A DNA stretch of 40,310 nt from the NCBI GenBank assembly GCA_030039675.1, contig JASHVE010000274.1, forward strand, positions 1 to 40,310, written 5' to 3'. Within the stretch, counting starts at the first letter, position 1, and every line of letters starts with the position of its first letter. Positions 1 to 40,310 of this stretch are shown piece by piece. The notes below the pieces were generated by a model. It did no database searches. It saw only the letters and a program-made list of their open reading frames with translations, and was not told where the DNA came from. Origin of the DNA: Acidobacteriaceae bacterium. GTDB taxonomy: Bacteria > Acidobacteriota > Terriglobia > Terriglobales > Acidobacteriaceae. Made by a program: the position numbers and the translations under genes.

Positions 1-1029
1 CAGCTTGAACTGCGTGCGGCAGCGGTCGAGATTCTGGCTCGCGCGATGCACCTTGTAATAGTGGTCGCCCGCGAGGTAATCGGTGAGAAAACGCATGCCC
101 TGTTCGAAGCAGATGAGCTTGCCGGAGAAGACCAGAAGCTCCCTTTCCAACTCAATCAGAAATGCGCCCGCCGTGCTCAAATAGCCGTGTGTGACGGCTT
201 CAAAAAGCGCGAAATGCATGTTCACCTTGGCGAGATCCTGCTCGTCTTCTTTGACAGGGCAGGTCATGGTGCGCACCATGTCGCCGAAATCATACGGCGC
301 CAGGCCCGGCATCGCGGTATCGAGATCGATGACACAGAGAGCTTCGCCAGTTGCATCGTCGAGCAGCACGTTGTTGAACTTGGTGTCATTGTGTGTCACG
401 CGCTCCGGAAGGCCAGCGCTGAGCAATGCGGTGGTCATCGCTTTGCGCGCGAGGGCGAAGGCGATCTCCGGTTCTGCACTCTGCACGCGGCCGGCAGTGT
501 CCTGCGCGATTGCATCTTCCAAGGCACGGAACCGCTTCGGCGTGTGATGGAAGTCGGGAATCGTGTGCTGAAGGCGCGGCGCGGGCAGGTCGATCAACAT
601 TTGTTGGAACCGGCCAAAAGCGCGCGCCGCTTCAAAGGCCTGTCGCTCCGATTCGATTTCGTTGCACGTGTGCGCGTTTTCGATAAAACGAAAGGCGCGC
701 CAGTAGCTTCCCTCCTCATCCACAAGCCATACGCGGCCGCTCTGTTCCGGAATCAGAGTGAGCACACGGCGATCAAGGCCCGGCTCTCCGGCCATCCGCG
801 CGGCCAGATGCGCCGTGATCCGCCGCAGATTCTCCATCACTGCGGCGGGATTGCGAAAGACCCTACCATTGATCCGCTGCAGGATGCAGCGTTCCGCGGA
901 ACCTGAGCGGTCGAAAAGCGCGCAGTAGGTGTCGTTGATGTGGCCGCTTCCGTAGGGTGCGGCGCGAACGAACTCGCCCTCGATCTGAAATCGACGCACG
1001 ATAGCGCCAAGATCAAGCGCCTCGCTCAC
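1..1029 (-). CDS. NahK-like sugar 1-kinase (phosphotransferase family), 3' end cut
   Basis: The predicted product is a kinase of the aminoglycoside-phosphotransferase fold, closest in pattern to N-acetylhexosamine 1-kinases. The reading frame runs uninterrupted for 343 codons from a GTG start to the window edge; NahK enzymes are about 360 residues, so only a short tail is missing. Visible landmarks are PYGSGHINDTY near residue 25 (nucleotide-binding loop side), HNDTKFNN at 213-220 (catalytic loop, D215 as likely base) and VIDLDT at 233-238 (metal-binding Asp). The GTG start overlaps the TGA of the upstream nucleotidyltransferase (GTGA), so the two are translationally coupled. The pairing suggests salvage of a hexosamine: 1-phosphorylation followed by nucleotidyl transfer. 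The family is clear; the exact sugar is inference. Confidence 0.8.
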   Translation of the reverse strand, partial: MSEALDLGAIVRRFQIEGEFVRAAPYGSGHINDTYCALFDRSGSAERCILQRINGRVFRNPAAVMENLRRITAHLAARMAGEPGLDRRVLTLIPEQSGRVWLVDEEGSYWRAFRFIENAHTCNEIESERQAFEAARAFGRFQQMLIDLPAPRLQHTIPDFHHTPKRFRALEDAIAQDTAGRVQSAEPEIAFALARKAMTTALLSAGLPERVTHNDTKFNNVLLDDATGEALCVIDLDTAMPGLAPYDFGDMVRTMTCPVKEDEQDLAKVNMHFALFEAVTHGYLSTAGAFLIELERELLVFSGKLICFEQGMRFLTDYLAGDHYYKVHRASQNLDRCRTQFKL

Positions 1030-1934
1030 GACCAGAGTCTCTCCGGATACATACCTTGCGCGATGAGGCGGCGAATGTTTTCGACCACGCGCGGATGGTC
1101 TTCGCGGTAGGTGACGCCAAACCATGCATCGCCGGTACGCAGCACCTTCACGCGCGCTTGCCCCTCGGCAACCAGCTCGCCCACTGTGTTCGGAATGTAG
1201 CACTCGCGCTTGAGGTCCGCACCGTTGTGCCGGAGAAATTCCTCGAATCGGGTGCGCAGCCGGCCGAAGACGAGCGGCGTAAATCCCCACATGTTCATTG
1301 AGACAGGCTCATCGCCGGCGAGCACGGTCACGCGGCCATCCGCATCAGTGTTCTTCACCTGGGCGCCGTCGCGGCCTACGCCCGTTAACTCGACGATGTT
1401 GGCGAGGTAGCCTTCTGCATTGATCCGACAGACGGCGCGGGCCACTGTCCCGAATTCGGAGAGCGTGTTGCTTAGCGTGAATCCCACCATCGCGTAGTCG
1501 TCAGTCCCGGATTGGAGATGCTGCGCCAGCAGACGATAACTCTCCGCGCCGTAGAAGTCGTCGGCGTTGATCGCGGCGAAAGGCTCGCGGATGGCGTCGG
1601 CGGCCATCAGGATCGCGTGCGTGGTGCCCCAGGGCTTGGTGCGTCCAGCGGGCACCGCGAATCCGGCGGGAATCTTGTCCAGTTCCTGGAAGACATATTC
1701 GACGGCGATCCGGTTTTCAAACCGCGCACCGACGGTCTTTTTGAACAGATCCTCGATCTCCCTGCGCAGCACGAAAACCAGCTTGCCGAAGCCGGCGCGC
1801 AGCGCGTCGTAAACCGAATAGTCAAGAATGGCTTCTCCGGCGGGGCCGACGGGATCAATCTGCTTGAGGCCGCCGTAGCGGCTGCCCATGCCCGCGGCCA
1901 GAACCAGCAAAGTGGGTGTCTTGGTCGAATTCAT
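1026..1934 (-). CDS. Sugar nucleotidyltransferase (NDP-sugar pyrophosphorylase type)
   Basis: A 302-residue nucleotidyltransferase of the GT-A type that would join a sugar 1-phosphate to an NTP and release pyrophosphate. The N-terminal signature LAAGMGSRYGGLKQ (residues 12-25) is the NTP-binding G-x-G-x-R loop, and INADDFYG near residue 120 supplies the metal-binding aspartate. The protein is cytoplasmic, with no signal peptide. It lies first in a two-gene unit with the NahK-like kinase, overlapping it by four bases. The unknown gene upstream ends 32 bases before this start, so all three may be one transcript. UDP-hexosamine formation fits the context, but base and sugar specificity cannot be read from the sequence. 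Confidence 0.82.
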   Translation of the reverse strand: MNSTKTPTLLVLAAGMGSRYGGLKQIDPVGPAGEAILDYSVYDALRAGFGKLVFVLRREIEDLFKKTVGARFENRIAVEYVFQELDKIPAGFAVPAGRTKPWGTTHAILMAADAIREPFAAINADDFYGAESYRLLAQHLQSGTDDYAMVGFTLSNTLSEFGTVARAVCRINAEGYLANIVELTGVGRDGAQVKNTDADGRVTVLAGDEPVSMNMWGFTPLVFGRLRTRFEEFLRHNGADLKRECYIPNTVGELVAEGQARVKVLRTGDAWFGVTYREDHPRVVENIRRLIAQGMYPERLWS

Positions 1935-1966
1935 TGGGTAGCTTGCAACTATGTTGTCGGCGATTG

Positions 1967-2344
1967 TTATGCAATGACCGGCAGCGTGGGAATGGAACCC
2001 TGCTGCTTGGCTTCGGCAACGACGGCGTCCAGGTGCTCGAGCACTTCTTCCACCGTCATCGTGTAGACCTCGCGCTGGGCGTCGTAGCCTTCTTCAATGA
2101 GTTGTTTCAGGTAGCGGCCGGCGATCTGCGCGGCGAGATAGTCGGTAATGACTTTGCCGCTGCGCTTCTTCTGTTCCACCCACGCTGTGCAGGGCAAGGC
2201 GATCCACATGGGGCGCCCGTTTACGTCGAAGCGAATATCGACGGCGTCGGCGTGGCGGGTGGCGATGGCCACCATGGTGCCCTTCCAGTGGATGTGCAGG
2301 TCCTCTCCGGTCCAGCGGTCGGCGACGTGGAAATCCTCGTACAT
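1967..2344 (-). CDS. Unknown 125-residue protein
   Basis: I do not recognise this gene. It encodes 125 residues, acidic and tryptophan-containing, without signal peptide or membrane segment. The N-terminal half (through ALPCTAWVEQKKRSG) looks like a small beta domain, and the C-terminal half (ITDYLAAQIAGRYLKQLIEEGY onward) is helical. No catalytic motif stands out. The coding frame is well behaved and precedes the nucleotidyltransferase by only 32 bases on the same strand, so co-transcription is likely. There is no convincing Shine-Dalgarno sequence before the ATG. A role in the same sugar pathway is possible only by context. Confidence 0.65.
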   Translation of the reverse strand: MYEDFHVADRWTGEDLHIHWKGTMVAIATRHADAVDIRFDVNGRPMWIALPCTAWVEQKKRSGKVITDYLAAQIAGRYLKQLIEEGYDAQREVYTMTVEEVLEHLDAVVAEAKQQGSIPTLPVIA

Positions 2345-2363
2345 AGACTTAGGTTACCGCTCC

Positions 2364-2409
2364 GGAGTGCCCACGGCAAGCGGGACGGAGTGCCCACGGC
2401 AAGTGGGAC
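2364..2409. repeat. Tandem duplication of a 23-bp unit
   Basis: Two adjacent 23-bp copies (2364-2386 and 2387-2409) differ at one base. They lie upstream of the divergent gene pair at 2344 and 2607. The rest of this 262-bp gap includes ATGGGGCACCCG near 2476, which shares TGGGGCACCC with the hairpin at 19199-19230. No function is evident. Confidence 0.75.
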
Positions 2410-2606
2410 GGAACGGGAACGGCGAATCGAAGGTTTGTGCTCTCCCACCCTTGGCGCCAAAAAGCCGCGCCCAGGATGGGGCACCCGTTTGCCCTCTGGT
2501 GGACGCTCCTCTTGGCCCGCTGATAGACTAATTGGGTTGCAGTCGCAGTGATTCAGCCGTCTGGCCCCCGCCTGCAAGTCAATCAGCGAAGGATTAGAGA
2601 GAACCC

Positions 2607-3314
2607 GTGGATACGCAAACCCGTCACGCCCTGAAGCAAGACAAGTTCGCCCAGGCCGCCGCCAGCGGCGCCAGCTGGCTCAGCGACCACAGCGCCAGCG
2701 TTCTGCGTTGGGGGGTCAGTGTCGGCGTGGTTGTTGTGGTGGGCATTGCCGCCTCAATTTATTGGAACGTGCGGACATCGGCTGCGGATCTGGCGCTGGG
2801 CGCAGCCATCGATGTGTACAACTCTCCGTTGGCGCAACCCGGCGAGCCTCCCATGCCCGGCATCTACACTTCGGCGGCTGCGCGCGCCAAGGAAGCCAAT
2901 CGCCAGTTTGTCGCCGTAGCGCACGACTTTAGCTGGCTGCCGGAGGCGGCCAGGGCTCATTATTTCGCCGGAGTGACGTATGAAGATCTCGGTCAGAATG
3001 GCCCGGCCGAGAGCGAACTGAAGGCCGCTTCCGGCTCATCGAACCGCAATCTCTCCAACCTGGCCAAACTGGCGCTTGCCGGGCTCTATCATCAAATGGG
3101 CCGCGACGGTGAGGCGATCGCTCTTTACAATGAGCTGGTTGCCAAACCGTCGGAAACCGTCTCTGCGGCTGTGGCGCAGCTCGGTCTTGCCGATCTCTAC
3201 GTCGCGGAGGGCAAGCAGGAAGAGGCCCGGATGCTCTGGGCGAAGGTCAAGGACGCCGACAAGGACGGCGCAGCCGGCAACATCGCGTCGGAAAAGCTTT
3301 CCGCCAAACAGTAG
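2607..3314 (+). CDS. YfgM-like membrane-anchored TPR protein
   Basis: A 235-residue protein with a cytoplasmic N-terminus, one membrane segment at about residues 33-53 (WGVSVGVVVVVGIAASIYW) and a C-terminal TPR-like region, for example YFAGVTYEDLGQNGPAESEL and LYHQMGRDGEAIALYNELV. This is the architecture of YfgM/TPR_21 proteins, which in E. coli associate with the Sec translocon and periplasmic chaperones. The start is a GTG preceded by an AGAGAGA purine stretch. An ECF sigma factor gene follows after about 130 bases on the same strand, so a shared envelope-stress role is possible but not shown. Family placement rests on the architecture. Confidence 0.75.
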   Translation: MDTQTRHALKQDKFAQAAASGASWLSDHSASVLRWGVSVGVVVVVGIAASIYWNVRTSAADLALGAAIDVYNSPLAQPGEPPMPGIYTSAAARAKEANRQFVAVAHDFSWLPEAARAHYFAGVTYEDLGQNGPAESELKAASGSSNRNLSNLAKLALAGLYHQMGRDGEAIALYNELVAKPSETVSAAVAQLGLADLYVAEGKQEEARMLWAKVKDADKDGAAGNIASEKLSAKQ

Positions 3315-3442
3315 ACGGCTGCATTGGTATCATCTCCTCTCCCGTTTGACGCCTCCCGCGGGGTGGGCGTGCGTCTGAGCATTTTCCAATGTGCCTGCGT
3401 CTATTGTGCATGAGCACCGGCCAGGCAATTTTTGCAGGTTGG

Positions 3443-4003
3443 ATGGAGATTTCAAACAGCGCCGCGGCCGAAGATGCCCGCACCCGGGCGGAGGAAGCGG
3501 CCCTTGCGGCGCTGGTAGATCAGTACGCCAGCGCGCTCTATCGCGTGGCTTTTTCTGTCCTCCGCAATCCCGCCGATGCCGAAGACGCCGTGCAGGAAAC
3601 CTTTCTGCGCGTACTGCGGCATCGCGATACGCTGGATGAGGTCCGCGATCACCGCGTCTGGCTGATCCGTATCGTCTGGAACATCGTGCTGGACCGCAAG
3701 CGCCGCGCCAAAACCCGGCCTGAGACCGACGACGTGGCCGAACTGGTGCGCGTGCTACCCGCCAACGGGCTCTCAGCCGAAGAACGCGCCGCCGCCGCGC
3801 AGCATCACGCGCATGTGCTGGCCTGCGTCGAACAGCTTCCGCCGAAGGAGCGCGAAGTGTTGCAGCTCTCCGCCTTCGAGGAACTGTCGAGCGTGGAGAT
3901 CGCCGCGGTTCTCGGCATCACGGAATCCAGCGTTCGTTCGCGGCTTTTTCGCGCGCGCAATCTGATGGCAGGCCTGCTCAATCACGCGAGGAGTCTGCGA
4001 TGA
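3443..4003 (+). CDS. ECF-type RNA polymerase sigma factor
   Basis: A sigma-70 family factor of the ECF group with region 2 (QYASALYRVAFSVLRN then DAEDAVQETF, the core-binding and -10-recognition part) and region 4 (LPPKEREVLQLSAFEELSS with the helix-turn-helix VEIAAVLGITESSVRSRLFR). From the chosen ATG the protein is 186 residues, normal for the group. The frame is open further upstream to an ATG at 3389, but those residues are not sigma-like, so I prefer MEISNSAA. Its TGA overlaps the ATG of the next gene (ATGA), the usual arrangement of an ECF sigma and its regulator. Target promoters are unknown. Confidence 0.9.
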   Translation: MEISNSAAAEDARTRAEEAALAALVDQYASALYRVAFSVLRNPADAEDAVQETFLRVLRHRDTLDEVRDHRVWLIRIVWNIVLDRKRRAKTRPETDDVAELVRVLPANGLSAEERAAAAQHHAHVLACVEQLPPKEREVLQLSAFEELSSVEIAAVLGITESSVRSRLFRARNLMAGLLNHARSLR

Positions 4004-4494
4004 GCTCCAACTCTCACAATCCGCTTGCTGCGGGCCCCGCATCGTCTACGGAAGAGACGCTGCGGCTGGTGGCTAGTCTTCCCGCTCCCGAGGGGCTCGA
4101 AGACCGGATCCACAAGGTTCTGCGATCGGCCCCGCGCCGCAGCGTGGTTCTGTCTTGGCCTGCGAAGAACCTGCTGCGTCGTGACTGGATGCGCGCCGCA
4201 GCCGCAGCTGCGATTGCCTTTGTGGTTGCCGGCGGCGGATGGGGCGTGTACTCGCGCGTTCAGCACGGGCAACCGGCGATGCCGGCGCATGTTACGGCTC
4301 CCGGCGGCTTTTCTGGTGCGGGCGCCATTCGCACGCCGCAGACGCTCGACGGTCCCATTGTGAGCCATCCTGCGAAGATGCAGCCTGCGCAACCTAAGAC
4401 GTCGAAGAAGAAGACCTCAGCACACGCGAGCCCACCTCAGGGCGCCGCAAGCAAAACGGCTGCTGCGCAATCCAGCGCGCCCCCTGCCCAGTAA
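4000..4494 (+). CDS. Putative membrane partner (anti-sigma-like) of the ECF sigma factor
   Basis: A 164-residue protein translationally coupled to the sigma factor by a 4-base ATGA overlap. Residues 1-60 are hydrophilic and would be cytoplasmic, one membrane helix follows at about 64-84 (AAAAAAIAFVVAGGGWGVYS), and the exported C-terminal half is rich in Ala, Pro, Lys and Ser. The layout fits an anti-sigma factor that holds the sigma at the membrane. The zinc-binding HxxxCxxC motif of the common ZAS anti-sigma domain is absent; there is no cysteine at all in the cytoplasmic part. Function is therefore inferred from position and topology only. Confidence 0.6.
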   Translation: MSSNSHNPLAAGPASSTEETLRLVASLPAPEGLEDRIHKVLRSAPRRSVVLSWPAKNLLRRDWMRAAAAAAIAFVVAGGGWGVYSRVQHGQPAMPAHVTAPGGFSGAGAIRTPQTLDGPIVSHPAKMQPAQPKTSKKKTSAHASPPQGAASKTAAAQSSAPPAQ

Positions 4495-4522
4495 CTCTAA
4501 GTTCGCGCAGAGCTGCCGGGCT

Positions 4523-4867
4523 CTAGGCTTCTTTGGTCAATGCACGAATCAGGACTCCCAGCAGCGCCAGCACAACAGCACCCCAGAACGCCGGACCGAA
4601 GCCCTGCACGCGGAAGCCGCGAACAACGCTCGATGCAAGCAGGATCATCAGACCGTTGATCACTAATAAGAAAATTCCCAGGGTAAGAATGCTCAACGGA
4701 AAGGTGATGATCTTCAGGAAGAAGCCGAGTGTGGCGTTGAGCAGGCCGATCACCAGCGAGGCGATCATCGCCGGCCACAGGCCGTGCACATAAAAGCCTG
4801 GCACGATGTGCGCAACAATCAGAAGAGCAATCGCGCTCAATATCCAGTGAAGTAACAGTCCTAACAT
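4523..4867 (-). CDS. YvlD/phage-holin-4 family membrane protein
   Basis: A 114-residue integral membrane protein with four hydrophobic segments and the family pattern GLxxALIxxxIVPGFxVxG followed by SLVIGLLNATLGFFLKIITFPLSILTLGIFLLVINGLM. This is the YvlD/PF04020 pattern, widespread in bacteria and of unknown precise role; the phage-holin name is historical. A GGAG sequence nine bases upstream supports the ATG. The gene converges on the ECF regulator with a 28-base gap and stands alone on its strand. Confidence 0.8.
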   Translation of the reverse strand: MLGLLLHWILSAIALLIVAHIVPGFYVHGLWPAMIASLVIGLLNATLGFFLKIITFPLSILTLGIFLLVINGLMILLASSVVRGFRVQGFGPAFWGAVVLALLGVLIRALTKEA

Positions 4868-5009
4868 GGATCGTTCTCCTTCGAGCGGTCGCTGCAGAGT
4901 TCAGTTTGCGCCGGAGCCGTGTGCGACCGTTCTCGTCAGTCTGCAGGCTATTCTTTTTATGATGCTAAAGCCTGCGCGCGCGACAAGAACAGGATTCTTT
5001 TACCGCTTT

Positions 5010-5126
5010 TAGAGCAGTTCCCGAATTACGTCGACTTTATGAGCGCCGTGCAAGGAGGCCTTTTCTTGAGGAAACGGCCACTTAGACATCTTCCTTCGGT
5101 CTACACAAATTCGGGAACTGCTATAG
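5010..5126. repeat. Palindromic dispersed repeat, copy 1
   Basis: A 117-bp imperfect palindrome between divergent genes. The arms agcagttcccgaatt (5013-5027) and its exact complement (5108-5122) form a 15-bp perfect terminal inverted repeat, with TA near both outer edges. The centre GGAGGCCTTTTCTTGAGGAA matches, in degenerate form, the central hairpin of the copies at 6451, 23725 and 31122. It represents a second arm subtype (CCCGAATT instead of CACAGTTG). Confidence 0.85.
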
Positions 5127-5210
5127 CGTCCATCGAAGGTCCGGCCGCACACCCCCGCTTTTTCTGCCCGTCCTCAGCCTTTGCTCTTTCAATTACCATC
5201 GCAGTTAGTG

Positions 5211-6266
5211 ATGGCTTGTCTACGGTTTCTTTCTTTCCTGCTGCTGCCGGCGCTGTTTTCAGCCGGAGTGGCCGCGAAGCCGCGGCCCATTCCGGTGAAG
5301 GTAGTGGTGATCACCATGTTTGAGGTTGGCTCCGACACCGGCGACGCGCCCGGCGAACTGCAGTACTGGGTGGAACGCGATCATCTCGACCGTGTTTACC
5401 AACTGCCCGCCGGTTACCATGCCGTGCGCATGAATGGGGAGGGAGAGATGGCCGTGCTCACCGGACCGGGAACGGCGCACGCGGCGTCGACGGTTATGGC
5501 CGTGGGGCTGGATCCGCGTTTCGATTTCAGCCACGCTTATTGGATCGTTGCCGGAATCGCCGGCGGGTGTCCGGATCGCATCTCGCTGGGCTCGGCTGCG
5601 TGGGCGCGCTGGGTAGTGGATGGCGATCTGGCCTACGAGATCGATGCGCGCGAGATTCCGTCCGATTGGAGCACCGGTTATCTACCCTGGCATAAGCAAA
5701 AGCCTTTCGAGCAGCCGGTGCAACCGCCGGACGGCCAGGTCTACGCGCTCAACGCCGGCCTTACGCAGTGGGCCTTCGACCTGACGCGCGGCATCCAGCT
5801 CGAAGACTCAGACAAATTGAAAGAAATTCGCAGTCATTTCGACGGCGCGGCGGCGCAGCGCCCACCCTTCGTGACCCTCGGTGACGAGATATCGTCTTCG
5901 ACTTTCTGGCATGGCAAACTTCTGGATGCCTGGGCCTCGGAGTGGGTGTCTTACTTCACCGGCGGCAAGGGGCAATTTGCGACCACGGCAATGGAAGACA
6001 CGGGGACATTGCAATCGCTTACGTATCTCGCCCAAGCCGGCCGCGTGGATGCGAATCGCGTCCTGGTGCTGCGCGCGGTGAGCAACTACGACCGGCAGGC
6101 GCAGGGCCTTACAGCGGCAGAGAACCTTGCCCGGCAGCGCATTGGCACGTATGGGGCCTATCTGCCCGCGCTTGAAGGCGCGTACAAAGTTGGCCACACC
6201 GTGGTGAACGAGTTGCTCACGCACTGGCAGCAGTACGCACAGGCGCCCCCGCAAGCCAAGGAATAA
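5211..6266 (+). CDS. Exported purine nucleoside permease (NUP) family protein
   Basis: A 351-residue protein with a signal peptide (MACLRFLSFLLLPALFSAGVAA) followed by the NUP family body: PVKVVVITMFEVGSDTGDAPGELQYW, VLTGPGTAHAASTVMALG-like segment, YWIVAGIAGGCPDRISLGSAAWARWVVDGDLAYEID and FATTAMEDTGTL. The family was named from Candida nucleoside transport, but its fold resembles nucleoside phosphorylases, and bacterial members are exported soluble proteins rather than permeases. A likely role is binding or cleaving purine nucleosides in the periplasm. The frame stays open to a TTG at 5181, but the ATG at 5211 gives the clean signal peptide. The gene is flanked by repeat copies at 5010 and 6451. 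Confidence 0.82.
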   Translation: MACLRFLSFLLLPALFSAGVAAKPRPIPVKVVVITMFEVGSDTGDAPGELQYWVERDHLDRVYQLPAGYHAVRMNGEGEMAVLTGPGTAHAASTVMAVGLDPRFDFSHAYWIVAGIAGGCPDRISLGSAAWARWVVDGDLAYEIDAREIPSDWSTGYLPWHKQKPFEQPVQPPDGQVYALNAGLTQWAFDLTRGIQLEDSDKLKEIRSHFDGAAAQRPPFVTLGDEISSSTFWHGKLLDAWASEWVSYFTGGKGQFATTAMEDTGTLQSLTYLAQAGRVDANRVLVLRAVSNYDRQAQGLTAAENLARQRIGTYGAYLPALEGAYKVGHTVVNELLTHWQQYAQAPPQAKE

Positions 6267-7023
6267 CCGCAGCCGCTTACCGCAGCTTAGCGTTGAGGGG
6301 TTCGATGCGTTGCAGCAGAGTGCGATACCTGCGGCGCGTCTTCCACCGGATTGGTGCGCGACTCGGCAGCGCCGTGGGTCAGGTGCCCTGGATGGGGGCG
6401 ATCCTGCACTCCCTTCGGTTTGCTCTTAGTAAACGCCGGAGCGGGAAGGCTAGAGCGGTTCCACAGTTGATGTGCCCTTGCCGAAGCCGCGGAAGGTGGC
6501 ATTTTCTTTGGGAAAATGCCACTTTGCAGCAGTGGCTTCGGAATATAGCAACTGTGAAACCGCTGTAGTGGCGACCATTTCACTTTCGCGAACTCTGTGC
6601 TGAGAGTGCATATCGGATTGTTTCTTCATCGTAAGCATCTCCTCGCCGGTCCCGGCCAACAGCGAAGCGCAGCATGCCGGGGGCGGTCTGCTTTTCCTCC
6701 ACCCTGGGATGCGAGGTGGGCGGAGGAGGTTAGCCGCAACAGCAGGCTCCCCATGGGGCCGATGCTGCGGATCGATTGGATGGAACTGGATGGAACGCAA
6801 CTGCCTTGAAAGTTTTTTGAAGTGAACACAGCGATCGACCACTTCCAATCGAAGCGCGCGGTGCATGTCGCTTCTCGAATGCTGCTCTCCTCAACGCCCT
6901 GCTTGGCGAGATACGGGCAGACAGTGGAGAATGCTTAGGTTCCGCAAATCAGGTTCTCGATTGCACTCTGCGTGCGGCCCAAGCGGCTGGTGCGGCGGGT
7001 GTCAACGAAGGCAGGGGAGGCAG
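6267..7023. other. 757-bp intergenic region before glpF
   Basis: No credible gene is present; open frames here lack ribosome binding sites and protein-like composition. The only clear structure is the repeat copy at 6451-6568. The last bases before the glpF start, GGCAGGGGAGGCAG, form its ribosome binding site. The promoter of glpF could not be placed with confidence. Confidence 0.6.
6451..6568. repeat. Palindromic dispersed repeat, copy 2
   Basis: A 118-bp imperfect palindrome with outer arms tagagcggttccacagttg (6451-6469) and caactgtgaaaccgctgta (complement-matching, 2 mismatches). Inner stems are CCGAAGCC/GGCTTCGG and a central hairpin AAGGTGGCATTTTC/GGAAAATGCCACTT. The first 56 bases match the reverse complement of the right end of the copy at 31122-31257 with a single difference. 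No coding potential is seen. Confidence 0.92.
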
Positions 7024-7764
7024 ATGCATTCTTTGTTGCATTCCGTGTGGTTAGGTGAGTTCATGGGCACGCTGATCCTCGTGCTGCTGGGCACCGGGGT
7101 AAACGCCGGCGTTACGCTGCGCAAATCCTACGCAGCCGATTCCGGATGGATCGTGATCACCACGGGCTGGGCAATTGCCGTGCTCTGCGGTGTGGTCGTA
7201 GCGCAAGCCTTCGGCAGCCCCGGCGCGTATTTGAATCCTGCAATTACGCTGGCTGCGGCAGTGGTGAATGGGGATTTCTCCCAGGTGGTGCTCTACTGGT
7301 CGGCGCAGATGCTGGGTGCTGTCACCGGCGCGACGCTGATGGCTCTCCACTACGCCCCACACTGGCGTCTCACGCCCGATCCGGCGGCGAAGCTGGGTGT
7401 TTTCTGCACGAATGCCGCGGTGCGCAGTCCGCTGGCGAATATCTTCAGCGAGATCGTGGGCACCATGGTGCTGGTCATCGTGGCCAGCGCCATAGGCTCG
7501 CACGGCGTTGCGGCCAGCGGATTGGCTGGAGGAGTAGGACCATGGCTCGTGGGCAGCCTGGTGTGGGGGATCGGCCTTTCGCTGGGCGGTACCACGGGCT
7601 ATGCGATCAATCCTGCGCGCGACCTGGGGCCGCGCCTGGCGCACGCGCTGTTGCCGATTCCCGGCAAAGGCAGCTCCAACTGGAGCTACGCGCCGATGCC
7701 GCTCATCGGCGACCTCGCGGGCGGTGCGCTCGCTGGTCTGTTGCTGCATTACGCGCGGTTGTGA
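7024..7764 (+). CDS. glpF: Glycerol uptake facilitator (aquaglyceroporin, MIP family)
   Basis: A 246-residue channel with six membrane segments and both MIP signature loops: NPA at residues 71-73 (GAYLNPAITLAAAV) and NPARD at 196-200 (YAINPARDLGPRL). Asp after the second NPAR is typical of glycerol-conducting members, so glycerol facilitator is preferred over water-only aquaporin. The frame extends upstream to 6865, but GGGGAGG just before the ATG at 7024 and the normal GlpF N-terminus (LGEFMGTLILVLLGTGV) decide the start. No glycerol kinase gene is nearby. A small membrane protein gene follows after 14 bases and is probably co-transcribed. Confidence 0.92.
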   Translation: MHSLLHSVWLGEFMGTLILVLLGTGVNAGVTLRKSYAADSGWIVITTGWAIAVLCGVVVAQAFGSPGAYLNPAITLAAAVVNGDFSQVVLYWSAQMLGAVTGATLMALHYAPHWRLTPDPAAKLGVFCTNAAVRSPLANIFSEIVGTMVLVIVASAIGSHGVAASGLAGGVGPWLVGSLVWGIGLSLGGTTGYAINPARDLGPRLAHALLPIPGKGSSNWSYAPMPLIGDLAGGALAGLLLHYARL

Positions 7765-7778
7765 GAAAGGAGCGTTGG

Positions 7779-8144
7779 ATGAAGCTCGTGGATCGCATCT
7801 TCGGCTGGATTCTCATCGCCGGCTCCCTCCTGCACGGTATCGGCTCGTATCTGGGTTACAGGAATGAGCCGATGATGCTGTTATGGGCACTTTGCGCCTC
7901 GCTGGCCGCGCTGCTGGTCGGGGTCATCAACCTGTTGCGAGCGAGCAGACCCTCCGACCGGCCTGTCGCGTGGATTGCGCTGCTCGGAAGCCTTGCCTGG
8001 GCCATCGCTGCATTCGTGTTCGGAGCGCTCATTGGCAACGTCTTTGATGTGAGAGCGCTGATTCATGGAATCGCCGCCCTCGCGCTTGCGGCGTTCAGCG
8101 TGAAGACGTTGTTGACACCCGCGGAAGTTGTATCCTCAGTTTGA
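7779..8144 (+). CDS. Small four-helix membrane protein, unknown
   Basis: A 121-residue protein with four predicted membrane helices (IFGWILIAGSLLHGIGSYLG; LLWALCASLAALLVGVINLL; WIALLGSLAWAIAAFVFGALIG; ALIHGIAALALAAFSV). GAAAGGAG eight bases upstream supports the ATG. It sits 14 bases after glpF and 11 bases before uxaA, so the three probably share a transcript. No family name or catalytic residue can be assigned; a role linked to glycerol or sugar-acid uptake is contextual only. Confidence 0.72.
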   Translation: MKLVDRIFGWILIAGSLLHGIGSYLGYRNEPMMLLWALCASLAALLVGVINLLRASRPSDRPVAWIALLGSLAWAIAAFVFGALIGNVFDVRALIHGIAALALAAFSVKTLLTPAEVVSSV

Positions 8145-8155
8145 AGAAGTGACCT

Positions 8156-9799
8156 ATGACCGAATCTTTTCTGTTGCTTGATTCCCGCGATAACGTGGTG
8201 GTGGCGCTCGCAACGCTGGAGCCGGGTACGCTCGTACGCTATGGAAACGGCGCCTCGCCCGCATCCTGCAGCGCTGCAGAGACGATTCCCGCCAAGCAGA
8301 AGATGGCGCTCGCGGATCTGCAGGCGGGCGACCTGATCTTCATGTATGGCATGGTGGTGGGCGAAGCGGTGAAGCCGATTGCGCGCGGCGGTCTGCTGAC
8401 GACAAACAACATCCGGCATCGGACTGGCGACTACTCGGCGGTGCGTCATCCGGCTGCGGTCGCGCCGCCGGATGCATCTGCCTGGGCCGGCGGCTCCTTT
8501 CTCGGTTATCGCCGCGCTGACGGTCAGGTGGGCACACGCAATTACTGGATCGTGGTGCCGCTGGTGTTTTGCGAGAACCGCAACGTGGAGCAGATGCGTG
8601 AGGCGCTCGAAGAAGAGCTTGGGTATGGGCGCGCCAACAATCGCTATCGCCAGCACGTCCGGGATCTGGTTCATGCGCGCTCGAATCTTAGCGGGCCTTC
8701 CGATGAGAACGCGCAGTTGCACTCGGAGCGGATTTTCCCCAATCTCGATGGCATCCGCTTTCTCACGCACCAGCTAGGCTGCGGCGGCACGCGGCAGGAC
8801 GCACAGGCGCTCTGCGGCCTGCTTGCCGGCTACATTCATCATCCCAACGTGGCCGGAGCCACGGTGCTGAGCCTGGGCTGCCAGAATGCGCAGGCGAGCC
8901 TGCTGATGGAAGAGCTCCGCGCCCGCGATCCCGAGTTGCGCAAGCCGGTGCTGATCTTCGAGCAGCAGAAGTCGGGTCATGAGGCTGCGCTGATGAAGCA
9001 GGCCCTGGACCAGACCTTCGCGGCCCTCGCCGAAGCGAATCGCGTCCGGCGGGAACCGGCACCGCTCGCGGCGCTGACAGTTGGCTTGCAATGCGGCGGG
9101 TCAGACGGCTTCAGCGGCATCTCGGCGAATCCGGCGGTAGGCTACGTCTCGGATCTGGTTGTGGGTGTCGGCGGCAAAACCATGCTCTCGGAGTTTCCTG
9201 AGCTTCACGGAGTTGAACAGGAGCTGATCAACCGCTGCGCTACCGATGAGCTTGCGGCACGCTTTTCGAATCTCATGCAGACCTACGCGGCGCGGGCCAG
9301 GGCTGTGCAGTCGGATTTCGCATTCAATCCGTCGCCCGGTAACATCCGCGATGGCCTGATCACCGACGCAATCAAATCGGCCGGCGCGGCGCGCAAGGGT
9401 GGCGTCTCGCGGGTGAGCGACGTGATTGACTATCCAGAGTACGTTGCCAAGCCGGGGCTTACGCTGCAATGCACGCCGGGCAACGACGTGGAAAGCGTGA
9501 CCGCGCAGGTGGGTGCGGGCTGCAACATCGTCCTCTTCACTACCGGGCTGGGCACACCGACCGGAAATCCGATTGCGCCGGTGCTAAAGATCTCCACCAA
9601 CTCAAAGCTGGCCGAACGGATGGGCGACATCATCGACTTCGATGCCGGCGGCATCGTGACGGGCGAGACCACGGTCGCAGAGTGCGCGGAGAAGCTGCTC
9701 GAACGATCCATCGACGTCGCGAGCGGCAATCGCCTTACCAAAGCCGAAGAGCGCGGCCAGATCGATTTCATTCCGTGGAAGCGCGGCGTCTCGCTCTAA
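8156..9799 (+). CDS. uxaA: Altronate dehydratase
   Basis: A 547-residue enzyme of the UxaA/GarD family, which dehydrates D-altronate to 2-keto-3-deoxygluconate in galacturonate breakdown. It carries both parts of a full-length member: an N-terminal SAF-like domain (residues 1-100, including ADLQAGDLIFMYGMVVGEA) and the large catalytic domain with the conserved LGCQNAQ, QCGGSDGFSGISANPAVG and TTGLGTPTGNPIAPVLKISTN segments. The N-terminal domain follows directly without a break, so this is not a split gene. No other uronate genes (uxaB, uxaC, kdgK) occur in the window. Galactarate dehydratase activity is a related alternative. Confidence 0.9.
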   Translation: MTESFLLLDSRDNVVVALATLEPGTLVRYGNGASPASCSAAETIPAKQKMALADLQAGDLIFMYGMVVGEAVKPIARGGLLTTNNIRHRTGDYSAVRHPAAVAPPDASAWAGGSFLGYRRADGQVGTRNYWIVVPLVFCENRNVEQMREALEEELGYGRANNRYRQHVRDLVHARSNLSGPSDENAQLHSERIFPNLDGIRFLTHQLGCGGTRQDAQALCGLLAGYIHHPNVAGATVLSLGCQNAQASLLMEELRARDPELRKPVLIFEQQKSGHEAALMKQALDQTFAALAEANRVRREPAPLAALTVGLQCGGSDGFSGISANPAVGYVSDLVVGVGGKTMLSEFPELHGVEQELINRCATDELAARFSNLMQTYAARARAVQSDFAFNPSPGNIRDGLITDAIKSAGAARKGGVSRVSDVIDYPEYVAKPGLTLQCTPGNDVESVTAQVGAGCNIVLFTTGLGTPTGNPIAPVLKISTNSKLAERMGDIIDFDAGGIVTGETTVAECAEKLLERSIDVASGNRLTKAEERGQIDFIPWKRGVSL

Positions 9800-9815
9800 C
9801 GCGAGTTAACGCGAT

Positions 9816-10559
9816 TCATTCAAGATACGAAGCCACCACGGCCAGCGCGGCAATCGCCGCCGTTTCTGCGCGCAGAATGCGCGGCCCCAGTGTGACGGCC
9901 CGCCAACCGCTGGAATCGAAGAGCGCTTCCTCTGCGGGTGCCCATCCACCTTCAGGGCCGATGGCGATCTCGATGGATGGCATTTCAGTTCCCGCGGCAG
10001 CGTCAATCTCGTCGAGCGCATGACGCAGCGTGGTGGTGCGCTCCTGCTCGGCCAGCACGATGCGGGTTGCATCGGACGCTGCTTTCACGCGCGCTGCAAG
10101 CGGCACGGGATCATGGATTACCGGCACATCAGAACGCCGCGCCTGCTTCGCCGCCTCGTACGCTATGCGCCGCCAGCGCTCAACGCGCTTTTCCGCGGCC
10201 TGGGCAAGATGCTTGTCGGTGCGCCGCGCGATCGTCGGCGCAATGGCCGCAACGCCCAGTTCTGTGGCTTTCTCCATCGCCCATTCGATGTGGTCGAATT
10301 TATAAATCGCAAGGGCGAGCGTGATAGGCATCGCCGGATCGGCTTCGAGCTCCGCGATCAGGTTAAAGCGCACTTCGCTCTGCTCACCGGCCAGCGATAC
10401 CGCCACAACCTCGGCATGGAAGACGTGTCCGCCGGCGACCACGTCCGCTTCCATGCCCTTCTGCGCCCGCAGGACGCGTGCCATGTGCTCGGCCTGCGCT
10501 CCCACTAAAGTGGCAGTCGCTTCATCCCAGTGTTCGGCGATCCAACGGCGGCGCGTCAT
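9816..10559 (-). CDS. rsmE: 16S rRNA (uracil1498-N3)-methyltransferase
   Basis: A 247-residue SPOUT-class methyltransferase that modifies U1498 of 16S rRNA. The N-terminal PUA-like part is followed by the knotted SAM-binding domain with IGPEGGW (about residues 198-204) and LGPRILRAETAAIAAL near the C-terminus, the two hallmark segments of RsmE. GAGGAGAA ten bases upstream of the ATG is a good ribosome binding site. The gene converges on uxaA with a 16-base gap. Upstream lies the strong hairpin that ends the tiny K/A-rich gene, so rsmE probably has its own promoter. Confidence 0.93.
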   Translation of the reverse strand: MTRRRWIAEHWDEATATLVGAQAEHMARVLRAQKGMEADVVAGGHVFHAEVVAVSLAGEQSEVRFNLIAELEADPAMPITLALAIYKFDHIEWAMEKATELGVAAIAPTIARRTDKHLAQAAEKRVERWRRIAYEAAKQARRSDVPVIHDPVPLAARVKAASDATRIVLAEQERTTTLRHALDEIDAAAGTEMPSIEIAIGPEGGWAPAEEALFDSSGWRAVTLGPRILRAETAAIAALAVVASYLE

Positions 10560-10606
10560 GCTGCGTTCTCCTCGAATGCTCCTTCCGAAGTGTAAATCAC
10601 CGCATA

Positions 10607-10646
10607 AACACTGAGGGGAACGCTTTGAAGCGTTCCCCTCAGTGTT
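10607..10646 (-). terminator. 19-bp perfect hairpin after the K/A-peptide gene
   Basis: Arms 10607-10625 and 10628-10646 are perfectly complementary (core TGAGGGGAACGC). It starts 22 bases after the stop codon of the 27-residue gene. On the minus strand the hairpin is followed only by a short TTTAT, while on the plus strand GCCTTTTTGG follows, so termination may work in both directions. Confidence 0.85.
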
Positions 10647-10668
10647 GCCTTTTTGGTTGGTCGATCCG

Positions 10669-10752
10669 CTACTTTTTCTTGGCTGCCTTCTTCGCGGCCT
10701 TCTTAGCGGGTGCCTTTTTCGCTGCCTTCTTGGCTGCTTTCTTTGTTGCCAT
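10669..10752 (-). CDS. 27-residue lysine/alanine-rich histone-H1-like peptide
   Basis: A very short gene of 27 codons plus TAG encoding a peptide that starts MATKKAAKKAAKKAPAKK and ends in KKAAKKK. Apart from Met, Thr and one Pro it consists only of Lys and Ala, the composition of eukaryotic H1 tails and of bacterial H1-like DNA-binding proteins. It is probably a DNA- or RNA-binding polycation, by composition only. The support for a real gene is unusually complete: AAGGGAG eight bases before ATG, a TTGACA-17-TATACA promoter, a hairpin at the expected transcript start and a 19-bp terminator-like hairpin after the stop. The AAG/AAA and GCA/GCC/GCG usage is mixed, unlike a simple trinucleotide expansion. 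Confidence 0.75.
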   Translation of the reverse strand: MATKKAAKKAAKKAPAKKAAKKAAKKK

Positions 10753-10788
10753 TTGCCTATTCTCCCTTTTCGATGGGTTGCATCGAGT

Positions 10789-10808
10789 CTGCAATCCGTA
10801 GATTGCAG
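10789..10808 (-). promoter_or_regulatory. 5'-end hairpin of the K/A-peptide transcript
   Basis: CTGCAATC (10789-10796) and GATTGCAG (10801-10808) form an 8-bp perfect stem with a 4-base loop. The predicted transcription start is at about 10809-10810, so the stem would be the first structure of the mRNA, a position known to protect messages from 5'-end decay. It could also be an operator. Confidence 0.55.
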
Positions 10809-10816
10809 TTGAAGAA

Positions 10817-10845
10817 TGTATAGAATCGCGCCGCATCGATGTCAA
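10817..10845 (-). promoter_or_regulatory. Near-consensus sigma-70 promoter of the K/A-peptide gene
   Basis: On the minus strand TTGACA (10845-10840) and TATACA (10822-10817) are separated by exactly 17 bases. It is the best sigma-70 promoter in the window, which suggests strong constitutive expression of the tiny gene downstream. Confidence 0.8.
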
Positions 10846-11013
10846 GAAAAAAACGTCATGAGAGTGGAAAAAAGAGCAACAATTTTTTCGGCGCGGACTT
10901 TTTGCGATGCTTCGATGAGAGATTAGAAGGTATCGAATCGCTCTTCATCGAGAAGATGGAAGCAGAAATTGCGTGATGCGTGAGAGACACATCGCCTTCT
11001 TTCCTCGCCAGCC

Positions 11014-12432
11014 TCAACACTCGATTACATTCAGCGCAAGCCCGGCCAGACTGGTCTCTTTATAGCGCGATTGCATATCGAGGCCGGTCAGATACATGGT
11101 GCGGATGACCTGATCGAGCGACACTTTGTGCGCTTCGGACTCGTTCATCGCAATGCGCGCGGCATGTACGGCCTTCACCGCGCCCATCGCATTGCGCTCG
11201 ATGCATGGAATCTGGACAAGTCCGCCAATGGGATCGCAGGTCATGCCCAGATTGTGCTCCATCGCGATCTCGGCTGCGTGTTCGATCTGCCCGTTGGTGC
11301 CGCCGAGAGCGGCCGTCAGTCCGCCAGCGGCCATCGAACAGGCCACACCCACCTCACCCTGGCAGCCCACCTCGGCGCCGCTGATGGACGCGTTCTCTTT
11401 GTAGAGGCTTCCGATAGCCGCCGATGTGAGAAAGAAGCGCAGGATGCCCTCATGATCAGCATCGGGAATAAAGCGCTCATAGTAACGCGCAACCGCGGGC
11501 ACCACCCCGGCCGCGCCATTCGTCGGCGCAGTCACCACGCGTCCACCCGCGGCGTTCTCTTCATTCACCGCCATCGCATAAACCGTGACCCAGTCGAGCG
11601 GAGCGAGCGGATCGCCGATTTTTCCATCGACTTCTTTCTCGCGCAGGCGGTCGGCGAGCCGATGCGCGCGCCGTCTTACATGCAAGCCGCCAGGCAGAAT
11701 GCCCTCCGCCGTCATGCCGCGATCGATACACGCACACATCGTCTGCCAGATGCTGTCAATGCCATCACGCACGACCGCCACCGGCGCGCGGTCATCGCTT
11801 CCATCGACCCGGGCGCACTCGTTCTCCAGCATGAGCTGGCTGATAGAGAGCTCATGAGTGTGGCACTTCTCCAGCAGTTCCGCCGCGCTATGAAATGGAA
11901 ACGGAATTTTTTTCTCGTTTTGGACCGACGCCGTGCCCGGCCCGCTGCCGTCTTCCACGATGAATCCGCCGCCGATGGAAAAGAACGTCCGTTCATCGAG
12001 GGCCGCACCCTGCGAATCGAATGCCATGAACCGCAAGCCATTGGGATGCTGCATCCGCGCACCGGGAGGAAACATGCTGTCGCGGCGGAAGAGCAGGTCG
12101 CGCGCTTCGTCGAAGGGAATGGCCTTCGATCGGGCGAGAGTGATCCGATACTCGGTGCGGATGGCGGCGACAGTCGAATCAATGGTCACGGGATCGATCG
12201 TCGCCGGCTCGTTGCCGGCCAAACCAAGAAGAACCGCGCGATCCGTCGCGTGACCAAGACCGGTCAGTGCAAGCGAGCCAAACAATTCAACCTGCACCCG
12301 TGCAACACGATCGAGCAGACCGCGGGATGCAAGTTCGCAGGCGAAGCGGCACGAGGCGCGCATGGGACCCATCGTGTGGGAACTCGAGGGCCCGACGCCG
12401 ATCTTGTACAGCTCAAAGAGACTCGCGGTCAC
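11014..12432 (-). CDS. sdaA: L-serine dehydratase, single-chain iron-sulfur type
   Basis: A 472-residue enzyme that deaminates L-serine to pyruvate and ammonia using a 4Fe-4S cluster. The beta-domain start [20 protein letters not shown] and the alpha-domain segments [19 protein letters not shown] and [20 protein letters not shown] are diagnostic; conserved cysteines are visible in the latter two. Alpha and beta parts are fused in one chain as in E. coli SdaA. The start is GTG, with TACAAT exactly seven bases before it and no Shine-Dalgarno, so the mRNA may be leaderless. The next gene upstream is a DinB-like protein 51 bases away. Confidence 0.94.
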
Positions 12433-12439
12433 GCTTAAG

Positions 12440-12445
12440 ATTGTA
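12440..12445 (-). promoter_or_regulatory. -10-like TACAAT directly before sdaA
   Basis: TACAAT on the minus strand ends seven bases before the GTG start of sdaA. Transcription would begin at or next to the start codon, implying a leaderless message. No good -35 hexamer is visible, so this is tentative. Confidence 0.4.
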
Positions 12446-12483
12446 GCCGGGTTCGATGTTTGGCGCGCAGAGGACGATGGCAG

Positions 12484-12996
12484 TCATGGCCTCTCAGGCC
12501 AGTCTTTATCGGGACTCACGGGAAGCGGCTGATTCGCGCTGAGATTTTCTGGAGTGATGGCAGCGAAGATGAAGTCTTCCGGCGGAACCGGACTTCCGGC
12601 GAGCCGGCGCAGCATCGCCAACTGACCGGCATGCGTCATTGCATCGGAAAATGGGCCCTGCAGCAAAATCTCGGGAGTGATCTCTCGCAATTCCGTGCCA
12701 TTTTCAAGATGCCGCGCCAGATCTTCTATTACTTCGTGAAAATGCGCCACTGCATCCTTGAAAGCAGGAAGGTCAGGCGGGCGATAGCTGCCTCCGATGA
12801 AGTGAGTGCGCGCGTAACCGAGCACGCTGTCCATGTGGCGGATCAGCTCATGGGGAGTTCTGACTTTTAGCGCCGCGCGAAAGGATGAAAACTCCGACGG
12901 GGCATCGCGCAGCGCCTTCTGCGTTCTATAAGCGAGCGCCGCCAGAAAATGCCGCAACATCTTTCTCCTGTCGTCCATCTCTACTTCCTTCGCCAT
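12484..12996 (-). CDS. DinB/YfiT-like four-helix metalloprotein
   Basis: A 170-residue helical protein of the DinB-like superfamily, whose members bind a divalent metal through three histidines and often act as thiol-dependent transferases. Seen here are [18 protein letters not shown] (residues 49-66) and [19 protein letters not shown] (118-136), the latter being the typical last-helix signature. Histidines 54, 122 and one of 85/87 are the likely ligands. Substrate and role are unknown. It precedes sdaA on the same strand and is divergent from comM, with 105 bases between the starts. Confidence 0.75.
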
Positions 12997-13101
12997 CGAG
13001 ATGAGCTCATCATAGTCTGGATTCCGGGCCCCGATTCCAGGCGAATCATTCTCTTACTCCCTGCTCCTTGCTTCTGGTACACTCGCTGCAATCCTCCCAA
13101 C

Positions 13102-14658
13102 ATGCTCTTCAAGGCACTCAGCGCGGCTGTCTATGGCATCGACGCCAACCTCATCGACGTGGAGGTGGACTATAGCGGTGTCGTCAGCGACCAGGATCAC
13201 TTTCATACCGTCGGACTTCCGGACGCGGCCGTGCGCGAGAGCCGCGACCGCGTGCGCGCGGCGATCAAAAACTCCGGCTATCTGATTCCGCCCACGCACA
13301 TCACCATCAATCTCGCGCCGGCCGATCTCAAGAAGGAAGGTTCGGGATTCGATCTGCCCATCGCGGTCGGCATTCTCGGCGCATACGGCGCTTTGCGCAT
13401 CAACGATCTCAGCCAGTTCCTGCTTGTGGGCGAGCTGGGTCTCGACGGCAGCGTGCGCCCGATTCCAGGCATTCTGCCCATCGCCATCCTTGCACGCGAG
13501 AAGGGCATTCCCAATCTGATCCTTCCCGCCGCAGATGCCGCTGAAGCTGCGGTTGTCGAAGGCGTGCGTGTTTTTCCGGTCGCGTCGCTGCTCGATGTAT
13601 TGGATCTGCTGAACAGCGCAGTCCTCGGCGCCATCCAGCGTGAGCCATTCCGCATTGCGACAGAAAAGCTGCTCGGCGAACTGCAGCTTTTCAATGTGGA
13701 CTTCTGCGATGTGCGCGGCCAGCAGACGGCCAAGCGCGCGCTTGAAGTGGCCGCCGCGGGCAGTCACAACATTCTCATGATCGGTCCGCCGGGCTCGGGC
13801 AAGACGATGCTGGCCAAGCGGCTGCCGTCAATCCTTGCTCCGCTCACCTTCGACGAAGCATTAGAGACCACGAAGATTCACTCCGTCGCCGGCGTGCTCA
13901 ACGGCGCAGGACTGGTCACGCAGCGGCCCTTCCGCTCGCCGCATCACACCATCTCCGATGCGGGGCTGATTGGCGGCGGTATCGTCCCGCGTCCGGGCGA
14001 GGTGTCGCTGGCGCACAACGGCCTCTTGTTTCTGGATGAGCTGCCGGAGTTTCCGCGCAACGTGCTCGAAGTCATGCGCCAGCCGCTCGAAGATCACACG
14101 GTGACCATTGCCCGCGCCTCCATGTCGCTGAGTTTTCCGGCGCGGTTCATGTTGGCGGCGGCGATGAATCCCTGCCCGTGCGGCTACTTCAACGACAAAT
14201 CGCGCGAGTGCCTGTGTACGCCGCCCATGATCCAGCGCTACGTCGCCAAAATCTCCGGCCCGCTGCTCGACCGCATCGACATCCACATCGAGGTGCCGGC
14301 CGTTCAATATAAGGAGCTGCGCGGCGGTGCGGCGGCCGAAGGCTCGGCGCAGATCCGCGACCGCGTTATGGCCGCGCGCGATCGCCAGCGGCAACGCTTC
14401 TCCAAAACCAGAGAAAATATTTACTCGAATGCACAAATGACGACCCGACAGATTCGCGCCCACTGCGAGCTGAGCCCGGAGGCGGAAAAGCTGCTGGAAC
14501 GTGCTATGCAGCAGCAGGGCCTCACAGCGCGCGCCCATGACCGTATCCTCAAGGTCGCGCGCACCATTGCCGACCTCGAAGGCGTCGACCGCCTGGCCGT
14601 GGCGCATCTCGCCGAGGCTATCCAATATAGAACGCTGGACCGCAGCTACTGGGCCTAG
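13102..14658 (+). CDS. comM: YifB/ComM family Mg-chelatase-like AAA+ ATPase
   Basis: A 518-residue protein with the three parts of the family: an N-terminal Lon-protease-like S5 fold domain ([39 protein letters not shown]), a central AAA+ module with Walker A GPPGSGKT at residues 228-235 and Walker [11 protein letters not shown], and the C-terminal Mg-chelatase region ending in LDRSYW. ComM helicases drive branch migration of incoming DNA during natural transformation. The zinc-like cluster [17 protein letters not shown] is present. The frame opens upstream at 12949, but [13 protein letters not shown] is the standard family start. There is no clear ribosome binding site; TACACT about 20 bases upstream may be its -10 element. 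Confidence 0.93.
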
Positions 14659-14836
14659 TTCTGAGGATTCCGGCAGGAGGGTCTGAGCGCACTTCGACTG
14701 TATTTTACTTCCTGGTTAACATTACCTTGGGTACCGATGATTCTTGAGCCCGGAGGCCGATAATTGAATCAAGCCGTTTAAGAAAAGTCTCATCGACGTT
14801 CTTCACGGTGTTCCCCGGGGGTCCTGGAGGCTGTCG

Positions 14837-15061
14837 ATGCGCGAGGTGGTTTTGGTAGCCGGCTGGGACGTGCTGTTTTGTGCGATTCCGTGTTTAGGGA
14901 TACTTTTGTTTAGCTTTTATCGTCTGGACCGGCTGATTTCTGCAGTCAGGAATGAGGAGCAGGCGGCGGATACTGGTTCTGAGCGGCCAGCTTGGGACGT
15001 CGAGCAAGAGAACGTTCCCATTGAAGTCAGGTCAGGATACGCCGGGGTTGGCCACCCGTAA
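14837..15061 (+). CDS. Small single-pass membrane protein, unknown
   Basis: A 74-residue frame starting six bases after a strong GGAGG. The N-terminal third is one hydrophobic segment (DVLFCAIPCLGILLFSFYRLDRLI), the rest is acidic and hydrophilic. The binding site and the membrane segment make it more likely real than its length alone suggests. Its GC is lower than in comM, and no function can be assigned. It stands alone, 178 bases after comM. Confidence 0.5.
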   Translation: MREVVLVAGWDVLFCAIPCLGILLFSFYRLDRLISAVRNEEQAADTGSERPAWDVEQENVPIEVRSGYAGVGHP

Positions 15062-15613
15062 TCAGCTGGATGCCGGCCCCGGAGCTCTCAGGCGCCGTTA
15101 TAGGTCCACAGAGCCCGGTGCTTGTTGCCGTGGGTACTTCCGGAGGATATTATCTGTATTAATTACAATAGTTTATGCCGAGCTTGCGAAGAGAGAAGAC
15201 GGCGCGGATTCTGCCACGGGAACGCCGAAAAAACAGTTGACCTCAATCTCCTTCCGGTATAATCTCAATAGTGCCATCCAGGGCGGGCTGCGCACTACAC
15301 TCTGCGCGCCGATGAGCGAATTCCTGCATCCAATTTGAGCAAGGGCTCAGGAGATGAACTGGTGGGTCGCAGATCCTGCCAGCAATGGGAATAACGGAAT
15401 ATGGTTCCCACGCGGGAAGACGTGCCCCTGCTTCGAGATGGCTTGTATCGCAACGTGCAATTTTTCGTCAGCAATAATCTGAGCTTCAGGCGCACGCTGT
15501 GCGTCTAAAGGATTGAGTGGAAGAAATTCAGGAAGCGTAGTTTGTACAGCTTTGCTGCACCGGCGGCGCCAAGAAGCTCCAGCCGGGCAGGTGACAGAAG
15601 AAGGAGATTAGCA
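15062..15613. other. 552-bp region with a promoter but no clear gene
   Basis: The stretch is AT-richer than its surroundings around 15150-15270. It holds a TTGACC/TATAAT promoter candidate at 15237-15263. Overlapping short frames of 30-43 codons in 15355-15510 (starts at 15355, 15385 and 15401) lack well-placed ribosome binding sites, and I do not call them. It may be a long leader for the omega-like gene or a decayed gene. Confidence 0.5.
15237..15263 (+). promoter_or_regulatory. Sigma-70 promoter candidate upstream of the omega-like gene
   Basis: TTGACC (15237-15242) and a perfect TATAAT (15258-15263) are 15 bases apart, slightly short of the ideal 17. Transcription would start near 15270, leaving about 340 bases before the gene at 15614. 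Confidence 0.5.
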
Positions 15614-15835
15614 ATGCGTTCCGATTTGGTTTTTGGGGCACTTTCTCATGTGTCCAATCGCTATCAGCTGTGCCAATTGGCGAGCAAGGCGACTCGCAAG
15701 CTGCATAAGCCGAACACGCGGCTGCAGGACACGACGAATGAAGTTCTGTGCCGTTTCCATACAACGAATCCGGGCCTGACCGCGACTCAACAGGCGCAGG
15801 CATCGCAACCCGTGGAGAGGCGCAGGGCGGCTTGA
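15614..15835 (+). CDS. Small RNA-polymerase-omega-like protein
   Basis: A 73-residue protein preceded by AAGGAG at seven bases. The central segment SNRYQLCQLASKATRKLHKPNTR (residues 14-36) follows the omega-subunit pattern NR[FY]-x-L-xxx-A-xx-A-R-x-L, and the length fits RpoZ (about 70-90 residues). Omega helps assemble RNA polymerase by holding the beta' subunit and in many bacteria binds ppGpp. Acidobacterial genomes, as far as I recall, carry short proteins of this type. It lies 224 bases upstream of rho, a fitting neighbourhood. Identity is based on a short motif, so I leave the symbol empty. Confidence 0.6.
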   Translation: MRSDLVFGALSHVSNRYQLCQLASKATRKLHKPNTRLQDTTNEVLCRFHTTNPGLTATQQAQASQPVERRRAA

Positions 15836-16059
15836 CTGCGCCTCAAGCTTCCTCCACATTGAGCCAGGCTAAGGTTCACAGTATTTTCCCGTTGCAGGCG
15901 GATTTTCTCTCGCAGTATTTCGATACTCCAGTTGAATTCGGGTGATCCTTGCTGACTGGTTTGTCCCCCGATGCCCGCCCACTGATCCCTGTTTATTGAT
16001 CCTGGAGCCCATTCCTTCCGTACCCTACCCCTATATCCCGCCCTTTCGCAGGTGAACTA

Positions 16060-17310
16060 ATGACCATCGCCGAACTCAAAGAGAAAAACATCACCGAACT
16101 GAGCCGCATCGCTCGGACCCTGGAAATACCGGGGACGAGCGGCCTGCGCAAGCAGGATCTGATCTTCAAGATCCTGCAAGCGCAAAGCGAAAAGGAAGGC
16201 CACATCTTCGCCGAAGGCGTGCTGGAGATCTTGCCCGACGGCTACGGTTTTCTGCGCTCGCCCGATTACAACTATCTGCCCGGCCCCGACGACATCTATG
16301 TTTCCCCGTCGCAGATCCGCAAGTTCGACCTGAAGACGGGCGACTCGATCAGCGGCAACGTGCGGCCTCCGCATGAGGGCGAAAAGTACTTCGCGCTGGT
16401 GAAGATCGAAGCCATCAACTTCGAGTCGCCGGAAGAGACGCGCAACAAGATCCTCTTCGACAATCTCACGCCGCTCTATCCGCAGGAACGCATCAAGATG
16501 GAGACGGTGCGCGAGGCCACCAGCGGCCGCGTGATGGACCTGCTGACGCCCGTGGGTAAAGGGCAGCGCGGGCTGATCGTGGCGCCGCCGCGTACCGGCA
16601 AAACGATGCTGCTGCAGTCGATCGCCAACTCGATCACCGCAAACCACCCCGAGGTGGTGCTGATCGTGCTGCTCATCGACGAACGGCCTGAAGAAGTCAC
16701 CGACATGCAGCGCTCGGTGAAGGGCGAAGTCATCAGCTCCACCTTCGATGAGCCCGCCGCGCGCCACGTACAGGTGGCCGAGATGGTCATCGAGAAGGCC
16801 AAGCGCCTGGTGGAGCACAAGCGCGACGTCGTGATCCTGCTCGATTCGATCACGCGCCTGGCGCGCGCCTACAACACCATCGTGCCGCCGTCGGGCAAGG
16901 TGCTCTCGGGCGGCGTGGATTCGAATGCATTGCAGCGGCCGAAGCGTTTCTTCGGCGCGGCCCGCAACATTGAGGAAGGCGGATCGCTCACCATCATCGC
17001 CACTGCGCTCGTTGACACCGGCTCGCGCATGGACGAAGTGATCTTCGAAGAGTTCAAGGGCACAGGCAACATGGAGATCATTCTCGACCGCAAGCTGGTC
17101 GACAAGCGCGTTTTCCCGGCCATCGACATTCAGCGCTCCGGCACGCGTAAGGAAGAGCTGCTCATTCCCAAGGACGATCTGCAGCGCATCTTTGTGCTCC
17201 GCCGGGTGCTGAACCCGCTGTCGCCCGTGGAAGCCATGGAGTTGCTGATCACGCGCCTGGAAAAGGTGCGCAACAACGCCGAGTTCCTGCAGAACATGAA
17301 CCAGCTTTAA
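16060..17310 (+). CDS. rho: Transcription termination factor Rho
   Basis: The 416-residue hexameric RNA helicase that ends transcription at Rho-dependent sites. Domains in order: N-terminal Rho-N helix bundle ([21 protein letters not shown]), the cold-shock RNA-binding domain ([35 protein letters not shown]) and the RecA-type ATPase with Walker A PPRTGKT at 176-182 and Walker [17 protein letters not shown]. Length and motifs are complete, without the long N-terminal insertions of Actinobacteria. AGGTGA before the ATG supports the start. The 224-base leader is pyrimidine-rich (15960-16050), and Rho is commonly autoregulated in its leader, but no specific structure is evident here. Confidence 0.97.
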
Positions 17311-17393
17311 GACAGGCGGCCCCGCACCCGGGTTTTGAGCTCTGTCGCAACACGGCGCGCAAAGCCGCTCTTCCGGGAATGCGCGCCCGCTGG

Positions 17394-17399
17394 TAAAAT
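17394..17399 (+). promoter_or_regulatory. -10 element of the tRNA-Ala gene
   Basis: TAAAAT ends 12 bases before the first tRNA nucleotide, the expected place for a tRNA promoter -10 box. The -35 region is GC-rich and not clear. Confidence 0.5.
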
Positions 17400-17411
17400 A
17401 GATAAGGTTGT

Positions 17412-17487
17412 GGGGCTGTAGCTCAGCTGGGAGAGCGCCTCGTTCGCAACGAGGAGGCCAGCGGTTCGATCCCGCTCAGCTCCACCA
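17412..17487 (+). tRNA. tRNA-Ala(CGC)
   Basis: A 76-nt cloverleaf with encoded CCA. Acceptor arms GGGGCTG/CAGCTCC pair with one G-U, the D arm is AGCTCAGCTGGGAGAGC, the anticodon stem-loop CCTCG-TTCGCAA-CGAGG places CGC at the anticodon, and the T arm is AGCGG-TTCGATC-CCGCT. It would read the GCG alanine codon. It is downstream of rho and its 3' end is duplicated at 17576. Confidence 0.97.
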
Positions 17488-17600
17488 ATTCTCCCTCTAC
17501 ACATCTTCAGCGCTTCGGTCCTTCGCTCTGCTCAGGATTTCGCCTGCGGGCTCAGACGCCCGCAAAACGGCTCAAGTTCGATCCCGCTCAGCTCCACCAA
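17464..17600. repeat. Duplicated tRNA-Ala 3' end (25-bp direct repeat, att-like)
   Basis: The last 24 bases of the tRNA gene plus one (17464-17488) recur exactly at 17576-17600, including CCGCTCAGCTCCACCA. The copies are 112 bases apart. Such T-arm-to-CCA duplications are the standard trace of integrase-mediated insertion at a tRNA gene. No integrase lies between or near them. Confidence 0.85.
17545..17564 (+). terminator. Hairpin downstream of tRNA-Ala
   Basis: TGCGGGC (17545-17551) and GCCCGCA (17558-17564) pair across a 6-base loop and are followed by AAAACGG. It lies within the spacer between the two tRNA 3' end copies. The absence of a T-run makes it a weak terminator candidate. Confidence 0.45.
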
Positions 17601-17688
17601 ATCCCTCCCCATCGCCCTTGTGATCCCACGGCGGTAACCACCTTCGAAACAAGCGCGCTTATATACTGGGTCCAATCGAGGTGAACGT

Positions 17689-19143
17689 TTGCCCCAGACC
17701 CTCTCTCTACCGGAATCGACGGCCGCGGAGCTTCGACCGCTCTGCGTCGATCTGGATGGAACGCTGGTCAAATCCGATACGCTGATCGATTCGCTGCTGG
17801 TGCTGGTGCGCACGCATCCGGAGCGCATTCTCCGCTTGCCGGGCCGGCTGGTCCGCGGCAAGGCGGCCTTCAAGGCCTACGTGACGGAGCAAGTGTCTCT
17901 CGACGTCGCCCATCTGCCTTACAACCGCAAGCTGCTGCAGTTTCTTTTGGAGGAGCACCGGCGCGGGCGTGCCCTTTATTTGGCCACAGGCGCGGATGAA
18001 CGCCTGGCCCAGCGCGTTGCAGACCATCTGGGCATCTTCCGCGGGGTCCTGGGCAGCGACGGCGCCACCAATCTCACCGGCAATAAAAAGCTCGATAGCC
18101 TGCGCAGCCGTTTGGGCGCGGGCGAGTTCGACTATGTAGGGAACGACGCGCCGGACCTGCCATTGCTGGCGCGGGCTGCCGAGCCACTGGTCGCCAATCC
18201 CAGCCTGCGCCTGCGCAGGAAGCTGCGCCTGCGCGGCATTCAGCCGCAGCGCGCCTTTGAGGAGCGCAGCCGGCAACTCGACTCGGGAGTAAAAGCGCTG
18301 CGCCCGCACCAGTGGGCCAAGAATCTGCTCATCTTTCTGCCGTTGCTTCTGGCGCATGTCATCGCGGTTGACCGGCTGCTGACGGCACTTCTGGCCTTTT
18401 GCTGTTTCTGCCTCACCGCTTCGGCTACATACATCGTCAACGACCTGCTCGATATCGAGGCCGACCGCCGTCACCCTACGAAGCGGTTGCGGCCGTTTGC
18501 CTCAGGCGACCTCTCGGCCTTTGCAGGGCTCACTGTTGTCGTGGCGTTTTTGTCGCTTGCGTTCTGCGGTGCGCGGCTGCTGCCGATGGCGTTCCTGGGC
18601 TGGCTGCTGCTCTATCTGGTCGCCACACTCACGTACTCGCTGTACCTGAAGCGGATCGCGCTGGTGGACGTGCTGGTGCTTTCAGGCCTCTACACGCTGC
18701 GCCTGCTGGCCGGCAGCGCAGCCACTGGCTCGCATATTTCCCCATGGCTGGCCGGATTCTCAGTCTTCCTGTTTTTCTCGCTGGCGATTGTGAAGCGCTT
18801 CGCGGAGCTTGAGAATCTGCGCTCCAGCGGATCGCCACCGCGCAACGGACGTGGCTATCTTGTGGCCGACATCGAACAACTCCGCAGCTTCGGCACCTCG
18901 AGCGCGTTTGCCGCGGTGATGGTCTTCGCCATTTACATCAGCAGCAGGGAAGTGATGATGCTCTACCGGCATCCGGAGACCCTGTGGCTGATCATGCCGT
19001 TAATGATCCTGTGGCTTTGCCGAGTGTGGCTGCGAGCCTCGCGCGGAAGTCTGGATGAAGACCCGCTCGTCTTTGCGCTGACCGACAAGATGAGTCTCGT
19101 CATCGGCGCCGCGGTGGCCGCGATCGTGGTGCTGGCGATTTAG
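17689..19143 (+). CDS. HAD hydrolase fused to UbiA-family prenyltransferase
   Basis: A 484-residue fusion. Residues 17-195 are a HAD-type phosphatase with motif I DLDGT (21-25) and motif III GND (151-153). Residues 200-484 are a polytopic UbiA-type prenyltransferase with LRPHQWAKNLLIFLPL and the Asp-rich NDLLDIEADRRHPTKRLRP (N251, D255, D259). The pattern resembles decaprenyl-phosphate 5-phosphoribosyltransferases, which transfer phosphoribose to a polyprenyl phosphate; the HAD domain would then remove the 5-phosphate in the same chain. The start is TTG, nine bases after GAGGTGA, with TATACT further upstream. Substrate assignment is inference; the fold of both halves is clear. Confidence 0.85.
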   Translation: MPQTLSLPESTAAELRPLCVDLDGTLVKSDTLIDSLLVLVRTHPERILRLPGRLVRGKAAFKAYVTEQVSLDVAHLPYNRKLLQFLLEEHRRGRALYLATGADERLAQRVADHLGIFRGVLGSDGATNLTGNKKLDSLRSRLGAGEFDYVGNDAPDLPLLARAAEPLVANPSLRLRRKLRLRGIQPQRAFEERSRQLDSGVKALRPHQWAKNLLIFLPLLLAHVIAVDRLLTALLAFCCFCLTASATYIVNDLLDIEADRRHPTKRLRPFASGDLSAFAGLTVVVAFLSLAFCGARLLPMAFLGWLLLYLVATLTYSLYLKRIALVDVLVLSGLYTLRLLAGSAATGSHISPWLAGFSVFLFFSLAIVKRFAELENLRSSGSPPRNGRGYLVADIEQLRSFGTSSAFAAVMVFAIYISSREVMMLYRHPETLWLIMPLMILWLCRVWLRASRGSLDEDPLVFALTDKMSLVIGAAVAAIVVLAI

Positions 19144-19198
19144 TTCGACGGATCTAGATCTATGACCGCGTGGATTCGTATCTTTGGCATCGTGCTCT

Positions 19199-19224
19199 CC
19201 CAGGTCTCAAAATCGAGACCTGGG
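19199..19224. terminator. 10-bp perfect hairpin between convergent genes
   Basis: CCCAGGTCTC (19199-19208) and GAGACCTGGG (19215-19224) flank AAAATC. It lies between the ends of the HAD-UbiA gene and dnaJ and could serve both. No T-run follows. The adjoining TGGGGCACCC also occurs near 2476, hinting at a dispersed motif. Confidence 0.55.
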
Positions 19225-19261
19225 GCACCCAGATTTAGTACTTAATCCAACAGTTACAGGC

Positions 19262-20392
19262 CTAGCTGAAAAGGTCCTTCATTTTGTCCATCAGCCCGGG
19301 AGAGGAGGGCTTGTTGTCCACGGTCAGCGACTCGGCCAGCTTGGCGACCATCTCCCGCTGGGCGCGACTCAGCTTCTTCGGAATCTGCACCACAACCTTC
19401 ACTACCAGGTCGCCGTGTCCCTTCTCATTGAGATAAGGAACGCCGCGTCCGCGGATGCGCAACTCCTTGCCGCTCTGCGTGCCTTCTGAAATCTTGATGC
19501 TTACGGGGCCGTCGATGCCGGGAATCTCGAACTCCGCGCCCAGCGCTGCCTGCGGAAAGCTGATGGGAATCACGCAGTGCAGATCTTGGCCGTGGCGCTC
19601 GAAGAAGTCGTGCGGCCGGATGGAGAGAACAATGTACAGATCGCCTTTCGGGCCCGCCACGCGGCCGGCATCGCCTTCGCCGGTGTAGCGGATGCGCGTG
19701 CCCTCTTCCACACCTGCCGGAACTTTGACATGGAGCTTCACTTCGGCGGCGGCGCGTCCTTCGCCGCGGCACACGGTGCAGGGATCACTGATCACGGAAC
19801 CCGCGCCTCCGCAGGCGCTGCAGGTGCGCGCTACGGAGAAGAAGCCTTGCTGATAGCGGATCTGTCCGCGGCCCTGGCAGTGCGCGCAGACCGAGGGACC
19901 GCGGCCGGAGGTGCTGCCGCGGCCATGGCAGGTGGAGCAGATCTCGAGGCGGCGGATCTTCACTTCGGTTTCGGTGCCGAAGATCGCGTCTTCAAAATCG
20001 ATGGTCAGGTCGAAGCGCAGGTCGTCGCCGCGCTGCTGGCGCGATGCGCGATGCGCGCCGCCCATGTTAAACATCTCGCCAAAGATGTCGCCGAAGATAT
20101 CGCCGATGTCGACGCCGCCGAATGGGCTGCCGGCGAAACCTGCGCCGCCGCCCAGGCCCGCGTGGCCATAGCGGTCATATGCGGCGCGTTTGTCGGCGTC
20201 GCTCAACACCTGATAGGCCTCGCTGGCCTCTTTGAACTTTTCCTCGGCCGTGCGATCGCCGGGATTGCGATCCGGGTGGTATTTGAGAGCCTGCTTCCGA
20301 TAAGCGCTCTTCAACTCCTGTTCTGAGGCGTCGCGGGAAACGCCCAGAACCTCGTAGTAATCAGCTTTGCTCACACCTGTATTAGAACTCAT
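19262..20392 (-). CDS. dnaJ: Chaperone protein DnaJ
   Basis: Full-length 376-residue type I Hsp40, co-chaperone of DnaK. Parts in order: J domain with YHPDR (HPD at about residue 39-41), Gly-rich linker ([18 protein letters not shown]), four zinc repeats [24 protein letters not shown] and CTVCRGEG, and the C-terminal substrate-binding domains. It is third in hrcA-grpE-dnaJ. The called ATG has AAAGGGA too close to it; a GTG six codons later gives [12 protein letters not shown], the usual DnaJ start, and is a fair alternative. Repression by the co-encoded HrcA is likely. Confidence 0.96.
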
Positions 20393-20433
20393 TCCCTTTG
20401 TTCTTCAAACTCCTTTGCACTCCCCAAAAAGAG

Positions 20434-21024
20434 TCAGTCGTTCTTCTGTTTGGAGTTATGGACGACGCGCACCAGCGCCGGACGCAGCAAGCGTTCGCGG
20501 AGCTTGTAACCGCGGCGCACCTCTTCGGCTACATGCTGGTCGGGCAGGTCGTCGCGCTCCACCGAGCCCAGCGCCTCGTGGACGCGGGGATCGAAGGCCT
20601 CGCCGACCGCCGGCACAGGCACTACCTGCATCTGACGCAAAATCTCTTCCATTTGCTTCACAATCAGCGCGACACCCGAGCGCAACTGCTCGGCCGAGCC
20701 CGTGGATTTGAGCGCCAGATTGAAGTTGTCCAGCACGGGCAGAAACTGCTCCACTACGTTGCCTGTGGCATAGTCGCGAAACTCGACCCGCTCGCGGTCG
20801 GAGCGCTTCCGTGCATTGTCAAACTCCGCCTGCAGACGGGCCACGCGCTCGATCAACTGGTCACGCTCAGCTTTCAACCGCTCCAGCTCCGAAGGGACGG
20901 CGGCTTCCGGCTGCCTCTCGTCAACAGGTTCTGAGACGGCGCTCGCCGTGGTCTCTTCACCGGATTCGCCCGAGGGGATCTCCAGGGGGTCTAATACATT
21001 CAAATCTGTCTTCTGTTTCGACAT
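20434..21024 (-). CDS. grpE: Nucleotide exchange factor GrpE
   Basis: A 196-residue GrpE. The acidic unstructured N-terminus (to about residue 50) is followed by the long coiled coil (LERLKAERDQLIERVARLQAEFDN...RKRSDRE) and the small beta domain with VPAVGEAFDPRVHEALGSVERDDLPDQHVAEEVRRGYKL, the characteristic GrpE signature. GrpE releases ADP from DnaK. It lies 41 bases before dnaJ and 137 bases after hrcA on the same strand, the classical order; dnaK is not in the window. Confidence 0.96.
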   Translation of the reverse strand: MSKQKTDLNVLDPLEIPSGESGEETTASAVSEPVDERQPEAAVPSELERLKAERDQLIERVARLQAEFDNARKRSDRERVEFRDYATGNVVEQFLPVLDNFNLALKSTGSAEQLRSGVALIVKQMEEILRQMQVVPVPAVGEAFDPRVHEALGSVERDDLPDQHVAEEVRRGYKLRERLLRPALVRVVHNSKQKND

Positions 21025-21161
21025 AACTTTCAGCCCTTCTCCTCCAACTCAACCTTGCCCGATTCCCTCGCTCCATTCCATGACGCAATGCAGGAGGTTT
21101 CTGTCTCTCCGCAGCTTGGAAAATATGCTCTGGAATCGGCGGCGGTCATCACCCGCCCAGC

Positions 21162-22298
21162 CTATTGAGCCGGCACATCCAGGATCCGCTCTGAGAGGCG
21201 TGCAATATAGCTCACGGCCTGGATCATCTCCTGGTATTGGATGCGCGTCGGCGCAATCAGCGCCACCGTTCCCAGGCTCGCGCCGCCCAGCCGTGCCGGG
21301 GCGCCGATCAGCACCAGATCCTGCATCGCCGGCGAAGCTTCGTCAAGGCCCACTACGACACGCACTTCCTGTTGGCGTCCATCCACATAGGCGTTCAGCA
21401 GCTCGATCAACCGCTGTTTGGCTTCGAGAGCCAGCAGCATCTGCCGCAACCGCTCACGATCCGTTTCCGCATTGATCAGGTTCGCGATTCCTTCTATAAA
21501 GATGGCCGGCGCCGCTTCAATGCCGGCCAGAGCGCCTTTGCGGCACAGTTCTTCCACCGAGGCCACCAACTGCCGGTAGGCCTCACGCTCGACATCCACG
21601 CGCCGCGCCACCTCCGCGCGAATGCGCTCGATGGGCCAGCCGCGGAAGTTCTCGTTGAGATAGCGGGCCGCCGTTTCGAGCTCGATATGCGTCATCTCAC
21701 GGTCGAGCGCCAGCACCCGGTCCTGCACAACCCCTGCCTGGGTCACCAGCACCGCCAGCACCCTGCCGTTGGCGAGCCGCGAAAAGTGAATGTGCTCCAG
21801 CACTTGCCCCGCAGTGGAGCTGGCCAGCGCCACTCCAAGCCCTTGCGAAATCAGCGCCAGCACATGCGATGTGCGCTCCAGATACTCGTGGGAACTGGCA
21901 ACGCCGGAGAAGCTGTCCTCGATCTGGCCGCGGCGCGTTTCGCTCAGCGGGGCAGTGTTGCCGGCTGGCGTCACGGCCACACCGCGGCCGGACTGCGTGA
22001 GCTGCTCCACGTAAAAGCGGAATGCGGAAGCCGTTGGAACCCGGCCGGAGGAGGTGTGGGGCTGCTCCAGAAAGCCTATCTCACCCAGGCTCGCCATCAC
22101 GTTCCGCAGCGTGGCCGAGCTCAACCCCTCACGATTGGCGAAGAACCCCGCAACCGCCTGCGAAGCTACCGGCTCGCCGGTCGCAATGTACAGGTCGATA
22201 ATAGCGATAAGCACCAGCCGTTCCCGCGGGCTGAGGTGTGCTTCGGGCATTTCTGCAGTCTCCGTCGCCAACGATTGAACGCCGCGCCTTGGTTCCAT
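21162..22298 (-). CDS. hrcA: Heat-inducible transcription repressor HrcA
   Basis: A 378-residue repressor of class I heat-shock genes. The N-terminal winged helix (LSPRERLVLIAIIDLYIATGEPVASQAVAGFF, LSSATLRNVMASLGEIGFLEQPHTSSGRVPTASAFRFYVEQL) is followed by the GAF-like and dimerisation domains ending in ISYIARLSERIL-type sequence. The frame is open to 22436, but a TTGACA-18-TAAAAT promoter starts transcription near 22345, so the ATG at 22298, preceded by AGAGGT, is the upstream limit. It heads the grpE-dnaJ operon. No CIRCE inverted repeat is visible before it, so autoregulation here is uncertain. Confidence 0.94.
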   Translation of the reverse strand: MEPRRGVQSLATETAEMPEAHLSPRERLVLIAIIDLYIATGEPVASQAVAGFFANREGLSSATLRNVMASLGEIGFLEQPHTSSGRVPTASAFRFYVEQLTQSGRGVAVTPAGNTAPLSETRRGQIEDSFSGVASSHEYLERTSHVLALISQGLGVALASSTAGQVLEHIHFSRLANGRVLAVLVTQAGVVQDRVLALDREMTHIELETAARYLNENFRGWPIERIRAEVARRVDVEREAYRQLVASVEELCRKGALAGIEAAPAIFIEGIANLINAETDRERLRQMLLALEAKQRLIELLNAYVDGRQQEVRVVVGLDEASPAMQDLVLIGAPARLGGASLGTVALIAPTRIQYQEMIQAVSYIARLSERILDVPAQ

Positions 22299-22351
22299 AA
22301 CCTCTTCTGTTTGAAATGGATAGAGGCGGACGGCGGCTCTGCGCTTATTCA

Positions 22352-22381
22352 ATTTTAGAAATCTTATACGGCCACTGTCAA
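22352..22381 (-). promoter_or_regulatory. Sigma-70 promoter of hrcA
   Basis: On the minus strand TTGACA (22381-22376) and TAAAAT (22357-22352) are 18 bases apart. The -35 hexamer overlaps the stop codon of the preceding VWA-like gene, so the two genes are packed but separately transcribed. Confidence 0.75.
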
Positions 22382-23511
22382 GGTACGGGGGCCTGCTGTG
22401 GCTGGTCGTAGTAGCCGGTATTCGTACGGGCTGCAAGCCCTGGTTTGCCGATGCGCACCTTCACGTCGTGATACTGGTCGGGGCTATCCACTGGAGCAGG
22501 AGCGAAAGACAAAGCATAGAACGGGCCGGCGTCCTGCACGCACCGCCTGATCGAGCTGGCCACGTCATTGGTGGGAGGCAGTGCCAATCCGCCGCTTTGC
22601 ACGGCGAGTACCTTCAGGCTTAGATCGGGAATGCCCGCCTGGTTGACCTTCTTCACCGGTTTCAGGAACGACTGATAGAGAAATGTGTCCGGCCCGGAGA
22701 ATCCCTGGGAGATGCTGTAGAGATCGATATGCGCCAGCCGCATCAGCGTGGAGAGCTGGATGATTTCGCCGAACAGCGCCTGCTGGGCTTTGCCGGAAAG
22801 GTTGATATTCGGCCCATCGAGCAACGGCCAGCCGGGTCCAGCCCAGATGAGCAGCTTGCGGCCGGGCTGGTTCACTTTGCTGCGGGCGAAGTGATCGAGC
22901 ACATTGGTCGAGAATTGGAAGCGTTCGATGGCTCCCCAGGCCCCCGCGGAACGTCCAATGCTGCGCAACCGCGACTCAGAGGCTTCGAGTTGCGCGGCCA
23001 GTGCATTGCCGTCGAGCGACGGTTCGCCCGAGGTATCGAGGCCGTCGTTCGTCAGCCAGACCACTGAAACGGGAACGGGCAGATGCCCGCCATTCATGCG
23101 CAGGAAGTCTTCGATTTGCTGGCGCGTGTAGGAGACGGTGTCGAAAGTCGTGTTCACGGTATCGAAGAGGACGATCGCTTCCACCGGAAGGTCAGGCGGT
23201 TGCGATGCGCCGTCATACGCGTGAAACGAGAGAATCCTGCTGGGCTGATTGTTATCGAGCAGCGTGAAGTCCTCGGCGCTGAGCCCTCCAACCGGCTTGC
23301 CCGACTTATCGGTTACCACCACGACCAGATCAATGGTGCCCGGACCGGTATTCTGCGGCGCGGGACGAGCCTTGAGCACCGTACCGTTCTGCGCAGAGGC
23401 TGGGGTAACTTGCGATGGAGCAACGGGGCTCGCAGGCGCAGCTTGTGCGGCAAACGCGAGCGGCGACCAACAGAAAAGGAGTGCGGCGCAGATCGGGAGC
23501 GATGGCTGCAT
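22378..23511 (-). CDS. Exported VWA-like protein, acidobacterial type
   Basis: A 377-residue exported protein with a signal peptide (MQPSLPICAALLFCWSPLAFAAQA) and a Pro/Ala-rich linker, then IDLVVVVTDKSGKPVGGLSAEDFTLLDNNQPSRILSF and a von Willebrand A-like fold beginning PVEAIVLFDTVNTTFDTVSYTRQQIEDFL. The family is abundant in Acidobacteriota and usually annotated VWA domain-containing. The metal site DxSxS is degenerate here (FDTVNTT), so ion binding is uncertain. The start at 23511 is fixed by GGAGG eight bases upstream and the signal peptide; the frame extends to 23637. Its role outside the membrane is unknown. Confidence 0.8.
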   Translation of the reverse strand: MQPSLPICAALLFCWSPLAFAAQAAPASPVAPSQVTPASAQNGTVLKARPAPQNTGPGTIDLVVVVTDKSGKPVGGLSAEDFTLLDNNQPSRILSFHAYDGASQPPDLPVEAIVLFDTVNTTFDTVSYTRQQIEDFLRMNGGHLPVPVSVVWLTNDGLDTSGEPSLDGNALAAQLEASESRLRSIGRSAGAWGAIERFQFSTNVLDHFARSKVNQPGRKLLIWAGPGWPLLDGPNINLSGKAQQALFGEIIQLSTLMRLAHIDLYSISQGFSGPDTFLYQSFLKPVKKVNQAGIPDLSLKVLAVQSGGLALPPTNDVASSIRRCVQDAGPFYALSFAPAPVDSPDQYHDVKVRIGKPGLAARTNTGYYDQPQQAPVP

Positions 23512-23724
23512 CGGCTCAACCTCCGATGCGGAGAGGTCTAGATAATCCGCAGAGACACCATCATACTCTCGCGCCCGCCCGGGGGCGTCTTGCGGTGGCG
23601 CTGCTGCGCCCATACACGCGATGGCCTGAATCGGCAAGGTTACTTTTTGGGACCTGATAACTTGTCCCGGGCTGTACTCCGCCGTTGATAAGCCGACATC
23701 TAATGGTATTGTGGAAGCCGGTCA

Positions 23725-23842
23725 CGGAGCGGTTTCTCAGTTTATATGCCCTCGCTGAAACTGCGGAGGGCGGCATTTTCTTGATGAAAATGGCGCTCTG
23801 TGGCAGCGGCTTCAGGGTATAGCAACTGTGAAATCGCTGTAG
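23725..23842. repeat. Palindromic dispersed repeat, copy 3
   Basis: A 118-bp copy in the same orientation as the one at 6451 and about 80% identical to it by eye. Left arm ggagcggtttctcagttt and right arm caactgtgaaatcgctgta; centre GGGCGGCATTTTCTTGATGA then AAATGGCGCTCT forms the hairpin. It lies between divergent genes and ends 8 bases before an ATG at 23850 and about 70 bases before the start at 23913. Confidence 0.88.
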
Positions 23843-23912
23843 CCCTCAGATGACCACTCCGGTAACACGATTCCAATCCCCGGTTCCTGCGAATTTCTAC
23901 TTGGAGAACTCC

Positions 23913-24326
23913 ATGAGAAACCTCTTCGGCGGGAAATCAATCGTGCATTTGGCGCTTGCCTGGACATTGCTGGTAATGGTCCCGGCCTGTCAGGCGCAAT
24001 CCGGTCCCAACCTCGACAAGCACGCCCGCAAGATTCACAAGCGGCTTGTCAAGTATCCAACTGGAACCTACGTGAACCTCGCCTTCCGCGACGGTACGGC
24101 GAGCACCGGTATGCTGGGCAAAGTCGCGGAGACCTCCTTCACTATGACCAACGCCGAAAACAACGTTCCGGAGACGCACTACTACAGCGAAGTCGCCAGC
24201 GTGGACAGCGGCAAGGAGTATATCGGCGAAGGCTCAGGTTCCGGGCATCACTTCCGCCACTGGGTCCCGGTTGCCGTGGGCGTGGTTGCTGCCGGAGCAG
24301 CAGTGACTGCGTTTGAAGTTCGTTGA
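23913..24326 (+). CDS. Small exported protein with Sm-like core and C-terminal helix
   Basis: A 137-residue protein with an N-terminal signal (MRNLFGGKSIVHLALAWTLLVMVPACQAQ), which may be a lipoprotein signal because of VPAC although Pro at that place is unusual. The middle, KYPTGTYVNLAFRDGTASTGMLGKVAETSFTMTN, resembles the strand order of an Sm-like beta barrel (G-x-V-x-L-xx-DG-xxx-G-x-L). A hydrophobic helix (VPVAVGVVAAGAAVTAFEV) ends the chain. TTGGAG seven bases upstream decides for this ATG against the earlier one at 23850. I do not recognise a named family. Confidence 0.65.
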   Translation: MRNLFGGKSIVHLALAWTLLVMVPACQAQSGPNLDKHARKIHKRLVKYPTGTYVNLAFRDGTASTGMLGKVAETSFTMTNAENNVPETHYYSEVASVDSGKEYIGEGSGSGHHFRHWVPVAVGVVAAGAAVTAFEVR

Positions 24327-24344
24327 GGAGCGATCTCTTCTGGT

Positions 24345-24360
24345 GCCCGCGCTCGCGGGC
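24345..24360 (+). terminator. Short GC hairpin after the exported gene
   Basis: GCCCGC-GCTC-GCGGGC, a 6-bp stem 18 bases after the stop codon, is followed by GAGACTCTTTG. It has only a minor T content downstream, so it is a weak intrinsic terminator. Confidence 0.4.
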
Positions 24361-24427
24361 GAGACTCTTTGTGTGCCCCGGCTGATAGATTTTATTTAGG
24401 TACCGATTGACGCCACAGGCCGGATCG

Positions 24428-24460
24428 GGCTCTGCGCAGAGATACATGGTGCGCAGAGCC
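24428..24460. promoter_or_regulatory. Nested palindromes in front of aroG
   Basis: GGCTCTGCGCA (24428-24438) and TGCGCAGAGCC (24450-24460) form an 11-bp perfect inverted repeat with an 11-base spacer. The left arm itself is part of a 12-bp self-palindrome CTCTGCGCAGAG (24430-24441). The structure ends 21 bases before the aroG ATG. It could be a repressor operator with two half-site arrangements or an mRNA hairpin near the ribosome binding site. Confidence 0.6.
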
Positions 24461-24481
24461 GCGCCACCCTAGAAAGAGCCA

Positions 24482-25540
24482 ATGTTCCATCCAACAGAAG
24501 ATATTCGCATTCAGTGGACGAAGGTCGCGCTCCCTCCCGTTTTTCTCGAGGAGGAGTTTCCGGTTACCGAGGCGGCATCCGAGACGATTTTCAACGGCCG
24601 CCAGGAGATTACCGATATCCTCAATGGCCGCGACGACCGGCTGCTGGTTCTCGCCGGACCGTGTTCGATTCACGACCCCAAGGCGGCGCGCGAATACGCC
24701 GGACTGCTCAAGGGTGCGATCGCGGAATTTTCTCAAGATCTGCGCATCGCAATGCGCGTGTACTTCGAAAAGCCGCGCACGACCATCGGGTGGAAGGGGC
24801 TGATCAACGATCCGTATCTTGACCAGTCCTACAAGATCAACGACGGGCTGCGGCTGGCGCGGCATCTGCTGCTTGACCTGGCTGAGATGGGCGTGCCCAG
24901 CGGGACCGAGTTCCTGGACATGATCTCGCCGCAGTACATTGCGGGCCTGGTGAGCTGGGGCGCGATCGGCGCGCGGACCACTGAAAGCCAGGTGCACCGG
25001 CAACTGGTTTCGGGGATTTCGTGCCCGGTGGGCTTCAAGAATGCAACCTCGGGCGACGTGCAGGTGGCCATCGACGCGATCCTCTCGGCGGCCTATTCGC
25101 ACACATTTCTCGGTCACACCAAGCATGGACAGTCTGCGATCTTTGTGACAAAGGGCAATCCGGACTGCCACATCATCCTGCGCGGCGGGCGCAACACGGT
25201 GAACTACACTGCCGAGTGCGTGGCGGATACCGCCGCCCGCATGGAGAAGACCGGTGTTGCGCCGCGCATCATGATCGACCTCAGCCACGCGAACAGCGGC
25301 AAGGACTACCGCCGGCAGGCCGTGGTGTGCCATGACGTGGCTGCGCAGATTGCCGGGGGTGATCGACGCATTATGGGCGTGATGATCGAGAGCAACCTGG
25401 TGGCCGGTGCGCAGAAACTGGTTGAAGGAAAGACGCTCGTCTACGGGCAGAGCATCACCGACGGGTGCATCGATTGGAAGGAGACGCACCTGTTGCTGGG
25501 CGAGTTAGCCGCTGCGGTGCGGGCGCGGCGCGCTCGATAG
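24482..25540 (+). CDS. aroG: DAHP synthase, class I AroFGH type
   Basis: A 352-residue 3-deoxy-7-phosphoheptulonate synthase that condenses PEP and erythrose 4-phosphate, the first shikimate-pathway step. It carries the type I-alpha signatures VLAGPCSIHDP, MRVYFEKPRTTIGWKGLINDP, GARTTESQVHRQLVSG and MIDLSHANSGKDYRRQ, with the metal-binding Cys, His, Glu and Asp of E. coli AroG in place. The allosteric N-terminal segment is present (RIQWTKVALPPVFLEEEFP), so feedback inhibition by an aromatic amino acid is likely, though which one cannot be told; the symbol could equally be aroF or aroH. A palindromic element precedes it. aroC lies at the far right of the window. Confidence 0.92.
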   Translation: MFHPTEDIRIQWTKVALPPVFLEEEFPVTEAASETIFNGRQEITDILNGRDDRLLVLAGPCSIHDPKAAREYAGLLKGAIAEFSQDLRIAMRVYFEKPRTTIGWKGLINDPYLDQSYKINDGLRLARHLLLDLAEMGVPSGTEFLDMISPQYIAGLVSWGAIGARTTESQVHRQLVSGISCPVGFKNATSGDVQVAIDAILSAAYSHTFLGHTKHGQSAIFVTKGNPDCHIILRGGRNTVNYTAECVADTAARMEKTGVAPRIMIDLSHANSGKDYRRQAVVCHDVAAQIAGGDRRIMGVMIESNLVAGAQKLVEGKTLVYGQSITDGCIDWKETHLLLGELAAAVRARRAR

Positions 25541-25613
25541 TCCTTATGTGACAACGAGGCGAAAGTCTTATAATCCTGCCCATCAATTCTTCGCAAGGAA
25601 AAAGGCGGTGAAA

Positions 25614-26096
25614 ATGGAGCAGACACCACCGGAAGTAGGCGAGCGGCCCCTCCCATTCGCCACTTATCCAACAGACGATACAGAGTTACAGAAGACAATT
25701 TGGAAAGGAAGCAACTGTAGGCGTGGATACGGACGTGAGTACATTCGGAAAACTCACCAGAATTGCTGCGCGTATTGCAATAAACCGCTCATAGAATACT
25801 ACGACGCTTGGGTAACAATGGCTCTTGACCATGTAGTCCCGGTAAGCGTCTGCAAGGATTGGTCGATCCCACCAGAGTTTTGCCGTTCTCTTGCCAATGC
25901 GGTTCTCACGTGTGCGGCGTGCAACGGTTTCGACAACCGTTACAAGCCGTCCTTTGACAAACGCCAAATTACGACGTTTCAGGAATTCTTGACCCTACGA
26001 GGTGAGATATTCATCGAACGGAGAGAGAGAATTTTGAAAAAGCACGAAGAAGAAAAAGAGTTCTTCAAGGAGAAGGTTGCCCAGGCTGACGTTTGA
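25614..26096 (+). CDS. HNH endonuclease-like protein
   Basis: A 160-residue protein with an HNH/zinc-ribbon core: CAYC (52-55), DHVVP with D72-H73, N95 and CAAC (100-103). This CxxC-DH-N-CxxC arrangement is typical of HNH nucleases that cut DNA. A charged helix (RRERILKKHEEEKEFFKEKV) ends the chain. The frame opens upstream at a GTG (25548), but AAGGCGGTG before the ATG at 25614 favours the shorter form. The gene is clearly AT-richer than aroG and lpxB beside it and sits next to hicAB, which suggests an acquired accessory patch. Role (defence, homing or repair) is unknown. Confidence 0.75.
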   Translation: MEQTPPEVGERPLPFATYPTDDTELQKTIWKGSNCRRGYGREYIRKTHQNCCAYCNKPLIEYYDAWVTMALDHVVPVSVCKDWSIPPEFCRSLANAVLTCAACNGFDNRYKPSFDKRQITTFQEFLTLRGEIFIERRERILKKHEEEKEFFKEKVAQADV

Positions 26097-26126
26097 GATC
26101 AGGAAGAGACCTGCTTCTTTTCGTCT

Positions 26127-26450
26127 TTACCGCGCGCTCTCAATCTGCTCGGAGATCCAGCGGCTCAGGCTCACGCCTTCAGCCGCGGCACGCAGAGCTG
26201 CCTTGCGATGCAGTTCCGGCTCGGTACGCACCAGGATCTTGCCATTGAAGGGACGATCGGGCCTCTGGCCGTTCTCGGCGCAAAGCTCCAGATAGCTATC
26301 GATGCTTTCCCGAAAGGCCCGCGACAACTCTCTCGCTGTTGATCCTTCGAAGTGAATGACGTCCCTAAGCCCGGCAACGGTTCCGGAGAAAGTATTTTCT
26401 TCCGGATCGAAGTCGATTGGTCCGGCGGTATACCCCTTGTATTCCATCAT
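26127..26450 (-). CDS. hicB: HicB family antitoxin
   Basis: A 107-residue HicB antitoxin. The N-terminal half (YTAGPIDFDPEENTFSGTVAGLRDVIHFEGSTARELSRAFRESIDSYLEL) is the degenerate RNase-H-like domain that covers the toxin, and the C-terminus (GKILVRTEPELHRKAALRAAAEGVSLSRWISEQI) is a ribbon-helix-helix DNA-binding domain. Its ATG overlaps the TGA of hicA by four bases, so the pair is co-translated. As in other systems it probably represses the hicAB promoter. Confidence 0.9.
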   Translation of the reverse strand: MMEYKGYTAGPIDFDPEENTFSGTVAGLRDVIHFEGSTARELSRAFRESIDSYLELCAENGQRPDRPFNGKILVRTEPELHRKAALRAAAEGVSLSRWISEQIESAR

Positions 26451-26707
26451 GGTTTTACCCCCGCATTGGTGAGAAACTGGCGTACCGCCTCGACCGCACC
26501 CTTCTTCATTTCGGGCCTCGGGTGAGGACGGTGAAAGATTGCGGTTACCCCGTTAAGCCGCGCAGCAACCCGGCTTCCTTCACGCTCGCTTACTTTGCCA
26601 CCCAAAGCCCTAATCAACGATTGGACGGCGGACCAGCGGATATTCGCCTTCGTCGGATGCGCAAAAATCTCGTTCAGCGTGTCTTGCTGCTTTTTATTCA
26701 TGGGCAA
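26447..26707 (-). CDS. hicA: HicA family mRNA interferase toxin
   Basis: An 86-residue HicA toxin, an mRNA-degrading enzyme with a double-stranded-RNA-binding-like fold. It follows the variant with GSR in place of the classical GSH (G44-S45-R46), with LNGVTAIFHRPHPRPE and VEAVRQFLTNAG after it. The usual catalytic His of the GSH motif is therefore not at its standard place; H59 or H62 may substitute. The gene precedes hicB, the common order. An alternative start two codons in (MNKKQQ) is possible. Confidence 0.87.
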   Translation of the reverse strand: MPMNKKQQDTLNEIFAHPTKANIRWSAVQSLIRALGGKVSEREGSRVAARLNGVTAIFHRPHPRPEMKKGAVEAVRQFLTNAGVKP

Positions 26708-26743
26708 AGGAAATCCTAGCCGCTTAATCCCCTGCTGGCAACG

Positions 26744-26753
26744 ATGATATCAT
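26744..26753. promoter_or_regulatory. Possible hicAB operator
   Basis: ATGATATCAT, a 10-bp perfect palindrome 37 bases upstream of hicA, in an AT-rich stretch where the hicAB promoter is expected. Ribbon-helix-helix antitoxins bind such palindromes. No strong -35/-10 pair is evident. Confidence 0.4.
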
Positions 26754-26882
26754 TTTTCGCTATCGTGAAATAGTGACTCATAGGAATCGTGCGGCATCTA
26801 TCGTCAGCTAGAGGGGCGTGGGCCTGCACCGACCCAACCGCTATGATCGTAGGCAGCGCGAGCATCTGCGGCCAACGGATAC

Positions 26883-28100
26883 ATGCCTCCCACTCTCTTC
26901 ATCTCGGCCGGCGAAGCCAGCGGCGAGCACTACGGCGCCCTGCTCATCGCCGCTCTCCGCCGCAAGCTCGGAGAAAACGCCCAATTCTTCGGAATGGGTG
27001 GCCCGCGAATGGAGGCCGCCGGTCTCGAACGCGTGGTGCGCGCCGAAGACATGGCGGTGATGGGTCTGACTGAAGTGTTGCTCCATCTGCCGCGCATCTA
27101 CCGGGAGTTCCGCAAGCTGAAGCGGGCCATCCGCGAGCGCAGGCCGGATGTCGCCGTACTCATCGACTTTCCGGAGATTCACCTCCGGCTGGCCAGGGAG
27201 TTCCACCGGCTGGGCATTCCTGTGATCTACTTTGTGAGCCCGCAGTTGTGGGCCTGGAAGAAGCATCGCATCAAGCTGGTGCAGCGATACGTCAGCCGGA
27301 TGTTGGTGATCTTTCCTTTCGAAGAGCTGTTTTACCGGGAGCGTCGCGTGCAGGCTGAGTTCGTGGGCCATCCATTGGCAGAGCTGCCGCCGCCCGCAGT
27401 CGGCGCCGCCCAGTTTGCGGCGGAAAATGGGCTCGATCCAGCCAAAATCTGGATCGGTTTGCTTCCCGGCAGCCGTGCCGGGGAGATCGGCGATCATCTG
27501 CCGGAGATATTGAAAGCCGCCCGTCTGCTCGCATCGCACCCGGGGGTGGCATTGGAGTTCATCGTGCCGCTGGCGCCTACGCTTCACCCTGCGCAGCGGG
27601 AGGATGTTGCACGCCTTGTTGCTCGGCACGGAACCGGCCTGGCGGTACGGCTGGTGAACGACGCACGCGCAACGCTTGCCCATGCCCGAGCATCCGTCGT
27701 AGCAAGCGGCACTGCAACGGTCGAGGCGGCGCTCATTGGTAATCCCTTTGTGGTCGTGTATCGGGTTTCGCCGCTAACCTATGCCATCGCCAAGCTCTTG
27801 GTGAAGGTGCCGCACGTGGCTATGGCCAACCTGATTGCCGGCAGAAGGGTGGTTCCGGAACTGATTCAGCGTGACTTCACGGCGGCAAATATCGTCCAAC
27901 AGATTGACCTTCTGCTACCCGACGGGGTGCCCCGACAGTCCATGATAGAGGGATTGGGGTCCATTCGTGACGCATTGGGAGTCCGGTCGCCCGGAGGCAG
28001 GAAGGAGCTTCCGGGCGCAATCGAGCGCGTAGCTGCCATTACACTTGAACAACTTGGGGTATCTCTGCGGGCGGCTGCAAACGAGGTTGCGCAGTCTTGA
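26883..28100 (+). CDS. lpxB: Lipid-A-disaccharide synthase
   Basis: A 405-residue GT19 glycosyltransferase that joins UDP-2,3-diacylglucosamine and lipid X in lipid A synthesis, acting at the inner membrane face. Recognisable segments are SAGEASGEHYGALLI at the N-terminus, VLIDFPEIHLRLAREFHRLGIPVIYFVSPQLWAWK, EFVGHPLAE, GLLPGSRAGEI and VASGTATVEAALIGNPFVVVYR. All conserved regions are present, confirming a lipopolysaccharide-bearing organism. TATGAT about 36 bases upstream is a possible -10 element. No other lpx gene adjoins it here. Confidence 0.95.
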   Translation: MPPTLFISAGEASGEHYGALLIAALRRKLGENAQFFGMGGPRMEAAGLERVVRAEDMAVMGLTEVLLHLPRIYREFRKLKRAIRERRPDVAVLIDFPEIHLRLAREFHRLGIPVIYFVSPQLWAWKKHRIKLVQRYVSRMLVIFPFEELFYRERRVQAEFVGHPLAELPPPAVGAAQFAAENGLDPAKIWIGLLPGSRAGEIGDHLPEILKAARLLASHPGVALEFIVPLAPTLHPAQREDVARLVARHGTGLAVRLVNDARATLAHARASVVASGTATVEAALIGNPFVVVYRVSPLTYAIAKLLVKVPHVAMANLIAGRRVVPELIQRDFTAANIVQQIDLLLPDGVPRQSMIEGLGSIRDALGVRSPGGRKELPGAIERVAAITLEQLGVSLRAAANEVAQS

Positions 28101-28155
28101 ACCGGAACGAGAAGCAAATCCACGGAATCACAGTCATTGAAACGGTGGTAATGCG

Positions 28156-30174
28156 ATGATGATCTGGTTGCGTACACGAGAAGCGGGTTCGCGAGTTCGA
28201 AGCTTTCGGCCGATTCTTTTGGCCGTGCTGGGATTGCTGGCGGTCACAGCGCCGGTGCTTGCCCAGAGAGAGCGGGCGGCACTGAATATTACCGGCTATG
28301 TGATCGATGCCGAGCTGGACCCGGCCACGCATCACCTTGCAGCGACCACGACGGTGAGCTTCACCGCTCCGCCGAACCTGGACGTGGTCAACTTCGGCTT
28401 TCATCCGGCACTGAAGATCAGCAAGATCACCGACGCGAGCGGCAAGGTCCTGGACGGAGAACGCACCGCCGACGGATCGATCCGGGTCACCGCTTCATCG
28501 GCTTTCGCCGAGGGCCAGACCACTCGCTGGACCTTCGTCTACGACGGGACTATCACCGGCAATGAGGACGGTCCCATTGAAGGGCTCAAGCTGGCAGCCA
28601 TCCAGGAGCCGATCAGCTATCTGCTATATCCGTCGCGCTGGTTCCCCACCACCGGCTTTATGACCGACCGGTTCACCGCCGAGATGCATATCCGCGTTCC
28701 GCAGGGTGTGCGGGTGTTTGCGAGCGGCAGCACCGGGCCATCGCACTCCGTAACGCTTTCAGATGGCAAACCAGGCGATGAGTACGACTTCAGCTGGAAG
28801 AAGCCTGGGTTCCCGGGAACGGTGATCGCGGGACGGTACGTGGGGCCGGTCTCGGTGGGCCCCGGCAACGTGAAAGTGTATCTCACGGTCAGCCATCAGC
28901 AGTCGGGCAATCAAGTGGCGCAGACAGCGACCCGGGAGTACGACTTCTTTACTGACAGCTTCGGCGAGCTCGAAACCAGCCACCTGAATGTGGTGGAAAT
29001 GCCCGACGACGTGCTCTTTGCCGCATGGGCGCCAGAGCTGGCCGGCATTCCCGGCAATCGTACTGGCGACAAATCTTCAGTGCGCTGGCTGGCCAACACC
29101 ATCGCGCATCAGTGGTGGGGATGCGAAGTGAGCCCGCGCACGTTGAATGACGCTTGGATTACGAATGGCATGTCGCGCTATGGAGAGCTGATGTACGTGG
29201 AAGACGAGAGCGGCCGTAACGCGTTGAAGGCGGCGCTCGAAGACGTGTCGGCCGGCGCGTTGGCTTACGACACCATCCCGCTTTCAAGCGTCGGGCGGAT
29301 GGACCCGTTTTCGCCCCAGTTCCAGTCGATGACACTCGAGAAGGGCGCGATGATCTTTCACATGTTGCGCGGCGAAGTGGGCGACAAGACCTTTCTTCAG
29401 ATTCTCAAGGGAGCGTTGAGCCAGTATACCGATAGCTCGATCCGCACCGCGGACCTGGAAAAGGTGGCCGAAGCGCAGAGCCAGGAGCAGCTTACTCCGT
29501 TCTTTGCGCAGTGGATCGACGGCACGGGCGCGCCGAAGTTCACTGACAAGTATGCAGTCTACCGGCTGGGCAACAACAAAGGGTTCCGCACGATCGGTGA
29601 GATCAACCAGGACCTTGATCTTTTCCGCATGCCCGTTGACCTCCGCATCGAGACGGACGGCAAGACGGTGGACCAGAAGGTTGACGTGGTGGGAACCGAC
29701 ACGCAATACGTAGTGGACACCTTCGGCCGGCCGCGCCGGATCAGCATCGATCCCCAGGACTGGGTGCTCAAGACCACCCCGGATCTGCAGGTGCGGATCT
29801 CGATCCTGAAGGGGCAGCAACTGGTGGCGCAGGGTGACCTGGTGGGGGCGCTCGCCGAGTACCAGAAGGCGCTCACGGCCAATCCGCAGAGTTCGCTGGC
29901 CAGTTACCGCATCGGCGAGGTGCTGTTTACGCAGCGCAACTATCAGGCCAGCGTCAACGCCTTTCGCGACGCGCTGCGCGGGGACGATGAGCCGGCGTGG
30001 ACCGAGGTCTGGAGCCACATCGCCATCGGCAAGATCTTCGATATCACCGGGCAGCGGGACCGCGCGGTAAACGAGTACCGGCTTGCCGTGCAGACCAACG
30101 ACAATACGCAGGGCGCCGTAAACGAAGCTCGACTCTACCTGCAGAAACCTTACACACGGCCCGACAACGAGTGA
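28156..30174 (+). CDS. M1-aminopeptidase-like pseudoenzyme with TPR tail, exported
   Basis: A 672-residue exported protein with a signal peptide (LLAVLGLLAVTAPVLAQ), a beta-rich N-terminal domain, a gluzincin-like domain and a C-terminal TPR pair (about 560-665: GALAEYQKALTANPQSSLASYRIGEVLF and following). The metal site aligns as NTIAHQWWG (314-322) against HELAHQWFG and ITNGMSRY (335-342) against LNEGFASY. His314-equivalent is Asn, the catalytic Glu is Thr315 and the third ligand is Asn337; only His318 is kept. The product is therefore probably not a peptidase. The frame is intact with no frameshift, so it is a conserved pseudoenzyme rather than a decayed gene. Function is unknown. Confidence 0.82.
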   Translation: MMIWLRTREAGSRVRSFRPILLAVLGLLAVTAPVLAQRERAALNITGYVIDAELDPATHHLAATTTVSFTAPPNLDVVNFGFHPALKISKITDASGKVLDGERTADGSIRVTASSAFAEGQTTRWTFVYDGTITGNEDGPIEGLKLAAIQEPISYLLYPSRWFPTTGFMTDRFTAEMHIRVPQGVRVFASGSTGPSHSVTLSDGKPGDEYDFSWKKPGFPGTVIAGRYVGPVSVGPGNVKVYLTVSHQQSGNQVAQTATREYDFFTDSFGELETSHLNVVEMPDDVLFAAWAPELAGIPGNRTGDKSSVRWLANTIAHQWWGCEVSPRTLNDAWITNGMSRYGELMYVEDESGRNALKAALEDVSAGALAYDTIPLSSVGRMDPFSPQFQSMTLEKGAMIFHMLRGEVGDKTFLQILKGALSQYTDSSIRTADLEKVAEAQSQEQLTPFFAQWIDGTGAPKFTDKYAVYRLGNNKGFRTIGEINQDLDLFRMPVDLRIETDGKTVDQKVDVVGTDTQYVVDTFGRPRRISIDPQDWVLKTTPDLQVRISILKGQQLVAQGDLVGALAEYQKALTANPQSSLASYRIGEVLFTQRNYQASVNAFRDALRGDDEPAWTEVWSHIAIGKIFDITGQRDRAVNEYRLAVQTNDNTQGAVNEARLYLQKPYTRPDNE

Positions 30175-30204
30175 CGGGTGTACCGCTGAACATTTGAACG
30201 GCCC

Positions 30205-31074
30205 CTACCGGTGCGCCGCCGGAACGACCTGAGCCTGGCGTGATTCCTGGGTCTGCACCTGGAACTGCGCGAAACCGAAGTCCCGCTCGGTCAAGTGCTG
30301 GCGCATGTTCTTGAACAACAGCAGCCGCGCCTGCATGTTCGCCTCGCCGCCGGTCGGAAGCCACAACCCGCCTTCCACCGGGGCCTGATCGAAGTGAAGG
30401 TTCGAGCCCTTCTGCACGGTGGCAAACAGGCCGCCGGCAATCCGGAAGTTGTCGTTGAAACTCACTTCGAGATGAGCCACCTGCAGGTCGGCTTCATCGA
30501 TCCAGATCGTTCCCTGGAGCTTCTTCGAGGCGTCTTGGACGAGACCATGGGTCTTCGCGTTTTTCCGGCCGATGAAGTCGAAGATGAAGGTCGGCCGGCC
30601 GCGATAGATCTCGCGCCGCGGGTTGCGCACGTCCATCAGGTCGAGCAGCTGGCTGATGCTGAGGCTCTGGTCTTCAAGAAACTGGCCGGGCGGCGTCTTC
30701 TGCGCCTTTTCAATCAGCTTGGTCACACGTTCCTGTTCTTTCTCTTCGTCATGTCCGGTCAGCGGCTGGCCATCCTTCTTCACGAGCCGCTCGATCAGAT
30801 GGCTATTTACAAAGAAGTTGTTGCGCTCTTCGGTTTCAGTCTTTTTCACCCGGCCGGAGGCGTCGATATCCTGGACGGTCTCGACGGAGTTGTAGGTATA
30901 GTTTTCGCGCACCTTCTCGAGCTGCTTCTGGTGTTCGACCACTTCGCGCATAAGTTGGCGGATATCGGGTAGTCGTGAATTCGCGGCTTGTGCGGCCGCG
31001 GTGCAGGGCACCACCAGAGCGGCGAGGACGGCTGCGACGCTGAATCGATGTCGGGCTGGCATAGGCATTCGCAA
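30205..31074 (-). CDS. Exported protein of unknown function
   Basis: A 289-residue exported protein with a signal peptide (residues 1-30, RFSVAAVLAALVVPCTAAAQA). The mature part starts with a helical segment (LPDIRQLMREVVEHQKQLEKVRENYTYNSVETVQDID) and continues as beta-rich repeats (TFIFDFIGRKNAKTHG, GTIWIDEADLQVAHLEVSFNDNF, GGLWLPTGGEANMQARLLLF). The latter half reminds me of LolA/LolB-type lipoprotein carriers or outer-membrane lipoprotein-sorting proteins, a structural guess only. It converges on the M1-like gene with 30 bases between them, and a repeat copy lies upstream. I do not recognise a named family. Confidence 0.65.
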   Translation of the reverse strand: MRMPMPARHRFSVAAVLAALVVPCTAAAQAANSRLPDIRQLMREVVEHQKQLEKVRENYTYNSVETVQDIDASGRVKKTETEERNNFFVNSHLIERLVKKDGQPLTGHDEEKEQERVTKLIEKAQKTPPGQFLEDQSLSISQLLDLMDVRNPRREIYRGRPTFIFDFIGRKNAKTHGLVQDASKKLQGTIWIDEADLQVAHLEVSFNDNFRIAGGLFATVQKGSNLHFDQAPVEGGLWLPTGGEANMQARLLLFKNMRQHLTERDFGFAQFQVQTQESRQAQVVPAAHR

Positions 31075-31121
31075 TGCGCCTGCTAAGTAAGATGCAAGCT
31101 CTCCGATTCGACGCGCAAGAT

Positions 31122-31257
31122 TACAGCGGTTTCACAGTTGCTATAGCATTTTCGGAATTACTGTAGACCGAAAGCATGAACTCAAGTGGCTTTTTCATCA
31201 AGAAAATGTCACCTTCCGCGGCTTCGGCAAGGGCACATCAACTGTGGAACCGCTCTA
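31122..31257. repeat. Palindromic dispersed repeat, copy 4 (hybrid)
   Basis: A 136-bp copy in the opposite orientation. Outer arms tacagcggtttcacagttg and caactgtggaaccgctcta match with 2 mismatches. The right 56 bases equal the reverse complement of the left half of the copy at 6451 except for one base. The other half contains GGAATTACTGTAGACCGAAAG, which resembles the subtype at 5010 (CCGAATTTGTGTAGACCGAAG in reverse). It looks like a recombinant of both subtypes. Confidence 0.9.
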
Positions 31258-31392
31258 GCTTTCCGCTGCCCGAATCTTCGGGTTACGCCGTATGGTGCCA
31301 AAAGTGACCTAAAATGAACGCTATAGTGCGAGAACTTGTGAATTGACTGGACTGATTAGGGCAAGTCGAGGCTCGATCCAACAGGTGTGAAA

Positions 31393-31428
31393 AGCAGAAA
31401 GGCCATCCCGCGGGATGGCCTTTCTGCT
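31393..31428 (-). terminator. Intrinsic terminator of ctpA
   Basis: An 18-bp perfect inverted repeat (31393-31410 with 31411-31428; AGGCCATCCCGCGGGATGGC at the centre) 15 bases after the ctpA stop. On the minus strand it is followed by TTTTCAC, so it is a regular Rho-independent terminator. Confidence 0.9.
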
Positions 31429-31443
31429 CCGTTGGGAACGAAG

Positions 31444-33066
31444 CTATTGCGAACTGCTGTTCGACGCGCTGTTCCGCGCCATGGCTTTTTCCTGCTCGAT
31501 CTTGTGCGCGTTGTCTTCGAGCGCCTGCGCCTCGGGCAAAAACGTCAAGGCCTTCTGGATCATCGGGTCCCAGTCGGCCAGCGTGCGCAATCCCTGCAGC
31601 TGCCCGAACTGGATGGTGAAGATCTTGTCCTTGATGTGCACGGCCAGCCAGTCTTTTGTGCCGTTGATGTCATTGTCGGTGTAATCGATGCCCTGGGTGG
31701 TGAGGAACTTCTTGAAGTCCGCGATCACCGCATCGTCCACCTGGAAGTTCTTGTCAACGGTGTGGTCAGAGACGTACACCGGCGCGAATTGGAAGAAGAC
31801 CTCACGATTGAGCAGCGTATCCTGGAAGGGCGTCGGCTTAGGGCTGTCAATCTTCTCGTCCGGCGTAATGCCGCCGCCGCCATAGACGGTGCGGCCGGAA
31901 TCGGTGAGCTTCACTTCGCGGTTCGTCGAATCCGCCGGCAGAGCGCCCGCGTGGTTGTAGTAGTCGTAGAGCGATAAGCCGGCATAGTTGCGCTGAATCA
32001 GCCGGCCCGACGGCGTGTAGTAGTGATACGTGGTCAGCGCAAGGCCGCTGTTTTCACTCAGGTTGTAGACGGTCTGCACCAGCCCCTTGCCGAAGGTGGT
32101 TTCGCCCACGATCAGGGCCCGGTCGTGATCCTGAAGCGCCCCGGAGACGATCTCCGCCGCGGAGGCCGTGTCGCGGTTTACCAGTACCACGATGGGGAAG
32201 GTCTTGCCGCCATTGCCGTGAGTGGCCGTGTAGTTCTGGTCGGGATACGCGCGGCCGCGCTGAGAGACGATGGTCTGCCCCTTCGCTAATAGGTGGTCGC
32301 ACACATCGACAGCCTGGCTCAACAGGCCACCGGGATTCTCGCGCAGGTCGAGAATCAGTCCCTTTAGGTTGCCAAAGCCGTTGATGGCTTCTTCCATCTC
32401 GTCGCCCGTCGTTTCCTGGAACTGGGTGAGATGAATGTAGCCGACGCCGGGGCGGATCTCGTATTTCAGGTCGATGGAGGGGTGGGGAATCTCATCGCGC
32501 GTGAGGTCGAAGACCAGCGGCTTGGGCTGGCCATAGCGGACGGTCGTGACCTGCACATGGGTGCCTTTGGGTCCTTTCAGAGCCTTGGCTACCTGATCAG
32601 ACGACCAGCCGTCGGTGCTCTTGCCGTCCACCGCCGAGATGATGTCGCCGGGGTGAATGCCCGCGCGATAGGAAGGCGTATCTTCGTAAGGCGTCACCAC
32701 ATAGACCTTGTTGTTCTGCTGCTGGATGACCATGCCCACGCCGTAGTAGTGGCCGCGCTGGTCTTCGCGCAGCCGCGCGTAGGCCTTGGGATCGTAGAAG
32801 TGCGAGTGCGGATCGAGCACCTGCAGCATGCCGGGAATGGCGCCATCGTAGATAGCGGCGTCGGCCCGGTCGCCGGTGATCGGTTCGGCGTAGTTCTGCT
32901 CCACCAGCGCGTAGACGTTGGTGAACGTCTTCAGGCTGTCGCGAAGCTGGCTCTCGTCCTCAGAGGTTTGAGCGCCAACCCTGCGCTGCAGCAGCGTGCC
33001 CGCCACGGCGCAGATAGAGAAAAACAGAATGATGGCAAAGAATGCGCGGCGCGCGCGAGGAGTCAT
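31444..33066 (-). CDS. ctpA: Carboxyl-terminal processing protease, S41 family with PDZ
   Basis: A 540-residue periplasmic serine protease. An N-terminal signal anchor (RRAFFAIILFFSICAVAGTLL) is followed by a helical part, a PDZ domain (YYGVGMVIQQQNNKVYVVTPYEDTPSYRAGIHPGDIISAVDG), and the tail-specific protease core with Ser302 (DTASAAE) and Lys327 (TFGKGLVQ), 25 residues apart as in known Ctp dyads. ILDLRENPGG precedes them. A C-terminal extension of about 150 residues is helical and without assigned domain. GGAGG 11 bases upstream supports the ATG; the frame extends to 33279. The leader of about 190 bases contains terminator-like hairpins, suggesting control by attenuation. Confidence 0.92.
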   Translation of the reverse strand: MTPRARRAFFAIILFFSICAVAGTLLQRRVGAQTSEDESQLRDSLKTFTNVYALVEQNYAEPITGDRADAAIYDGAIPGMLQVLDPHSHFYDPKAYARLREDQRGHYYGVGMVIQQQNNKVYVVTPYEDTPSYRAGIHPGDIISAVDGKSTDGWSSDQVAKALKGPKGTHVQVTTVRYGQPKPLVFDLTRDEIPHPSIDLKYEIRPGVGYIHLTQFQETTGDEMEEAINGFGNLKGLILDLRENPGGLLSQAVDVCDHLLAKGQTIVSQRGRAYPDQNYTATHGNGGKTFPIVVLVNRDTASAAEIVSGALQDHDRALIVGETTFGKGLVQTVYNLSENSGLALTTYHYYTPSGRLIQRNYAGLSLYDYYNHAGALPADSTNREVKLTDSGRTVYGGGGITPDEKIDSPKPTPFQDTLLNREVFFQFAPVYVSDHTVDKNFQVDDAVIADFKKFLTTQGIDYTDNDINGTKDWLAVHIKDKIFTIQFGQLQGLRTLADWDPMIQKALTFLPEAQALEDNAHKIEQEKAMARNSASNSSSQ

Positions 33067-33169
33067 AAGCAGACCAAACCTCCGACTGGCGGCTGCACCC
33101 GGCATCTTGCTGCGGTTGCCCGTTCCCTTCGTTCGAACCGGTTCCGGAGAGGCCGGAAGGACGCACGAT

Positions 33170-33205
33170 AAAAATTCGCCTTGCCCGGACTCTCTCCGGC
33201 AAGGC
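33170..33205 (-). terminator. Terminator-like hairpin inside the ctpA leader
   Basis: On the minus strand GCCTTGCCGGA (33205-33195), a GAGAG loop and TCCGGGCAAGGC (33189-33178, one bulged base) are followed by GAATTTTTATC. The predicted transcription start is at about 33255, so a transcript of roughly 85 bases would end here before reaching ctpA. A second, weaker hairpin ends in seven Ts (33222-33216). Confidence 0.65.
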
Positions 33206-33261
33206 TTGGGAAGTGAAAAAAACCGCTTATAGAGCCCGTAAAGCCGTCTTGGGCTAAGAAA

Positions 33262-33267
33262 AGTATA
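33262..33267 (-). promoter_or_regulatory. -10 element of ctpA
   Basis: TATACT on the minus strand, 195 bases upstream of the ctpA start and just upstream of the leader hairpins. The -35 region is not consensus. Confidence 0.5.
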
Positions 33268-33321
33268 GCACCCTCGCATTTAGACGCCGGCAGGCAGGTT
33301 TCGGCTACCCAAAACCACAGG

Positions 33322-33420
33322 CACCTCCGAGGGCTGCTCGGACCAGAGGGGAAACGAGCAGCAGGCCCGGAATGACGCAGCGGCAGGTCGATGCCGGCAG
33401 CCGCGCCTGCCGTGAGGATG
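33322..33420 (+). ncRNA. Candidate SRP-like (4.5S) RNA
   Basis: A GC-rich segment that folds as one long irregular hairpin: CACCTC pairs with GAGG-TG, GGCTGC-T-CGG with CCG-GCAGCC, and ACC with GGT. The tip carries CAGGCCCGGAATGACGCAGC (33362-33381), which agrees with 17 of 20 bases of the conserved domain IV loop of bacterial SRP RNA (CAGGTCCGGAAGGAAGCAGC). Length near 95 nt fits small SRP RNA. Against it, the GGAA closing pair and one base of the symmetric loop differ, and no clear promoter or T-run was found. Neither strand shows a plausible gene. Confidence 0.45.
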
Positions 33421-33506
33421 CGGCGAAAGATTTGGCGGACGACCGATCATCCGCCCATCGGTGGCTCAACCAAGGTAGGAGTTGGCCTTCCTGCTTTCCC
33501 GGCGTT

Positions 33507-33512
33507 TACAAT
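33507..33512 (+). promoter_or_regulatory. -10 element before the PPIase gene
   Basis: TACAAT, 51 bases upstream of the preferred ATG. It lies inside the longer open frame from 33482 and argues against that earlier start. Confidence 0.4.
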
Positions 33513-33562
33513 GGCGTCTATGCACTAAGCGGCTGCGGATGGCCGCTTCGCGCGCTGAACCT

Positions 33563-35290
33563 ATGACTTTCAGACTTTTCCTCGCTCCTGCTGCGTTCGG
33601 CACCTTGCTTGCCGTTGCGACTCTTCCGGCGCAAGCCCAGAACAACGCGCCGGCCAGCCCTTACGGCGGCTCGATAGTCGAAGACATCATCGCCCGCGTC
33701 AACGACCAAATCATCACCCAGTCCGACTATGACCGCGCGATGAGCGAGATGGACCAGGAAGCGCGTCAGCACGACGAGACAATGCAGCAGATGGCCGCCG
33801 AGCACAAGGACCTGCTGCGCAGCCTGATCGATCAGCAGCTTTGGCTCTCTAAGGGTAAGGAGCTTGGCATCACCGGTGATACGGAGCTCGTAAAGCGGCT
33901 CGATGAGATCCGCAAGCAGTACAATCTCGACTCGCTGGAGGACCTGGAAAAGGCCGCGAAAGAGCAGGGCGTCTCATTCGAGGACTTCAAGGCCAACATC
34001 CGCAATGGCATCATCACGCAGGAGGTGATGCGCCAGGAGGTAGGTGAGCACATTCAGTTCACACCCGGCGAGGCGATGCGCTACTACGACGCGCACAAGC
34101 AGGACTACACGCAGCCGGAAAGCGAAAGGTTAAGCGAGATTCTCATCGCCGCCAATGCAGACGATTCCGCGAAGCAGGCTGCGGCCAAGACGAAGGCCGA
34201 CGATATCGAGGCCCGCCTGCACGCCGGCGGCGACTTTGCCCAGTTGGCGCGCAGCTTCAGCGAAGGGCCAACCGCCGGCGAGGGAGGCGACTTGGGCCAG
34301 TACAAGCACGGCCAGTTGCCCAAGGCGCTCGAAGACAAAACATTCTCGCTCAATACAGGGCAATACACCGATCCGATCCTGACTCGCCAGGGCTATATCA
34401 TCCTCAAGGTCGTGCAGCACAACGCCGGCGGTCCGGCCCCCTACAAGGACGTGGAGCAGCAGGTCGAAGAATCTCTCTACGAGAGCCGCATGGAGCCTGC
34501 GATTCGTGCATATCTGAACAAGATGCGTGACGAGGCCGCGATCTTCATCAAACCGGGCTACGTGGACACCGGCGCAACCTACGCCGAGCTGCATCCGAGC
34601 GTCTCGTTCAGCGCCTACGTTCCACCCGCTCCCAAGAAGAAGGCCAAGGTAGAGCGCACGCGTTTCCGCGAAAGCACGCACACCTTCCGGCAGAAGTCCC
34701 CGCAGGAGGCAGCGCCCGAGGAGGCTGCAGCTCCAGCCTCGCAGCAAGCTGCTCCCGCGAAGGGAAAGAAGAACAAGAAGGATAAGAACACCGAGGTAGC
34801 CACCGAGAAGCCCGGCAAGAAGGAAAAAATTCGTTTTGGCCAGGCTCCACGTGAGACTTTGCCCGCGGCAGCCAATAACTCGGCAACCGAAAATGCAGGC
34901 GCCTTGCCGGAGACGGCCGATAACTCGCAGCAGCCGGTGAATCCGCTGGAACCGACGCGGTCAGCGGAGAAGACCCGGTTCAGCGATCGCGCCCGTACAG
35001 CGAAGAAGGGCAAGTCGAAGCAGGCGTCACTGATGGATGCGGATGCGCCCGCGCCACCTGACGCCGCGGAAGTGGCCGACCAGGAGACGCAGTCAGCTCC
35101 GCTGGGACTGGGCGGTGACACGTCCGCCAAGAAGAAGAAAAAGGCCCAAACGACCAGCGAGAAGACCCGCCTGGCCGATAAGAAAAAGACAGCGTCCGAT
35201 TCGACCGCTACTCCGCCGCCACAGCCAACGCCGATCGCTCCGGTGCCGGGAGCTCCCGCTCCGGCGGACGCGCCGAAGCCGCAACAGTAA
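33563..35290 (+). CDS. SurA-like periplasmic PPIase with long basic C-terminal tail
   Basis: A 575-residue exported chaperone. After the signal peptide (MTFRLFLAPAAFGTLLAVATLPAQAQ) come a SurA N-terminal helical domain (VEDIIARVNDQIITQSDYDRAMSEMDQ...) and one parvulin domain (ERLSEILIAAN ... FAQLARSFSEGPTAGEGGDLGQYKHGQLPKALEDKTFSL ... GYIILKV). The last 215 or so residues are Ala/Pro/Lys-rich and include four copies of an E-[KR]-[TI]-R-[FL] motif (near nucleotides 34650, 34825, 34963 and 35153). SurA-type proteins guide outer-membrane proteins; the tail is unusual and may bind the envelope or nucleic acid. The earlier ATG at 33482 lies upstream of the likely promoter, so 33563 (or 33539) is preferred. 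Confidence 0.85.
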   Translation: MTFRLFLAPAAFGTLLAVATLPAQAQNNAPASPYGGSIVEDIIARVNDQIITQSDYDRAMSEMDQEARQHDETMQQMAAEHKDLLRSLIDQQLWLSKGKELGITGDTELVKRLDEIRKQYNLDSLEDLEKAAKEQGVSFEDFKANIRNGIITQEVMRQEVGEHIQFTPGEAMRYYDAHKQDYTQPESERLSEILIAANADDSAKQAAAKTKADDIEARLHAGGDFAQLARSFSEGPTAGEGGDLGQYKHGQLPKALEDKTFSLNTGQYTDPILTRQGYIILKVVQHNAGGPAPYKDVEQQVEESLYESRMEPAIRAYLNKMRDEAAIFIKPGYVDTGATYAELHPSVSFSAYVPPAPKKKAKVERTRFRESTHTFRQKSPQEAAPEEAAAPASQQAAPAKGKKNKKDKNTEVATEKPGKKEKIRFGQAPRETLPAAANNSATENAGALPETADNSQQPVNPLEPTRSAEKTRFSDRARTAKKGKSKQASLMDADAPAPPDAAEVADQETQSAPLGLGGDTSAKKKKKAQTTSEKTRLADKKKTASDSTATPPPQPTPIAPVPGAPAPADAPKPQQ

Positions 35291-35421
35291 AGCAGCGCCA
35301 TCTTCTGCGGGCGTGGGTCACGCGAGCCGCGCCGGTTTTGCTTTCAATCGACTGTCAGCCTGCGTGCGGCCCAGATCGTCTTTGGGAGTTCCGAGCCAAC
35401 TGCGTTAATCTTCTCGCAAGA

Positions 35422-36423
35422 ATGAAAGACATTTATATCGCCGATCTGGCTTCGATCGAAGAGGGAAAGCTCTTCGACGGCTTTTTTCTGATTCTGGCCA
35501 AGCAGCAGCGCACCACCAGAACGAACAAACCCTACCTGAACCTGATGCTCGGCGACAAAACCGGCCAGATGGAGGCCCGCATCTGGGAGCCGGGCGATCC
35601 CCGGATCGCCAAGAGCTTCGACCGCGGCGACATCGTAAAAGTGCGCGGCTGCACGGCCCGCTTCGATGACCGCTGCCAGATCAAGGTCGACCAGCTCCGG
35701 CTCGCGCTGCCGCTTGAAGTGGACAAGACCGATCTTCTGCCCGCGACTTCGTTCGATGTGGATGCTCTTTGGAGCCAACTTCAGGCCAGCGTGGAAAGCG
35801 TTGCGAATCCGCACCTGGAGCGGCTGCTGACGGCACTGCTTTCCGATCCGGTGATCGCAGGCGCCTATCGCGAGGCGCCCGCGGCGCGGGGCCTGCATCA
35901 CGCATGGCTCGGTGGTTTGCTCGAGCATGTGGTAAGTCTGCTGGGGATGGCCGAACGCGTAGCTGCGCACTATCCGTTTCTCGACCGCGATCTGCTCCTC
36001 ACCGGCGTCATTCTGCACGACATCGGCAAGATCCGCGAGTTGAGCTGGACGATCGGCTTCGAGTACACCATCGAAGGCGTTCTGCTCGGGCATATCCAGA
36101 TGGGCGTCGACATGGTGGGAAAAGCCATCGCCGCGCTGCCTGACTTTCCCGACAAGCTGCGCACGCTCGTTCTGCACATCATCCTTTCGCACCACGGCAA
36201 ATTGGAGTTCGGCTCGCCCAAGCTGCCCATGATTCCCGAAGCGCTGGCGCTCAACTTCATCGACGACTTCGACGCCAAAATGCGGGCGGTCATGAGCGAG
36301 TTCGAAAAATCCCTGCGCGAGGGCAAAGCTCCCGATGAGCTTACCGGCAAGGTCTGGTCGCTGGATAACCGGCAGTTGCTGAATACGAAGAGGTGGCTCG
36401 ATTCAGAGTCGCAGAGTTCGTAA
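35422..36423 (+). CDS. YhaM-like 3'-5' exoribonuclease (OB fold plus HD domain)
   Basis: A 333-residue protein combining an N-terminal OB-fold nucleic-acid-binding domain (LFDGFFLILAKQQRTTRTNKPYLNLMLGDKTGQMEARIWEP) with a C-terminal HD domain. The metal-binding residues are visible: GLHHAWLGGLLEHVVSLLGMAERV, then TGVILHDIGKIREL (the HD pair) and ILSHHGKLEFGSPKLPM. This is the arrangement of B. subtilis YhaM, a manganese-dependent 3'-5' exoribonuclease acting on RNA or single-stranded DNA. MKDIYIADL is the normal family start; the frame extends to 35338. There is no good ribosome binding site. It precedes a metalloprotease-like gene by 25 bases. Confidence 0.87.
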   Translation: MKDIYIADLASIEEGKLFDGFFLILAKQQRTTRTNKPYLNLMLGDKTGQMEARIWEPGDPRIAKSFDRGDIVKVRGCTARFDDRCQIKVDQLRLALPLEVDKTDLLPATSFDVDALWSQLQASVESVANPHLERLLTALLSDPVIAGAYREAPAARGLHHAWLGGLLEHVVSLLGMAERVAAHYPFLDRDLLLTGVILHDIGKIRELSWTIGFEYTIEGVLLGHIQMGVDMVGKAIAALPDFPDKLRTLVLHIILSHHGKLEFGSPKLPMIPEALALNFIDDFDAKMRAVMSEFEKSLREGKAPDELTGKVWSLDNRQLLNTKRWLDSESQSS

Positions 36424-36448
36424 AGTGCGGTAGAATCGCGGTACTCCA

Positions 36449-38284
36449 ATGGGCCGCCGGATTTTTTACCTTGTTCTCCTCGCCATCGTTGTTCGCGCGA
36501 GCGCCGCGGTTGCAGACGATCCGTGGGTTGAAGTCACCAGCGCGCACTTCGCTCTGCTCACCGATGCCGGCGAAAAAGAAGGCCGCCGCACTTTGGATCA
36601 GTTCGAGCGCATGCGGTGGGTCTTTCATACCTTGTTTCCGATGGCGAAGGTCGATCCGGCTGAGCCGATCGTCGTGCTGGCGGCAAAGAATCAGAAGACG
36701 TTCAGCGCTCTGGAACCGGCGTCCTATCTAGCCAAGGGGCAATTAAAGATTGGCGGCTACTTCCTGCACTCCTCCGACAAGAACTACATCCTTCTGCGGC
36801 TTGACGAAGAGTACGAACATCCATTCGCTAGCGTGTATCACGAGTACACGCACGTGCAGTTTGCCTCGGCAGATGGATGGCTGCCGCTGTGGCTGAACGA
36901 GGGCATCGCCGAGTTCATGCAGAACACCGATATCAACGGCAAAGATGTGCGTCTCGGCCAGCCAAGCATGGATGACATTCTCTATCTGCGGCAGAACCGC
37001 ATTATTCCGCTGCCTGTGCTTTTTCAGGTAGATTCCAATTCGCCGTATTATCACGAAGAGCAGAAGGGGTCAGTGTTCTACGCGGAGTCCTGGGCTCTTA
37101 CCCACTACCTGCTGGTAACCGATCATCAGAACCGTACGCATCGCGTGGACGATTACACCGCCCTGCTGAGTCAGAACGTCGATCCGGTGACCGCAGCGGA
37201 AAAAGCGTTTGGCGATCTGAAACAACTCGAAGCAGCGCTCCACTCATATATTCAAGCCGCGCAGTACAAAGAGTTTGTGATGTCGAGCGCGGCTGCTCCG
37301 ATTGACGAGTCTTCGTATAAGACCGAAGCACTTGCAAAGACGCAATCGGATGCCGTGAGAGCGGATGTGCTGGCCAGCGTAGGGCGCACCGATGATGCCC
37401 GGGCTCTGCTCGATGCGGTTTTGAAACAGGACCCGAATAACGTACAGGCCCGCGAGACGATGGGATTCCTCGCATCCCATTCGGGAAAGTTCGATGAGGC
37501 GCGAAGGTGGTATGGCGAAGCGGTCAAACTCGGTTCGCAGAATTTTCTTGCCTACTACTATTTCGCCATCTTCTCCATGTACGGCAACGATCAGGAGCCG
37601 GACCCGGAAATCGAGAGCAGCCTGCGCACAGCGATGCGTCTCAATCCGCGCTTTGCTCCGGCTTACGACCGGCTTGCCTCTTACTACGGAATGAGGCACG
37701 AGAATCTCGAAGACGCGCACAGATTGAACGTGCGCGCCGTTGAGCTCGACCCCGCGAATATTGTTTTTCGAGTCAATTCGGCGAGCCTGCTCATGGAGAT
37801 GGATCGCTACTCCGATGCAATGGCGGTTCTTGAAACGGCGGCAAAGATGGCGAAAAAGCCGGAAGACCTCTCCCTGGTGCAGAACAGAATTGAGGAGCTC
37901 AACCGGGTGCAGGCGGCGCGCACGCAACCCGCAGCCGATGCTTCCGCACAGGTCGTCTCCACGCCTGTGGTGGTCTCTGCCGGGCCAAAATACCCCACGA
38001 TGCCGGTTAGCGCGGCGAAGCTCACAGCGGATGGCGTGATCCGCGACGTAAAGTGTAACTATCCAACCGAGATTGAATTTCGGGTGGAGGGCGCGCCGGG
38101 GAAAAATGTCTCCCTTTACGACAACGACTTCACAAATATTGAACTGACTGCGGTTGGATTGACATTTACAGGCTCGGTAAATCCCTGCTCCGATTTCGAA
38201 GGCAAAAAAGCGCGCGTCAAGTATGTTGCCAGCTCTGACAAATCGGTTGACGGGCAGGTGGTTGCAATCGAACTCAGGAAATGA
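36449..38284 (+). CDS. Exported gluzincin metalloprotease-like TPR protein
   Basis: A 611-residue exported protein with a signal peptide (MGRRIFYLVLLAIVVRASAAVA), a peptidase-like domain and C-terminal TPRs (about 300-480). The zinc site is intact: HEYTH at residues 131-135 and WLNEGIAEF with Glu151 as third ligand. The C-terminal 100 residues form a separate beta domain (DGVIRDVKCNYPTEIEFRVEGAPGKNVSLYDNDF). It contrasts with the dead M1-like protein at 28156, which has a similar peptidase-plus-TPR plan. TAGAAT 12 bases before ATG and no Shine-Dalgarno suggest a very short leader. Substrate unknown. Confidence 0.82.
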   Translation: MGRRIFYLVLLAIVVRASAAVADDPWVEVTSAHFALLTDAGEKEGRRTLDQFERMRWVFHTLFPMAKVDPAEPIVVLAAKNQKTFSALEPASYLAKGQLKIGGYFLHSSDKNYILLRLDEEYEHPFASVYHEYTHVQFASADGWLPLWLNEGIAEFMQNTDINGKDVRLGQPSMDDILYLRQNRIIPLPVLFQVDSNSPYYHEEQKGSVFYAESWALTHYLLVTDHQNRTHRVDDYTALLSQNVDPVTAAEKAFGDLKQLEAALHSYIQAAQYKEFVMSSAAAPIDESSYKTEALAKTQSDAVRADVLASVGRTDDARALLDAVLKQDPNNVQARETMGFLASHSGKFDEARRWYGEAVKLGSQNFLAYYYFAIFSMYGNDQEPDPEIESSLRTAMRLNPRFAPAYDRLASYYGMRHENLEDAHRLNVRAVELDPANIVFRVNSASLLMEMDRYSDAMAVLETAAKMAKKPEDLSLVQNRIEELNRVQAARTQPAADASAQVVSTPVVVSAGPKYPTMPVSAAKLTADGVIRDVKCNYPTEIEFRVEGAPGKNVSLYDNDFTNIELTAVGLTFTGSVNPCSDFEGKKARVKYVASSDKSVDGQVVAIELRK

Positions 38285-38285
38285 G

Positions 38286-38738
38286 CTACTCTGCTGATTT
38301 CATCGGATTGAGAACGTTGAGGCCAGTGAAACGATCTTCGTTGTCGGTCACCAGGGTACAGCCGTTGGCCTCGGCGATGGCCGCGTAGATCATCTCGACC
38401 GGCGCGCAGGGCAGCCCGGCGTGTTCGCGTTCGGCCACCAGGCGCGCCCAGACCATCGCAGCCCTGTCATCGAAGTTGAGAACCCGGTTGCCAAAGACCA
38501 CCCGCGGTCCGCGCGGGCCGGTAAACCAGCCCTCCTCCTCGGTGCGCTTTTCTCCCGCGGCCAACTCGAGGATTCCATTCCAGACTTCGGCAAGGTTCAT
38601 TGAGCAAATGTAGAGGTTTTCGTCGGGCTGCTGATCGAGCCATGCGGCAAGCGACTCGGGAGGAGCGGGTGCGAGAATCTTGTTGAGGATACCGGTGTCG
38701 AGCAGATAGCGAGTCACGGGCCGATCCTGCTCCCCCAT
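38286..38738 (-). CDS. PIN-domain (VapC-like) ribonuclease
   Basis: A 150-residue PIN-domain protein. Acidic positions visible are D14 (YLLDTGIL), E51 (NLAEVW), E115 (APVEMIYAA) and D132/D135 (LVTDNEDRF). The third position is normally Asp (D-x-x-IAA) and is Glu here, so activity may be altered. No VapB-like antitoxin precedes it; instead an EVE-domain gene ends 15 bases upstream. An alternative GTG start (VTRYLLDTG) is preceded by GGGGGAG at a wider spacing. It converges on the metalloprotease gene with a single base between the stops. Confidence 0.8.
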   Translation of the reverse strand: MGEQDRPVTRYLLDTGILNKILAPAPPESLAAWLDQQPDENLYICSMNLAEVWNGILELAAGEKRTEEEGWFTGPRGPRVVFGNRVLNFDDRAAMVWARLVAEREHAGLPCAPVEMIYAAIAEANGCTLVTDNEDRFTGLNVLNPMKSAE

Positions 38739-38753
38739 TTCAAGTTGCTGCTT

Positions 38754-39134
38754 CTAGTTCACAAACCAGTCCCACTGCTCCTGGGTCAGCGGTACCACAG
38801 AAAGCCGGCCGATCAGCACCAGGGGTGAGTCGGCGAAGAGCTTTTCGGCCTTGACGGCGGCCAGCGTCTTGGGGTGCTTGAGCCGCTGCCCGGCCTTGAC
38901 CTTCACAATGGGCACCTTCGGGTCGGTCGGGTCCACACTGGTCACCGTGCCGGTGCCGACGGCCGCTTTTTCGTCGCCGGTGTGGTAGAAGATCCACTTC
39001 GTGCCGGCCTTCATCTCGCGGAGGTGCTTGACGGCCGTAGGGTTGGTCACTCCATCCCAGACGGTCTCCTTGTCGCGCAGCAGGTTGTCGAAGGAGTAGA
39101 CATCGGGCTCGCTCTTGAAGAGGAAGTAGCTCAT
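38754..39134 (-). CDS. EVE-domain protein
   Basis: A 126-residue EVE (PUA-like) protein with the family marks FLFKSEPDVYSFDNLLRD, WDGVTNPTAVKHLREMKAGTKWIFYHTGDEKAAVGTG and a final WDWFVN. EVE domains bind modified bases in DNA or RNA, and stand-alone members are common in bacteria. The gene is directly followed by a PIN-domain ribonuclease gene after 15 bases, probably in one transcript. The ligand is unknown. The start MSYFLFKSEP is the canonical N-terminus. Confidence 0.88.
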   Translation of the reverse strand: MSYFLFKSEPDVYSFDNLLRDKETVWDGVTNPTAVKHLREMKAGTKWIFYHTGDEKAAVGTGTVTSVDPTDPKVPIVKVKAGQRLKHPKTLAAVKAEKLFADSPLVLIGRLSVVPLTQEQWDWFVN

Positions 39135-39139
39135 AGGCA

Positions 39140-39266
39140 GTTCACAGTTCGCAGTGCACAGTTGTCAGGGATCAATACCCCTGCAGGATACACCACGTTT
39201 CGCCGGCAGCGGCTTTCGTGCCCAGGTCGCGCCAAAACTGAGAACCTAGAACTGCGAACTGAGAAC
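39140..39266. repeat. Inverted AACTG/CAGTT repeat clusters before aroC
   Basis: GTTCACAGTTCGCAGT (39140-39155) is complementary to ACTGCGAACTGAGAAC (39251-39266) with one mismatch. Each side belongs to a small cluster of AACTG units (for example GAACTGAGAACTG). It fills the gap between divergent EVE and aroC genes and could be an operator array or an mRNA-level structure. Confidence 0.6.
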
Positions 39267-39279
39267 TGACCACTGCCTT

Positions 39280-39285
39280 TACAAT
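39280..39285 (+). promoter_or_regulatory. -10-like TACAAT before aroC
   Basis: TACAAT ends nine bases before the aroC ATG, and there is no Shine-Dalgarno, so the transcript would be nearly leaderless. No consensus -35 is present. Confidence 0.4.
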
Positions 39286-39294
39286 GAAATCAAT

Positions 39295-40310
39295 ATGATC
39301 CGTTTTTCTACCGCCGGCGAATCCCACGGCGAGGCGTTGATTGCGCTTATCTCCGGGCTGCCGGCCGGCGTTCCAGTCGATCTCGAATTCATCAATCGCG
39401 AGCTCTGGCGCCGTCAGCAAGGCTACGGCCGCGGCGGGCGCATGAAGATCGAGACCGACAAGGCGCACATTCTTTCCGGCGTGCGCCACGGCAAGACCAT
39501 CGGCTCGCCGATCGCCATCGAGATCGTGAACCGCGACTGGAAAAACTGGGAGGAGAAGCTACCGGTCGAGGCCGGCGACCCCGCCAAGCATCAGGCCGTC
39601 GCGTCGCCGCGACCCGGCCATGCCGACCTCGCCGGCGCACTCAAGTACAACTTTCCCGACGCCCGCTACGTGCTGGAGCGCGCCTCGGCTCGCGAGTCCA
39701 CTTCGCGCGTGGCCGCCGGAGCCTTTGCCAAGCTGTTTCTCCGCGCATTGGGGATCGAGGTGCTGAGCCACGTGATCCGCGTGGGCCACGCGGAGCTCAG
39801 TCGCCCGGCCACGTGGGACGAGATTGCCGCCGCTGCCGCCAAAGGCGAGGTGACGCTCGCCTGCGTCGATCCCACGACCGAAGAGCACATGAAAGAGCAG
39901 GTGGAGGAGGCCGCGCGCACCGGCGACACGGTGAACGGCGTCTTTGAGGTGGTTGCGCACAATGTACCTGCCGGCCTTGGCACCTACGCCAACTGGGACG
40001 AGCGGCTCGATGGCCTGCTGGCCTGGTCGGTGATGAGCCTGCAGGCGGTCAAAGCTGTCGAGATCGGCCGCGGCGTCACCGCTGCTGAATCCTTCGGCTC
40101 GCAGGTGCACGATCCGATTCACTACGCAACAGAAGACAACGGTAAGCCCACGCGGTTTACCCGTCCGCACAACAACGCCGGCGGCATCGAGGGTGGCGTT
40201 TCGAACGGCGAAGATGTGGTGGTGCGCGGCTACCTGAAGCCGATCTCCACGCTGCGCCGCCCGCTTGAATCGGTGCGCTTCGACACCCGCGAGGCCACCA
40301 GCGCCAGCTA
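39295..40310 (+). CDS. aroC: Chorismate synthase, 3' end cut
   Basis: The first 338 codons of chorismate synthase, which converts EPSP to chorismate with reduced FMN, the last common shikimate-pathway step. The N-terminal MIRFSTAGESHGEALIALISGLPAG, then RRQQGYGRGGRMKIETD, GSPIAIEIVNRDW, RPGHADLAGALKY, ERASARESTSRVAAGA and RPHNNAGGIEGGVSNGEDV are all diagnostic. About 15-50 residues are missing at the right edge. The first pathway gene (aroG) lies about 14 kb to the left. Divergent from the EVE gene. Confidence 0.96.
   Translation, partial: MIRFSTAGESHGEALIALISGLPAGVPVDLEFINRELWRRQQGYGRGGRMKIETDKAHILSGVRHGKTIGSPIAIEIVNRDWKNWEEKLPVEAGDPAKHQAVASPRPGHADLAGALKYNFPDARYVLERASARESTSRVAAGAFAKLFLRALGIEVLSHVIRVGHAELSRPATWDEIAAAAAKGEVTLACVDPTTEEHMKEQVEEAARTGDTVNGVFEVVAHNVPAGLGTYANWDERLDGLLAWSVMSLQAVKAVEIGRGVTAAESFGSQVHDPIHYATEDNGKPTRFTRPHNNAGGIEGGVSNGEDVVVRGYLKPISTLRRPLESVRFDTREATSAS

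Follow-up and report, generated by a model that had tools for sequence, protein, structure and literature searches.

Gene and Domain Layout

The window analyzed here, a stretch of 40,310 nucleotides of contig JASHVE010000274.1 from an Acidobacteriaceae bacterium, contains a gene of 672 codons located immediately downstream of lpxB on the same strand (table 1). The reading frame starts with ATG. It is unbroken, as the initial annotation had described, and the encoded protein combines the body of an M1 peptidase with a C-terminal TPR domain, an attachment that had also been recognized from the start. We refer to this protein and its homologs as the M1-TPR family. The Pfam Peptidase_M1 profile matched residues 313 to 453 above the cutoff, with an E-value of 7.4e-13. 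A putative cleavage site follows the hydrophobic segment near the N-terminus, and the residues AQ at this place are part of the family consensus. Residues 1 to 27 were disordered in the AlphaFold2 model, and the protein is apparently exported.

Table 1. Positions of the features discussed, numbered from the first nucleotide of the window
Feature	Position	Strand	Basis
HNH-type protein, 182 aa	25548..26096	+	CxxC pairs
HicB-family protein	26127..26450	-	PF05534, E=1.4e-18
lpxB, lipid-A-disaccharide synthase	26883..28100	+	Pfam LpxB, E=3.4e-91; 55 bp upstream of the M1-TPR gene
M1-TPR pseudopeptidase gene, 672 aa	28156..30174	+	ORF, AlphaFold2 model
Probable Sec signal peptide, approximately residues 1-36	28156..28263	+	ILLAVLGLLAV hydrophobic stretch, then VLA/Q; read by eye
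M1 N-terminal β domain, residues 44-243	28285..28884	+	Model secondary structure, profile alignment to canonical M1
Gluzincin (thermolysin-like) domain without zinc site, residues 245-455	28888..29520	+	Pfam, Foldseek
Place of the GAMEN exopeptidase motif, F288-A-A-W-A292	29017..29031	+	Profile alignment
Erased HExxH, N314-T-I-A-H318	29095..29109	+	Sequence, profile alignments
N337, replacing the third zinc ligand Glu	29164..29166	+	Sequence, profile alignments
L394, replacing the catalytic Tyr	29335..29337	+	Sequence comparison
M1-type β-sandwich domain, residues 463-531	29542..29748	+	AlphaFold2 model; present too in paralog L150
TPR domain, residues 542-663, at the place of helical M1 domain IV	29779..30144	+	Best-conserved part of the family
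surA	33482..35290		
DUF1570/TPR protein, 611 aa	36449..38284	+	

The AlphaFold2 model, built from an alignment of 102 sequences, showed a confident M1 fold (pLDDT 93, pTM 0.90). The best Foldseek match in the PDB was IRAP, with an E-value of 1e-29 and a TM-score of 0.64 by query length, followed by ERAP1/2 and then by chain 7edx_B of TFIID, which we take to be TAF2, given the literature on its aminopeptidase-like domain. These alignments covered nearly the whole query at an rmsd of about 9 to 10 Å, which suggests that the TPR domain occupies the place of helical domain IV. No TPR domain was present in the paralogous M1 proteins.

It was also noted that the HNH-type protein encoded upstream of lpxB is weakly similar to PtuB and to the HNH region of Cas9, and that its neighbor belongs to the HicB family. 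Membership of the M1-TPR gene in a defense system was rejected, as there was no PADLOC match. A relation to LapB/YciM was likewise rejected, since the match scored 16.5 bits with the NCBIfam LapB profile, whose cutoff is 474, and represents a generic TPR signal.

The Zinc Site Is Erased

The sequence at the zinc site reads NTIAH followed by QWWG, and 18 residues separate H318 from N337. Two profile-profile alignments, one against the canonical M1 protein of the same genome (L001; E=1e-19) and one against a closer M1 paralog from the same class (L150; E=2e-51), placed NTIAH on HEMAH/HEIAH and N337 on the glutamate that serves as the third ligand. Both alignments bear out the proposal, made when the gene was first annotated, that the catalytic glutamate and two of the three zinc ligands have been lost. 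The genome contained one other M1 match, which had an intact site, and inspection of the 672 residues revealed no HExxH elsewhere in the chain.

Two other signatures of an active M1 peptidase, which the initial annotation did not list, were also absent. The GAMEN motif is replaced by FAAWA, with W291 at the position of the GAMEN glutamate; E281, which is invariant among close relatives, was rejected as a substitute because it aligns several residues earlier. The position of the catalytic tyrosine of the Y-x-K-G motif, before KG, is occupied by a leucine. The GAMEN glutamate anchors the peptide N-terminus in M1 aminopeptidases, and its loss means that the usual chemistry of N-terminus binding is gone. 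The protein has the M1 fold, but the residues needed for the usual M1 mechanism are missing from its sequence.

Among 90 homologs from the genus and family, N314, T315, and N337 were conserved in 98%, 99%, and 99% of the sequences, respectively, so that the altered motif is itself a conserved feature of the lineage. The sole remaining ligand, H318, was conserved in only 82% and replaced by arginine in the rest, including 16 sequences with the NTRN combination and several others of the same lineage, which argues that it has not been retained as a ligand. An alternative metal site was rejected, as the alignment of 102 sequences contained no invariant cluster of histidine, cysteine, and acidic residues in the cleft, and the reading of an erased site therefore stands. 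The loss of catalysis is well supported, and we consider it almost certain that the 672-aa protein is not a zinc peptidase.

Family Distribution and Copy Number

A match to the 672-aa protein was identified in 94 of 99 related genomes, and in all 64 of those of good quality. Across the phylum, 132 of the 396 Acidobacteriota genomes sampled contained exactly one match at E≤1e-40, and the family is mostly single-copy. A scan of GTDB genomes, which covered the range of close relatives only, yielded matches that were almost all in acidobacterial records. A homolog was present in Terracidiphilus gabretensis (NZ_LAIJ01000009.1, L074). The 672-aa protein shares with the family the M1 body, the C-terminal TPR domain with P613, W615, and D629, and the place behind lpxB. 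We found no description of a bacterial M1-TPR family in the open-access literature, to which the search was confined.

A few records differed from the general pattern. Terriglobus roseus DSM 18391 (NC_018014.1) contained the gene at 2 places about 460 kb apart (L106 and L111), within stretches of 9.9 kb that are equal in length and 93% identical position by position and represent a duplicated segment; elsewhere the gene was single-copy. A contig titled Rhodanobacteraceae (CAJCHN010000134.1, L104) contained an M1-TPR gene with 60% identity and is probably from a mislabeled acidobacterial MAG. In 3 other records (L145, L142, and L144), the frames were 993 to 1,153 amino acids, far longer than the family norm, which could reflect fusions, insertions, or long open frames upstream.

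Repeated Loss of the Catalytic Residues

The full set of catalytic residues (H-E-H-E) was kept in 16 of 255 distinct M1-TPR members. The states at the 4 positions differed by lineage and included NTHN, NTHD/NAHD, DEQY, QEQH, NQRN, KTHD, REYQ, RRYD, RRRD, and KRRE, among others. The members with HEHE were L119 in family f11, L132 and L308 in family f10, and many of the proteins in family f5, where neighbors with HEHD, HERD, TEHE, LERD, and YANA also occurred. Judged from these sequences, the mixed states in family f5 appear to show the zinc site caught in the middle of its loss. An intact HExxH was thus found in distant members at the same place in the chain and nowhere in the genus and family of the 672-aa protein.

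The GAMEN motif was present in none of the M1-TPR members, those with HEHE included. At least 2 of the HEHE members (L280 and L282) also keep the catalytic tyrosine and are the best candidates for surviving enzymes; with 16 members that retain HExxH...E, some may still be enzymes. A further distant protein (L275) has HEHE and columns that align with the TPR domain, but its branch is very long and groups with the outgroups, and its membership in the family is uncertain.

We inferred a tree from which the catalytic columns were left out and which was rooted with active M1 paralogs. Members with an intact site were located in 3 nested, separate places. If loss is irreversible, the resolved tree requires 15 losses, a number that decreases to 11 to 12 when the weak forks are collapsed, and to 8 to 10 when, in addition, only the 2 histidines are counted. 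We estimate that the site would have been lost independently roughly 8 to 15 times if regain is impossible, and this range is approximate because the tree was built by a quick method and contains some weak forks. Irreversibility is a reasonable but not proven assumption. Unordered parsimony, which allows regain, gave as few as 4 changes on a smaller tree, and such a history would require several re-inventions of the same 4 residues. What was originally described as one oddity is therefore part of a recurrent process across the phylum.

It was also noted that sequences that have lost the site and have an acid at position 337 contained lysine or arginine at position 314 or 318 in 47 of 62 cases, compared with 59 of 173 where position 337 has no acid, although the sequences are not independent of each other. 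A basic residue facing Asp/Glu337 would fit with a salt bridge that stands in for the metal.

Linkage to lpxB

The lpxB gene was located directly upstream of the M1-TPR gene on the same strand in 109 of 115 close loci, 28 of 33 class-level loci, 71 of 110 phylum-level loci, and 31 of 33 further loci, counts that are not independent since some loci represent the same gene fetched twice. This arrangement was observed in most lineages, including those that look active. On the 5' side of lpxB, some lineages have a gene for an ABC transporter resembling MsbA or an acyltransferase resembling LpxL, and others a tRNA-modification gene. The linkage was missing in the lineage with REYQ and in family f4, and is thus not obligatory.

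The lpxB gene was present in 363 of the 396 genomes of the phylum versus 132 for the M1-TPR gene, which shows that the M1-TPR protein is no general requirement for lipid A. With lpxB nearly universal, co-occurrence is uninformative and only the gene order carries information. The surA gene in the window is located further downstream, and a SurA/Ctp neighborhood was rejected as context for the M1-TPR gene, since it was not conserved in the flanks that were fetched from relatives.

Proposed Function

We propose that the 672-aa protein is an exported, catalytically dead scaffold or adaptor with an M1 fold, tied to lipid A or outer-membrane biogenesis, in which the TPR and β-sandwich domains are the working part; we rate this as an even chance. 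The M1 body would serve as a rigid, bowl-shaped support in the periplasm, and a partner involved in the biogenesis of lipid A/LPS or the outer membrane would be gripped by the TPR end-module, in which P613, W615, and D629 are invariant. The retention of the gene immediately after lpxB is the reason for proposing such a partner. If cutting is dispensable for such a job, the zinc site would have drifted off separately in one lineage after another, and in many cases Arg/Lys at a histidine position opposite Asp/Glu337 would have replaced the charge of the metal. Gene order and export suggest the envelope role, and our confidence in an envelope scaffold linked to lipid A or outer-membrane biogenesis falls just short of even. 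Both the apparent signal peptide and the conserved adjacency to lpxB lend support to the initial suggestion of an envelope partner. More tentatively, the family as a whole may be an unrecognized, operon-linked component of lipid A or outer-membrane assembly, that is, a periplasmic M1-derived scaffold present across the phylum, in which the metal site disappeared on a dozen occasions and a non-catalytic function persisted, with the intermediates HEHE, HEHD, HERD, TEHE, LERD, and YANA in family f5.

The distribution of constraint bears on which part of the protein is at work. Compared with relatives of 82% to 90% identity, dN/dS was 0.056 to 0.105 overall, with dS near saturation, and was lowest in the TPR domain (0.025 to 0.059); the protein is maintained by selection. 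The mean column conservation decreased from 0.61 in the TPR domain to 0.55 in the β-sandwich and 0.42 to 0.51 in the M1 body, which makes the β-sandwich and TPR domains the most constrained part. The invariant columns in the alignment of 102 sequences were W162, P164, K396, W453, G481, P493, D532, P613, W615, and D629. The higher conservation of the TPR domain argues against the possibility that the working surface is the empty M1 cleft rather than the TPR domain, with the protein acting as a periplasmic holdase, or regulating an active protease, by binding peptides or unfolded proteins that are secreted or belong to the outer membrane. The residues of the cleft wall (QWW, D332, W334, G338, and K396) are kept across the phylum, which would agree with such a function but is equally explicable by the core of the fold, and the glutamate of GAMEN is absent from all members. 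A precedent is yeast Tma108, which binds nascent chains through its substrate pocket and may be non-enzymatic (PMC11266112). The presence of surA in the window points in the same direction, yet no such linkage was seen in relatives. We regard a working cleft as unlikely, if the most credible of the alternatives.

Another explanation is that the protein functions in the envelope or is secreted with no role in lipid A, in which case the gene would follow lpxB through inherited order, with no functional meaning. This would account for the REYQ lineage, in which the protein is kept and the linkage is missing, and for the difference in distribution between the near-universal lpxB and the M1-TPR gene. 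However, the same-strand adjacency persists across lineages in which the protein identity is only about 25% to 35%, whereas the remaining neighbors vary, and other lipid A genes are among the partners 5' of lpxB, so that we find this explanation improbable. That the protein is still a hydrolase, acting through H318, another metal site, or different chemistry, is very improbable: H318 is retained in most of its own lineage and some members elsewhere have an intact site, but arginine takes its place in many close relatives, the cleft has no invariant metal-binding cluster, and the catalytic glutamate, the tyrosine, and the GAMEN glutamate are all lost. Apart from the lost site itself, nothing speaks for a decaying gene or an assembly or sequencing error, a reading of negligible probability that was rejected on the basis of the unbroken frame, the identical letters in dozens of relatives, the confident fold, and a dN/dS of about 0.06 to 0.10.

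Comparison with Known Systems

The proposed scaffold shares the β saddle, the thermolysin-like domain, and the β-sandwich with M1 peptidases such as IRAP, ERAP1/2, APN, and PepN (clan MA gluzincins), but differs in having no HExxH, third-ligand glutamate, GAMEN, or catalytic tyrosine, and in the TPR domain that seems to replace helical domain IV. The closest zinc-bearing relatives found were bacterial M1 paralogs from the same class that lack GAMEN (L150 and L273 type). The alignment with L150 covered residues 39 to 540 at 27% identity; neither protein has GAMEN. The family is related to zinc-bearing M1 proteins. In contrast to the 672-aa protein, the paralogs of this type keep HExxH...E and the tyrosine, and their chain ends after the sandwich with no TPR domain.

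Pseudoproteases are well known in eukaryotes. For the M1 fold, TAF2 and possibly Tma108 are the known precedents for a function that involves no cutting, and neither is bacterial (PMC6220335, PMC11266112). TAF2 uses the M1-like architecture of 4 subdomains as a scaffold in TFIID (PMC6220335), but is nuclear and eukaryotic and has another C-terminal part, and no recent common origin is implied. Tma108, an M1 homolog found on nascent chains for which a non-cutting mode of action has been proposed (PMC11266112), retains the zinc site, the only missing element being a substrate-binding residue, whereas the M1-TPR family has lost the zinc site itself, repeatedly. The likeness to both was seen in the fold only.

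A bacterial family of M1 pseudopeptidases that is spread across a phylum, with many independent losses and living intermediates, would be a rare system in which to ask how an enzyme becomes a scaffold. If the interpretation is correct, nature has run the experiment of stripping the metal site from a single family of orthologous enzymes while a non-catalytic function was retained, and the conserved link to lpxB hints at a possible new envelope component in an abundant, little-studied soil phylum. Annotation pipelines would label these genes as M1 peptidases; the majority of those examined cannot be conventional zinc peptidases.

The window also contains, 6 kb downstream, a gene for a DUF1570/TPR protein that resembles the M1-TPR protein in being exported-looking and gluzincin-like with TPRs. 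Unlike the M1-TPR protein, it keeps HEYTH...LNEG and is probably an active enzyme.

Finally, the search for relatives of the TPR end-module identified acidobacterial proteins of about 500 amino acids (L310, positions 2222-3763; L312, 2086-3573; L313, 1727-3289; all on the minus strand) that share the pattern WSHxxLGRxxD...DNTxxA...PF. No confident family, and with it no functional hint for the end-module, was found for the N-terminal parts of L310-L313. These parts contain stretches like HQFLH, HAYLH, and HQYLH, with a weak match to DUF4932 in L312 (E=0.014), and the proteins are possibly a second family that combines a dead metallopeptidase site with TPRs.
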